Shown here: one piece after another, positions 1 to 64,000 of the stretch | Layout: each line of letters opens with the position of its first letter | Numbering within the stretch: position 1 is the first letter of the stretch | From: Mytilus galloprovincialis | Lineage: Eukaryota > Mollusca > Bivalvia > Mytilida > Mytilidae | Direction of reading: 5' to 3' | Assembly: GCF_965363235.1 (NCBI RefSeq) | Contig: NC_134845.1 | Span: forward strand, 23,066,524 to 23,130,523 | Length of the DNA: 64,000 nt | Notes under the pieces: model-generated | Databases searched by the model: none | Told to the model about the DNA's origin: nothing | Seen by the model: the letters and a program-made list of their open reading frames with translations, nothing else | Position numbers and translations under genes: made by a program

Positions 1-130
1 TATCATCCCAGTAGTCAGCATTACTAGTATTGTATTGACATGAAATACCTTTGATATATTTATTTCTTGTAAATGTAATGCATATGAAAACAGTTGAATT
101 ACAAGAAACAATCAATTTTGTTTGCCGCAG

Positions 131-313
131 GTAAAGGTTGCTGAAGGTGTATTTGTTACAATTTTTCGAAATGTTTATTTGTTAAAGCTCTACAACTACG
201 TTTTTAATTTTAACCCACAACCTGTTTTGAGTCGAGCACTATTGGAACAAACGAGCCATGATATGCAGACAGGCGCGCATCTGGCGTACAACAATAAAAA
301 CCTGGTACCTCTG
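131..313 (+). CDS. Possible internal exon of an unrecognised gene
   Basis: A 61-codon open stretch is bounded by a plausible acceptor (a pyrimidine-bearing tract ending CAG at 128-130) and a GTAAAT donor at 314. It starts and ends in phase 0. The predicted peptide (VKVAEGVFVTIFRN...NNKNLVPL) has an ordinary protein-like composition, with a hydrophobic stretch followed by a polar one, but I do not recognise it. It cannot be spliced directly to the terminal exon at 1613, because that exon needs two bases carried in. Either another exon lies between them or the two are unrelated. It may also be a chance ORF. Confidence 0.22.
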
Positions 314-1179
314 GTAAATTTTGACGCCTTTTTTGCACATTATCCTATTTATTGTTAGCAATATTTTAAAATCAAATGGGGATAAAACGACAATGTTGAA
401 AAGATACAAACACAGCTAAAAGTATGAAAAAAATGAGGTTTGGATTTAAAAGAAAGAAAAGAAAGTTAAAACGCTCTACATGTTTACTTGGCGGTCCAAA
501 GAGGAACCTCGTTGTTTGTTATTATTGGAGAGAACTTGGTTTTTAGTGCTGATGGCAAATCTTAGATACTAATAGTTTTTGATTAATTTATTCACAACTT
601 TGTTTTCATTTGTGTTGAATTAATCTATCTTTTGTCTAATCATCTCGTACTAGTATTTTAGTTATTTTTGTCGTTGGGTTTCCGTTACTATGGAGTGCAT
701 CTCCCATCTTCTGTTATTTAATGTATTAATTAGAGAAACTGTTGGTTCTAAATTCAGCGATTAAAACACCATGGCACACCATCGCCTGTTGGGCCAATAC
801 TAGTAATGTTCATATTAAGATATGCATTGTGACCACTTTAATTCAAAACTAAGAGATAACGGTACAGACAAAAACCCATTAATTGAAATGAATTTCATTT
901 CAAGCCTACTGTTACTTCGCTGAATTTAGGGTAGTATTTCATGGTAATCTCCGTTACATTTATGACTTATGAGTTGGAATGTCCCTACTGTATCTTTTAC
1001 CTCTCGTTAACATTGCGAATACATAGTATCTAGGAGTCATTGAAGAGTAATAGCAAAAACTGGTCAGCCTCGAGTTAGAGGGATGGGTACGGATGGGGAG
1101 TGTAACCCTGTTAACAAGCATGTTATAATTCACACACAGATTGCCATTCTTGAGCATATGCAGGGTTCCCAATAAGGAT
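314..1179. other. Non-coding stretch, nothing identified
   Basis: AT-rich sequence without a convincing exon or repeat boundary. There is a purine-rich run of AAAGAAAGAAAAG type near 450-475. It is probably intron or intergenic DNA. Confidence 0.5.
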
Positions 1180-1430
1180 GTTTATCTAAAGCTATAAAAC
1201 TCGGTTAAACCCGTCATGTTCTTTGAAAAAATGTCTGTACCAAGTCAGAAATATGAAAGTTGGTGGCTATTCGTTTGATGTGGATTAAATTTTGATTTTT
1301 CTATTTGATTAGAGACTTTTCGTGTTTCATTTTCCTCGAAGTTCAGTATTTTTGTGATTTTAGGATTTTCTATGGGTTCTACATAAAGTCTAACGTTTGT
1401 TTTTCTAATTGTTATGGACTACTTTTATGA
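1180..1430 (+). repeat. Dispersed mussel repeat, family B (degraded copy)
   Basis: The stretch contains the module order 'tgtaccaagtcag', 'attcgtttgatgtg', 'gattagagacttt' and 'gttcagtatttttgtgattt'. The same order recurs at 37800-37975, 41118-41300 and 41860-42060 on this strand, and at 5215-5510 and 37030-37250 on the other. The copies differ by many substitutions, so they are old. No coding capacity is seen. At 41.7-42.0 kb the family lies directly downstream of a Penelope-like element tail, so it could be the 3' untranslated part of such an element. Confidence 0.6.
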
Positions 1431-1612
1431 ATTTACCTTGGAGTTTGGTAATTTTGTTAAACTTGTTTATTCATATCACATTAGTATATGTTTTATCTCG
1501 ATATACATGCAATACTTGCCACTTGATATTTAACACCAATTCATCATCATTATCATCATTTTCTTATAAACTTGAACTTCTGTCTGTGTGTACATGTTTT
1601 GTTTCGTTTCAG

Positions 1613-1901
1613 CTTGGTTATTCAGGGAATCGAATGTTCTGTCAATAAAACGACTGAGTACGGATGTTCCGATGAGTTTCGTGATTTTCTGATACATTCA
1701 TCATATGTCCGATTACCAATTGAGTGTCGTGAACTGAATTCAACGAAATTGCAATGGCTTGACATTTATCAGGAAATACCAGAAAGTCTTCCCGAGCGAC
1801 CAGTCAATAACTCTTCTGCTTTGTCTAGTTATTTCAGGACTGGCTTTATTTTAGTATTCAGTCTGTTCTTGCTTTCCGTATTCAAATACACCAGTGACTG
1901 A
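1613..1901 (+). CDS. Terminal exon of an unrecognised GPI- or membrane-anchored protein
   Basis: A pyrimidine-rich tract ends in CAG at 1610-1612, followed by an open frame to a TGA at 1899-1901 and an AATAAA at 1979-1984; this is the layout of a last exon. The exon must receive two bases from an upstream exon. The peptide starts LVIQGIECSVNKTTEYGC. It has three cysteines in about 50 residues and N-glycosylation sequons (NKT, NST, NNSS). It ends with a small-residue segment and a hydrophobic tail (FILVFSLFLLSVF) four residues from the stop, as in GPI-anchor signals. A single-pass helix with almost no cytoplasmic tail is the alternative. I do not recognise the family. Upstream exons are missing or lie outside the window. 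Confidence 0.4.
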
Positions 1902-1978
1902 TGTTATGTCATTCTAAAGTATCAGAACTATCGTCCATGTATCCTGTTTAAGATCTTTTTAACATATTTTTTTTTCAA

Positions 1979-1984
1979 AATAAA
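1979..1984 (+). promoter_or_regulatory. Poly(A) signal AATAAA after the 1613 exon
   Basis: A canonical AATAAA lies about 80 bases after the stop codon of the putative terminal exon, behind a T-rich run. It supports that exon being real. Confidence 0.4.
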
Positions 1985-2089
1985 AGGAAAGACAACCTTA
2001 AATTAAACTATGTTTGTAGTGTCTTGTTACTCATAACTATTGTATTATAACATTTAAGATAGTTAATAAAATTAGAAACTAAGGTTTCA

Positions 2090-2420
2090 ATACCGTCAGA
2101 CATTGAATTAAAGGCTCCTGACTTGGACAGCCACATTCAAAATGTGACGGAGATGAAATAGTTGGATGGCGCAAAACCCTTTCCTATAATGGGACATTGG
2201 TACAACAGCACAAAACATGAACTATAAAATATAACAAGCAACAACCATTCAAAGGCTCCTTCCTTACTTGGAACAGGCACATACAGAATGTGGTGGGGTT
2301 AAACTAGTTTGAATGCTCCAACATTTCCCCTAACAAACTATATAAAAATCAGTTGAGAATGGCTTAACTCATCAGATGGGTCAAAATAAAAATATAGAAT
2401 CTTTTCAGGTACGATTTTCT
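2090..2420 (+). repeat. Dispersed repeat, family A (old copy)
   Basis: The modules 'aggctcctgacttgga', 'ggtggggttaaac', 'cccctaac' and 'cttaactcatcagatggg' are in the same order as in the fuller copy at 58165-58690. The first module appears twice here, so two partial copies may be joined. Non-coding; class unknown. Confidence 0.6.
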
Positions 2421-3119
2421 ATGTTATGGCTCCTCGCGTACTTGTATCCGGGTATTGCAATGTATACGTCCTTGCCTATCAAATGTTTTGGTTTGAGCGT
2501 TTCTGGTATTGCTTAATCAAGAAAAGCACATATAAGTATTAAGGTACCGTTTCGTTTCGAATTTATGCAGATTGATCCAAAGATCGAGAATTGTACTTGT
2601 GGATTTATTTATTTTTATATTGCTTTAATCAATAAGAACCAAAGTCATGAGAATATCAATTGTTTGTTTGCTAAAGATTGCATTTACTCTTCTGCTGATG
2701 AACTATGCTACAATGTTACATGAATACACTACCCTGCCTTTCTTCTCCAGTGTTGGTACAATTTTTTGATCTTTCATTGCTGTCAAACTTAACGGAACGA
2801 TCTTTATACTTGTTCTCGTCTTGGGTAGATCTTATTAGTATCAAGAAAGCCTCAGTATCTTATAACAGGTGCGTGCTTTCATGCTTTTCTTTTAAATGTA
2901 AATTAGCTTAGAATTTATATACTTATCAAAACAACGAAAATGAACTACTAGTATAATTAATGCATTGATTGCTCTAAAAATTATTCCTCCAAAACGTTGC
3001 TGAAGGGTAAAGCCACGTATTAAAGAACACGGCCAAAAACTACACGAGAATATAAAAATAAAAATATAAGGTATAATAATTACATGAGTTGATTATCCAC
3101 TGTAGAGTTATCTATTATA
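2421..3119. other. Non-coding stretch
   Basis: AT-rich DNA. A 68-codon ORF at 2705-2911 has no recognisable motif and no splice or polyadenylation context, and is taken as chance. Confidence 0.4.
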
Positions 3120-3425
3120 AATGTCGTCCTTTTCAAGACATTGGGCAGCAAATCAAAATAGAAAACTAAAGGCCTGATTTATGCTAAATCATTACACGAA
3201 AGACAGTAACCATTGCCAACCGCTGGATTAATAGCCCCGTGGTTGGTACATCTACTTCAGAATGTGATTTGATTACTGAATCCCCTAACCTGGGACAGTT
3301 ATGAAGACAACATAAGTAAAGACAACTGTTAATATCAGTTGGAAAGGGTTTTACTCATTAGACTGGTTCAAGGCAACAACAACATCAAAAACGAGATGAC
3401 AATAGACACAACTATTTCAAATCCT
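3120..3425 (+). repeat. Dispersed repeat, family A (old copy)
   Basis: A decayed run of family A modules: 'aaaactaaaggcctgattt' (compare 'aaaactaacggcctaa' at 53.6 and 58.3 kb), 'cccctaacctgggaca' and 'actcattagactgg'. It is about 1 kb from the other old copy on the same strand. Confidence 0.55.
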
Positions 3426-3870
3426 ATTTCAGGTCATATATTATTATAGTTCTCCCTGACTCAAATAGCATTAAGAACATCGCAAAGAATTTAGTATAAG
3501 GAAAGAATCAGCAGTCTAAGAAATTGATGACCTGGGGTAATGCCAAAATATATGAAAGAATCAATACTTCGCCCATCATAATTGTATCAGACGAAACCGG
3601 TAACATTTAAGGGATGGAATTAGAGTATATATTTTCACATAACAACAATGACTTATGTCAAAGACAGCTGGTGGTTTTAAAAAAAAATTCGGTCTTTAAA
3701 AAATAGAAACAACTTTAAATAAACCATGATAGTACAGTTTCTCTGACCATCCGTGCAATGAAATAGACATACCATGAACGATTATTTTTTTCTATTTTAA
3801 ATCCAAGACTTGTATAAAGCTGCCTGATGATAGAAAAATTAAGGGCAACATTTTTAAAGTTTCGCAATAT

Positions 3871-3907
3871 AATTAAAATAGTTATCTCTGATTACGTTAT
3901 ACTACAT
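3871..3907. repeat. Left arm of outer inverted repeat
   Basis: It begins AATTAAAATAGTTATCTCTG and runs to ACTACAT. It is the reverse complement, with few mismatches, of 5091-5136. Apart from a 9-base difference at the inner junction the arms match throughout, so the two look like halves of one older palindromic (MITE-like) sequence, now split by the element at 3908-5090. Confidence 0.65.
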
Positions 3908-3959
3908 CAAGGATTTGTATAGTAAGACAAATATTCCCTTAACGAAAAATAAGCCCTGC

Positions 3960-4135
3960 GACAAACATTTGCCGCAAGTTTGCAGCAAACATTGCCGCAA
4001 GCTTGCTGCAAACTTGCCGCAACCATTTTACCATGCAAATGAAGTTTGCGGCAAACATAATTATGCAAATTAGATTTGCCGCAAGCTTGCGGCAATTGTT
4101 TGTTGCAAACTTGCGGCAAACTTGCAGGAACTACA
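3960..4135. repeat. TTGCCGCAA / TTGCGGCAA palindromic cluster, left
   Basis: At least nine variants of TTTGC(C/G)GCAAAC and TTGC(A/T)GCAA in both orientations occur within about 175 bases. They include a perfect 20-base palindrome, TTGCCGCAAGCTTGCGGCAA, at 4076-4095. Spacing is irregular, so this is a cluster of short inverted motifs and not a regular tandem array. Confidence 0.75.
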
Positions 4136-4784
4136 CATATACCAATGTCATGTGTGTAGACACATTCAATTTATCTCTTTCAAATTACACAGCAACATTT
4201 TTAAAAAGTCAATTCCTGTCTTTATACAAACAGCCATTGAAAGAATTCTTGCAAACTCGTGAGATGTGAGGAAATACATACATGCATTTGAGTTTTGAAA
4301 AAGTGGCAGGAGTCATTCTCAAATGACATAATTATATATAATATACCTGTATTAAAAACTGAAAAAGGCAAAATCTCAAGATGTATTGAGTATAAAGCTA
4401 GGTATAATTGCATTACGGAATTAAACTTAATCTTAATAAACATGATCATGATGGTGCAGTACATCAGTAACAAATTCAAACTTATAATAGCTTAAGTTTT
4501 TTAATCACACATACATGTATATATAGTTGCTTACTTAATTATGTATGATGATAACATTAATTATTTTATTAAAACATGCAGTTCTATGAATCATTTGTAC
4601 TTACACAATTACATACTGATTATCCCAAAGTATTGAACCAAAATGCCTCCTTGATCTCTTATATGTGATATGCATTTCCAAACACAACCAATATGTACTA
4701 GCCACAATTTCAAATTGTTAGCATCCAGGAAGTGCCAGCTAGGCATGCCCAGTCAATATTGTGTAATTCCGGCAATGTTCTGGC

Positions 4785-5056
4785 AAACATATAGAATGGT
4801 CAAAGTTTTCTGCAATCTTGCGGCAAACATATTGAATGGTCAAAGTTTTCTGCAATCTTGCGGCAAACATTCTTTATTATTTTAAACTTTCTGGCAATCT
4901 TACGGCAAACATTGATGTTTCTGCAAACTTGCCGCAATGTTTGCTGGAAGTTTGCAGCTAGCGGCAAACATCTGCAAACACTATGTTCTGTGTTCCTGCA
5001 AAATTTTTGTTTGCCGCAAGCTTGCAGCAAGTCTGCTGCAAGTTTGCGGCAAACAA
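4785..5056. repeat. TTGCCGCAA / TTGCGGCAA palindromic cluster, right
   Basis: This is the second cluster of the same motif inside the element. It includes a local direct duplication: 'gaatggtcaaagttttctgc' occurs twice, about 40 bases apart near 4794-4860, each time followed by AATCTTGCGGCAAACAT. The two clusters lie toward the element's ends and are separated by about 650 bases of plain AT-rich DNA. Confidence 0.75.
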
Positions 5057-5214
5057 CTCATTTTCATAAGGGTTACTATACAAATCCTTGACTACTCATA
5101 TGTAGTATAACGTAATCAGAGATCAATATTTTAATTAGATTGTCGTTAGGAATGGTTAAGAGTTGATCGATTATATCAGCTGATTCAATAGATATGTTCA
5201 TTACAAAACAGTAC

Positions 5215-5510
5215 AATCACAAAATGTTGAACGCTGAGGAAAATTCAAAACGCAAAGTCCCTAATCAAACGGCAAAATCAAAAGCTGAAACACATTTAAC
5301 AAATGGATAACAACTGTTGACTTGGTACAGACATTTTCTTAATATGTAGAAAAAAGGTGGATTTAATTAGCCTGGTGTTTTAGTAAGCTAAACCTCTCAT
5401 TTGTATTGTAGTCGCATCAAATTCCATTATAGATCATTATATTGATGACGATGTGTGAACGAAACAAACATACATACATAATAGGTAAAAATGTCAATCG
5501 AGACAATTTG
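5215..5510 (-). repeat. Dispersed repeat, family B (reverse copy)
   Basis: Read on the minus strand it gives the family B modules: 'ttatccatttgttaaatg', 'cagcttttgattttgccg', 'tttgattagggactttgc'. It continues past the core with 'aatggaatttgatgcgac', a segment also seen at 37080-37130. Confidence 0.6.
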
Positions 5511-5599
5511 CATGTTCAATGTTTATTTATAATTAGGATCGATGCCTTACAACAGATGTAAAACTCAACTGCTGTAAGTTGTTGATCGGTTGTCGAATA

Positions 5600-7085
5600 C
5601 TGTGCAACTTTAATGTCTCGCAAGCATATGGAAGCGAAAGTCTACATATTCCTGACTATTCCTGGCTGGGTAGGTATGACCAATGTCGAAGACAGCCTAC
5701 ATGTTTGTATCTAAAGCATGATCACTCTATAGTCTTATGGGTACAGGTCTACATGGAAAGAATGGTTTGGATCCTGAAACAGCTATAACAATCCTATATA
5801 CTTACGTCATGCCTATTTTAACCTATGGCCTTGAAATTTTACTTCCATCTGGCCGTATTTTGGATTCTATACATCAATTCCATAAGAAAATGATAAAACA
5901 AATACTGTCATTAGCCAAAAATACAGCTGATCCTGCGGTATATATTATAAGTGGATCTCTACCTATAGAGGCTGAACTACATCTAAAAGCATTATCTCTT
6001 ATGATTTGGAAATATTACAAGAGCAGATAGATCTACCATTGAATGGAGACTAACAGAAAGACAACTACATTTAAAGACAAACCAAAGTAATAGCTGGTTC
6101 ATTGAAATCAAGAAAATATGTTTGAAATATGACATTTTGGACTGCCAGGATTTTTTAAACAACCCTTTAGCATGTTCAGGAAAATTGCAAGGGAAACGTT
6201 TAATCACCAAAAAAATACATACTTACTGGAATGACAATATTAATAAAGACTCTGAGAGATACTCAAGCTTAAAATATATATCTGGTGAATATAAGACAAA
6301 AAGAATACATCTAATACTTACAACAAATTCATCAAACTGTAGAGACATCATCAAATTACCCATTAGGACCAGATTTGCAACTGGCAATTACATCTTGCAG
6401 TCAAATAGAGCAAAATTTAATCAAAATGAGGTTTCTGCCATCTGCAGAGTCTGCGACAAAGAGGATGAAACCATTTCACTTTTTCTGATTTCATGTACAC
6501 CTTTAGAAACTGAAAGAATGTCTCTCTTGAAATCTCTCCGAAAACAATATATCAAAGTGCTAGAACTACTTAACATTAATATGCATGATATAGATGTAGA
6601 CTTCATCCATGTTATTATCAATCCATATCATCTAGTGAATTATTGTGGTACCTCTCTAACCAGTGAACTATGTGCTTTTATTAACACCCATATAGAGCCT
6701 GCTTGTAGAACATTAATATATAAGCTCCATTTACACATGTTACACAGATACAAACTTTTAAATTTAGGTCAGAAAAGATCTAGAAAACATAATTTAAGAT
6801 TATAGCCCTATTTACTAAAAAAAAAAGAAGTTGTGTGTGGACTGCAAATCTCGTATTTTCTAAGGACTCATTTTTAGATTTTATAGACGAGAACGTGTGT
6901 GATATTGGTGTAGAGATATATACCGACAATTGTAAATAGTGTATATCGTTATACATATTCTATTGGTGATTGGATATTGTAATTTACTACTGTATAACAT
7001 TCTACTGGTGAAGGGATATGATTGACTTCATACTGAAGGTGTGCCTATATTGGCAGAAAATATACAGATACAGATACATGCCTCG
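5600..7085 (+). mobile_element. 5'-truncated LINE (non-LTR retrotransposon) tail
   Basis: The frame at 5737-6030 reads GLHGKNGLDPETAITILYTY, followed by MPILTYGLEILLPSGR: the region just after the catalytic core of non-LTR reverse transcriptases. A second frame at 6122-6805 (227 residues) carries the C-terminal cysteine motif CRVCDKEDETISLFLISC. Upstream, at about 5690-5740, the expected RRTAYMFVSKAW-like segment is in another frame, and there is a frame change near 6030. The copy is therefore dead and lacks its endonuclease and RT core. A 3' region with AT-rich repeats ends in AGATACAGATAC at 7068-7079, probably the 3' tail. Jockey/CR1/I-type clades are all possible. Confidence 0.8.
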
Positions 7086-7980
7086 AACGTTTTTTTCCCC
7101 CATTAGTTTACAGATGGGTACGTTGCAATATTTTTGGTGTTTAGTTATATATCAAATGATTCCGTAGTGGGCTAATCTGAAAAGTGTTATCTCGATCGAT
7201 ATTTCTTCTTTGTTTCTCGTATTTATATTATTTTGCCTGAAAATGGGTTTTAGTATCACATAGATATTACGTGTAAAACCTTAATTTATAGATTAAACAA
7301 TATAGGTTATAAAAAAGTATTATTTTTTTCACGTACAGAATATTTACTGCGGGCTATTGTTTATCCTTAGCAACGTCAATTTTAATGGAGGAAATGTGAT
7401 TTCTTTTTTTTTCTTGTTTATATAGGTAAATGTTCATAATATATCAAAACGTGAATGGCGAAACTGTATTTTTTATCAGTTGTAAAGATAAATGTATATT
7501 TAAATATTTAAAATGTCATAAATTAGGTGCATACAACGCCAAACAAAACAAAAATACGCAAAAAAGATCGGACCTCGATAAGCTGATAAGATAGATCGCA
7601 TGTCTTCAATTTTAGGGGTCCTAATATAACAGTATTAAGAGCTATGCTATGCTATGCTTACCTTTACCCTATACATTACCCTTACAAATAATCCTGGTCC
7701 CACCAAAGAACAAATCACCATAATCATTATATTTGTTATGTCACCATGCATAGTTCCATAGAGTATATGTCGTTTTATTTAGGAACACAACTCTTACATA
7801 CACCTTATCCCTATTTGTCAGCTATTACTGGATATCATACAGGTTCCCGTAAAATTTTACGTCATAAAACAAAATATCTGATGCCACAATGGAAAAGTGA
7901 TTGTTGGGGACGTCAAAAGTTCAAGCGTCCGGGTCAGCCGTGAAAAGCGATAAGGTGTATTGAAGAAAAACCATAAATTA
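7086..7980. other. Non-coding stretch with short repeats
   Basis: AT-rich DNA. A GCTAT run (GCTATGCTATGCTATGCT) lies near 7641-7660. The ORF at 7746-7943 has no recognisable domain; it could be a transposon remnant, since it abuts the LINE tail at 7981. Confidence 0.4.
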
Positions 7981-9400
7981 AGTAAGTAAGTAAGTAAGTA
8001 AAACTTTATTTGGATTCGGCATATTGACAAACAATACAAACATAAGCTCTAATGAGCTTTTCACCGAATATAAAAACATATGCAATAACAAATAAAACAA
8101 GGCATGCAGCATGCAATAAATAATAAGAAGCAGCACCAAAAATTAACTCTAAGCAAATAGATAATACATGTATCTTGCAAAATACCAAAACATATATATG
8201 AAGCACTAAAATTTTTAAAAATTTTCTGTTTAAAAATTAATTTTTAAATAATTTATGAATTATAAAGTAAAAAATTCCAAATCTTTCAAATTTTAAAAGG
8301 TAAAAAACAAAATTTCAGTTGCAACGCAGGCTGTTAATGCAACATAAAAAGCATAAATATTGTAACACAAAGTTATCTACAGGCAGAGCAAAAACATTCT
8401 GTTCCACTCCAGGACTGTACAAGACTCTTAAAATGTGAGAAGCTGTTAACAGTCCTGAAGTGGTCAGGTAAGCTATTCCATAAAGTAGCAGCAGCAAAAC
8501 TAAAAGATTTTTTTCCATATGAGGTAGTTCTTACCTGTGGTACATCCAAAATATTGCTGTATCTAAAAGAATATTTAGTGTGTTTAATTTTTATTAAATT
8601 TTGTAAACATACAGGAGCCAAATTATTAAAAATTTTATAAGTCTCAAGTGCCATTGTCCTGATGCGTCTTACTTGTAGGGTTGGAACCTTTGCGTTCTCA
8701 AGAAGAGTTTCAGAGGATGATAAATAGTCGTCGTATACAAATCGTAATGCTCTCTCTTGTATTTTTTCAAGTTTTTTAGAATTTTTCTCTGTACAAAAAT
8801 GCCAAGCCAAAGGGCAAAAATTAAAATTACTCAAAATAAAAGTATGAAAAATTGTAAGTTTATTTAATCTGTTTAAAAATGATCCAATTCTCTTGAGAAA
8901 ATTCAGCTGTTGTGATGCCTTTCTACACAAGTTACTTATATGTGCATCAAATTTTAGTTGGTAATCAATATCAATTCCATGTAACTTTACTGTTTCTTCA
9001 CATGATAAAATATTTTGCTGAATTTGTATAGATGGATTTTTTGCAAAGGTTCTTTTCCCTACAGCAATAACTTGGAATTTATCAGGATTTGCCTGCATCT
9101 TATTTTCTTTAAACCAATCAATAAGCACTTGAGACTCAGATTCTAATGTTGATATGAGATGGTCATAATCCGGACTACTAAAAGACAGAGTATTGTCGTC
9201 CGCATAATTATATAATGTACCATGTTTAACAAAATAAAAAATATCATTTATGAAGATATTAAATAAAAGGGGCCCCAATATAGAACCTTGGGGTACCCCT
9301 TTTTGGATGTCAGCCCAGCTACTCAGAACACCGTTTACTTTAATTTGCTGTTTTCTATCAGAAAGATAAATTAGCGGATAACATGAATTACGGAATAACA
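7981..9400 (-). mobile_element. 5'-truncated CR1/L2-like LINE with reverse transcriptase ORF
   Basis: A minus-strand ORF at 8373-9401 keeps about 342 residues of a non-LTR reverse transcriptase: QKGVPQGSILGPLLFNIFIN (RT motif B region), YADDNT (catalytic box), then thumb sequence and the C-terminal segment AAATLWNSLPDHF seen in CR1/L2 and related clades. The 5' half of the RT and the endonuclease are missing, as in ordinary 5' truncation. The 3' untranslated region runs to about 7981 and ends in an ACTT-type tetranucleotide tail (five units on the minus strand). The retained frame is uninterrupted, so the insertion is fairly young. Confidence 0.88.
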
Positions 9401-10172
9401 CACCGTTATTATACGAATAACACTTGAAATTTTAATATTAGGACATATTGTTGACTTATATACATGTAGTCTAGAAGCAATAGGGCTCTTCATGGTTAGT
9501 TCGGCCATATTGGATATGGGGCAGCTTTTATTTGAATGAGGTGGAAATAGTATGAAAGTAGGTGAAATCCTATGCATGCTTCCAAGCTACTGCACTGTTT
9601 TAATGATATTTTCCCGTATTTTTCACCCAATTTTTACTCCATTATGAAAATCTAACCCTATCCAATATGGCTAACCTAACCGTGAGAGCCAAATTTTGAA
9701 TGGTGCAACGCCATGCCCTTTTTCTTCTAAAAAAATGATGCCAACAGGGTATGAAATTAGCAGGGGCCCACAAACCAATGGCCCCTAAAATTTGGTGTGG
9801 GCTACTGAAATTTCAGCTTTTCTTGTACATGTATAGGACTATATATGTGTACTAACACTAGTGCTAGATTTTTAGTTGGTAGTTTCTGACAAGAGGACTA
9901 ACATACATGTAATTGTGCAACTAAAATTATGACAAACTTAAACAACTTTGAATTTGAACTGTTACTTTAAATTGAATACCCTCTCAACCTCAGTGTCATT
10001 TCCTGTTATTATATTTGCCTCAATGAAAACTAATTGCTTTTGTTTATTATAAAATAAGAAAGGTTCGAGAATCAGATTTATTTTGAGTTGTTACAATCAA
10101 ATTTCTATTACCAAACTTTTGATTTGAATGAAATGTCAAAACATTGTGTTTAAAATTTCTATTATTTTATAG
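9401..10172 (+). promoter_or_regulatory. Region upstream of the TTC29 start exon
   Basis: No coding sequence. The tract ends in TTTCTATTATTTTATAG (acceptor AG at 10171-10172), so the TTC29 start codon lies in an exon preceded by an intron and an unseen 5' UTR exon. That exon and the promoter may lie in this stretch or further left. An imperfect inverted pair, 'ggccatattggat' near 9505 and 'atccaatatggct' near 9659, lies within it. No TATA box could be assigned. Confidence 0.4.
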
Positions 10173-10189
10173 GTTAGGGAACTGTGAAC

Positions 10190-13100
10190 ATGGCGGCGAC
10201 GTTGCCGCCGATAAACAACAGAGGGCAAAATGGTGTTGGGAATAGAAATGTTTTCATGCCCACTCCACCTAGAGGCCCACCAAGTGGCAGATTACAACCT
10301 ATTAAAGTACCAGGCAAAGCTGAAAGGGATTTGTTTTTTAAGCAAGAAAAATTAAGACAACAACAACCTGAACTAAGCAAAAAGCAGACCACAAGGTACA
10401 TTGTAATTATTATTCATATTGTTATATATATACATGTATATACATGACTTTTGTATATATAAATATATGTTATTGGTATATACATAGAGGTAATGATTGA
10501 CATGCTGAAGTGTGATGGTCTAGTTGCATTTCAAATAACCACCACATTTTTTTAGTCAATGCAATCAGTAATGCTTTTTAAGCAAATGTGTTTAACTCTT
10601 GATTTTTTACATTAAAAAAAGGTTAGCTACCATATTCAACAATTAACTTTTCTATACCATAAGAAAAATACAAAATCTCCCTGAGTTTTAGACAAGTTTT
10701 AATTAGATTTAATAAAAACTATCTAAGTTCTACAAAGATGAGAAAAACACAAAGAAATCCTGTAAAATACAGGGAAACTTTACTTAGGAAATAAGAAAAG
10801 ATAACCATTGACCGAATTCCGGATGTTGGGACAGACAAATTAAAAGACTTCCAAAAAGACAAACTGTATTTTATCAACTATAAAATTGCAGTTTTTACTT
10901 TACAGAAGTGACTTTGTCAGATTAACATTTTGTATTTACATTTATTTCATATTTTAATAGGTACAGAAATTCATATAAACATAACTTGTGCTTAGACATG
11001 CTACAAGATGGATATCATAAATCATTCAGTGAACTTTTTGCACTTATAAAACAACAAGAAGAAGAAAGACAAAGACAAGGTGAAGAGTCATTAATGTGGT
11101 CAATGGTCATGTTAAAAGACCAACATGAAAAACTGGACATGTTAAAACAACATTTGTGTAAAGCAGAGGAAGCTGAAAGGAAAGGTATACCATCATGACT
11201 ATCAATGAAAGGAGTATGTTCGATAAGGTCCTAAAATGGCCCCCTTATTTAGCGTAAATTTCAAATTCAGATTTATTTACTAATATCACGATAAATTATA
11301 GCTAATACATTGACTAGATAGGATATAAGCCATTTTATTGAAAATTTCACGTTTCTGCGTTTCATTATGACGTCACAAGTTGTACTCATATTGATTTTTC
11401 ACGAAAAAATAAATGAAAATGGGTAAATTTCCATAGATTATTGGACAGGAAACATAGAGCGCATACGTCGACAACAAAGATCTTTTAAAATAATGTTTGT
11501 GAAGACATTTCACAAATTCAAATTCAAATTCAAATTATTTATTCAAGAAAACTCACAAAGAGCATAAAATGAACAATATAAATGCATATGTACATAAATA
11601 TTCACATGTCTTATTTCAATATTAAGCTTGTCGACGCCTGCGCTCTATGTTTCCTGGTCCTTTATTTGGTTGAAATCCAGCTGATTTTTTCAAATTTCAC
11701 AAAAATCCTTTATCTTGACCTTTTTGGGATGTAAAAATCAACGTGTTAGAATTAAACTTTGACAAAAACAGTTCTGTTTAACTTTCTCACATGTCTTTAA
11801 GGCAACTTAAAGCATTTATTGTCTTGTAACTATGAGCTTTATAATTAGGGCCAAATATGGCCCTTACCGAACTTACTCCTTTAGGGAATTAGAATTAAAA
11901 AATAATTAAATTTTTTAAGGTTCTTTTATAGCGTTTTTCTGATGTAGTGCAAATGTACACTGTGAATGCTAGTGCATGTATTAGTTAACTTAGCTTTGAA
12001 ACTTTTAAAGATTTTATTTTTCTTTGTCCAAGCTCAAAAATATTGAACAATTGTTATTTATACTACACATTGTACATGTATCTACATGTAGGTTGCAAAT
12101 AAATTTCAATAGCTCAATTTAAAATTTACTGTTTATGGCATGAGTATTGAAATTTTTTGAAAGCAGATCTGAACTCACAAACTAATAGGTTTTGGCTTTA
12201 CTTGTTTGATCAATGAAAATCATGATGTAAGAATTCAAGAATTAAATAATATCATCTAAGCCATTGAAGATGTGTACTTCTTTGAATTATAAAAATAGAA
12301 AAAAATGCTTTTGTTTAAATTTTTTTTTCCATTTAGGGAAAAGAAAATGCCAAATGAGTCACAGAAACATAAAGGCTAAGAAAAAATACATGTGTTTCAG
12401 CTAAAATACCTTAATTATATTGTCTACCCTTTAAAAAAAATGTTTAAGTCACTTTTGAAAAAGCACTACTAAAATCAGATTAATTCCCTTGTTTGAAATA
12501 TCATTCTTTTGAATGTTATGTATCAAATCATGATACAATATTTACACATTATGAACTCCATTGTATGCAATTATTATTCTTTGTGTTTTTTACAGGTGAT
12601 TTTGGTGAAGTATACAGAAGTAGATACGAACTTGCCAGATATTTTCAATCAGGTGGAGATAAGTGGTTAGCTGACCATTTTTTTACAACTTGTTTACAAA
12701 CCAGTGCCCAGGTCAAAGGTGATAATGGAAAAACACAAGCACAAGGATATTTAAATGTTGGATTAGCTTTAGAGGAACAAGGTAATTATGCAAGCTATAA
12801 CTCGTTGTATTGTTTAAAATTTTTATCTATATATATCGTCACGTTCAATTACTGAACCTTAGTCAAAATTTATTATTATTTTTCTAATCATTATCAATTT
12901 GCCATTTATTTGGGATGTCTAAATACACAGCCTCTGTTTTAATTACTCTACAATTGTCAAATTTGAAATATTATATACCAGCTTTGATCCTCCAGTGCCA
13001 TTTATCGGGAATGTATTTTCAGGCAGTTGTTGTAACATCTTAACTGTTGTCATTTTGGAATTTTAGAGTTGTGCCAGTTCATATCGCAAATTACTATTTT

Positions 13101-16100
13101 TATTTTAGGTGTATCTTTGCGTCATGTTTTGGAAATTTTTAAATATATACTAGTGTAACGTGTATGATCCATGGCTCCGTAAGATTTATCGTTGGCTATT
13201 ATTCAGTCATTTCATAAATACAAATTGATAAACCAATTTTGTGCAGAATAAGTAAAGAAAACATGCACACAAATTAAACATAAAATATGGTAAGAAATGG
13301 ACCATTCTTGGGTTTTTGTAGTTAATTGACCCACACTCAAAAACAGAATACATGTATCAAAATAAACTTCTTTTACAAAATGATGATATATTTTTCTGAA
13401 CCAATTTGATTTTTACCCACAGGAGATGTGTTATCAGCTGCTGAACATTTTGAAGCTTATTATAAACTTTCTGTGGACCATAGAGAATGGATACAGGCAG
13501 ATAACTTAACATTCCACACAGATGCTTGTATCAATTTATGGAGGATTTACTCTTCAATAGCTGCTAGTATAGAAGAGGAGGATCCACAAGAATCATTAGA
13601 TTATTTGATCAAGGCCTTAAAATTAGCAACAGAAAGTAAGTTATTAACCTCCTGGTGCATTATTTTCTTGCTGTGTTGACCAGGCCCATTGGTGGCTTTT
13701 GCTATTTTCTTGTCTTTGGTCAGAATATTGTCTCTTTAAAATATTCCCCATTTCCATTCTCAATTTACATATCAATTATTAATAATTATAATGCATCTAG
13801 TTTTTATTTATCAATGGTTCTGATTGGATGACAATTAGCTTAAAATTCTTTATCTGTACCTGTCTGTAACTAAATGAAGCTTACATTTTGAATTCTGGAA
13901 TATATATATACTATTCGTTGCAAGGTCAACTCAATTTGCAACATTTTCAATTTGTCTGCAAGCATGGGCTCAAGTAAATTTCAAAATGAACCATATATAT
14001 TACTGATGATTAATTCGTAATTCATAATATCTTTTATACTTATTTATTTTAATGTGTCAACTGTCATAACTATCAACAATGAGTATAAATATAAGGTTAT
14101 AAAATATGAAACAACACTATAAATTTCATGTATCCAAAGCAACTTTTCTGAATTTACCTTCATCAGAAACGCTAATAAAATGTATTATTAAAACTAAAAA
14201 CAAATCATGTGTCTAAAACAATGGAGTAAATTAGAAATAATAGTTTCGTCTATCCTTATCCAGTACATACTATGGTATTATCAAGAGGATGTGTCTATTA
14301 TAGAAGATACAATGTAAAAATGTCACTGATTTTTTTTTATTTGAATGTTGTGTATATTTTAGGTCAAGACAAAGAGTTACAAGGAATAGCGTCTTACAGA
14401 TTAGGTCATGCTTATGAACAGAATGGAGACGGGGAGACTGCTCTATTGGTTAGTATTTTACCTCTTTTTATTCAGATTTCTTATTTGTTCTGTTAGCCGT
14501 CAGACTAATTGAAAAGGTTTAAACACATTGAATTAATTACAGTTTTATTTGTACTGTTTTAGCACAGAATGATGTTATATTAAAATGCATGTTGGTAAAG
14601 TGATTTATTGAATATATTTTTCATATCCCTGTCACATAAAACACCACATCCAGTTATAGTACTACATACATTTCCAATTGAACAGTTAAAACATATTTTG
14701 TTATAGTAACTAAGAACAAAACTGCTCAATTTTCACACTTAAGGTAGAAAATTGAGCAGTTTTGTTCCTCCATTTTGGATTTTGAAATACTAGAAAACAA
14801 GGTCTAGATCTTTGATGAAATGTGCAAATTTTTATAGTAGTAGGTAATTCATGTGTAAGAATTTTCATTATAATATAGAAAATGCCATGTTTGGTCATAT
14901 TTATGATTGTATTTTACAAAAATAAGAATTATTTTGTTTGATTCATTTTTTCCCAACTTTGTCAAATAAGGGGAGGCAACTCAAATGCAAGGGCAGATAA
15001 TTCAGATAGTGTTACTTTAAAATAGAATGTGTTAGGAATTTACCCATTTTTACACGTAGCAAGAAAACGAGTCCGGTGACCCCATTTTTTCTTTTTCTTA
15101 TCTGAAAGCATAATATTGGAGCTATCTTCTCAAATTTTATCTCAAAATTCTATGGTGTGGTTTGCGTTTTATGGCGGAAAAATGAGTTTTCCATGCATAA
15201 TCTATACAAAATCTTTACAATTTTGTACAACCTGTAGTGTGAAAATAAGTACGGTGACTCGTTCTTTTTATTAATGTTTTTAAACAAGCAGGATATGAAC
15301 TACATTTTGGCAAATTATTAAAAGATTCTATGGATTATAATTTAGACACCCCATCTACCTTAATAATCATTCAAGTACTGAAATAAAAAGTGTTATCTTT
15401 ACAAAGTCTAGTTTATTATTCTTTTTTTTTTTATAGGTATATCAACTTGAAAATTAAGTGAAATCAACTGAAATTTTATACCCCTTTCATGAATATGAAG
15501 TTGTTTAACCCAGTAAACATGAATAAAATCAGCAAAAGTTGACAAAACCAATGAAGTTTACAAAAATATAGGTTTCAAACTTTAAAAATATAACATCATA
15601 ATATTTGGCATGGGACTTTTAATTTGAACAAAAATTGGAAACTGTTCTCTGATTCTTATCTTACCTTGTCCTCAATGTTCATTTCATATGTTTAGGAAAT
15701 CAGTTTTGTCATCATTTTTCATTTTATTATTCATGAACTGTTTATTTAGTCTCTTGTTGACAGTTATACCACATCTTGTTATTTTATATAATGGTATTTA
15801 AATTTATATTTCAGCATTTAAATGAATATTTGAAAATCTGTACAGCTGAGAGTGACAGTGAGGGAATTGGCAAAGCTTGTGATGCAATCGCAAAGGCTTA
15901 TGCAAAGTAGGTTTTATTTTTAACTAGAGTTATCTCCTATACAGTGAGCACAAATATCAAGACATTACACTCTTAAAGATTGTTTTAAACAAACAGAATA
16001 CAAGTCAAACAACAAATTTGAAATTGAAACTTTTAATTTTCTGATTGTGTTTTAAACACACAATTTGATAATGTTTAAAGTCCAAATAATTTACAAACCA

Positions 16101-19100
16101 ATATTTACAGATTGTGGTATCAAAGTTTTTTTTTATTCATTTATTTTCATTTGATAGACTTTTGCTAAATTTTTGCATCTATTACGAAAGACTTCAAACT
16201 GAAAATATCATAAATACAGAAATTCATTATCTTACTACATGTAAGTAGACTACCATGCAATCATCTGATTATAGTTATGTGGATTCATTTAGTTTCATGA
16301 GTACCATAATTCTTAGAATTAGGGAAACTCCCATTTTAATGAGTATTTGATTTCGTCGTTTTAAAAAATAATGCATAATTGCAATTTGTTGAATACTAAG
16401 ATTGGTGCTGCTGCCTTTGTTCCCATAAAAGACACAAAAATATTAATCAGTCTGCACCGTTAGCCACTAGTCCGATGACCCAGACTAGTAAATATTGATT
16501 CGAACTTAAGTAAAAATTTACAAAATTTTATATAGTCTGATAGGGACAAACTTTGATATTTAGTTTCCAGACTAGTAGATGAAAAAGGTTTTGGTGATGA
16601 CTGATTAATCAAATAATAATAATGAATCCACCGTACAAAAACAAAGAAGGATTATATATTCAATGAAAATTTTTAAAAATCAAAAAATAATCTGGTCTAG
16701 TTGACAATAGTTGTGTAATTCATGTTTGTTTTTTACATAAAAAGATTTTATTTTACAGACAAGGTAAAGTTGAAGAAAGCATCACGTACCTGAAGAAATT
16801 TGTTGAAGTAGCTGAGAAAAGTGGAGAGGAAGTGGCTCTCAGCAAAGCTTGTCATAACTTAGGAAATATATTTAATTCTCTGGTAAGTTGTTGTGGATTT
16901 TATATAGAATTACATGTCACATTTTCAAAAAATGTAATTGCCATTGTTGCCTTTTGTAGCATGTTTCGATCATGAAAAGTTGTGGGTTTCAATTCCTGAG
17001 TGTAGGGTTTACCTATATACTTAATAATGTATTTTACTTTGTTAAGGACATGGCATAACCGTTAATCATGTGTTTAAAGGTAATATGTTTGCATTACCTA
17101 AGGAACAAGTGTAAGACGAGATATATTGCTCTGCATATTCACGTAATAATTATTCACCCATTTATACCATTATAAAAGTTAGTTTTTCTTTTAATTTTAG
17201 GGTCGATATTCAGAGGCAACAGAATATTTCAGTAAATCTTACAATTTATCACGGTCCCTGGGAGACAAAGAAGCCATCAGTACCAACAGGGTACAGTTCG
17301 GTATTGCTATGGCCCACAAGATGATGAAAGGACTAGACAGTCACACAGTGATGGGAACTCGCCCTGCATTGGAAAGATTGATTGAGTGGAAGAATGCTAG
17401 AGTTGATGAATTTGAAAAACCGTTCCCAGAACCTAGTAAGTTTTCCTACCTGTATTATTATTATACATATAAACCTCTTTCTACTTGCAGCTCTGTTTAA
17501 AAAAAAAAAGAAAAAAATGTAGATGTCACTTATTTTACAGTGTATTGTAAAGGAATTCATAAATGATTTGCACTTTGATATGTTTGTTAATATAAATGTT
17601 TAAATATCTACTGTATAAATTAGATGTAGTTTTATTTATGTGTAAAAATGGAAAGCCTTTCTTTTTTATAAGAAAAAAGTAAGCTATCATGCAATCATAA
17701 GTATGATAACAACATTTATAAACAATACTGATTTTAATGCATCAGATGCACATTTTTTCAATTAAGGTCTCTTCAGTGATGCTTGAGGCTAAAATGTTTG
17801 AAAATCCAAACTTATTAAAAAATTTAAAGAGCTTTCTCTTAATTTAATTTTGATTCACTTCATTTTCTGTATCATAATGTTGAGTTTCAGTATTTTCAGG
17901 CAGCAGTATAAATATAAACATGCATGTGTTACAGTCAGTAGAACATATTTTCAAATAAGAAAAAAGAAATTGCTCAGACATGCTAAAAAAAAGTCCATTA
18001 TTCAATTGATTATGGGAGTTCTCATGTTTTGTCCAAACTTCAACCTTTTGTGGTTGAATAGATAGAATTCTTTGTGCCTTTTGTTCCAATGCCTATATTA
18101 TTTTTTTTTAACTTTTAGTAATTGGTTAAGTAATAGGCATGATAGGTACAGAAACTTGTAAATGTAAATTGTTTTCTGTCTCTACAATGTATGTCGAGTC
18201 AATGTATTCATTGTCAAGCTTCATATTTTTTTATTATTTTTATCTCTAATAAGTAATGTTTGTCCAGAAATGTTTGGCTACATTATAATTTGGAATTTTT
18301 ATCAAAGGACATAGATGAGATTTCAATGATTTCCAGGAAATATTGCATTTAAAAAATGTTATCAAAATTTAGAAAGCATTTTTTTTTTTATTTATTACAA
18401 ATTCTATGCTATGGCAATGTTCACAATAATTTAAAAAAACATTGGAAAATTTTCTGATTAACAGAAGATATGTTTTTTTAGCCAATTCATCAATTTGAAT
18501 CTGTAAATAAAATTGATTCTATTTGTTAGTTCCTGAATGGGAGCTTAGGTAAGAGTGAATTGACAAAATAAACTTTGGTTTGAAATGTTTTGCAGCTAAC
18601 TGCTGTGTTTTTGCTTTTTTCTGATGACATGTTATAATTGGCTTACCAAAAAATATTATAACAACTTTGCTGAGTGTTATTTTAAAGCATGGATGAGATT
18701 ATAATCCTCATTGTTTACATTATTCAAGAAGTTATAATTATGCATGGAGTGTTTTATTGAAAAGATAACATTCATTACTTTGATCATGAAGAATTTTTAG
18801 GTACGAGGAATATTGCTTTTTAACTTCTAACAATGTTATTATAACATGGTGTTAATAAAATAATACAAGTATACCAGCTAATGGTTAATGAATAAAGAGA
18901 ATAGAACATTTTTGTCTTCATGAATAATAGATATAAGATCAAAATTATGTTTTTTTTTTAGTTTTCCGTAAATCATTGAGAAATGGACCCTATATTTTTG
19001 CATTCTGCAAAATCCTTATGAAAAATAACAAATGGGTAAAATTCAATATATTACACTAAAAAATTATGAAAGCAAACAAAGGCAAAAAACACCCCTCCTC

Positions 19101-19951
19101 ATAGAAACCCTTGAATAATTTATATCAAATTGTCTCCTCTCGTCTCCATTATTATGCAGACATCATTTCAATAATACTGATTTTACAAAAACTTAGGCCA
19201 AAAATTTACAAATGAAAATGACAGATGTCTTTACCTAGTACTTTAGGCCCTTATTGTTAATGTATATTTCCTCATATATTTATCCCTCTTTGCTAACCCA
19301 AAATGAAGTTCAGCTACATTTCCTGATGTATGTTATCCAGAAGTTTACATCTTATTACTGTTGAGAGGTTGGATTTATTTAGTTATGTTATTATGATACC
19401 CTGACAAACAATTTTTTGGAAGTAAATAGGAATAAACCTGTCTGTCTGTTTGTCAATCTGTTTGTTTCTCTGTGTGGCTGCCTTTCTCTCTGTTATAATA
19501 TGGTATGTCTTTGCTGAAGAGTATATTCTGCATTCATACAAAAACATTTTTTTTTTAAATTTTGCAATATTTTATTTTCAATAGAAAAAAATGCTCATAT
19601 ATATTTTTCTAATACACAGATTAAAAAATTCTATGCACAAGGAACTGCTCTTTTTATGCAAAAAGATTTATTTTCTGGAAAACTTTAAAATTGTATAAAA
19701 TGAGATGGTTTATGATGTTTTTGTATCATTAAAGCAAGTATTAATTTGTCTGATCTTCCTAATCTTTCATTATTTTATCTACAGAAAAAGAAGAGCCAAA
19801 ACCCAGAGAGCCAACGCCCCCACCACCACAGTCACAAGTGACTGAGGAGACGGAGCAAGAGCCACAAGAGGAGGAGAAAGTAGACGATACCAAAACTAAA
19901 TCTGAGGGGACTGAAGATACATCTTCTGTCACTGAAACTACAGCTAGCTGA
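10190..19951 (+). CDS. TTC29: Tetratricopeptide repeat protein 29, nine coding exons
   Basis: The coding exons are 10190-10395, 10961-11184, 12596-12781, 13423-13635, 14363-14448, 15815-15906, 16759-16882, 17201-17435 and 19785-19951. All have GT-AG boundaries and consistent phases, giving 1533 bases, 510 residues plus stop (human TTC29 is about 475). Residues about 69-96 (YRNSYKHNLCLDMLQDGYHK, then SFSELFAL) are diagnostic of the family. TPR-like helix pairs lie near residues 191-225, 283-318, 325-358 and 365-400. In all four an intron falls between helix A and helix B. The last exon adds a Pro/Glu-rich acidic tail. TTC29 is an axonemal protein needed for sperm flagellum assembly and beating in vertebrates; I infer the same role in cilia and sperm here. 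The ATG (10190) is the first in its exon and is followed by GCGGCG. Introns hold several transposons but no exon is damaged. Confidence 0.96.
11208..11882. mobile_element. Non-autonomous TIR element in TTC29 intron 2
   Basis: The left end AAAGGAGTATGTTCGATAAG (11208-11227) is matched by the reverse complement of the right end (11862-11882) with two mismatches. The inverted match continues loosely into the GGCCC-containing subterminal region. There is no ORF and no clear target duplication. The element itself contains a second inverted-repeat structure (11443-11660) and a LINE-type tail. Confidence 0.7.
11443..11660. mobile_element. Nested inverted-repeat element with a LINE-like 3' tail inside
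   Basis: The left arm GGACAGGAAACATAGAGCGC (11443-11462) continues to GTCGAC at 11472. The right arm (11630-11660) is its reverse complement over about 30 bases with a one-base indel and two mismatches. Between the arms, 11514-11610 read on the minus strand ends in TTGAATAAATAATTTGAATT followed by AATTTG repeats, which resembles a LINE or SINE 3' tail. This suggests three insertions nested in one intron. Confidence 0.6.
13680..13770 (+). repeat. Dispersed repeat, family C (short old copy) in TTC29 intron 4
   Basis: It contains 'cccattggtggc', 'ttgtctcttt' and 'attccccatttccattctca'. These match, in order, the 3' half of the longer copy at 33420-33905. Confidence 0.65.
14714..14767. repeat. 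Perfect 21-bp-stem hairpin in TTC29 intron 5
   Basis: GAACAAAACTGCTCAATTTTC (first 20 of 21 bases shown by position 14714-14733, closing C at 14734) pairs without mismatch with 14747-14767 across a 12-base loop that contains TTAAGG. It marks or overlaps the left end of the TTAA-flanked element at 14739. Confidence 0.8.
14739..15363. mobile_element. Non-autonomous element flanked by TTAA, piggyBac-like
   Basis: The two ends read TTAAGGTAGA (14739-14748) and TCTACCTTAA (15354-15363): a 4-base TTAA on each side plus a short inverted GGTAGA. TTAA duplication is typical of piggyBac and a few other superfamilies. The interior is non-coding and contains 'aagaaaacgagtccggtgac', which I recall from mussel repeats. 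The terminal match is short, so the class is tentative. Confidence 0.5.
16442..16609. mobile_element. Short MITE-like element in TTC29 intron 6
   Basis: ATTAATCAGTCTGCACC (16442-16458) and GGTGATGACTGATTAAT (16593-16609) are inverted repeats with two mismatches. Inside them a second inverted pair around 'agactagta' is seen. Total length is 168 bases with no coding capacity. Confidence 0.5.
17740..17815 (+). repeat. Dispersed repeat fragment, family D, in TTC29 intron 8
   Basis: 'gcatcagatgcacatttttt', 'ctcttcagtgatgcttga' and 'aaaatgtttgaaaatccaaa' correspond to a motif set found again, in part, at 46595-46630 ('gcaccagatgcgcatttcga'). The rest of intron 8 (17436-19784) shows only AT-rich DNA and poly-T runs. 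Confidence 0.45.
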
Positions 19952-20514
19952 AATACTACAAACAATTAAATTATCATTGTACACATCTTTGGTGATTCAG
20001 TATTTAATAGACCATTTTCTGCTGAATATTTATGGTTTATTTCAAAGAAAAGAATTAAAAGATGCAGTGGTTTCTTGTAATTTAAAAAAAAGGCAAGATT
20101 TATGGTATTTTATCCCTCCCCTGAAAAAAAAACATAAGAAGAAACAATAGTCCATTTAAACATTTCTTCTCAAATGAATATCATATGATATGGTTGTTCT
20201 TTCTTTTTGTGTTGATACAACTTAGAATTCTTTTCAAATTTTGTTTTCAAAGTGTCTTTATTTAAAATACTGAATGGAATTCTATGTTTCATAATTCTGT
20301 TGAATATAAGTGCTTTGATTTCAATTATGAATTTCCTCATAGCATTCTTATAAATAATACTTAATGAACAGCATTAGTAATGACCTTTAATTTCTTCTGT
20401 CTTCCAGTCTAACTCTTAAATGAACTTAAAGAGGTGCCTTTTTGTATTTTGGTCTATATAGATGCAAGTGGCTTATCAAATTTTGTAATTCCCTGTTCTT
20501 TCTTTTTTTTCAAC

Positions 20515-20520
20515 AATAAA
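20515..20520 (+). promoter_or_regulatory. Probable TTC29 poly(A) signal
   Basis: AATAAA about 560 bases after the TTC29 stop, within an AT-rich 3' UTR. A later AATAAA near 21175 is an alternative. The stretch 20540-21294 holds nothing else recognisable. Confidence 0.5.
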
Positions 20521-21849
20521 AGGAAATTTATTTTTATATTTCGACTTTGTATTTAAATATTGTCATGTCAATGTGCATTACGTGTCATATTTTGTGTAAA
20601 TTATTATATTTATATGGAAACTTAAAAATATTCCGTCCATTTTAACTTGAACGTACAGAAAATCAAATAAGAGATTCTGTGCTGAGTTGTATTACAATTC
20701 TGTTAACATTTATTTTGTTTTTGTTTTAATTGCTGCTTTTAAAAATTGCAGAAAGAATGTATTTTAATTTATTAAATAATTTCAGAGATAACACATCTTT
20801 AATACAATGCTTTGTCAGAAAAAAATTATCTTTAATTCAACATTTGCTTGCTTAAGTTCCAATGAAACAAAATAGGTAAAACTAATTAATTAAAAGTCAT
20901 GTTTCAACAAGTGGTTATTTTCTTACTTGATATATTTCTGAAAAAAGAACATGATAATGATATATAATAATGTGACAAAGGACACCATTTAGTTTGACAT
21001 GTCTTAAAGGATTTAGTTTTAAAAGAAGAGTTGGTTTGTTTTGTATTCTGTGATATATTTATCTGATATGTAATAACACATATATTTTCATTCATGTTAT
21101 TTTCTAATCTTTCATATACAAATTGTTATACATATGTAAATATATGGAAGATTAATTCATTAGAAAATTTAAAGAATAAAGTATAAAAAGTCGTTAATAT
21201 TGTTATCAGATAAAAAAAAAAAAAACTTGTTTATCACTTATGTTCATACCTGCCAACCTTAACTTGGGATATCCAAAATGAGAGGAGTTGACAGGACTTA
21301 AGATTGTTTTTATATGACCGCAAAAATTGAAAATTTTTTGGTCGTATATTGGTATCATGTTGGCGTCGTTGTTGTTGTCGTCGTCCGAATACTTTTAGTT
21401 TTCGCACTCTAACTTTAGTAAAAGAGAATAGAAATCTATTAAATTTTAACACAAGGTTTATGACCACAAAAGGAAGGTTGGGATTGATTTTGGGAGTTTT
21501 GGTCCCAACATTTTAGGAATGAGGGGCCAAAAAGGGCCCAAATACACATTTTCTTGGTTTTCGAACTATAACTCTAGTTTAAGTCAATAGAAATCTATAA
21601 AATTTTGACACAAGGTTTATGACCACAGAAGGAAGGTTATTATTGATTTTGGGAGTTTTGGTTCCAACAGTTTTGGAATTAGGGGCCAAAAAGGGCCCAA
21701 ATAAGCATTATTCTTGTTTTTCGCACAATAATTTTAGTTTAAGTATATAGAAATCAATGAAATTTAAACACAAGGTTTATGACCACAAAAGGAAGGTTGG
21801 GATTGATTTTGGGAGTTGAGGTCCCAACAGTTTAGGAATAAGGGGCCCA

Positions 21850-22630
21850 AAGGGTCCAAAATTGAACTTTGTTTGATTTCATCAAAAATTGAATAATTGG
21901 GGTTCTTTGATATGCCGAATCTAACTGTGTATGTAGATTCTTAATTTTTGGTCCCGTTTTCAAAATGGTCTACATTAAGGTCCAAAGGGTCTAAAATTAA
22001 ACTTAGTTTGATTTTAACCAAAATTGAAACCTTGGGGTTCTTTGATATGCTGCATCTAAAAATGTACTTAGATTTTTGATTATTGGCCCAGTTTTCAAGT
22101 TGGTCCAAATTGGGGTCCTATATTAAACTTTGTTTGATTTCATCAAAAATTGAATAATTGGGGTTCTTTGATATGCCGAATCTAACTGTGTATGTAGATT
22201 CTTAATTTTTGGTGTAGTTTTCAAATTGGTCTACATTAGGGTCCAAAATTAAACTTAGTTTGATTTTAACAAAAATTGAATCCCTGGGGTTCTTTGATAT
22301 GCTGAATCTAAAAATGTACCTAGATTTTTGATTTTTGGCCCAGTTTTCAAGTTGGTCCAAATCGGGGTCCAAAATTAAACTTTGTTTGATTTCATCAAAA
22401 ATTGAATAATTGGGGTTCTTTGATATGCCAAATCTAACTGTGTATGTAGATTCTTAATTTTTGGTCCCGTTTTCAAATTGGTCTACATTAAAGTCCAAAG
22501 GGTCCAAAATTAAACTAAGTTTGATTTTAACAAAAATTGAATTCTTGGGCTTTTTTGATATACTGAATCTAAACATGTACTTAGATTTTTGATTATTGGC
22601 CCAGTTTTCAAGTTGATTCAAATCAGGATC
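21850..22630. repeat. Tandem array of alternating ~125-bp monomers (three A-B dimers)
   Basis: The marker 'gggttctttgatatgc' recurs near 21898, 22034, 22159, 22286, 22411 and, changed, 22547. Following sequences alternate strictly: type A ('aatctaactgtgtatgtaga') and type B ('aatctaaaaatgtacttaga'). The higher-order unit is therefore a dimer of about 255 bp, present three times. Confidence 0.85.
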
Positions 22631-22636
22631 CAAAAT

Positions 22637-22952
22637 TGTTATATTAAGTATTGTGCAATAGCAAGAAATTTTCAATTGCACAGTATTCAGCAATAGCAAG
22701 AAATCTTCAATTGCACAGTATTGTGCAATAGCAAGAAATTTTCAATTGCACAGTATTCAGCAATAGCAAGAAATCTTCAATTGCACAGTATTGTGCAATA
22801 GCAAGAAATTTTCAATTGCACAGTATTGGCAATAGCCAGAAATCTTCAATTGCACAGTATTGAAGAAAGAAAGATAACTCCAATTGAAAATTTCTTGCTA
22901 TTGCACAGTATTGTGCAATAGCAAATTTTTTCAATTGGAGTTATCTTTCTTT
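22637..22952. repeat. 35-bp tandem array closing in a long hairpin
   Basis: Six 35-base monomers alternate between 'tattgtgcaatagcaagaaa' and 'tattcagcaatagcaagaaa' forms, again giving three dimers. The last turns into a large palindrome at 22866-22952. Its arms pair AAAGAAAGATAACTCCAATT with AATTGGAGTTATCTTTCTTT, and the centre is TTGCACAGTATTGTGCAA. No spacers of unique sequence, so this is not CRISPR-like. Confidence 0.85.
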
Positions 22953-23500
22953 GTCCAGAATAATAGTTGAATCAACTTAATTCATTGTTATATACAATAT
23001 ACAATGTATATTCACTTTTACTACCAACTGATAAATTAAAACAATCTTTACCATTCAGTGATAACAAGCACTTTATTTTACATTTTAATATTTTATGATG
23101 TATTTAAATGAGTAGTTATTGTTGTAAACTCCATTAGAAATTTAAATTGAGATCAGTTTTGGAAAAAGGGAAAGGGGGATGTGAAAAAAAATGGTGAGGG
23201 GGGGGGGGGGGTAAATTTTTCTCATTTCAGATTTCATGAAAAAAAGAAAATTTATTCAAACATTTTTTTCAGAGGATTAGTATTCAACAGCATAGTGAAT
23301 TGCTCAAAGGCAAAAAAAATATTTTAAGTTCATTAGACCACATTCTTTCTGTGTCAGAAACCTATGCTGTGTCAACTATGTAGTCACAATCCAAATTTGT
23401 AGCTGAATCCAGCTTGAATGTTGTGTCCATACTTGCCCCAACCGTTCAGGGTTCAACCTCTGCTGTCGTTTAAAGCTGTGCCCTGCGGAGCATCTAGTTA

Positions 23501-26037
23501 TATGATAAACACCTCAAAATAGACATTCAATGAGTTAAAAGCTCATAAATACTCATTCAAACAATACACTTGTAGATTAAAAACACTTGTGACATTATAA
23601 AACGGGATCAACTTGCGCTTTAAATCCCCTAAAGACATTTTGAAAAAAAATTGCAGTTATCATTTGGTTCCAGAGTTTTCTTTTTTTTTAAATAATAGTT
23701 ATTAATCTTTTTTTTATAATTAGAGATTGATTAAACAGTATAACAGTTATTTTAAAAAAATAATTTCAAAGATCCCAAAGCCTTAAACTTTGTATGTCAG
23801 ACGTGTGACTCTTTTACAAAAGACTCATCAATGATGCAGAATAAAAAAGATTGAATCAAAATAAAGTATTAGGTTGAATAGCATTGAGTACCAAACATTC
23901 TGAAAGTTTTTTGTCAAATACAGCTAAGATAACTATTCTTGGATACAAAAACCATACCCAGTAACGTTCAAATCAAGAAGAACTTGAAGAAGAAAATCCC
24001 AACAACAACAGACAATAAAAATAAACATTCCCTTAAGAGAGACAGAGTTCTGAGTCTTGAAAATGAAAACGATAATAGAAACAACGAAAAACACATCACA
24101 AAATACACGAAGAAAAAGTTTAGGAAAGGATACAAAATTTCAACATTTAATGCATGATAGTAATCAAGGAAACTCATTCAATACCTATGAACACTCACCA
24201 GAGCAATACATACAGCATCATAGTAATTATTTTCTTTTCATAACCACTCCTGCAAATCAAAACAACAATGAAGCAACCAAGAAAACGAAGTAATGGAAAA
24301 AGGATTTGGTCCTGTTAAACAATTATATTATTACGCATTAGTACTTCTCTGAACTTGCAATCCAGAATGGTACTTCCACATCCAACTCACATTCCTTTTA
24401 TACTAACACCTTATATCATGGTCAATGTGACTATTCAAACCAAATGGGTTTACAACTTATACTTATAAATATTTTATGAAGGACTTTGTACTATCACGGA
24501 TCCCGCAACCTTTTGTCAGTCAACTGATAGAATAAAATTATCTTATAAACTTATAAGATAATTAAAAACCGAAAATCAAGAAAATAAAACAACATGTTTG
24601 GTAATAGAGGGAGCAACGGAGTATCATACTCCATATCCTCATTACCTTATGATATTGATATTTTAATCAAAGAAAAGCTTTTGCCAAATATGACGAGGAC
24701 TTAATTGTGTAAAACGATTATGAATACGACAAATTGTACATGGAAGTATGCAATATTTGTCATAGTATTGTTGTGAAATACCATAAGGAAAACCCAGAAA
24801 AATTGTTCCCACATATTGAAAATGAGATCAAAACTTGAATTGATTGATTGATTGATTCTTGTTTGCTTTACGTCGCATTATCACAAAAATGTTATATCGC
24901 GGCGATAGCTAATTCGAATATTTTTACATTTTAAAGCATATTTGAAAATCAGACAAAAGGTCCTTCAATAAACTAAAACTCTAGACTAAAAGATAACGTG
25001 ATAAAAATTAAAATCGTCTTAAATATAATAACATTTTTATATTTTATAATATATTCCAATTACTTGAATTGAAGAAATAAACATAGGAATATCTTCAGAA
25101 AGCACAGCAAATTTTGAGAACGCTTAATAATGATAACACCAGTACTAAGCTAAACATTCAACACCATCAAGGAAACTCATTCAATACCTAAATCTTTCCA
25201 AATAGGAATTCTAACCCAGTTACAAAGGGTGGAAAGTAATCCACTGGATGTACAGTGGAATCACTGTTTCTCCTATTTTTAAAGGTCCACAAATAATGTG
25301 AAGCTTCAATTATCCCAAAGCCCAGATCTACAATTTACTGACGGATTTATCACCTTTTGGTCGTGTTAACCACACATATATATTTAGTAATATACGTGCA
25401 TGCATATATCTTTTTGATTTATTCTGTTATACAAAATATAGATACTCATCACATAATGTTAATATAACACGAATTTTTCTTCCTTTTTTTCGTAAAGTGA
25501 TATTTGGTGCAAATACCCTGACTAATCGAAACACTTTAATGTAGAGATAAAATTGATTGGCTAATTTTCTAACTAGTCAAAGTTCAGAAAAATATCGGAT
25601 TACAGTAGCTTTTAAAAAACAACGTCCAGTTGTAAGTTGCCTCTTGAACTAGTCTTAGATATATGTTTCATTATAAATCGCATTAGATCATAAATTTAAA
25701 CTGACCTGAGATGTGGATCAAATAGGCTGAAAAGGATTTATCATGTATGTGTATTGGGTGGAAATAAAACCAGTAATGTAAAGACATGACCCATAAACTA
25801 TCAATACAATAATACAAACGTGCAAGGAAAGCAGAACTGGATTATTGTTTTAAGCTTTTTGTGAATAGTAACCAAAATACACGGAAGAATCCTAGTATCT
25901 TATCACAAATTATGCTTAAAACCTTTCACCATTATGTCACGTGATAAGTTCTAATACAATTAAAGGAGGGGTTGCAGTATCAAAGATCTAAATTCTCTAA
26001 AAATTTACTGAAGAAATAGACGTAATTGTAGAACGTA
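23501..26037. other. Intergenic stretch before the first LRR-Ig gene
   Basis: AT-rich, no convincing gene. It contains an exact 24-base direct repeat (24163-24186 and 25166-25189, starting ATCAAGGAAACTCATTCAAT) about 1 kb apart, and an ATTG tetranucleotide run at 24839-24857. Lys/Asn-rich ORFs at 23939-24293 look like low-complexity chance frames. No TATA box was assigned for the gene at 26038. Confidence 0.45.
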
Positions 26038-27492
26038 ATGTTGGTAAATTTTCTGTGTATCCTTTCTATATTTCTCCACGTTCTGACAGTTTACAGTCAG
26101 CAGTGTCGTCAAGGATGTAAATGTGCGCCAAAAGTAACAATTTGTGTATTCACAAAAATTAGTGGAGTTCCAAACAATCTTCCAACAGCAATTACAGCGT
26201 TGACAATTTCAGGCAGTGTATCTAGTCCGAATTCATTTGGGCATCTCAGTCCGCCTGCGTTTTCATCTTCCAGAATGTCCCATTTAATAATGAGGTATTG
26301 CGGAATTAATGCAGTGGATGCTGGTGCATTTAGAGCATTACCAGAATTGAAAAGATTAAATTTAGAATTCAACAAAATTAAGATTTTAACACAGCAGTCA
26401 TTTCAAGGATTGACAAAGTTATCAACACTCGATCTGACCGGAAATAGAAACTGTGACATTAAACCGAATGCATTTGATGGACTGTCAACTTTATTAGAGC
26501 TACGCTTAGGCGAAATGGACTTGTATACGCTTGATTTAAATTTGCTTCAATCGCTACGTAGTCTTGTCACCCTTGATCTTCATGGCAATAAATTGAAAGC
26601 ACTGGACTGGACTGTTCTATCGTCGCTGACAAATTTAAAGCATATTGACCTCTCCGGAAACCAACTTACAACAATTCCGTCTAACATGTCGTCACTATTC
26701 ACACACATAGTAACAATGAAGGGGAGCATACATCTGGGAAATAACCCTTGGAAATGTAACTGGGAAATTAAATGGCTGAAAAACATGTCAGTGTCCTTCA
26801 GTTCCGTCTTCAGTATAGGAAACATTATTTGCGATTCACCTGCAAATCTTCAGCACATTTCATTAATCAGTGTACCGGATCCATATCTACAACCGATATT
26901 CCCAAAGATTTTACATTGTGACAAAACAAAAGTAACCGTGAATGAAGGTTCGGCTGTATTTATAAACTGTACGATAAAAGGCGATTCAATCACTGTCAAG
27001 TGGATAAATCCGATTGGAACATCATTCCTGTCTTCGTCTTCCCAACTAAATGGACATAATGTGTACGTAAACGGTAGTTTGTACATTGATAGCACGTCGT
27101 CAACCGTTCGTGGTAACTGGACGTTATCGGTATCGTCGCAGTTCGGAGAAGATAAAAGAGTTGTTGATATAAATGTTATTCTATCAACAACAACGACGAC
27201 GACGACGGCACCAACAACAACCACGCTGACACCAACAACAATTACAACAACGCCGACGCCGACAACAACACCGATTGTAACGACAATTATTCCAACAGCA
27301 ACGTTTAAGATTTCAACAACCAAAACGACACCAAAAGTGACGTCACCAAAATTAGTAACGTACGCTGTCAGGTTTCAAGATGTTTCGACAGATTTTACTT
27401 TCAAATGGAATTCTGCCCCGCAAAATAAAGGAAGCGTAGGATACTTAGTCTTAGTTGTTTATGCAGTAATAGCATTCCAACTTTTTGAGTAA
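26038..27492 (+). CDS. LRR-Ig surface protein, probably GPI-anchored
   Basis: A single-exon ORF of 484 residues. Residues 1-20 are a signal peptide (cut after VYS). C23, C27, C29 and C36 form an LRR N-terminal cap (Cx3CxCx6C). LRRs run about 80-235, with clear LxxLxLxxN repeats at 104-213. A C-terminal cap begins at NPWKC (C240, C265, C294), then an Ig-like domain to about 383. A Thr/Pro mucin-like stalk follows (384-440). The end is a hydrophobic segment (SVGYLVLVVYAVIAFQLFE) with no basic tail, which reads as a GPI signal. Two canonical cysteines are missing: W242 replaces the cap's second Cys and L363 the Ig F-strand Cys. Such proteins act in adhesion, neural guidance or immune recognition; the role here is unknown. 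Its closest relative in the window is 43675-45246. Confidence 0.92.
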   Translation: MLVNFLCILSIFLHVLTVYSQQCRQGCKCAPKVTICVFTKISGVPNNLPTAITALTISGSVSSPNSFGHLSPPAFSSSRMSHLIMRYCGINAVDAGAFRALPELKRLNLEFNKIKILTQQSFQGLTKLSTLDLTGNRNCDIKPNAFDGLSTLLELRLGEMDLYTLDLNLLQSLRSLVTLDLHGNKLKALDWTVLSSLTNLKHIDLSGNQLTTIPSNMSSLFTHIVTMKGSIHLGNNPWKCNWEIKWLKNMSVSFSSVFSIGNIICDSPANLQHISLISVPDPYLQPIFPKILHCDKTKVTVNEGSAVFINCTIKGDSITVKWINPIGTSFLSSSSQLNGHNVYVNGSLYIDSTSSTVRGNWTLSVSSQFGEDKRVVDINVILSTTTTTTTAPTTTTLTPTTITTTPTPTTTPIVTTIIPTATFKISTTKTTPKVTSPKLVTYAVRFQDVSTDFTFKWNSAPQNKGSVGYLVLVVYAVIAFQLFE

Positions 27493-27664
27493 TGAAGAAT
27501 AAAGAGTACTGCATTCGCCTTCTCCAGGGAACATAGATACGTGATTAACTATAATTGATCGTTGCATTGATAAAAGAAAAATTGCTTTGCAGAATAGGAA
27601 ATTAAATTCAAAATTGTTTTAGATTCAGATTTTCATTTTAATGAAAAAGAACCATGATTTTGTA

Positions 27665-27670
27665 AATAAA
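27665..27670 (+). promoter_or_regulatory. Probable poly(A) signal of the + strand LRR-Ig gene
   Basis: AATAAA about 170 bases after the stop. Another AATAAA at 27498-27503 begins only six bases after the stop codon and would give an unusually short UTR. Confidence 0.45.
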
Positions 27671-27939
27671 ATATTACTTGTATAATTAGGAATGCTTGAT
27701 TTGCGTGGTTTAATGAAAAAAATCTATATACAGTACAAAATTTATGTAAAATATTGTTGTTTTATGACAATTAAATCTTTTCCAAGTTCCAATATTAGTT
27801 TTACGTCTATGCAACAAAATTTAAGCGTTAATTTGATATTTGTTCGAATACTCTAATTACACATTTTTTATTGTTTAGTGTACCTGAAACCAGTATATTG
27901 TCCTAAAAAACATGTACACAGCCATAGTTGTCTTTTTAA

Positions 27940-28180
27940 GCTTCTCCTTGTATCATTGTGTTTTTCCTTGCGTCAATTCGTTCATTGTACCGTTCGTCTG
28001 TCCGTTTGTCTGTTCGTCCGTCCTTAGGTTAAAGTTTTTGTCAAGGTAGTTTTTGATGAAGTTGATGTCCTCTCAACTTGACATTTAGTACAAATGTTTC
28101 CTATGATGTGATCTTTTATACCTTGATGCCAAACTAGAGGTTGAACTCAATTTCACGGTCCGATGAAACATAGAAAAATC
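27940..28180 (+). repeat. Dispersed bivalve-type repeat with CGTCCGTC tract
   Basis: It has 'gtccgtttgtctgttcgtcc', then 'ggttaaagtttttgtcaagg', 'tagtttttgatgaagttgat' and 'caatttcacggtcc'. I recall this order as a widespread bivalve repeat. Non-coding, degraded. Confidence 0.5.
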
Positions 28181-28404
28181 CGTGTTCTATGGACAACTTC
28201 TTGGTATCAGACTGTAATGGCGTAATGATCGAAGGGAAGAATTTTTTGTTGGTCGCCTGGACTATTTTTAAACTGAAACATTAAATTACCTATGTTTACA
28301 TATAAAACAATTATCATGCTTTTCCAAACTTATATTATGAATCATGTCAAGACCAGTTATAACTCTATATATATAGACATTGTGTAGCTTATACGACATA
28401 TATA

Positions 28405-29995
28405 CACATGGACAAAATTATTGCAACACCAAATTGAAATTAAAACTAAGGAAACACTCTTTTTTTGTGATATAATTTGTTGAAATAGAACTAGTTAAAC
28501 ATTATTTGAATATCACCTAAGTTTAATAAAAAAAAATATCGACTCGATAAGTTCTTATCTGCTCATGCAGCTATTGTACTCGTTAACACTGAAACATATG
28601 TTTTATCCTCATTGTTGTCAACACTTTAAATAACCAAGTTTATAAAGTATGTTACATCTAGAAATTGACAATGAGGGTCGGTTGAAAACAAAACTTTACG
28701 ACAAAAGAGATGATTTCAGCTTTCCAATTGTGAACTTTCTATTTATAAGTAGCAACATTCCAGCAGCACCTGCATACGGGGTATACATCTCCCAATTAAT
28801 ACGATATTCCCGTGCTTGCATTTCCTATCATGATTTTCTTGATAGAGGGTTGCTGCTCACAAGGAGGCTATTAAACCAAGAGTTCCAAATGGTGAAGTTG
28901 AAATCATCCCTTCGTTAATTTCACGGACGCCATCACGAGTTGGTTGACCGTTATGGAATAACCGTTTCACAAATGATATCGGATATGTTCCTTACGTCGT
29001 AACTACAATCCCCTTCCCGTTCATGAATGCGACCTACCGAATTAGACTATTTACCGGATTTGTTTTCACATAAGCAACACGACGGGTGCCACATGTGGAG
29101 CAGGATCTGCTTACCCTTCCGGAGCACCTGAGATCACCCTTAGTTTTTGGTGGGGTTCGTGTTGTTTATTCTTTAGTTTTCTATGTTGTGTCGTGTGTGC
29201 TATTGTTTTTCTGTTTGTCTTTTTCATTTTTAGCCATGGCGTTGTCAGTTTGTTTTAGATTTATGAGTTTGACTGTTCCTTTGGTATCTTTCGTCCCTCT
29301 TTTATCTGATTGACACCTTGTAATTGGTCACCCACAACTTATAACTGCAGCAAGAATGCAGATAATCAGCATGAGAGAAGCCGGTATGTCGTTGTGACAA
29401 TTGCACGTATTGTTGGTCATCACCATTTCACTATAAGTCGTTTTGAGAATAAAAATCAGGCAACAAACGAAGTAAAAGACCTTCCGAGATTAAGAGACCC
29501 CTATTACATCTGCTAGGGAAAATCAAGCATGATTAAGGTTGGTCAGAAGAAAACCCATTGCAAACAATACAATCATAAAAAGAGAGTGATGACCATTCAG
29601 GAACCTTAAAACAAGAACTGTTCGAGATCGGCTCATCGCTACTGGTTATTTCGGGAACTTTTGCCTACGAACAGACACACAGTTGCCCGCATCGAATGTA
29701 GCACAGAGCTCGCCAAAGTTGGAAATTAGCATCGGGGAGGAAGATCCATTGTTCTAATGGAATTTGTATCTTCCTTGTCCCGGTAGTATGCCGGATTTGA
29801 ACCACATCGAGCATATATGGGACACTATTGGCCGTAAAGTGCACGGAAGGACACGCCAGTTCAAACACATCATGAAACAAACAATACCCTTCGTAAGGAA
29901 TGGTTGCTGCTACCTTACCAACACAGTAGTCTACTTATGGCAGGAATCAGAAGACGTTAAGAGGCGGTTATCCGTTTGAATAGAGGCTGCGCAAA
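28405..29995 (+). mobile_element. Tc1/mariner-like DNA transposon, interrupted and 3'-truncated
   Basis: A likely left terminal sequence, ACATGGACAAAATTATTGCA (28407-28426), is followed by a 5' leader. Transposase remnants resume at 29318: QLITAARMQIIS-like sequence, MREAG, then HHHFTISRFENKN (helix-turn-helix region). The C-terminal catalytic part at about 29764-29900 reads SMPDLNHIEHIWDTIGRKVH, where PDLN...E is the last segment of the DD34E core. The frames are broken in several places, and no right terminal repeat matching the left one is found before unrelated DNA. Between leader and transposase lies a foreign segment (28648-29312) from a Penelope-like element. Confidence 0.8.
28648..29312 (+). 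mobile_element. 3' part of a Penelope-like retroelement inserted in the Tc1-like element
   Basis: The frame at 28649-28918 reads LHLEIDNEGRLKTKLYDKRD, then FPIVNFLFISSNIPAAPAYG and SQLIRYSRACISYHDFLDRG. This is the conserved block that follows the YIDD box in a reverse transcriptase family abundant in mussels; its DFSTLYT and GIPMGTNCAP-type motifs (known from the family, not present here) make me place it with Penelope-like elements. The element's 3' tail follows ('aggatctgcttacccttccg', 'gagtttgactgttcctttgg'). It starts abruptly inside the coding part, so it is 5'-truncated. No GIY-YIG domain is visible. Confidence 0.7.
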
Positions 29996-31575
29996 AAGTA
30001 CCTTTTTTTTGGCGTAAAACGATCAACCATGATGTGAACAATCATCTAAAGATTGATTTTGAAATGTCAGATATGGTAAAGTTCGACTTCAGTAAAAGTT
30101 GTAAAATGCATTTTTTTCTACAAAAAAGACTTCATTTTGTTATAAAAATGTTGGTTAGATAGTTGTAAATTTGGCAATCTTACCTCATCTTCGATTTTCC
30201 TTAATTTAGATAGGGGATGAGTACAACAATAAGTTAAATAGAAAAGATGTAGAATTAGTATTTGTTACTATACCGAACTTTGTTAAGCATCAAACAACAA
30301 GAATTAAGTTTTGATATTGTAATAAAGTACCATTCCGTAGTAAGTAGGGATTCGCGTTGTTCCTATCTAAGTACGATTATTTTTAATATAAAATAATAAA
30401 CAGATAGTGAGATAATATGCAGCATCTTCCATTCATTCACCATTTTTACAACAACCATTGGTTAAGAAGACTGAGTAGCAGTAAGCGGTCTTATTTTTAG
30501 TACAGAATGTAGTTAAATTATAAGACTTTTCAACAATTTCAGTAGTTTTTGATTGAAAAAAGGGTATAGCCATTCATTATTCACAATCTGATTGACAGCT
30601 AAGAGTAAACATTGCTATATAGTTAAATATTTTGTTCGCTATATAAAAGAACCATTGCATAGATCGTAATACGGACTCAAATCGAATATAGAGAACATCA
30701 ATATGAAGCTCTTGGTATAGTTGTCTGGGTACTTTATATATTTCCTAAAAAAAAATGACGGTTGAGTCTCATTTTAATTTTAATAGATGTTTATAACAAA
30801 GGAGAAAATATTTTCTTGAATCATCTTCTAAGTGTATAGAGAATGTAGTTGAATTGGAGTATATGATATGTTGTTGATTGCAAGTTTTTTTGACCTAGAA
30901 ATAAGGAAATACACTTACATATAGAGATCTAACAAATCGACTTTTTTATATGCATAACGCTTTTCCCCTGATATTTCATTTGTACATATGATATTGTCCT
31001 GTTGACTTAAATCTTTATTAACTATAGCAAGTTGAGTTATCGGCATTGATAATTTGATATTTAGTTTTAAAGTCATTTATCTCTTTCAGATATATTTAGG
31101 ATGTCCTTTCACTCAATGATCCCTTTTAAGTCTCTTCTATTTCGTGTCTTCCTCCTTAAACTTGCACAGATTGACGACTTTTCACATGCACCTAGGATCC
31201 AAAAGATTTCAGTCTTGATTCTGTCGGCGCTGCATTCTTGAGAATTGAGTATCTTAATTGGTTTCATATATCAGAGCATATGTCCAAAATAAAGTATTAT
31301 CCACACTAGTTAATTAAACTTATCATCAGCAAGATTAAAGGCAAAGTTTTTCGTAAATAATTGAATTAAGAAATTGTAAGAAAAGAAAGTTCAGACTGTC
31401 GTGGGCAGAGTTGACCTTGGATGAATATGGCTTTTTGAGTACGGTTCATATTAGTCATACATTTTCTGATTTTAAAAGTTTGGGTTTTAGTGTTTCTGAT
31501 TTAGGCAAATCCTAAAAGCGAGTCCCACACACCAAACTATTTAAGTGTTATTTCATTTTTTAACAGGTAAATTAT
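29996..31575. other. Intergenic, nothing identified
   Basis: AT-rich DNA without ORFs of note or recognisable repeats. Confidence 0.5.
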
Positions 31576-31918
31576 AACTTAAAGGGGCACTAGGTACGAG
31601 ATATATAAAAAATCTAAAGTTTGATTTTGTCCTGTTCAATCAATAATGAAAGTAAAATAGTGAAATAACAATTCGTTTTTTGCAGCCAAAAAGGTTCAAT
31701 TTTTTCAAATTACGCTAAGAAACATTGATAATTAGTAATTCACTTGCAAGTGAAGAGTCTGGACTAAAATACACAAGAAACGAACCTATATATATTATAT
31801 ACCCCATGCTCTGTAAACTGTTTATTTTAGACTTTTGATAGTTTTGATAAATGTTTTACATTGTTATGAATCAAATATGAGAATTTGTGTCAAATCGGTG
31901 ACCATGACCCTTTAAGTT
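31576..31918. mobile_element. MITE-like element, probable TTAA target
   Basis: AACTTAAAGGGGCAC (31576-31590) is mirrored by GACCCTTTAAGTTA at the right end (31906-31919). TTAA occurs at 31579-31582 and 31912-31915, so a 4-base TTAA duplication with AGGG(G/T)CA ends fits. About 330 bases, no ORF. Confidence 0.5.
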
Positions 31919-32329
31919 ACTTCAGTATACGATCGTTCTAACTAGCTGGCATTTCAGTTTCTTCATTTGCTACGGACATATTATCTCTGACAATATTTCA
32001 TACATGGTCATGTCGAGAAAAAACTAACAGCAAAAATGACGACTATGTTCTGTGATAGAGGCCGTCAAGTATGAAGGTTGGAGAAATTTATATGTTATTT
32101 GCTGTGAATATACATAAACTTTTTTCATTTGTGTTTGTTTTTTTGCATCAGATACGAGGAGGATTGTTAGAGCTTTTAAGATCACAATCCTAGAGCATCA
32201 TCCCTTGGTGTCTGTTGCAGCTAAACAATCATTTATTTTATATTTTATATTTATACATTTTCAGCAAAATATTATAAAATCAAGTGAGAAAAAAAAGTAA
32301 ATAAATAAATGGGGTTTGCCACATCTCTA

Positions 32330-32516
32330 GAGTAGCAACTCTCAAATACTTTTTTATTTAACAAATAATACCTGTATGACTATTTCAATAGTTTATTTTA
32401 CAATGTTATGTAAAATACTGTATGTTGTATCAATCATATATGTTATGTGTATATGCCCCCCTGGGGACCTAATTTGGAAAATAAAATTTATCTTATCTTA
32501 TCTTATCTTATCTTAT
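32330..32516 (+). mobile_element. Retroposon 3' tail with TCTTA repeats
   Basis: 'gccccctggggacctaattt' followed by 'ggaaaataaaatttatctta' and four to five TCTTA units. The order (conserved end, AATAAA-like segment, pentanucleotide tail) is that of a LINE or SINE 3' end. The 5' limit is not visible, and 31920-32330 shows nothing else. Confidence 0.6.
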
Positions 32517-32780
32517 AATGCAATAGTAAAACGATGTTATGTTGGAATGGGACAGATTTTTAATCCTGTAATAGGCTACCTAGTCATCCTTCATTGAGCT
32601 TTTGAAGGGTTTGCAGCGTGCAAAGAGCGTGTACATCCCGCGAAGCCAAACAAACATGGCAATTTGGAACATGTTTTACTTCCGGTAGTAAGAAATCTCA
32701 GTGACCATACTTCTTTTACCTAGGTCATCTTGGGGAAACTGGAATTTTACACGAAGTAGTGAGTATAGTTTGTTTAACTA

Positions 32781-32826
32781 CCCCCCCCCCCCCCGGCCCC
32801 CCTTCCCAACACACACACACACACAA
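32781..32826. repeat. Poly-C tract and CA dinucleotide run
   Basis: About 14 C residues in a row, then a C/G-rich stretch and seven or so CA units. The surrounding 32.6-33.1 kb is somewhat less AT-rich than its neighbours, but no exon could be assigned. Confidence 0.8.
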
Positions 32827-33419
32827 ATACCCACTCTCCAAGTGAATGTGTGCGAAATGGAGTGTAATTTTGTCGCCGATATAGTCTCCTACTATGGGAC
32901 TTTTTTTTCTCGTTTGAAAATATGTTTATGTTGGAAAAAACTTGGAGCGACAATCCTATTGGAACAAAACATCGGTAACTAGGAAACAAAACAACCCACA
33001 AAAATACTTGACGATAGCTATGCGACCATCTGTGCCCCGAATAGCGTATAATAAGGCAGCTGCTATTGTCAAAGATAAAAATTTCGAAAGATAGTACTTT
33101 TCTCCTAGACCATGGAATGTCACTCGGTAACATGCTTGATACTACAAGTTAATATAGCATCGTCCCGACATGACATCCAGTAATAATGTAACTATGGAAC
33201 TATGGACAAAATTGATTCATAGGCCTAGGGCAACTGCTCTGCACTAAATAAAATTTTACAAACGAATTCCCAAATAAGCAGCAAATTTTTCCTTCAAATA
33301 ATTTCTGGCATATATATCGAACGGGAAGAAAATAAACAGACACTGACAAATTGAAAAGTTTGTTAAATTCTTTGATGAATTGTTCATATAATGAAGACAT
33401 AATCTTTCAATCAGTTTAT

Positions 33420-33905
33420 TTGAGGTCTGAAACTGGCATGAAATTAGTCTGTTGTTGTTAATGTAGTATTGTAATTTGGTTTATGTTCTTTTGCTCCTTT
33501 TCTGACATCGGACTCGGACTTCTCTTAAGGACTGTGTTTTACTGTGCGTACTGTTGTGCGTTTGTTTTTTCTTCATTGGATAGAGGTATAGGGAGAGGGT
33601 TGAGATATCCAAAAAATCATGTTTAACGCCGCCGCATTTTTGCGCCTTTCCCGGGTCAGGAGCCTCTGGTCTTTGTTAAACTTGTACGGTTTTTAATTTT
33701 AGTTTCTTGTGTATGATTTGAGTTAAGTAAGACGCCCATTATCGCTGAACAAGTATATTTGTTTAGGAGCCAGCTGAAGGACGCCTCCGGGTGCGAGAGT
33801 TTCTTGCTGCATTGAAGACCCATTGGTGGCCTTCGGCTGTTGTCTGTTCTATAGTCGGGTTGTTGTCTCCTTGACACATTCCCCATTTCCATTCTCAATT
33901 TTATT
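33420..33905 (+). repeat. Dispersed repeat, family C (long copy)
   Basis: It runs from 'gaggtctgaaactggcatga' through 'aacgccgccgcatttttgcg' and 'gaaggacgcctccgggtgcg' to 'attccccatttccattctca'. The 3' part matches the fragment in TTC29 intron 4. I recognise it as a very common mussel repeat. Non-coding. Confidence 0.7.
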
Positions 33906-36900
33906 GGGTGATAAAACAAAAACTAAATTACATATCTATTGTAGTGTTATAAAAAAACTTGTCTATGCCGAATAGAGTTCACTAGATCCATGTGATCCGA
34001 TCAATGGATGCCCGTAATCTCAAAAGCCTATTACACAATTGGTAGCAATACAATAAGCTTATGTGTTCTTCAATTTCAACATGTTTATGGGAAAACTAAA
34101 AGTCATTAAAAGAGTCATGCATTTGTTTTGGTTGTGAATATTAAGACTCGGCATCGACTAAGGGGGTACAACAAAGAATGTTAATTACATAATATATTCC
34201 TCTGCATTAGAAGGATTTACAGTGTGTATCTATCGTATTGTTTTATATTAGCTTTAAATCACGCATATCGAACATAACTCAATATTTAATTGACAAATAG
34301 TGAAACTAGACTTCAAATTCATGAAATACAGACATTGAAAAAGTTTAAAGGCCTTTTAGTTTAAGTCTTATTTAGTTATAGATGTTTGTAATATTATCAA
34401 AAGACATGAAACGTGCATTATACATGATTTATATGTGCGCACGTGCATGGTAGAATGGTTCATTTTAGTTATAAAAAAACATTTATAAGTTATGTTTTAA
34501 ATGACTTGTATACAGCATTGATTATTAATTTTAAATGATTTTTTCCAGAACGATTTGTTAATATACTATTATCAGATTCTTTGGCGGGGATGAAATGATT
34601 AAACCTATGCAAGTATGCCGACTTCATTTTAAAATGTTGGGATTGGTGATCGGTGTCTCTTTTAATTCATGTGTTCTAATTTTTAATTCTTTACTAAGGA
34701 GGGATTGTCAACCCCCACCCCCTGGTTTTTTTCGCTTCCGTGTTTAAAATCTGCAGGTTGTTAAAATTAGAATATTCGAGAGCCTACATAATAAACTTAG
34801 ATTATTTTTCAAACATTTTTATATTTTATGAAAAGGTATGATCAGAGCTACACATTGCTGATATGGCGATTTGTAACATTTGCAATTTGTATATGTTGAT
34901 GTTATAAATGATTACAAGGCAATCGATTGTTTTTCTTTCGATTTGTGGTGGTTAACAATGTCCTTCTTATCAATTGTTTTAAAATTAATATCTATCAAAA
35001 GTATCATTCTTAACAATATGTTAGGCATTGCATACTTACAATGATATGCAAAATTGTACTTAAAACCTTAACAAGGACAAATAATGATATGACAGTGTGA
35101 TAGTTTAATTAATACTGACGGTTTAAAAACTGTCAATCAATTATTATAAAGTAAACTAAAATCAATCCTACATGTTTTATCGGTGTGTCATGTACTCTTT
35201 TTGAGGGAAATGTTTTTTTGCAAAGCGTAGCTACGATGTTAGTGTGTCATTCTTTTGCAAAAGAAATTGTCACGCTTTCATGAACTTGTAATTTTCGATT
35301 TGATTTAGAACTTAAGGGTGTTTCAAAATTATTTGTATTTGCATGATCTACTAAAAGTGTATATTGGTAAAAAAAAATTGTTCCTGTATACTTATTTCAA
35401 TGACAACAACAATACTTAATAATAATATTTATAATGAAAATAAAAATTCAGAAAGCGCCCTATATAAAAAAAAATGAGAATTACTCTCAGGCGCTGTACA
35501 TTCAACATGGTAATAAAAACAAACCAATGACAAAAACATAAAACATACTCAATTCACTACATGTCTAAAAGCAAATAACACCAAATATACAACGAAAGAC
35601 TGAAAAATATATATATGCAAATAATCAATAGTATGACAGAATAGTCATTCACACATTTTGGGTTGGCATATGCACTATGATATTTGTATATAAATGCCAT
35701 GAATGATAAATGTGGGAAATACTGACAACTTAATATCGTCACATATTTTTGAAGCATTTTTGCAGACGCAATAAAACGTGTGCATGTACGCAAATCCTCT
35801 TATTAAAATAGCATAATGAAAAATGGATTTTTAATGAAAATTAAGTTTGCTTTATACCTACATGGACAAAAAAAAATGTGCCAGAAATGTCACAACAGAA
35901 TCCGGATAAATGGGAAAATCGAATTACAAAAATATAAATAAAAGATCAGATAAACAGGATTGAGTGTATTATATGTTGGTCATTATGTCTGATAAAGCTG
36001 TCACCTGGCTACCATAAAATTTTACTCAATAATGCTATATAAAGTCAAATAGGTCATTTGTCAATTGAGAAATTAGTAAAGAAATTTTGTCATAATTTAA
36101 TTAGAAATGGTGAAAAATAAGTAATTTATTAAAGTGATTGGTCGTCATATTTATTCGTATCAGATATTTTATATAGAAAAGCTATTCTTAATTTTCAATG
36201 ACGTGTGTTTCGAATTCTTCGTGACAACTTAATGCTATCTACATGCTAAAAATATTATATTATATTCAAAAGTTAAAACAAATATTACTAACTTCTAATG
36301 TAATTTTACAAAAGTTTTCACATTTTGATTAAGATAAAAAAAAAATCACGATAAGAAGGCGTCATGTTCTAAAATTTCTCGTCTCTTAATGGAAAAAGGC
36401 AATGCTAATGTTTTAGTGGTTAGAAATGGAAATAAGTTATCATCGGAACCGGTGTCAAAAACGATTCCTGCGTTAGAGATTTATATGTTTTCCATTATGG
36501 GTATATGCATTTTCTTATAATGTATATTTGTGTGTATTAGCCGGGTTTTTTTTATCAGTTAATTAATTTACTCTTTTATTTATTCAATTTATTTTTCTTA
36601 TGTTTTTGGCTTTCGCGAGAACATTCCTTTGTTAACAATGACTTAATTGATGGTAAATGCTTCCTTGTTGAATGTGCCGGGTGAATATATTCAACTCTGC
36701 TCCTCAACTTAGACACAGTCGTGTTCATTGTCATTAACCATCACCTAATGCCCATGCTGTTTCTAATAATGACCCTTTGCCCTTCAAACAGAAGCCGTTA
36801 TCTGCACAAAGCTTTAGGCGCCACCGCCTTCAAAAATTATTTCTCTTTGCAACTTATGTCTGCAAATCACTGTTCCAAATCATCATTCAAACCAATAAGA

Positions 36901-37029
36901 AAAAGTTAAAAGACAAAATTACTAAACTCCAAGGAGACTTCTAAACGAAAATTCCCTCAGCAAATGGAATTATCAAAACCTCATACACATAAAAACGAAT
37001 TGATATCAACTGTCATATTCATGATTTGG
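33906..37029. other. Intergenic, nothing identified
   Basis: AT-rich, with only short chance ORFs. No terminal repeats or known motifs found by eye. Confidence 0.45.
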
Positions 37030-37250
37030 TATATTTTGTCATGTAGAAGATGGCAAATTAAACCTTGCTTTAAAGCTAGCTGAACCTCTCAATTGTATGA
37101 CAATCGCATAAAATTCCATTATATTGACAACGATGTGTGGAACAAAACCAACATAATAGGTAAAACTGTTGAAAGTAGAGGTACAGCAGTCAACATTGTT
37201 TTATAATCTTAATCACTTAAAAATAAGCTGATATGTCAACAAAGATTAAC
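37030..37250 (-). repeat. Dispersed repeat, family B (reverse, partial)
   Basis: 'ctgaacctctcaattgtatg', 'cgcataaaattccattatat' and 'gacaacgatgtgtgg' parallel the outer part of the reverse copy at 5390-5470. Confidence 0.55.
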
Positions 37251-37389
37251 AAAGAAACATTAGGACAAACCACATAATCAACAACAAAAGAGAAGAATAC
37301 AATACCATTGATGATAGTACAATAACACAACGACAGGATGTATATGTTCCGAGCCACGTCAAATGAATATTGCAAAAACTAGACTAACA

Positions 37390-37440
37390 GTAAAAGCAAG
37401 GATTTGTATAGCAACTTACTATACAAATCCTTGGTAAAAG
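37390..37440. mobile_element. 37-bp minimal CAAGG element with 7-bp target duplication
   Basis: CAAGGATTTGTATAG (37397-37411) and CTATACAAATCCTTG (37419-37433) are exact inverted tips separated by only seven bases (CAACTTA). On both sides stands GTAAAAG (37390-37396 and 37434-37440), a perfect 7-base direct repeat. The tips equal those of the 1.18-kb element at 3908-5090. It looks like a copy with its whole interior lost, or an unusually small insertion. Confidence 0.7.
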
Positions 37441-37799
37441 TAATAATTAACAAAGACGAATAAAAGAAAACTATAACACGTTATTAAGATGATAACCAAC
37501 GTCAGTACCTAAAATCTAGGACCATCGTGTATTATTTGTGAAGTTGATGCAAAAAATGTTTCAACAAGGTCTTAGTAACTTCCGATGAACTTTTTTTTAG
37601 AAAAAGGACGAGACATTCTTTAATTTACCCCTGGGTAATCAACTTTCTGCTCCAACAATGGTAACATTTTAAAAAGTCTAATTTGCAGCTGCAAGCTTGT
37701 ATCCCGAATGTGTTGGGTAATGTATATCTCCTATACAGGTGCAGTTGGTATATTGATACTAAGGTGGGGAAAATCTCAAAGCTATTATTTCGGTTATTA

Positions 37800-37975
37800 T
37801 CAGTCACAGATGTTTCACATGGAGAGAATTACCTTGCTATAAAACCAGGTATAATCCACCATTTTCGCATAAGAAAATGCTGTACCAAGTCATTAATATG
37901 ACAGTTGTTAGCCGTTCGTTTGATGTGTTCGAGCTAATATTTTTCAATTAGCTTACGGACTTTCGTTTTCAGAAC
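37800..37975 (+). repeat. Dispersed repeat, family B (degraded)
   Basis: 'aatccaccattttcgcataa', 'gtaccaagtcattaatatga' and 'ttcgtttgatgtgttcgagc' in family B order. Confidence 0.6.
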
Positions 37976-38139
37976 AGTTTGCCTTGACCGCATTGGAAAA
38001 TATGAAACATTGTAAATGTCCTTTCTTAAGGTTTCGTTGCCAACAAAAGTATCGATGCTATCAAATAGGACAATATCCTTCATCATAAATCAGTTCCATC
38101 GAATATACCTCCCGATCAGCCGGCATCTTAACAAAACAA

Positions 38140-39486
38140 TTGCGACTAAAATATAATTACAAGGTCCAGTTGCAAGATTTCAAAATTGGTAAATTTAAAT
38201 CTAAACCTCCTGACTTCACCTGTGTTAGTTCCTCATCCTATATAATTCTGTTAATTAAGTTATTACTGGTGACCCGAAAACTTTTCTGTAAAATGTGTTA
38301 TCCAAAGGACCAATATATCGTGATTCTAAATCCATAAATTGGAAACACATCTTCAAAACACTGATGAATTCAACTGCGGATTCTTTTTTCAAAATGGATT
38401 AAGGCGGTAGGGTCATTGGTAATTTATTTCAATTATAAATATTTCATCAGTGTATGTTTAAACATGGTACATCGATCTATATATCCAAATGTTGCTAAGC
38501 ATCATGACAAATATGTTAATATCCCCGAAGGTTAAAAAACCCAAACAATATCGTTTTTGTGTGTAAATCACATTACATCAACTGTTTGATAATGAATGAG
38601 GTATTGACAGTTCACATGGAAACTCAACATATACCCCCATCACACTTACCAACGAGGAAATAAATTTTACATTGATGGGTCTTTCACGTGCTGTACGAAA
38701 TCTCTTTCTTAATTATTAGAATCAATTGTATCACAAATCAAAGCTGGGCATCGGCGTTATTGTGAAACTACCTACTCTATATTCTACTCTAATTTCCACA
38801 CATCTGTTATAGTACATATAATCTAAGGCTTTTGTCTCTTTGAAAAGTACTAAAACATTTGCCTAGAATAAATAACATAGATACAAATGTCTGGTGTAAG
38901 GGATGAACAATTCAAACAAAAATACCCAGAAACGAACATTATTAAGACTTATGAGGCACAATTTATACAAGAGCTTCCTATAATGAATGAAAAGAAACTA
39001 GTATTATTCTCTTACTTCACGTTCCACTATATACTAGTAGAGTATGTCCTCTCTCTAAATAATTCAAAGTTTTATAATTACCGTATGTTCACCGAATCTA
39101 TCCGGTCAAACTTGAAATAAGGGATACAACAGGTACAGTGGAGTATGTCTACTAGCTATAGCTTGGGTTACATTTAGAAATTAACAATAGAGATGTTTCC
39201 AGTGCCCAAAATTGTGAACTTTTCATTTCTTTGTAGGAACATTCAAGCAGCGCATGCAGATATATCTTCCAGTTGATTCAATAATAAAGAGCCTGCATTT
39301 TCTATCATGAAATTCTTCAGAGAGGGTTGCTGCACACAAGGAACCTATTACAACAGGGTTTAGGTCATGAAGTTGATGGTATGCCTTCAAAACTTTTATG
39401 AATGACGATTTTTTTTTTGCCGATAAGGAATAATTGCAGTAACAATAATGCTGTGTTGTCGATCGTACTAATGTCTGTATCACTTA
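38140..39486 (+). mobile_element. Decayed Penelope-like retroelement with reverse-transcriptase remnants
   Basis: Segments colinear with the RT family can be read through the region: KSKPPDFTC near 38200, SINWKHIFKTLMNS near 38327-38370, a stretch near 38740-38870 matching the 'GL..YCET.YS' and 'VQSRSLSS' part, YEAQFIQ...FTFHYI at 38990-39050, VLSLNNSKF around the former catalytic box, and a decayed LHLEIDN block near 39165. It is heavily broken with internal gaps, older than the copy at 28.65 kb. Its right side is cut by the TTA-flanked element at 39487. Class assignment rests on memory of the family. Confidence 0.65.
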
Positions 39487-41117
39487 GGGACTGTGCAATA
39501 TTTATCTGAGGGTGGGACCGGTGCAAACATGGACGGGGCACATACTTTTTTCATGCAATTAATGAGCGGGGCGCAAAGTTTTTTGTAACAAACCTTTGGC
39601 GGGGCGCACACTTTTTTAAAAACCCTTCGTGTGTGCATAAAAAAATTAAATCAGAGTATAACAGATTAAAACTATTTGTGATTTCTGTGGAAAAAAGTAA
39701 CTTGATAGAAAAAGAACAATTGAATCTAAAACAAAATAACCTAATACAGTGCTTCAATATATTTTTGTGTGTTTATGCTTTTAATAATCATTTATAAAAA
39801 AAATGAAATTCTGATCAAAATTCTGGAAAACTATAAACAATGTTTTGAAAATTAAACATATGACATAACATATGGTAATAAATGCTTAAACATAAAACAA
39901 CTTCAATTGTATTTTAAATAAATTTTTAACATGACAAAATTAAATTCTTAAACATTAAAAGAATTACAAATTATGTCCCTTGGGAGTATTAATTTCCAAC
40001 AAATGTCCTTGCAAACAGTAGAAAATGAAAAATTATGTATGCCTGATATAATTAAAGATATAAACTACAAAATCAAGCACTATTGAAATATTTTCTGCAT
40101 GAATTGCCAAGAATGTGAACAATTTCTTTACACAGGAGAATATAAATTCTATCTAAATTTGGCCTCAAGTGGGCCTCTTTTTTTCTTAGATGGACAATTT
40201 TAACGCTGAAAATGCTTCTAGTATGATTAAATATTGCCTTACTCATGTTACTCCATAAACAGTACAAACTTAACCAGAACATTTCCAATTTTAATAGCTA
40301 GAGAAATACCCAAGTGATACATTAGGGAATTACACAGCAAAGAAGGCAAATATCTCAGTTAAAAACATTTGTCGCGTCTTGAATTCTGGTGTTTCCAATT
40401 GAACTATTTATTGCGAAAGGTGAAAAGAAATACAAAAGAACTATAGTTTGGTGCATTTTATACAATATAGTTAATATTGAACTCCCAGAATAAAGTTTTA
40501 TATCAGTACCCATCAATTTGACTTATTATGATGAATCAGCACTTTTCTCAACACAGTATTGTTCTCAGTGAATAATTTTTATTCTTTGTGATAAAAATCA
40601 AATGTACTTATAAAAAGCTTCAAAATAGTATAAAATAACTGAAGTATGATGCCCACTATCATTTTACACCAAATTTATGAAATTTTGGAAGTCTTTTCAA
40701 ATAATTGTCTAGAAAATATTTCAATAGGTTATCAAATTCATTTTGTAAATATACACACTGCAATTATTCATAGATAAATACAAAAAAATATATTGTACCC
40801 TTACATTCAATCACAGCGCTCCTAAGTTGACTTCCTTCAAAAATAAAATCTTTATAATATTAAATTAAATGCATTTGAGTTGAAATATCAACTCTGATAT
40901 ACATGTATTATTGAATGTTGTGCATTTTAGTTAAAAAATATCATGTTTTCATATATGTGTTTCATTTTTTTTCCAGCGGGGCAAGGACTTTTTTTTCATT
41001 AATTGAAGCGGGGCAAGAACTTTTTTTATAATAAATATTGGCGGGGCATACAGTTTTTTTTTTTAATATTTGCTGTACACCGGCCCCACCCTCAGATAAA
41101 TATTGCACAGTCCCTTA
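39484..41117. mobile_element. PIF/Harbinger-like non-autonomous DNA transposon
   Basis: The terminal inverted repeats of 37 bases (39487-39523 and 41078-41114) start GGGACTGTGCAATATTTATC and have one mismatch. TTA stands on both sides (39484-39486 and 41115-41117). A 3-base TWA duplication and a GGG...TGT start are typical of PIF/Harbinger. The 1.63-kb interior has no transposase. Just inside each end lie three GCGGGGC-N(5-6)-CTTTTTT units, all in the same direction, unlike the inverted termini. The element sits inside older Penelope-like debris. Confidence 0.8.
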
Positions 41118-41300
41118 GCGCAGCTCTTAATACAATTGCACATGACACATTTTCTACACACGAAAATGCATGGACCATGTCAGGAATGTGACCTTTGTTA
41201 TCCATTCGTTTGATGAGTTTCAGCTTTTGATTTTGTTTTTTGGATTATGGACTTTCCGTTTTGAATTTCCCTTGGAGTTCGGTATTTTTGATATTTTACT
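41118..41300 (+). repeat. Dispersed repeat, family B
   Basis: 'gttatccattcgtttgatga', 'ttatggactttccgttttga' and 'gagttcggtatttttgatat'. It lies directly right of the Harbinger-like insertion and probably was continuous with the Penelope-like debris before that insertion. Confidence 0.6.
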
Positions 41301-41689
41301 TTTGTTTGCGACGTCATATACGTTGACCCGGTCTTAATTACTTTGACCCAGATATATCATCGACGTCATAATGAATGAACCTACGTTGATAAGTTTGACC
41401 CGAACTTATCAAGTTATTTTCTGATTTCCTGGTGAAACAAAGAAAACACTTTTTTCATCATGCAAAAGACAAAAGTACAACCAGAAAATATAAATCGATT
41501 ATCTGGTTTTCTGTATATTGATATTCTAACGTATTGTAAAATATCAATGTGCAGACAACCTGAAATGCGGGTGATATTTTCCTCGTATCAATCTGACATC
41601 ACTGAATTATACTTATCAACGAATTTGTAATTAGATTAGTAAAACGATGGATGCACCATGTTACCTATCCGATCAGTGTGTGATGGAGT

Positions 41690-42060
41690 TAGCTCTTCTC
41701 AACACTATTTATGTTGTGTTTTGTATAAGAGGTAAAAGAGGTTGAAGAGGCTGTTGTTTATCTTTTGCTCGGTTTTTTAAATTACTATGGCATTTACAGT
41801 TTGTCATCGACTTATGAGATTGAATGTCACTTTGGTATCTTCCGCCTCTTTTTAACAAGTGAGAGGTTTAGCTAGCTATAAACCCAGCTTCAATCCACCA
41901 GTTTCTACATTAGAAAATACATGTACCAAGTAAGGAATATTACAGTAGTTATCCATTTGTTTGATGTGTTTGAGCTTTTAAATTTGCCATTTGATTATGA
42001 ACTTTTATCAATTTCCAGCGGAGTTCAGTTTTTTTGTGATTTTTATTTTTTATTATCAAA
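41690..42060 (+). repeat. Penelope-like 3' tail joined to family B repeat
   Basis: 'tatggcatttacagtttgtc', 'atgagattgaatgtcacttt' and 'ggtatcttccgcctcttttt' parallel the Penelope-like tail at 29220-29305. Family B modules follow without a gap ('aaacccagcttcaatccacc', 'ccatttgtttgatgtgtttg'). Confidence 0.55.
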
Positions 42061-42187
42061 GACTATTTTGGTGTAGTGTTGCACATTAAGTTTCTTCGGT
42101 GCAAATCTGAATTTATAGAATAACAATTTGAAAATCAAAATTGATAACCTTATGAAAAGTGATAACTGTAGCTCCCCAGTGAATCTT

Positions 42188-42390
42188 TGAGGGGGGATAG
42201 GACCTTTATCGGGACTCCGGGATCGGGTGTTTTTAAGCTCGGGATTTCGGGATTGACCCTTTCGGGATCCGGGAATCGTTTTTTTCGGATTTCGGGACAT
42301 CGGGATTTACTTTATTTAAATTCGGGACCTCGGGAATATGTTTTTTTAAGTCCGGGATTTCGGGATCAGGACCCCTCCTATCCCCCCTCA
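42188..42390. mobile_element. 203-bp MITE rich in CGGGA motifs
   Basis: Perfect 14-base terminal repeats, TGAGGGGGGATAGG (42188-42201) and CCTATCCCCCCTCA (42377-42390), enclose about a dozen CGGGA(T/A) motifs. Possible TCTT target duplication. A related copy lies inside the Helitron-like element (53095-53260). The high GC contrasts sharply with the surroundings. Confidence 0.75.
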
Positions 42391-43674
42391 TCTTTGCCAC
42401 ATCCCTCTTACTATAATGTTTGCTAAATACTGAAAATGTGCCAAGCCTCTACACTTAAGCCTGGCCTAAAGATGCATTTATATGTCTTTTATTTTTAAAA
42501 CGAAAGAACGACATTATAACATAATAACTCCAGACCAAACTTATAAATACCAATACTTAGTTTATTTTATAAATAATAAGCCGACTGTGAAAACAATCAG
42601 TGAAACTTGGCTCTACTTTCTGTTCGATGTCAATACAATTTAGACAGGATTTATATGTAATATAAAAACAATCAACAAGTGTCCTTTTTTAATTATTAAA
42701 CAAGAAACCCAACAATAAACAATCAAAACAAGTATCAATATGAACATTGTATATCAAGTATAGCAACGTAAGATTCTTTTCTTCGAAAAAAATACCAGAT
42801 ACATTCAAATACTAGTAATTAAATAAGAAAATAAAATAAGCACTTCTCATTTGGAAAGGTAAAATAATAAATAACAGGCAATACTTTCAGAAATAGGTAT
42901 GCTAACATTCGTCTCTCTTTCTTTTTCTCTCTCAATAGTTTTTTCGATCTCCCTCTACATTGATCGTGGTATTCTCTTTATACACGAAACATGCGAAATG
43001 AATTATTTAAATCGATAATAAAAAAATATGGCTGTTCAAAACTATGACATCAAACTCCTATGCATAACTTGATTGTGGATATTCTCTTAAGGATCCTTTC
43101 TGATGTTATGCCAAACACAGAAATTACTTGCTTTTATATTACGAATTAGAAATTGTTTATCAATCTAACGTCTGGAAATAAACTAACATAAAATATAGAT
43201 TGATCTTTCAAGCTTGTGTTTCCTCAACGTTTGAATCATTAGTGTATTCAAAGATACTATAGTTTTGTTGGTCAAATTTCAGACAGCTATAATTGTGGGA
43301 ACGAGTTAAAATTTAAAAATATAATTTGAGATCGTTTTTGCACTTGGTTCAGGGACGTGGTCTTAGTAAAAATACATGCAACGCACAAAAGTGACGAAGT
43401 GGTTATCTGATGGCATAATCGATTTTATAAGAACTGAAACTAACATTTCCGTCGAAATTTAGTTTTTAAATTTGTTTTAATTGAGAGGAGCCTTTCTACA
43501 CAATTTTCCGTACTCAAAGCAATTGCCAAATAGACCAAACTCTAAAGACTTATATAAAGACACACATTTTAGACGCCATTCGATTTGTATCATATGCAAT
43601 GCAATGATAATGATAAATGAATAATGCAAACTGAGCCGCTAGTCTCTCAAATTTACGATAATCAGGAGAAAAAT
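42391..43674. other. Stretch downstream of the minus-strand LRR-Ig gene
   Basis: AT-rich DNA with no repeats recognised. It must contain the 3' UTR of the gene at 43675-45246, but no clear poly(A) signal could be chosen. Confidence 0.4.
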
Positions 43675-45246
43675 TCAATAGTAAGCATGTTTCAAACTAT
43701 TTGCTCGTGGAGCCACATTAACCCTTCTGGGACTTGGTGTTTTCCGCGGGGTTTTCACAGAATCAAAACGTTCAGCATCATTTACATGTCCAGATTTCTT
43801 ACATTTTAAACAACATATAATTATAGTGAGCAACAACAATAAAAATCCACCACCACCACCAGCCGCGTAATACATCAACATATTTGATGCTTCTGGTGAT
43901 TCCGGTTCCCTGGTTTGTGTAGGAACAGTCGACATTGTTAACATCTTAGACGATGCTGTTGACATAGTTGTCGTTATCATCGGCGTTGTCGTCGGCATCG
44001 TCGTCGGAGTCGTCGTTGGAATCGTCGTTGTAATTGTTGTTGGTGCGGGCGTGGTTGTTGTGGTTGTTGTAGTTGTCGTCGTCGTCGTCGTTGTTGTTGA
44101 TAGAATCACATTAACATCAACAGTCCTTTGATCTTCGCCGAACTGCGATGATACCGATAACGTCCAGTTGCCACGATCGGCTGACGATGTGGCCGCAATG
44201 TACAAACTACCGTTTACGTACACAATATGTCCATTTAGTTGGGAAGACGAAGACAGGAATGAGGTCCCAATCGGATTTATCCACTTGACAGTGATTGAAT
44301 CGCCTTTTATCGTACAGTTTATAAATACAGCCGAACCTTCATTCACGGTTACTTTTGTTTTGTCACAATGTAAAATCTTTGGAAGTATAGGATCTAGTTT
44401 TGGATCCGGGACACTGATTAATGAAATGTATTGTAGATTTGGAGGTGAATCGCAAATAATGTTGCCTAAACTGAACACGGAACTGAATGATACTGACATG
44501 TTTTTCAGCCATTTAATTTCCCAGTTACATTTCCAAGGGTTGTTTCCCAGATGTATGCTCCCTTTCTTTGTATTTATTTGTGTAAACAGTGTGGACGTAT
44601 TAGATGGAATTGTTGTTAGTTGATTTCCGGAAAGATCAATATGCTTCAAATTTGTCATCGACGATAGGAAAGTCAAGTCCAGTGTTTTGATTTTATTGCC
44701 ATGAAGATCTAGGGTGGCAAGACCATGCAGCGGTTTTAGCAAATTTAAATCAAACGTATCCATGTCCATTTCACCTAATCGTAACTCTAATAAAGTTGCC
44801 AATCCATTAAATGCATCTGGTCTTATGTCACACTTTTTGTTACCGGTCAGATCGAGTGCTGTTAACTTTGTTAATCCTTGGAATGACTGCTGTGTTAATA
44901 TCTTAATTTTGTTGAATTCTAAATTTAATCTTTTCAATTCTGGTAATGTTCTAAATGCTCCAGCGTCTATTGCGTCAATCCCGCAATACCTCATTATTAA
45001 ATGCGACATTCTGGAAGATGTAAACGCAGACGAACTGAGATGCCCAAATGAATTTGGACTAGATACGCTGCCTGAAATTGTCAACGCTGTAACTGCTGTC
45101 GGGAGATTGTTTGGAACTCCATTAATTTGGGTGAATACACAAATAGTTACTTTTACCGAACATTTACATCCTAGACGGCACTGCTGACTTTGAACTGACG
45201 AAACTAGCTGAACAAAAAATATCGCTTTTATAAATTGTAGATACAT
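43675..45246 (-). CDS. LRR-Ig single-pass transmembrane protein
   Basis: A single-exon ORF of 523 residues, aligned gap-free with the product of 26038-27492 over residues 1-383. It has a signal peptide (1-20), LRR N-cap (C23, C27, C29, C36), LRRs, C-cap (C240, C265, C294) and an Ig-like domain. A long Thr-rich stalk follows, with a run of about 16 Thr. A Gly-rich start leads into a transmembrane helix (FLLLLLTIIICC), then CLKCKK and a basic cytoplasmic tail of about 40 residues (TPRKTPSPRR). CCLKC could be palmitoylated; TPRK and SPRR are possible kinase sites (inference). The same two cysteines are missing as in the paralog (W242, L363). The genes are convergent, about 16 kb apart. Confidence 0.93.
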   Translation of the reverse strand: MYLQFIKAIFFVQLVSSVQSQQCRLGCKCSVKVTICVFTQINGVPNNLPTAVTALTISGSVSSPNSFGHLSSSAFTSSRMSHLIMRYCGIDAIDAGAFRTLPELKRLNLEFNKIKILTQQSFQGLTKLTALDLTGNKKCDIRPDAFNGLATLLELRLGEMDMDTFDLNLLKPLHGLATLDLHGNKIKTLDLTFLSSMTNLKHIDLSGNQLTTIPSNTSTLFTQINTKKGSIHLGNNPWKCNWEIKWLKNMSVSFSSVFSLGNIICDSPPNLQYISLISVPDPKLDPILPKILHCDKTKVTVNEGSAVFINCTIKGDSITVKWINPIGTSFLSSSSQLNGHIVYVNGSLYIAATSSADRGNWTLSVSSQFGEDQRTVDVNVILSTTTTTTTTTTTTTTTTPAPTTITTTIPTTTPTTMPTTTPMITTTMSTASSKMLTMSTVPTQTREPESPEASNMLMYYAAGGGGGFLLLLLTIIICCLKCKKSGHVNDAERFDSVKTPRKTPSPRRVNVAPRANSLKHAYY

Positions 45247-48200
45247 TGTTATAATTTTTTTTTTAAATATTGAAATTTGAATGTTTTAGTTTTTCAATAC
45301 TATTTAACTCCCGTGTCCAATACTCTCCTTTCACGTATTCTCGAATAATTCGAATTTATATTTTCTCGTGAATATATACAGGAGAGTCGAATCAATTATA
45401 AATATGATAGATAAGATTGAAAGTTTTTATATATTACTTATTTATTTGACTGATTTAAGGCCATACATACATACATATTGGTTTTTCTTGCTTTTATCTC
45501 GTATTTGTTTCGATTTGTGGGTTTATATGTCAATATTCGCACATTATTCGTCGATGTTACTCTCAGCATTTGTTTAAAGAGATAATGCTATCATTTTTAT
45601 GAGCGTTAAAAGCATTTTATTGGACTGTATAAACCTGCTATTTTATGGGTTCCTGGTTCAAAAATATAAGAAAAATATGAACTTGGTATATTTTTGAAAA
45701 TGTTCCTACTACATAGATATAATGATTAAATCTAGGGATACTGTGCCTTTGAACACTTCTAAAATTGTAAATTCTATATAATAATGAATGATTATCGTTC
45801 TTTAAGATGGTTTATTAGTTAAAACTTACTTTTAATATTTAACTTTAGTGAAAGTGGAAAAGACTTTAAATACTAGTTGTGCTTTGAATGCCATTCTATA
45901 AATAATTGAACCAACATATATCATTATTAAATAATAAATTAATAAATGTAGATATTTTGGAAGACATTTTTGGTTACAACAAAACTGTTAAACCTTTTTT
46001 TTATCGAAGACCAAATCTGTAAACTCAGTGGTCTGTTCGTTGAAGCTTGATATCCAAGAATCAACCCTAAGAATATTTTAAGAATAAATTATGATAATGC
46101 TAGGACCGACCAAGTCCAAAGATGGCACCCGCAACCAGTTACCAATTTAATAAGATGTAATTCTCAACCAGTACGTTTGGATAAATTGAATCTGTTAAAG
46201 TTCTAAAAAAAAATGAATATAAAATAGAACTTAAAGTATTGCAATTTTTGCCAATACCAAATTGCCACTGCAAATAATTTACGAAAATTCTTTCATTAAT
46301 AAATAATTATATATTTGATATATTAGATTTTCAATTGATTTCCGATTGCTAGCTGCATAATATCTAGTAGCAAAAATTGTATGCATACATATACATTCTT
46401 ATTCTTAATCGGGTGAAACAAAATTTGATATTTTGGAAGGAAAAAGGACAAAATTTCCAAACCTTTGTGTGGTGATCCTATTTTCTAGTTTTTAACAATC
46501 GCCCGAAAGTAACGTATCAAGTTTCTATCAAAACGTTATGTAAAAAAAAAAGGCAAAGAGCTAATACTTTTAATAACAATAACGGTACCAATTTTTCTGC
46601 ACCAGATGCGCATTTCGACAATACATGTTTAACCTGCCCTTTGCTGTCCGAAAGTTACGTAAACATGTCTTAAGGAATAAGGAATCTATGAAAATCTTAC
46701 ATTTCAAACGATGGAAAAGATTATTTCCGACCTCTGAAATTGAAAATCTGTAACATTACAGACAAACTCAAATGAAAATTCAAACCGTTTCTTAATTTAG
46801 AATTTTTTAAACAACTGAATTTCTATATCGTTGTTTACATTAATTATGTTATGTCTTCACTTCTTGACAAAGTGCATCTATTTTGAGTAAATATAAAATT
46901 TACAACAAACCGGAAAATATTATCGGCCTTTACAAGTGCGACTTGCTACCCCAAGTGAACCAATTATCTGGTAAATGTGGGGATTATTTAATGAATAAAT
47001 GAACAATTTGACGTTTTAGGATGGTATTCAAACATTTATATACATACTTAGGTTGCCCGTTTATCAAAACCCCGATTTGAATCTATCATCTAAATTAAGC
47101 TTTAAGACCATTTAATACAATCCAACTCTTTCTGTGGCTTTGTTCATTACTTTCAATTCCAATTGAATGTTTTGCCGTAAATTATTTCTTTCGATTGATA
47201 AACAATAGTTAAAGTAAAAGGTCGCCTGGTAAATTAGAGAAAATAACAGGTTTATGTCTAGCTTGTTAATATTTGACAGTTGTGAAAATGTATGTTAAAA
47301 GTTCGACAATATAAAACAAAAAGATAGGTTTTAAATCTAATAGATCAAATATTTTACACAGAGTCCCAAAAAATAGACCAAGGGTTGATATTGTTAAAAT
47401 TACCTTGTTGCTTTGATATCATGTGATAAATGTTGAGTAATAGGGGCTGAAATCATTTTATGAAAAAAAGGAAGGCCATACATATATGTGTCTTTTTTCT
47501 TCAAACTAAACAAATATACTTTGAAATGCAACTTTAGAAAGTGAAACAAAATTTCCTTAACCAATCAAGAATTGTCGTCTAAAGCAAATTCAAATTTTAC
47601 TTAGAACATAACTGTAATGTGTTTGCCACAAATTCACTTTACATGATTTACATCTAAAGCATAAAACATAACTATTTGCGACTGTATAAAGATATTGTTG
47701 CCTGGATGAAATGAATGCTTTCTAGTAATTAATTTAAATAAAAACGAAAATAATGATAACCTTAGTGAAAACATAAACATTACTTTCATTTAGAAAGCGT
47801 GTTTTTAATCTGTTTGTTTTTGGGTTTTTTTTATGCATATTACTTTTGATTTACTTACTGTTTTAAAAGGGAAGAAAATAAAATACATAAATAGAAAAGA
47901 TTGATGTTTTTAAAACTTTATCAAACCAATAAAAACTATTATTGTGTATTATATTATATCTGTTCACGCATTATCAACGCTCTAATAATTCATATTAATA
48001 TATTAGTATTAACTGTTTGAGAAATATTTGTAATATACAAATAAATTTTTCATCGACATGCATAAATAAAATTTTGTTTTTGTATATAAAACAGTAAAAA
48101 TCAGGAAATCAATTATTTTATACGCAAGGGAAAACTTTCTCAATGAAGATATTAAATGGGTTACCTATATTAAAACTATTTTGATGACACAAGATTTGGT

Positions 48201-49529
48201 AACATATGGCATAACCAAGAAGGCGTCAATCCGGGTTTTCTTATATACTAATAAACAAAGATTACATTGTCAATCTTAACTAATCCAGAATTAATACACC
48301 CTAACTCATCAAGGGGAGAACTGTAATTTAAATCGGAAATTTAAAAACATTTATAACTTTTAAAAACTTTTGAGGGACAAATAACTTTGAGAGAATGTGA
48401 TTTTTTTTTTAAACTTTGAACCCAATGAATTTATTTATCATTATGAAATGCATTGTTCAAAGATATCATGTGTGTCTCTCTTAGCACTTAATGTAAGTAA
48501 ATCCAGATTTAAGCGCTTTGGAGACACAATTAAGGTTTAAACTGTTAGCACATACTTACAACTTCTCGTCCAATCAAATTGCTTGAATTTGCCTTCTAAT
48601 TTTCATAGTACACACTTTTTCCGTGTACTAAGTAACTACGCATGAATGACCACAAGGGTAAGATTTCATTGTATTGTAATCAAGATATTAGAACAAAAAT
48701 TGCTACTGGCTATTTTGAAATAAATGATGTGTTCCAAATTTAACTAAATAGTTTGTAATTAGTTTTCAAACAGATTTTTAACATCCTATTAATCAATCTT
48801 TTGATCTAAATTTTGTTTTGACAATTAAAAAAGTTTCTTTAATTTAAATAAAGAGTAATAATAATGGTGCTTTATACCTTGATTAAAGTACAACTCAATC
48901 TAAAATTTGTAATCCTTTATCTTCCATGCAATTACTTTGTACACAAAAAGAGTCAACCATGAATCTTTTGAAGGGAAATTATTAATAAAGCAATTTGATA
49001 TATTTAGTCATAAATTGGTCGATAATTGGTTGCCTAATGTCCAGTGACAAATATTTCATGCATATAAACTATCTACTAGACTACCTATGGGTACATACCA
49101 GGGGCAGATCCAGCCATTTTTAAAAAGTGTTTCAACCAAAGATGTGGGAGGGGGATCCAACTGTTTGTACTCATTCAAAAGCTAGTTTTAGGTTTTATGT
49201 GAAATTTAAAAAATGTTTTCAAGAATGTAAAGCTTTCACTGCAATTTAAGAATTGTCTGCTCTTGGTCAATTCATTTTGTCATCTTACCATGTAAATAAG
49301 TACATGTATAGTAAAACAACGCTTCGTTCATATCAATAAACATACTTACACCAGCAGCTACATCTTTACATTCTAAAGTCAAGGGCCTTTTGAAATCCCA
49401 TTTTTACAATGATGATTATAGTGAGTAGATTTACAAAACTACTTAAATGAGCTACATCCAGTCAGCCAAAAAATATCAATAGACTAATTACAGGATTACT
49501 CAAGTTGTAAATATGTGCTAAATTGGATA
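45247..49529. other. Long intergenic stretch upstream of the minus-strand LRR-Ig gene
   Basis: AT-rich DNA. A family D fragment ('gcaccagatgcgcatttcga') at 46603-46622 and a transposon-end-like 'ggggcagatccagccatttt' at 49102-49121 are the only recognised pieces. The promoter of the LRR-Ig gene should lie near 45250-45500; nothing specific could be assigned. Confidence 0.45.
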
Positions 49530-49616
49530 TTGTATAGAAAGGTATATACTATGAAAATAAGAGCTTGGGGCAAAGCCCCTCGCTCTAATTTTCATAGTAT
49601 ATACCTTTCTATACAA
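49530..49616. repeat. 87-bp near-perfect hairpin
   Basis: TTGTATAGAAAGGTATATAC at the left pairs with the reverse complement at the right. Arms of about 42 bases close on GGGGC AAA GCCCC (49567-49579), with mismatches only near the GAGC/GCTC part. It could be a MITE or fold-back element; a sense transcript would form a stable stem. Confidence 0.85.
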
Positions 49617-49964
49617 GATCATACAATAACCGAGACTTATTGCATGATACTAGCAGTGGGTTAATATATATCACTGCGGGTGGTATATCGTGGGTATATC
49701 AGTCCATGAGTGTATCATCAGCTCATGATAAATGAGTTAGAGTTCTGGAACAGACGTTATTTATCACATAAGTATTATTCGTCGATCATTGTCCGTTGTC
49801 AATCGTAAACTCATTGCACTTCAGAACAAAACTATGCAGGGATATTTTACTTATAAAACTTCCTCATTTCGTTTATGATCGATTGATTTATTGATTGTTG
49901 TTATTTGTCCAGTGGCAAATAGTGTATGCATGATAAAGACAAGAACAACTTTAAAATGAATACA

Positions 49965-50275
49965 ACAGGTAAGTTCGACGGGAAGGTCAGTGAAAATGAG
50001 AGACGAAAGATGACAACGCCATGACTAAAAAAGAAAAAGACAAACAAACAACAGACAACAAATCCCAACATAGAAAATTAAAGTAACACGAACCTCACAA
50101 AAACTGGACACCCGTCTAGTTGCACATGTCGGTAGGTCACATTCAGGGACAAGAAAGCAATTGTAGTTACGACATGAGGAACATATCCACTATAATCTGT
50201 GAAACGAATGTTCCATAACGGTCAATCAGCTCGTGACAGCGTCCGTATAATTTACGAAGGATTCTAATATGACGT
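49965..50275 (-). repeat. Penelope-like 3' tail (reverse copy)
   Basis: Read on the minus strand it gives 'ttatggaacattcgtttcac', 'gtaactacaattgctttctt', 'gtgcaactagacgggtgtcc' and 'catggcgttgtcatctttcg', the order found at 28950-29250. Confidence 0.65.
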
Positions 50276-50595
50276 CCTTATTACGCTTTGTAAACAAAGC
50301 CCTGTTGTAATGAGCACAAAATATGTTTGACACAGGCGCACAAATTTACTGTTTATAATAAAGTTATTTTCATTGTTATCCTATAAAATATATACATTCA
50401 AGTAGCTTACAAAAACTTTTATAATATATGTTCTATTTAACAACATATATTTACCCTGGTCGTATTTTTTAAACTTATCAAATATGAAATGTGATGTACA
50501 GACTCCTTGGGGAGGAAACGGGAACAGCTAAACATTTTTACGGTATTTTCGTACGCTTCGACCTATAAAAATACTGTATTTGTCCTATTAGAATC

Positions 50596-50708
50596 GAAAT
50601 AATTCCTTCATGTTATGCTCTATGCTCACGCTCAGTGTAAAATATTGAAAAATATAATGCCTACCCATGTTAAAATGAGCATAGAGCATGACATGAAGGA
50701 ATTATTTC
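50596..50708. mobile_element. 113-bp MITE with 33-bp terminal repeats
   Basis: GAAATAATTCCTTCATGTTA (start of 50596-50628) is mirrored by 50676-50708 over 33 bases with one mismatch. The middle is 47 bases. No obvious target duplication. Confidence 0.75.
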
Positions 50709-51059
50709 TTAAATGATTGAAAAATTAGGGTATGTTGGATAACGAAAGGTATTTTGCATTGAAACTTAGTTTACTGCCAAATGGGAAAAACTTCCGCGCT
50801 TCATACAAAATGTACATCGGTCAACTTTTTTACACCCCAGTAAATTTACAAAAAGAAGAATTTAATTCTTAAATCCAACGAAACTTGATTCCACTTAACA
50901 AATTGAAACTCTTCATAGTTCCAAGAGATAAATTCGGGTCAATCTTATTAGCGTCGGTTCAAACATTTGACATCGTTAGTCCGAGTCAACGTTGTTATGG
51001 CAGGGTCAATGTATTTGATATTTTTAAAGCTTTTTATAAAAAAAAAAGTTGAGCAGATT

Positions 51060-51400
51060 AGTTCAGGCAGAGAGAAATTATCATCAAAGTCGTGAGACAG
51101 TGAAATGATGGTCTATTATTCAACACCGCGGATACAGCCCTCGGACGTTAGCCGGCATAACACTCCCCAATCCATAAGCGGATAATGCCTGACGTATTCT
51201 GACTGTACAGCGTTGGATTGGTTTCTGTCATCTAAAGAAGTAAGTCGGTGATGCATCCATCAGCAAACCCTCATTGAAGATAGCGGATAAAGGAGAGCTG
51301 ACCCAGCACGTCCGTTCAGCTGTAATGACTGAAACGTGACTGGTAATGATAAGCACGAACGGTTGTCGTATCTAGGTCAAACATTTCAATTTCGAAACGC
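51060..51400. other. Less AT-rich unexplained segment
   Basis: It contains 'acaccgcggatacagccctc', 'ggacgttagccggcataaca' and 'gacccagcacgtccgttcag', clearly richer in CpG than its flanks. No ORF above about 60 codons. It could be a transposon piece or an untranslated exon; undecided. Confidence 0.35.
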
Positions 51401-51539
51401 TACATAATACAGTCATAATTAAAAACCCATTGTTCAGAGAACAATTGAATGTCTTTCCACCAGTAAAGATCTATTTTGATATTAAAATATTAAAAATCAG
51501 TCTAAAATGTCAGTTCCTGGATATATGATGTATAAATAT

Positions 51540-52330
51540 GAATTTAAAGCAAAGGTCAAAATCTAGAACGTCCTATTCACCAATGACCTTGACCTCAATT
51601 TCAAGGACACAAACCAATGACCTTCAATCAAAAGACGCGAGGTCTTTAATATGGATGGTAAATGGTTTAAATCACTTTAAGCATAACTCTAAATATAAGA
51701 TGGGCAAACACTTCCATTTATTGTTTACGTAACCTTATTCAAAATGTATAAGTAACGACATGTAGCAACTAACAATTTAGTCAAAATAATTTGTTGATAT
51801 CTTATATGTATTTTGAAAATAAATCAAAATAAGCCAAAATCCAAATTTATTATATGACCTTGACCTTTGACCTTGACCTTATTTTCATTTTTTTGGACCA
51901 AGGACCTTAAATAAAAAGACCCTAGGTCTCTATCACTTATGGTTTACCAGTTAGAAATGCATATTACTAATATCAAATGCATAAGGGGAAATAATTCTCA
52001 TATGGAGTGTTTATATCGCTTCAGTTAAAATAGAACAAATCATGCGAAGGATATAACGAGCATTTTTTTTAAATAAATTTTTTGTAATCTTTTATGGTTG
52101 CGAAGGAGTAGTGGACACAAGGAAAACAGTGTTTGGGGAGATAACTCTTACAAAGAAAATTGTTTATCTTAGCAGGGTGAAATTTAAAAGCGTATAAACC
52201 ATACGATACAATTTTATCAATATCTAAGCGACATATTGCGAAACAAAATTTCAGAATGTGGCGGGAAATAAAATAATGATCAGAAGAAATACAATAGGTC
52301 TTTCCACAGAAAAGTGGAAAGACCTAATTA
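51540..52330. repeat. Degraded repeat with GACCTTGACC motifs and a terminal hairpin
   Basis: 'caatgaccttgacctcaatt' (51581) and 'tgaccttgacctttgacctt' (51856) head two loosely similar modules. The stretch ends in a 13-bp-stem hairpin, TAGGTCTTTCCAC (52295-52307) with GTGGAAAGACCTA (52314-52326), loop AGAAAA. I recall this hairpin from bivalve repeats. Boundaries are uncertain. Confidence 0.45.
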
Positions 52331-53094
52331 ATGAATTAGTAACAACATGTGCATCATTTAAGTGTTTTAGTTAATGAAATATATTAAATGCATGCCAATT
52401 TGATAAAATTCATTATTTTGCAGTAGTCAATATACGCATGTGCAAACATTTTATTTGATTTAGAGCATGGGTTTATTCACAAAGTGAAAGAATCACGTCA
52501 TATTAGAATTGAGGTCAATATGTATACCTTGTATCGACCTAATACAAAGGCTATAATTGTATAATATATCAATGCAGTTAACAATTATATATATAAATAA
52601 TATCTATAGAAAGCTTTTGCCGGACGTCATAGTGTTAGTGTCAAAAACAGCGGTAGTCTGAAAATTAACGAATATTGAAGTTGAAACCTTCTGGTGTTAT
52701 GGGCAATACACTAGTCAAGCTTCTCGATTGTAGTTCAATCTATTATCCACTTACATGTATACCTGAACAGAACAGTCAAATAACCCGGGGGGAAACAGTA
52801 AATACGGAGTTGGACACCTACTGTATGGCATCTATACTTCTATACTATTAAACGAGAAGACCTCATTTTGGGTGTCGCTTCTCTTCTTTCCACAATAAAT
52901 TAATTATCATGCCTCTGTGTCCTATAGGTATAGTGCATAGTCGCATTTGTCATCCATTCATATGATTATTCAGATTGAGTTATTTTGGGAGAAAAACGAG
53001 AAAAAAAGGCGTCCGGATATGTTTCCGTCATTGGACGAAATTTTAAGTCAGATTAGACTTCCGGTTTGCGTTTTTCACATACATATACTACGAA

Positions 53095-53260
53095 TACAGG
53101 ACCTTTTTCGGGACGTCGGGATCGGGTGTTTTTAAGCTCGGAATTTCGGGATGTTGGGATATTTAATTATTATTAAATATCCCAACATCTGGATTTCATG
53201 TTTTTAAGCCCGGGATATCGGGATCGGGATCCCTCCGACCCCCCCCCCCCCCTCCCCCGG
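53095..53260. mobile_element. CGGGA-type element inside the Helitron-like element
   Basis: 'cgggatcgggtgtttttaag' also occurs at 42220-42239. The copy holds a perfect 18-bp-stem hairpin (GATGTTGGGATATTTAAT at 53150-53167 with 53172-53189, loop TATT) and ends in a poly-C run. The terminal repeats of the other copy are not preserved. Confidence 0.6.
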
Positions 53261-53479
53261 CCCCTTTATGAATGTTTATAATATACAGATAAGCGCTAAA
53301 ATTATTTATGTGTTATTAAAATTAATAGAGAACAAACCAAAAAATAGGAATTTTTGGGGAAAAAGGAGGAGCTGGGCTAGAAAAACAATTATCCTGTCCC
53401 AAAGTACCTATGACTTTTTATACCTTTTCTGAAATTCTCCAGTCATTAATTCTTTTACAAAAATTCATTGATAACAAAA

Positions 53480-53757
53480 AAAAAGAAGATGTGGTATGAT
53501 TGCCAATGAGACAACTCTCCACAAGAGACCAAAATGACACCGAAATTAACAACTATAGGTCACCTTACGGCCTTCAACAATGAGCAAAGCCCATACCGCA
53601 TAGTCAGATATAAAAGGCCCCGAAATGACAATGTAAAACAATTCAAACGAGAAAACTAACGGCCTAAATTATGTACAAAAAATGAACGAAAAACAAATAT
53701 GTAACACATAAACAAACAACAACCACTGACTTACAGGCTCCTGACTTGAATGTTCAT
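53480..53757 (+). repeat. Dispersed repeat, family A (3'-truncated copy)
   Basis: 'gatgtggtatgattgccaat', 'gagacaactctccacaagag' and 'aacaatgagcaaagcccata' match 58168-58430 closely, and the copy stops at 'aggctcctgacttg'. It looks younger than the copies at 2.1 and 3.2 kb. Confidence 0.75.
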
Positions 53758-54169
53758 TAAATACTAAATGTATGTTCATAATGAAATTAATAGAAAAAAA
53801 TGGGAATTATGGAAATAAAAGAGGAGGGATAAAAATTCTCAAGTCATTAAAACAAAATTCTTCCTACAACACTTTACATACTTTCAACCACGCTCTGAAA
53901 GCCCGCGATTTCGCGGGTGTGTTCTAGTGGTATATAAAAGTAACAATCTCAAAATCTGTCAATTTTACTAATCAAAAATTAAATATTTCAAATTTAACTG
54001 ATAAGTAAGTACATTAAGAGAATTGTTTTGACATCAGTCTACATAGTAGACAATTACATTCATTTTTCTAACAGAACAATCATACAGTTCATCTACATTG
54101 TAGATAAAATAAATCCCTATCAGTATATAAAGCATATATAATTAGTTTTTGAAATACCTTATTGTTTTA

Positions 54170-54270
54170 AAATTCAGAATGATATTGAACAATATTAAGA
54201 AATTCAGAATGATATTGATTAATATTAAAATTCAGAATGATGTTGATTAATATTAAAATTCAGAATTTAC
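54170..54270. repeat. Minisatellite of about 28-31 bp
   Basis: 'aattcagaatgatattga' recurs three times, followed by a fourth partial 'aattcagaat', with 'ttaatattaa' between copies. Confidence 0.75.
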
Positions 54271-54899
54271 TTTAAAATACATGTATTAAGAAAGTTTAAT
54301 AAAGTCTACGGTGAGTTATAGTGGAAAAACATCACAACAACCGCAGACACTTATCTTTAAAAAAGAAATGCATACATTAATGCTTTATATCAAGTATATG
54401 GATATTTGTAAGAAACAAGTGGCTGTGACAACAACACAAATACGCATTTAACTTAACATTGCAGTGTCCTTATATTCGTATACGTAATCGATGAGTTTAA
54501 TAGATCGTCTTGTTTTCACGGCAAGTGCCGAAGTCATCCTTCTTTTGTCATCCGTCGGCCTTGTGCCTTGCGTTTCAAATTTTAAACAAATTTTGATTGT
54601 GACTCTTGTTTTGTTTTATAAATGAAGTTCGATTGCGATATCTGCTGTTGGAAGACTAGTAGATCTCACATGCAAATGAGCGTTTAAGCAATCGACATCA
54701 TTGAAAAACATAAAATCCATTATACCGTATGATAATATCCCTTTGATTATTTTCTTGCTTTGGTTTTAGGATATCAAAGTCTACCGGTTGAATAAACATC
54801 ATTGCGCAGTATTACAGCAGTTTGTGGTTTCCTTTGCACCATATATATTCAAACAATCGATAATTTTTCAAACTGTATCTCGTCTAAGTTAAATTTTGT

Positions 54900-56174
54900 T
54901 TACCTTTCCCAAATTTGGTTTTTTTGTACTAAGGTTTGTTTTGCTTTCTTTATCATTTTTCTCAGCACATCCAGTTCCGATGTCACTAATTGGTCACAGA
55001 AATGACGAGTCAATACGAACTCAGAGTTCCATTCTGATTTTTCTATTGTGCAGGAACGTTTTTTAGTATTTCTGCAGAATTTGTGAACACTAGCTATAAT
55101 TTTCTTAAAATGTCGTACTTCAGTATGAAAAGAATGATTCTGTCGAATTATTTGATTTTCGAGACGTGTTTTGAAGAAGTGGTACAGTAAATTATCAGCA
55201 TTGTTCAGATTTCTGACAATATCTATGTCTTCTCTTGTCAGATTTGGTTTGACGTTATTCCGCCATACCCCTTTGTTAACTGGTTGATATAATATGTCTT
55301 GTATATCCCAGCATAAATATCTTCTCATCAAAACCAGAGATTCGTCGAAAAGTTCGGTTATGATTACAAGTTTGAAATCCTGATCAAGTTCCCGGATGTA
55401 TTCTAGAACAAACGAAGTATTTGATGTTTTCGATTTGGGAATACCGAAATCATACGACATGCCATTTGTGAAAGACCGCCCTATAGCATACTGCTGATAT
55501 ATCTTTTTCACTATAAACTCGTGTAAACGCAAACTCCGTTTTACATTTGGAAATTTTCTCATAACAAGTCTATTAAAGCTAAAGTGGTAAAACGCAGACT
55601 TGAACACTGATAATGGATCACGAAGTATTCCGATGCGAACTGTGTCATTCGGCATAATCTTTTCAAAATCTTGTTTATTATAAATTGCATGGTTGCAAAG
55701 AATGTTATAAGACATGTTTTTCGGTAATTGAAGTACTGTTTCTTTCAACTTTAGATATTTAGATGAAAGATAATTAAACATAGAGCCGTTGTCTCGCTTT
55801 GGAAGAACCATATTTAAATTGTTGGCTTGCACAAATCTTGTAAAAATTCCCCATGCTGTTGTACTTCCTGTTTTGTGAACTTTTACGAATATCACATTTC
55901 TCTGTTTTTTGCACGTATTCTTTGTCATTTCATTCGGCATATCATCTGTGTACGATTTTCTAACAAAATATCGATCTGGTATTGCTTTAAAAGCTTTTGA
56001 TGTTATTGCCCTCTTTTCTAATCCGTCCAAATTATGAGATGTCCACTGTAATTTCGAGTTGACATTTATATTTGATTTATGTATTATAACAAAAATCACA
56101 ATTACGAATAATCCGATTATCCTGAAATTCAAAAAAATATATTTTAAAAACAATATGTTTAAAATCGAGTGCAT
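54900..56174 (-). CDS. Galactose-3-O-sulfotransferase (Gal3ST family)
   Basis: An ORF of 424 residues: a type II Golgi membrane protein that transfers sulfate from PAPS to the 3-OH of galactose on glycolipids or glycans. Residues 19-32 (IIGLFVIVIFVIIH) are the membrane anchor. The 5'-phosphosulfate loop is at about 96-106 (FVKVHKTGSTT), and the 3'-phosphate motif at about 180-193 (RIGILRDPLSVFKS). ELFDESLVLMRRYLCWD and YQPVNKG near 274-301 are family-typical. Length is normal. The first 18 residues may be wrong: a pyrimidine-bearing tract ending in CAG lies just before GATAATCGG, so the real 5' coding exon may be upstream and the ATG at 56174 intronic. Which of the four vertebrate paralogs it resembles most cannot be told by eye. 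Confidence 0.9.
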   Translation of the reverse strand: MHSILNILFLKYIFLNFRIIGLFVIVIFVIIHKSNINVNSKLQWTSHNLDGLEKRAITSKAFKAIPDRYFVRKSYTDDMPNEMTKNTCKKQRNVIFVKVHKTGSTTAWGIFTRFVQANNLNMVLPKRDNGSMFNYLSSKYLKLKETVLQLPKNMSYNILCNHAIYNKQDFEKIMPNDTVRIGILRDPLSVFKSAFYHFSFNRLVMRKFPNVKRSLRLHEFIVKKIYQQYAIGRSFTNGMSYDFGIPKSKTSNTSFVLEYIRELDQDFKLVIITELFDESLVLMRRYLCWDIQDILYQPVNKGVWRNNVKPNLTREDIDIVRNLNNADNLLYHFFKTRLENQIIRQNHSFHTEVRHFKKIIASVHKFCRNTKKRSCTIEKSEWNSEFVLTRHFCDQLVTSELDVLRKMIKKAKQTLVQKNQIWER

Positions 56175-58160
56175 TGTCCATTAGAACAAAATAAGTAATG
56201 AAGCTTTCAAATGTAACAACTTATGTGTATGTTGTTACAGAAAAGACGGATAAAGATCTTAAGCTATTATCATTAATATTAAAATTAATAATACCAATTG
56301 TAGGTTAAGATGACCTTCTTTTACATGAAACTTCGTTAATATGCAAGATTGTATTTTTCTATAACCTGCTGTTGCATAGATCTGGACCATAGCATACAAT
56401 TAAGTTAGCCTCATTCATGAAACATTAAGGTCAAGTTCAGACAATTTTAACATAATCAAGAACATTTTACATATAAAAACTATCAATGAAATTATAAAAT
56501 AATACCTGAAATATGTTACCTCTTAAACTGACAAAATTATTGAGTATTGTCATATGAAAAACTAATAATTTTCAGATTTATATTAATCTAGCTATATCGG
56601 CGTTATGTATCGCTTCATTTAAGTCGATTTATATCAAGATATTTTAGTCGATTAATATGGATCATATCAGTCGATATATATATCGAGTTACTTCAAGTGT
56701 GAATGTGTATCAATTAGTCGATTATTTTTGTTCTGCGATATAATTTGGGGTAAAGGGGATTCTTATTGACTATGAATATATTCCTTGTTTTTGAATTCCC
56801 AGTCTTTGTAAGCAGATTTTCAAAACATGGCTGAAACAAACCCACTGACATAACCATCCTATTTTGAAGAAACCCTTAGTAAGTGTAGGTCTTTCGTTTC
56901 TATGGGTCTGTTAATTCGTGTAATATCCAGTTAACTTTTGGTAGGCAAATTATGGAGTTATCTACCCTAATTATTTATTTCTAGTACATTTCGGATTCAA
57001 GCAAGTTATATGTTGAAATACCAGAACAGGAAAAAGAAACGAATGTAGGACCATAAGTGTTCATACGTATATCAATTATACATACAAGTTATGCGTTATT
57101 GTGTTAAAATAGATAATAGAAATTTACGGACTCCAAAATAACAACGCTGTAAAAATTAGGCCATGATGTGAGCCGGATCCCTATGCATAAATAACGATTC
57201 TGTACATGTGTAGATGCAGCCAAATACTCAAACCATACATGTGTTTTTATGAAGGTATATGTAATTTGTGATATCAAAATGTCGGACTTAAAAATTTACC
57301 AGTTGTTAAAGATCACGTTCCTCGAAATGAAAACGTCACAGCAGACACGGGCATATCGTATATCTATATAACAAAAGATTTGGAAGATATAAAAACATTT
57401 GGAAAATCGCCACGTCCAAATCATTGTGCTCGCCAATCGACAATGTCTTTTTTTAAAACCTCAACCAGAAGCGACACAGGTTTTGCAAGGCGAATCTTAA
57501 CATTTTGAAGATAATGTAATTACTAGAACTAGACTATTTACTTACTTCCATGCTGATAGCAATTTTTTCCAGTACACTAAAAGCATTCTGCAGTCATTTG
57601 TAAAATGAACTTTTTTCACTTTTCATCTGTTACCATATTAAATAAGATTTTCTTTAGTTATTTATTTGCCAACTTAATTACAGTTTTATTAGAGTTATTC
57701 TTATTTATGCATTATTTACAGACTTGTAATGGTTATCAGGCTAAACTGACAGTATAACGACCTACCACTATTAATAAAGATGTATTTAGTCAATAGCTGG
57801 ACAATATGTCACAAAGTTGTATTGATGCGGACCAATGATGTGATGAAATTTTATGTAAAATAAATCAATGTCACCAACTCGAAAAAAAAGGGATTTTTTT
57901 CTCGAAAAATATGTGATGAATCATTTAGTCTCGATCCGTATTCGCCGCTTAATGGTTATAATCTTCTTGAAATACCACTTTCTTTCCTGATGGAACTTTA
58001 AAATGAATTCCGAAGTATTTTACACAGCTAAATTAACTTTTCAAAGTTATACAATTTGTTAGTATTCTTGCTTTTACCACCTTAGTCTGCAGAATATCAC
58101 TGTGTACTTCCCAGTGTACGTACTTATGATCATGCAGTGTACTTACTTATAATTAGTGTT
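56175..58160. other. Stretch upstream of the sulfotransferase
   Basis: AT-rich. 56640-56720 has several 'gtcgat(t)tatat' motifs (e.g. 'agtcgatatatatatcga'), a local low-complexity patch. No exon for the sulfotransferase start could be identified. Confidence 0.4.
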
Positions 58161-58164
58161 TATA

Positions 58165-58690
58165 AAAAAGTAGATGTGGGATGATTGCCAATGAGACAAC
58201 GCTCCACAAGAGACAAAAATGACAGAAATTTTAAAACAATTGTAGGTCACCGTACGGCGTTCAACAATGAGCAAAGTCCATACCGCGTAGTCAGCTATAA
58301 AAGGCCCCTAAATGGCAATGTAAAACAATTTAAACGAGAAAACTAACGGCCTAATTTATTTTTAAAAAAATGAACAAAAAACAAATATGTAACACATAAA
58401 CAAACGACAACCACTGAATTACAGGCTCTTGACTTGGAACAGGCGCATACATACATACATAATGAGGCGGGGTTAAACATGTTAGCGGTATCCCAACCCT
58501 CCCCCTAACCTGGGACAGTGGTATAACAGTACAATATAAGAACGAACTATAAAAATTAGTTGAAAAAGGCTTAATTCATCAGATGGACAAAAATACAATT
58601 GGACGTGACCGGGTACTTGTACATCCCAACAACAAAAAGAGACTAGGAACAGATCTGGGAGTACTCGCAATTAACTGACAGCTAGTTCAA
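58165..58690 (+). repeat. Dispersed repeat, family A (longest copy)
   Basis: It runs from 'gatgtgggatgattgccaat' through 'aacaatgagcaaagtccata', 'aggctcttgacttggaacag', 'ggcggggttaaacatgttag', 'cccctaacctgggacagtgg' and 'ttaattcatcagatgg' to 'caattaactgacagctagtt'. This copy defines the module order used to recognise the others. No ORF; class unknown. An A-run precedes it. Confidence 0.75.
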
Positions 58691-60754
58691 AACCACTAAA
58701 AACTAATAAAAAAATCATGCATCTACGACTAAATTTATAGTTCCACACTTTATTCAAATATGATCAAATACAAATGTACTTGTATTTATTTAGCCAGGTT
58801 AAACCTGCTGGCCAAATCCAAGGTATGGATGGATCAAGAAGTAGAATGTCGTTTAAACAAAGTGTTTCCTATATTTCATGGCATAAAGGGTGGTTTGACT
58901 TGGGTTGTTTTTTTTTTTTTGTAAATTGGATACATGCACTTAGAAAATAAATTGACACAAGAGGGCTCTGACGCAATTGATGCAAACAAGTAGATATCTA
59001 AATGTATCGAAAGTATAATATTGATACATTGTATTGAAAAATGATGGGTTATGAAGTGAGTGAAGCTGAGAAATACAAACCAATTTCTGTTTGTTTTCTT
59101 CAAATATGAGGGTTAGGGCAGTGCGTATTGAGAATTTATGAAGCTATTTAAAGCTATGAAGTGAAATAGATTGAATAAAAAGGAAAGAAATATTAGTAAT
59201 CGTTAATGCGATTGCAACTGAACTACACATGTTTACTGAAATGTACATCTAGTGGTCATTGTATTAGGGCATTTCAACTATTGACCATCGGTCACAAATA
59301 CCAAATACAAAATCTCATTGGGCGATTCATTGGCATTTTCATGATGCAAATTAAGATAAGCAGCAATGTAACCTTATATGTGGTAAACTTTATTTTAATT
59401 GAGGTTATTAACAAGTTTATCAAAAGGAATACATCATGTGTATAGCGGAACATAAATTTGAAGAATTATGCTGTTTTTTTTTTTTTTTTCTCATTCTTCT
59501 CGTTAATTAAAGAAGGCCCATGTTCCTGTATGAAAATGAATTAATAGAGGTGGGGTGTGGTTATGAAACTGCAATAACTTTACACAAACAATATCAATAG
59601 ACTTATAGAGGAAAACTTACAGTGAGCATCAAAGACAAGTGTATGTACAATATATCATGTTTTCGGTCGTCCCAAACTTATAAAATTTGTGAATACTAGT
59701 ACATTAATCGGGTTTTTTGTCTATATCTTAACCAGTTCATATATAATTTACGGTCTTAATAGCATTTCTCTAACTAGAAATATCTGATATAATAATGGCT
59801 ACCTAGACACCCCCTTCAAATTAACTTTGTAATAAGGTATGGTCAAGAGCCGTGAAATTGTGTTTACACAGTAACAAATAAATGTTTACATTTTGCATTA
59901 TATTCCTATTAATTCAAAATGAATGTTAAAGGTTTGCAGCTGATGGCACAAATACAACATTACTACACTTGTAAAACCAAAGATATTGCCTTCATCTTTT
60001 CTTTGCTGATGATTGGACCAAAGTTTACCGATATTTGCTTTCAGATTAGTAGTGAAAAGATTATTCATAGGCTGAAGTTATTTAGGATTTTTCTGCTCTT
60101 TTGATACTTTAAATTTACAAAACATCGGACCACAGATCGAAGTTATTTGTACGACTAACTTCGTGATGTTTTCTTTGGTTAATAATATATAGCATGCAAT
60201 GCATTTGTGACTCGTTTAACTTGTTAGTTAAAACTCAAGGAAGAAGAAGATATGTTAACGTATTTAAAACGTGATATATGACATTCGTATGTTTATTATA
60301 GCACATACAACCTCAACAGGTTATGCATGATCTATAGCTATATAAAAATATGTCTTCACTAAAACGTAGGGCCATTTCTAAAATTACAATTCTTATATAC
60401 TAGTTGATTGACTGCTGCTTATTACTAGATTTATTTCACTTGACTGGGCGGAGCTAAGGAAGTTCGCTCATTTAAGACCAGTCCATCTATAGACAGGAGT
60501 TTTAGAATAGCTCAATAATGAAGTGTCCAGTTATTTGTTCCATATCATACAATCAGTTCTTCTGTATATGCGTTTGGTGACACTGATTAGTGATTAGAAT
60601 TCAATTTGTATTATAACGGCAATCATCCTTATCACACAAATCTTCAAATAAACTGTCCTTATGCAAATTAAAACATAAGCTCCACCCAATCAGTTGAAAT
60701 AACATTGGTAATAACAGAGGAAAATATTTTGTAAAAAATCACAAAAATTTACAA
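58691..60754. other. Intergenic, nothing identified
   Basis: AT-rich with poly-T runs near 58905 and 59470. Several short chance ORFs; none has a recognisable domain. Confidence 0.45.
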
Positions 60755-61830
60755 AATTTATGAAATTGTTAAAAATTGACTATAAACATAATAAAAGGCA
60801 ATTACTTCTTCAGGGGTCAACTGACCATTTTGATCATGTTGACTTATTTGTAGATCTTACTTTGCTGAACATTATTGCTGTTTACAGTTTATCTCTATCT
60901 ATAAAAATATTCAAGATAATAACCAAAAACGATAAAATTTCCTTTAAAATTACCATTTAAGGGGCAGCAATCCAACAAGCAGTTGTCTGATTCGTCTAAA
61001 AATTTAGGGCAGGTAGATTATGACTTGATTAACAATTTAATCCAGTCAGATTTCTTCTAAATGCTTTGGTTTCAGAGTTATAAGCCAAAATCTACATTTT
61101 ACCCCTATGTTTTATTTTTAGCCATGGCGGCCATCTTGGTTGGTTGGCCGGGTCGTCCCACACATTTTGTAAACTAAATACTCCAATAATGATTGTGGCC
61201 AAGTTTGTCTACTTTTCGCCAAGTAGTTTCAGAGGAGAAGACTTTTGTAAAAGATGACAAAAAATTACTAAAAAATTGATAAAAAAAAGAGTATAAAGGG
61301 CAATAACTCCTTAAGGGGTCAACAGACCATTTTGGTCATGCTGACTTATTTGTAGATCTTACTTTGCTGAACATTATTGCTGTTTAAAGTTCATCTCTAT
61401 CAATAATAATATTCAAGATAATAACCAAAAACAGCAAAATTTCCTTAAAATTACCAATTCAGGGGCAGCAACCCAACAACCGGTTGTCCGATTCATCCGA
61501 AAATTTTCGGGCAGATAGATCTTGACTTGATAAACAATTTCACTTGATGTCAGATTCGCTCTAAATGCTTTGCTTTCAGAGTTAATCTACAAAATCTACA
61601 TTTTACCCTTATGTTCTATTTTTAGCCATGGCGGCCATCTTGGTTGGTTGGCCGGGTCACGCCACACATTTTTTAAACTAGATACCCCAATGATGATTGT
61701 GGCCAAGTTTGATTTGATTCGGTCCAGTAGTTTCAGAGGAGCAGATTTTTGTAAAAGTTAACGACGACGGACGACGACGGACGACGGACGCCAATTGATG
61801 AGAAAAGCTCACTAGGGCCACGTGAGCCAA
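60755..61830 (+). repeat. Tandemly duplicated repeat ending in GACGACGGAC tract
   Basis: Two units of 502 bp can be aligned ('aggggtcaac' at 60812 and 61314; 'tagccatggcggccatcttg' at 61120 and 61623). The second unit ends in 'acgacgacggacgacgacgg' and then 'aagctcactagggccacgtg', whose GCTCAC and GTGAGC form a small hairpin. I recall this end as typical of a bivalve repeat family. No long ORF. Confidence 0.8.
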
Positions 61831-62689
61831 AAACAGAACTTTGATTAAGCTATATATAGTGACAACAAAAAGAAACTAAAAACATTGCAAACCTAGATTC
61901 AAGTATCAGTAGTAATCGATTCGAAATAAATACCAATAGGAAAAAACACAGTTAAAACGTCACTTGACCACTGACAATTTCAAAATTACTAAGGGCAGCA
62001 CTCACTGTTACAGAATGAAAAGATTTTAATGTTTTGCACAGCACCATGACCACCACAAAATAATCCTCTGTGGTATAAAAATGTCTGCATGGAGATATTA
62101 AAACATCAACATAAAATTAATTCAACTAACTAATATAAAAAAAGATATGAATAGTCCATTATTATTTTATTTAACGTATTTAATTTCATGACATATCGGG
62201 TAACAGAAGAAGGGTAACAGTACATGTTGTTTCATTTCCACTCACCCGTTAATTCGATTAACCTCTCTGCGTGCTTATGACCTATGGAGGTAGAGGTTTT
62301 ACTATCCATGACTTTAGAATTTCTTCTCAGTTTTAGTTATATTTCGTTTCGCCTACATTCGTTTTTACAGAGAATACAGTTGATAGACGTAAGTAGAAAT
62401 GCATTTACAATCATGGTATATCTTATATATTGAATTTCATCAAAATAATACTTGACACACGTTAGGACGTGAAGAGCTGAATCTGCACTGTACATTTTAA
62501 AATAGGATCGTGAAAAACAACAAATCTAGTACGTATAATTAAATGCACTGTCCTTACTGAATAAATTGTTTATAATAATTTGTGAATGGTTATAAATAAC
62601 GCCAGAATATATCATAATGTGTTTAATTCAAAACAGTTAGTAGTATAATTATAAGTCAACAAAGCCATCATGATATGTACTCTTGCTCA
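61831..62689. other. Intergenic, nothing identified
   Basis: AT-rich, no ORFs or repeats recognised. Confidence 0.45.
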
Positions 62690-62925
62690 GTAGCAGGATC
62701 TGCTTTGCCTTACACTTCCGAAGCACGTGAGATCACCGTGGTCCAGTTCTTTGTGGGGTTCGACGTGTCTTTCGTTTTTCTATGTGGGGTTTTGATTGGT
62801 TTGACGAGACTGTTATTTGTCTTTTCGTCTCTCAGCTTTTTATTGTCATAGTATCATCGGGTTTTTTTAAACTTTTAATTTTGAATTATTTCTTTGGTAT
62901 CTTCTGTCTCTTTTCTTTGATTGAT
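62690..62925 (+). repeat. Penelope-like 3' tail (degraded copy)
   Basis: 'agcaggatctgctttgcctt', 'cgaagcacgtgagatcaccg', 'ctttgtggggttcgacgtgt' and 'tttggtatcttctgtctctt' match the tail at 29095-29305 in order. The small ORF at 62782-63003 lies in this tail and is not a gene. Confidence 0.65.
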
Positions 62926-63433
62926 GAATCTAATTTCTATATGTTTAAACATAACATTGTATTTTCACCTATATTTGAAAGCCTTTTTGGGTCAGTAATC
63001 TGATGAACCACTACAGGACATGCAGACAGAAAGCCCTACGTTTATATGTATCAAATCGGTGTATATTCACCCTTCAAATAAGAACTTGCCAAAGTATACC
63101 AAATGACTATTGGCAGATATGTTTTCTTTTATAGTTTTTTATACTCGTTATATATTAACTTCTAAAGTTCTGGTCTATACATGTACCTTGTCTGTCGTAC
63201 CTTAGACTATTTCAGACGTCGCTATCATATTTTAGTTTATATTTGCATATGAAAAATTGAATCCATAATGCTGGAGCACACCGGATCGTAGCTGAATTTG
63301 GCTATTCTGTCTAGGTCTATTGGTAATTTAGCTGCTTACGTTTCTACGTGGCTTTCCTGATCAAGTTTAATTCAGAAAAAACGTTTCCAGCACACAAAAT
63401 ATAAAAGCTGTTATTTTCATTTAGTAAATAGCA

Positions 63434-63709
63434 ATGGGACAGCAATTACTGCCTCCCGACTTGTACCAGGGAAAACTTGCGCTCTTCGTTGTTATCTTAA
63501 ATAATATTAAGTGGAAAGATATAATGAAAACAACGCTTTCTGTAATGCTTCCAAATCGCCTTTTTTATTTACCTACATCAGAAACGCTTAAAACCGAAAA
63601 TTTGAAAGCCAAAGATGTAAAAGAACTGCAGCAGCGGAAGAACTATATGACCAAAAAAGAAAACCTACAAATGATAAACAAATCCGGCAAATTCTATAAG
63701 TTAGGTTAA
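63434..63709 (+). CDS. Unrecognised 91-residue ORF
   Basis: It opens with MGQQLLPPDLYQGKLALFVV and ends in a Lys/Gln-rich half (KAKDVKELQQRKNYMTKKEN). The codons look mixed and the composition is protein-like, but there is no family match I know. The first half is hydrophobic, the second highly charged. It could be a small gene, an exon of a larger one, or a transposon remnant. The remainder of the window (63710-64000) shows nothing further. Confidence 0.22.
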   Translation: MGQQLLPPDLYQGKLALFVVILNNIKWKDIMKTTLSVMLPNRLFYLPTSETLKTENLKAKDVKELQQRKNYMTKKENLQMINKSGKFYKLG

Positions 63710-64000
63710 TTGAACACCGAATATTATAAGTTTTAATGATGAAACTATCTCCGTTTTCAAAGTAACAACTTTTTTCAAGGTTTGACCACTGTGCATTGTT
63801 CGGATTTTAACCTTAAAAATTTACTTGATTGAAATGCAAAATGAAACAAAACTATTGAATTTCTAATCTGTCTTTTGATGAAGTTTGTATGGAATGTGAT
63901 CGGCATGTGTCATGCTGTCTCTATCACCTGTACGACTATTCAACCTCTCACAATGCTTGTTTCTGCTACAACGCTTTTTATTGGTTTTCTATTGAGTGCT

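Follow-up and report, generated by a model that had tools for sequence, protein, structure and literature searches.

The 37-bp palindrome that lies between two copies of GTAAAAG at positions 37390-37440 of the window (the whole 64-kb stretch analysed, C8:23066524-23130523 of the 1.385-Gb host assembly) is very probably the excision scar of a P-superfamily transposon, and one of many such scars in the host genome. A P-superfamily cut-and-paste transposon, with inverted ends about 35 bp long that start with CAAGGATTTGTATAGTAAGAAGGATTGG and a 7-bp target duplication, would formerly have occupied the site. Its transposase would have cut with a long stagger, so that some 17-20 bases of either end stayed behind in the donor chromosome as tails, which might then have been united by end joining, either at a microhomology or through a short filler templated by the tails themselves. 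The residue of such an event would be two remnants of tip, left and right, separated by filler and enclosed by the two copies of the duplication. P-type excision followed by end joining appears to be the simplest account of the sequences and of their likeness to known systems, and from these we infer that cutting took place, where it fell and by which pathway the break was repaired.

By direct reading, the unit consists of GTAAAAG, CAAGGATTTGTATAG, the seven bases CAACTTA, CTATACAAATCCTTG and GTAAAAG, 51 bases in all, which is exactly the arrangement of two 15-base tips, seven bases between them and GTAAAAG on both sides given in the original prediction. On exact tips alone, it divides into a tip at 37397-37411, the spacer CAACTTA at 37412-37418 and a tip at 37419-37433. 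Comparison by eye with the 34-base end of long elements divides it into a left tip of 15 nt (37397-37411, + strand, identical to the first 15 nt of that end), the filler CAA at the junction (37412-37414, +) and a right tip of 19 nt (37415-37433, CAAGGATTTGTATAGTAAG on the - strand). The left copy of the target duplication occupies 37390-37396 (+), where related empty sites (L004 and L133-L138) hold a single copy, and the right copy occupies 37434-37440 (+). Four exact copies of the 15-base tip are present in the window, two in this unit and the others at 3908-3922 and 5076-5090.

The site sits inside an interspersed repeat, and the empty sites come from related repeat copies within one assembly. 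When the flanks were joined with one GTAAAAG, 40 of the 40 scored places (among 2,840 candidates) matched over the junction, at lengths that exclude the insert. A single GTAAAAG without the insert was found in all six copies of the host repeat that were fetched (L133-L138), as well as in L004, which is 78% identical to the window site; these empty sites support the claim that a real insertion took place. Window positions 48545-49035 (+) form a related empty site for another scar (L076, C1:68.67 Mb), with 97.4% identity over 493 bases and the insert absent, and additional single-copy empty cases are given by the pairs L001 and L082, and L065 and L083. The junction alignments of L003, L040 and L045 are gapped or diverged and prove little.

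Target duplications were tallied at 50 sites, namely 49 of the 50 listed places with 15-base arms, all on contig C1, and the window site; the listed place left out (L021, C1:3869897) has a perfect 7-bp duplication of its own. Perfect 7-bp duplications flank 36 of the 50, while every other length from 3 to 11 gives at most one. Flank comparison revealed duplicated loci (L046 and L049 repeat L037, L052 repeats L051, and L053 repeats L047), and removal of L046, L049, L052 and L053 left 46 independent sites. Among these, the 7-bp duplication is perfect in 34 and has one mismatch in 10, so that 44 of 46 agree in at least six of seven positions; for every other length between 4 and 11 there is at most one perfect duplication, with none at 8 bp, and the left 7-mers are all different (46/46). 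The 7-base duplication and the element boundary at CAAGG, both proposed originally, are supported, and the target duplications flank residual tips without an interior, as in an excision footprint. Two of the 46 sites (L048 and L058) have four mismatches and no recognisable duplication, which counts against the scar reading.

Genome-wide, where repeat counts are lower bounds, tips with 15-base arms and a spacer of 0-30 bases were found at 649 places and none in the reversed control, so that tip-to-tip copies, the count asked for along with the original prediction, occur well above chance. Arms of 10 bases with the same spacer range gave 1,228 places (control 0), a spacer of 31-60 gave only 27 (control 0), and 15-base arms with a spacer of 61-90 gave 2 (control 0). 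The scarcity of units beyond a spacer of 30 indicates that sizes break off sharply near 50 bp. Single 15-base tips number 1,911 + 1,839 (control 1 + 1), and 24 of the first 30 tips listed have a partner, exact or mutated, 24-45 bases away. Among the other six, L007 belongs to a 98-bp pair with an imperfect duplication, L017 and L026 appear by eye to be 20-bp remnants, between GTTTGAT/GTTTAAT and between two AAGTAAT copies, respectively, and L006, L014 and L020 showed no convincing partner tip. For six additional tips, longer pieces of sequence were read: L090 and L092-L094 have a partner at 24-38 bases, L089 showed no convincing partner in the stretch read, and L091 forms a pair 194 bp long without a duplication. 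Both this last pair and the tips without a recognisable partner count against the scar reading. One repeat carrying a diverged unit supplies five of the first 30 tips (L005, L008, L024, L025 and L033), and the genome counts thus include some copies made by duplication.

Junctions were studied in 46 of the 50 listed units with 10-base arms, four duplicated loci being removed; the 10-base pattern cannot see arms shorter than 10 nt, and arm lengths were scored against the verified 34-base end only. The units have a median length of 35 bp (24-50). Their 92 arms measure 11 (4), 12 (8), 13 (8), 14 (11), 15 (6), 16 (16), 17 (17), 18 (4), 19 (5), 20 (10), 21 (2) and 23 (1) nt, numbers of arms in brackets, which places 33 of 92 arm ends at 16-17 nt, 10 at 20 nt and one beyond 21. 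A pattern without the outer CAAGG part, requiring at least 19 nt in both arms, matched 199 places (control 4), and the arms of 50 such listed units measure 19 (32), 20 (52), 21 (5), 22 (2), 23 (8) and 34 (1) nt. Arm lengths fall after 17 and again after 20 nt, with a ceiling at 23 and one arm of 34. Arms of up to 20 and sometimes 23 nt, longer than the 17 nt seen in Drosophila, count against the scar reading. The mode at 16-17 nt fits the Drosophila cut, while the arms clustered at 20 and the limit of 23 would suggest that the stagger is longer or that some fill-in occurs.

Interrupted gap repair, in which both ends would be extended inward on the sister chromatid as template and then prematurely joined, the interior being lost by incomplete synthesis, is an improbable origin for these units. 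In wild-type flies, this route is usual after P{wa} excision, most products reflecting incomplete copying followed by end joining (PMC2895639), and it could also account for arms longer than 17 nt as well as for the rare units in which a single arm is long (about 66 nt in one case, 34 nt in another). However, gap repair predicts broad sizes, whereas the units end near 50 bp: places number 1,228 against 27 with 10-nt arms and 649 against 2 with 15-nt arms. End joining after partial copying, the majority outcome in wild-type flies (PMC2895639), is rare among the mussel units. Random loss of the interior as the main route is rejected on the size distribution.

The junctions also bear on whether the 37-bp unit might itself be a miniature transposon moved by a P-type transposase. 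The perfect 7-bp duplication and the intact tips would suit such an element. Miniature families share a common internal sequence at many independent sites, but here 36 distinct spacers were found among the 46 independent sites of the duplication tally, and the commonest, TAAGA (6 sites), is a filler-free join. Moreover, 37 bp lies far below the end lengths of known P-type derivatives: Drosophila P deletion derivatives must retain terminal stretches of at least 138 bp and 216 bp, and Anopheles P-type miniatures keep less than 100 bp per end (PMC1562414). Mobility of the unit itself is accordingly very improbable. In the 46 units with 10-base arms, the joins comprise 8 overlaps, 9 direct joins, 14 with 1-5 nt of filler and 15 with more, and those at TA (a 32-bp unit) and at TATA (a 24-bp unit) occur among the units with 10-base arms. 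In the 17 fillers of at least 5 nt, 29 of 113 5-mers are derived from the tips, against 7.7 (sd 3.2) after shuffling, and 0 of 2000 shuffles reached 29. Such variable and partly templated junctions are those of an excision footprint. The original prediction had offered both a tiny transposon-like unit and the product of interior loss; the latter is supported, while the former is not, given junctions that vary by site, filler copied from tips and sizes that end near 50 bp.

Long elements with the same ends are present in the host genome. Their longer, 34-base end, CAAGGATTTGTATAGTAAGAAGGATTGGAATCTC, was seen in at least two of the 27 units with a spacer of 31-60, and with up to 2 mismatches it has 79 + 81 occurrences (control 0). 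Among the 100 matches listed, the end often stands in inward-facing pairs about 4.2 kb apart, and three pairs are 10.3-10.8 kb apart; the 7-bp duplications are perfect in 11 of 11 long-element pairs chosen from this listing. A 4.16-kb copy read whole is flanked by CTTCAAA and has no frame over 84 aa. A profile search for PF21787, the N-terminal RNase H domain of P-type transposases, gave 51 places in the host genome. A 10,434-bp element (C2:19499970-19510403) holds, in order, PF21787 (4.6e-20), PF21788, the GTP-binding insertion (8.1e-6, a partial match over positions 56-117 of 119, half of the profile), and PF21789, the RNase H C-terminal domain (8.6e-4, over the profile cut-off). Two other PF21787 places lie near a 34-base end, 4.3 kb off on C12 and 5.1 kb off on C6, and PF21788 and PF21789 likewise follow in order beside the C6 end. 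Searched against Pfam at 0.01, a 779-aa frame of the C2 element matches PF21787 alone (1.2e-21), and among solved structures it matches only the Drosophila P transposase 6p5a (7.5e-5). No THAP domain was found by Pfam in this frame, the part of the 10.4-kb element that was covered, which counts against the assignment.

Two marks of the P superfamily, a P-type transposase (an RNase H fold with a GTP-binding insertion) between inverted ends and a target duplication of 7 or 8 bp, were thus found, the duplication being 7 bp in 11/11 long pairs and 34/46 scars. An hAT-type miniature element, the identity named in the original prediction, is hardly conceivable, for although the CAxxG tip of the unit presumably resembles hAT ends, hAT identity is rejected on the duplication length, with the 8 bp expected of hAT at 0/46 sites against 7 bp at 34/46, and on the P-type transposase domains within an element sharing these ends. 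In addition, several of the 51 P-type RNase H matches lie within open frames of over 800 aa (for example, on C4, C5, C11 and C12, with L096 as one case), which indicates the presence of additional P families, with scars open to the same kind of count.

The window has just one more exact pair of tips, at 3908-5090 and 1,183 bases end to end, which is, as judged from its sequence, a second scar that was later hit by an unrelated repeat. Its left target duplication, ACTACAT, is read directly at 3901-3907 (+), followed at 3908-3935 (+) by a 20-nt tip (3908-3927) and the filler CAAATATT. An unrelated interspersed repeat, CCCTTA...TAAGGG, occupies 3936-5072 (+), and the right part of the scar at 5073-5090 (-) comprises TT at 5073-5074, which looks like a 2-bp duplication belonging to the inner repeat, and, at 5075-5090, ACTATACAAATCCTTG. 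The right target duplication at 5091-5099 (+) reads ACTAC-TC-AT and is imperfect, with two extra bases. The 1,183-bp unit was scored at 40 places, including the window itself (296 candidates); neither bases 1-9 nor bases 1171-1183 are covered by any other listed match, and the majority of matches start at base 22 or later. Seven inner-repeat copies were fetched, of which six start with CCCTTA and one with CCCTCA, six end with TAAGGG and one with TAAGG, and all have different flanks; the CAAGG tips are absent in 7/7, and a 2-bp duplication is visible by eye in six of them and in the window copy. Copies in different flanks and without CAAGG tips show that 3936-5072 is a separate repeat inside a 44-bp P-type scar. 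The original prediction had referred to a 3.9-kb element with these tips; none was found in the window, and perhaps an element located at about 3.9 kb was meant. The interior of that tip pair is an unrelated repeat, and the 1,183-bp unit is rejected as relative or parent of the 37-bp unit.

The inner repeat is about 1.14 kb long, its scored copies are 83-94% identical, and an 11-bp motif resembling TTGCCGCAAGC recurs many times close to each of its ends. Positions 3865-3907 and 5100-5142 form 43-nt arms (93%) of a palindromic sequence with the second scar at its centre. A further near-perfect palindrome, with 46-nt arms (91%) and 3 nt between, lies at 49526-49620 and is of unrelated sequence. 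The window also holds two inverted paralogous open frames at 26032-27492 (+) and 43675-45285 (-), 89% alike over 1,145 nt and by eye leucine-rich-repeat-like with threonine-rich tails, as well as a reverse transcriptase frame at 8373-9431 (-; PF00078, 8.8e-14). An open frame of 426 aa at 54900-56180 (-) presumably resembles a carbohydrate sulfotransferase, as judged by eye.

The comparable junction data used here come from Drosophila crosses (PMC2895639). In Drosophila, P transposase cleaves one strand at the 3' end of the element and the opposite strand 17 nt inside it (PMC7776569). The donor site is left with 3' tails of 17 nt, which in flies deficient in Rad51 are joined to give duplication, tip, filler or microhomology, tip and duplication (PMC2895639). 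Drosophila P{wa} junctions and mussel units thus share the order of duplication, tips, microhomology or templated filler, and duplication (PMC2895639, Table 1); a size limit near twice the tail length and templated filler are further points of likeness, and the join of two 17-nt tails at a TA microhomology is found in P{wa} and likewise in the mussel 32-bp unit (PMC2895639). Because the flies of that table were spn-A mutants, deficient in Rad51, the likeness holds for copy-free end joining (PMC2895639). The duplication is 8 bp in P{wa} and 7 bp in the mussel, and the tips reach 17 nt in Drosophila but 20, sometimes 23, in the mussel (PMC2895639). The table also has many deeper joins, such as 14 isolates keeping about 8 nt, a class that is invisible to the patterns used for the mussel (PMC2895639).

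Galileo, of the P superfamily, shares the 7-bp duplication, with a consensus of GTANTAC (PMC4168063). The 36 perfect mussel duplications (two from duplicated loci) agree with this consensus at 3.0 of 6 positions, against 1.72 (sd 0.18) for shuffled letters. Galileo ends are long and internally repetitive (PMC3573991), whereas those of the mussel element are about 35 bp, and the word "footprint" does not occur in the Galileo paper (PMC4168063). Zebrafish Pdre2/THAP9 is, like the mussel family, a P-like transposon of a non-insect animal, and Pdre2 can be excised in cells; it differs in its 13-bp ends and 8-bp duplication, and THAP9 excision in fly cells leaves larger flanking deletions (PMC10983969). 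The 15-mer tip had no match in the open-access literature, and no paper with a genome-wide record of this kind appeared among the open-access titles and abstract openings listed for P footprints and for bivalve P elements, the best-ranked part of the matches (for example, 12 of 54 and 12 of 19).

Events of this kind are already known, and the interest of the mussel case lies in the size of the record and in a break that may lie 17-20 bases in from the ends. Very short palindromes flanked by perfect duplications risk being filed as unexplained miniature elements or being missed in repeat annotation. By pattern counts, scars outnumber surviving elements by more than 10:1, a ratio of 1,228 exact 10-base-arm places (some duplicated, 4 of 50 sampled) to about 160 ends, or about 80 elements, with diverged copies of both missed; this would make end joining, rather than sister copying, the usual lasting fate of donor sites. 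It is a tentative proposal, to which we give slightly less than even chances, that the genome archives more than 1,000 P-type excision and repair events, in which a cut about 20 nt inside the end (17 in Drosophila) and the end-joining habits of the germline could be read, with end joining, not sister copying, as the usual lasting outcome. Read as scars, the palindromes would provide a countable record of P-type departures, an approximate cut position and a view of germline joining in a non-model animal.
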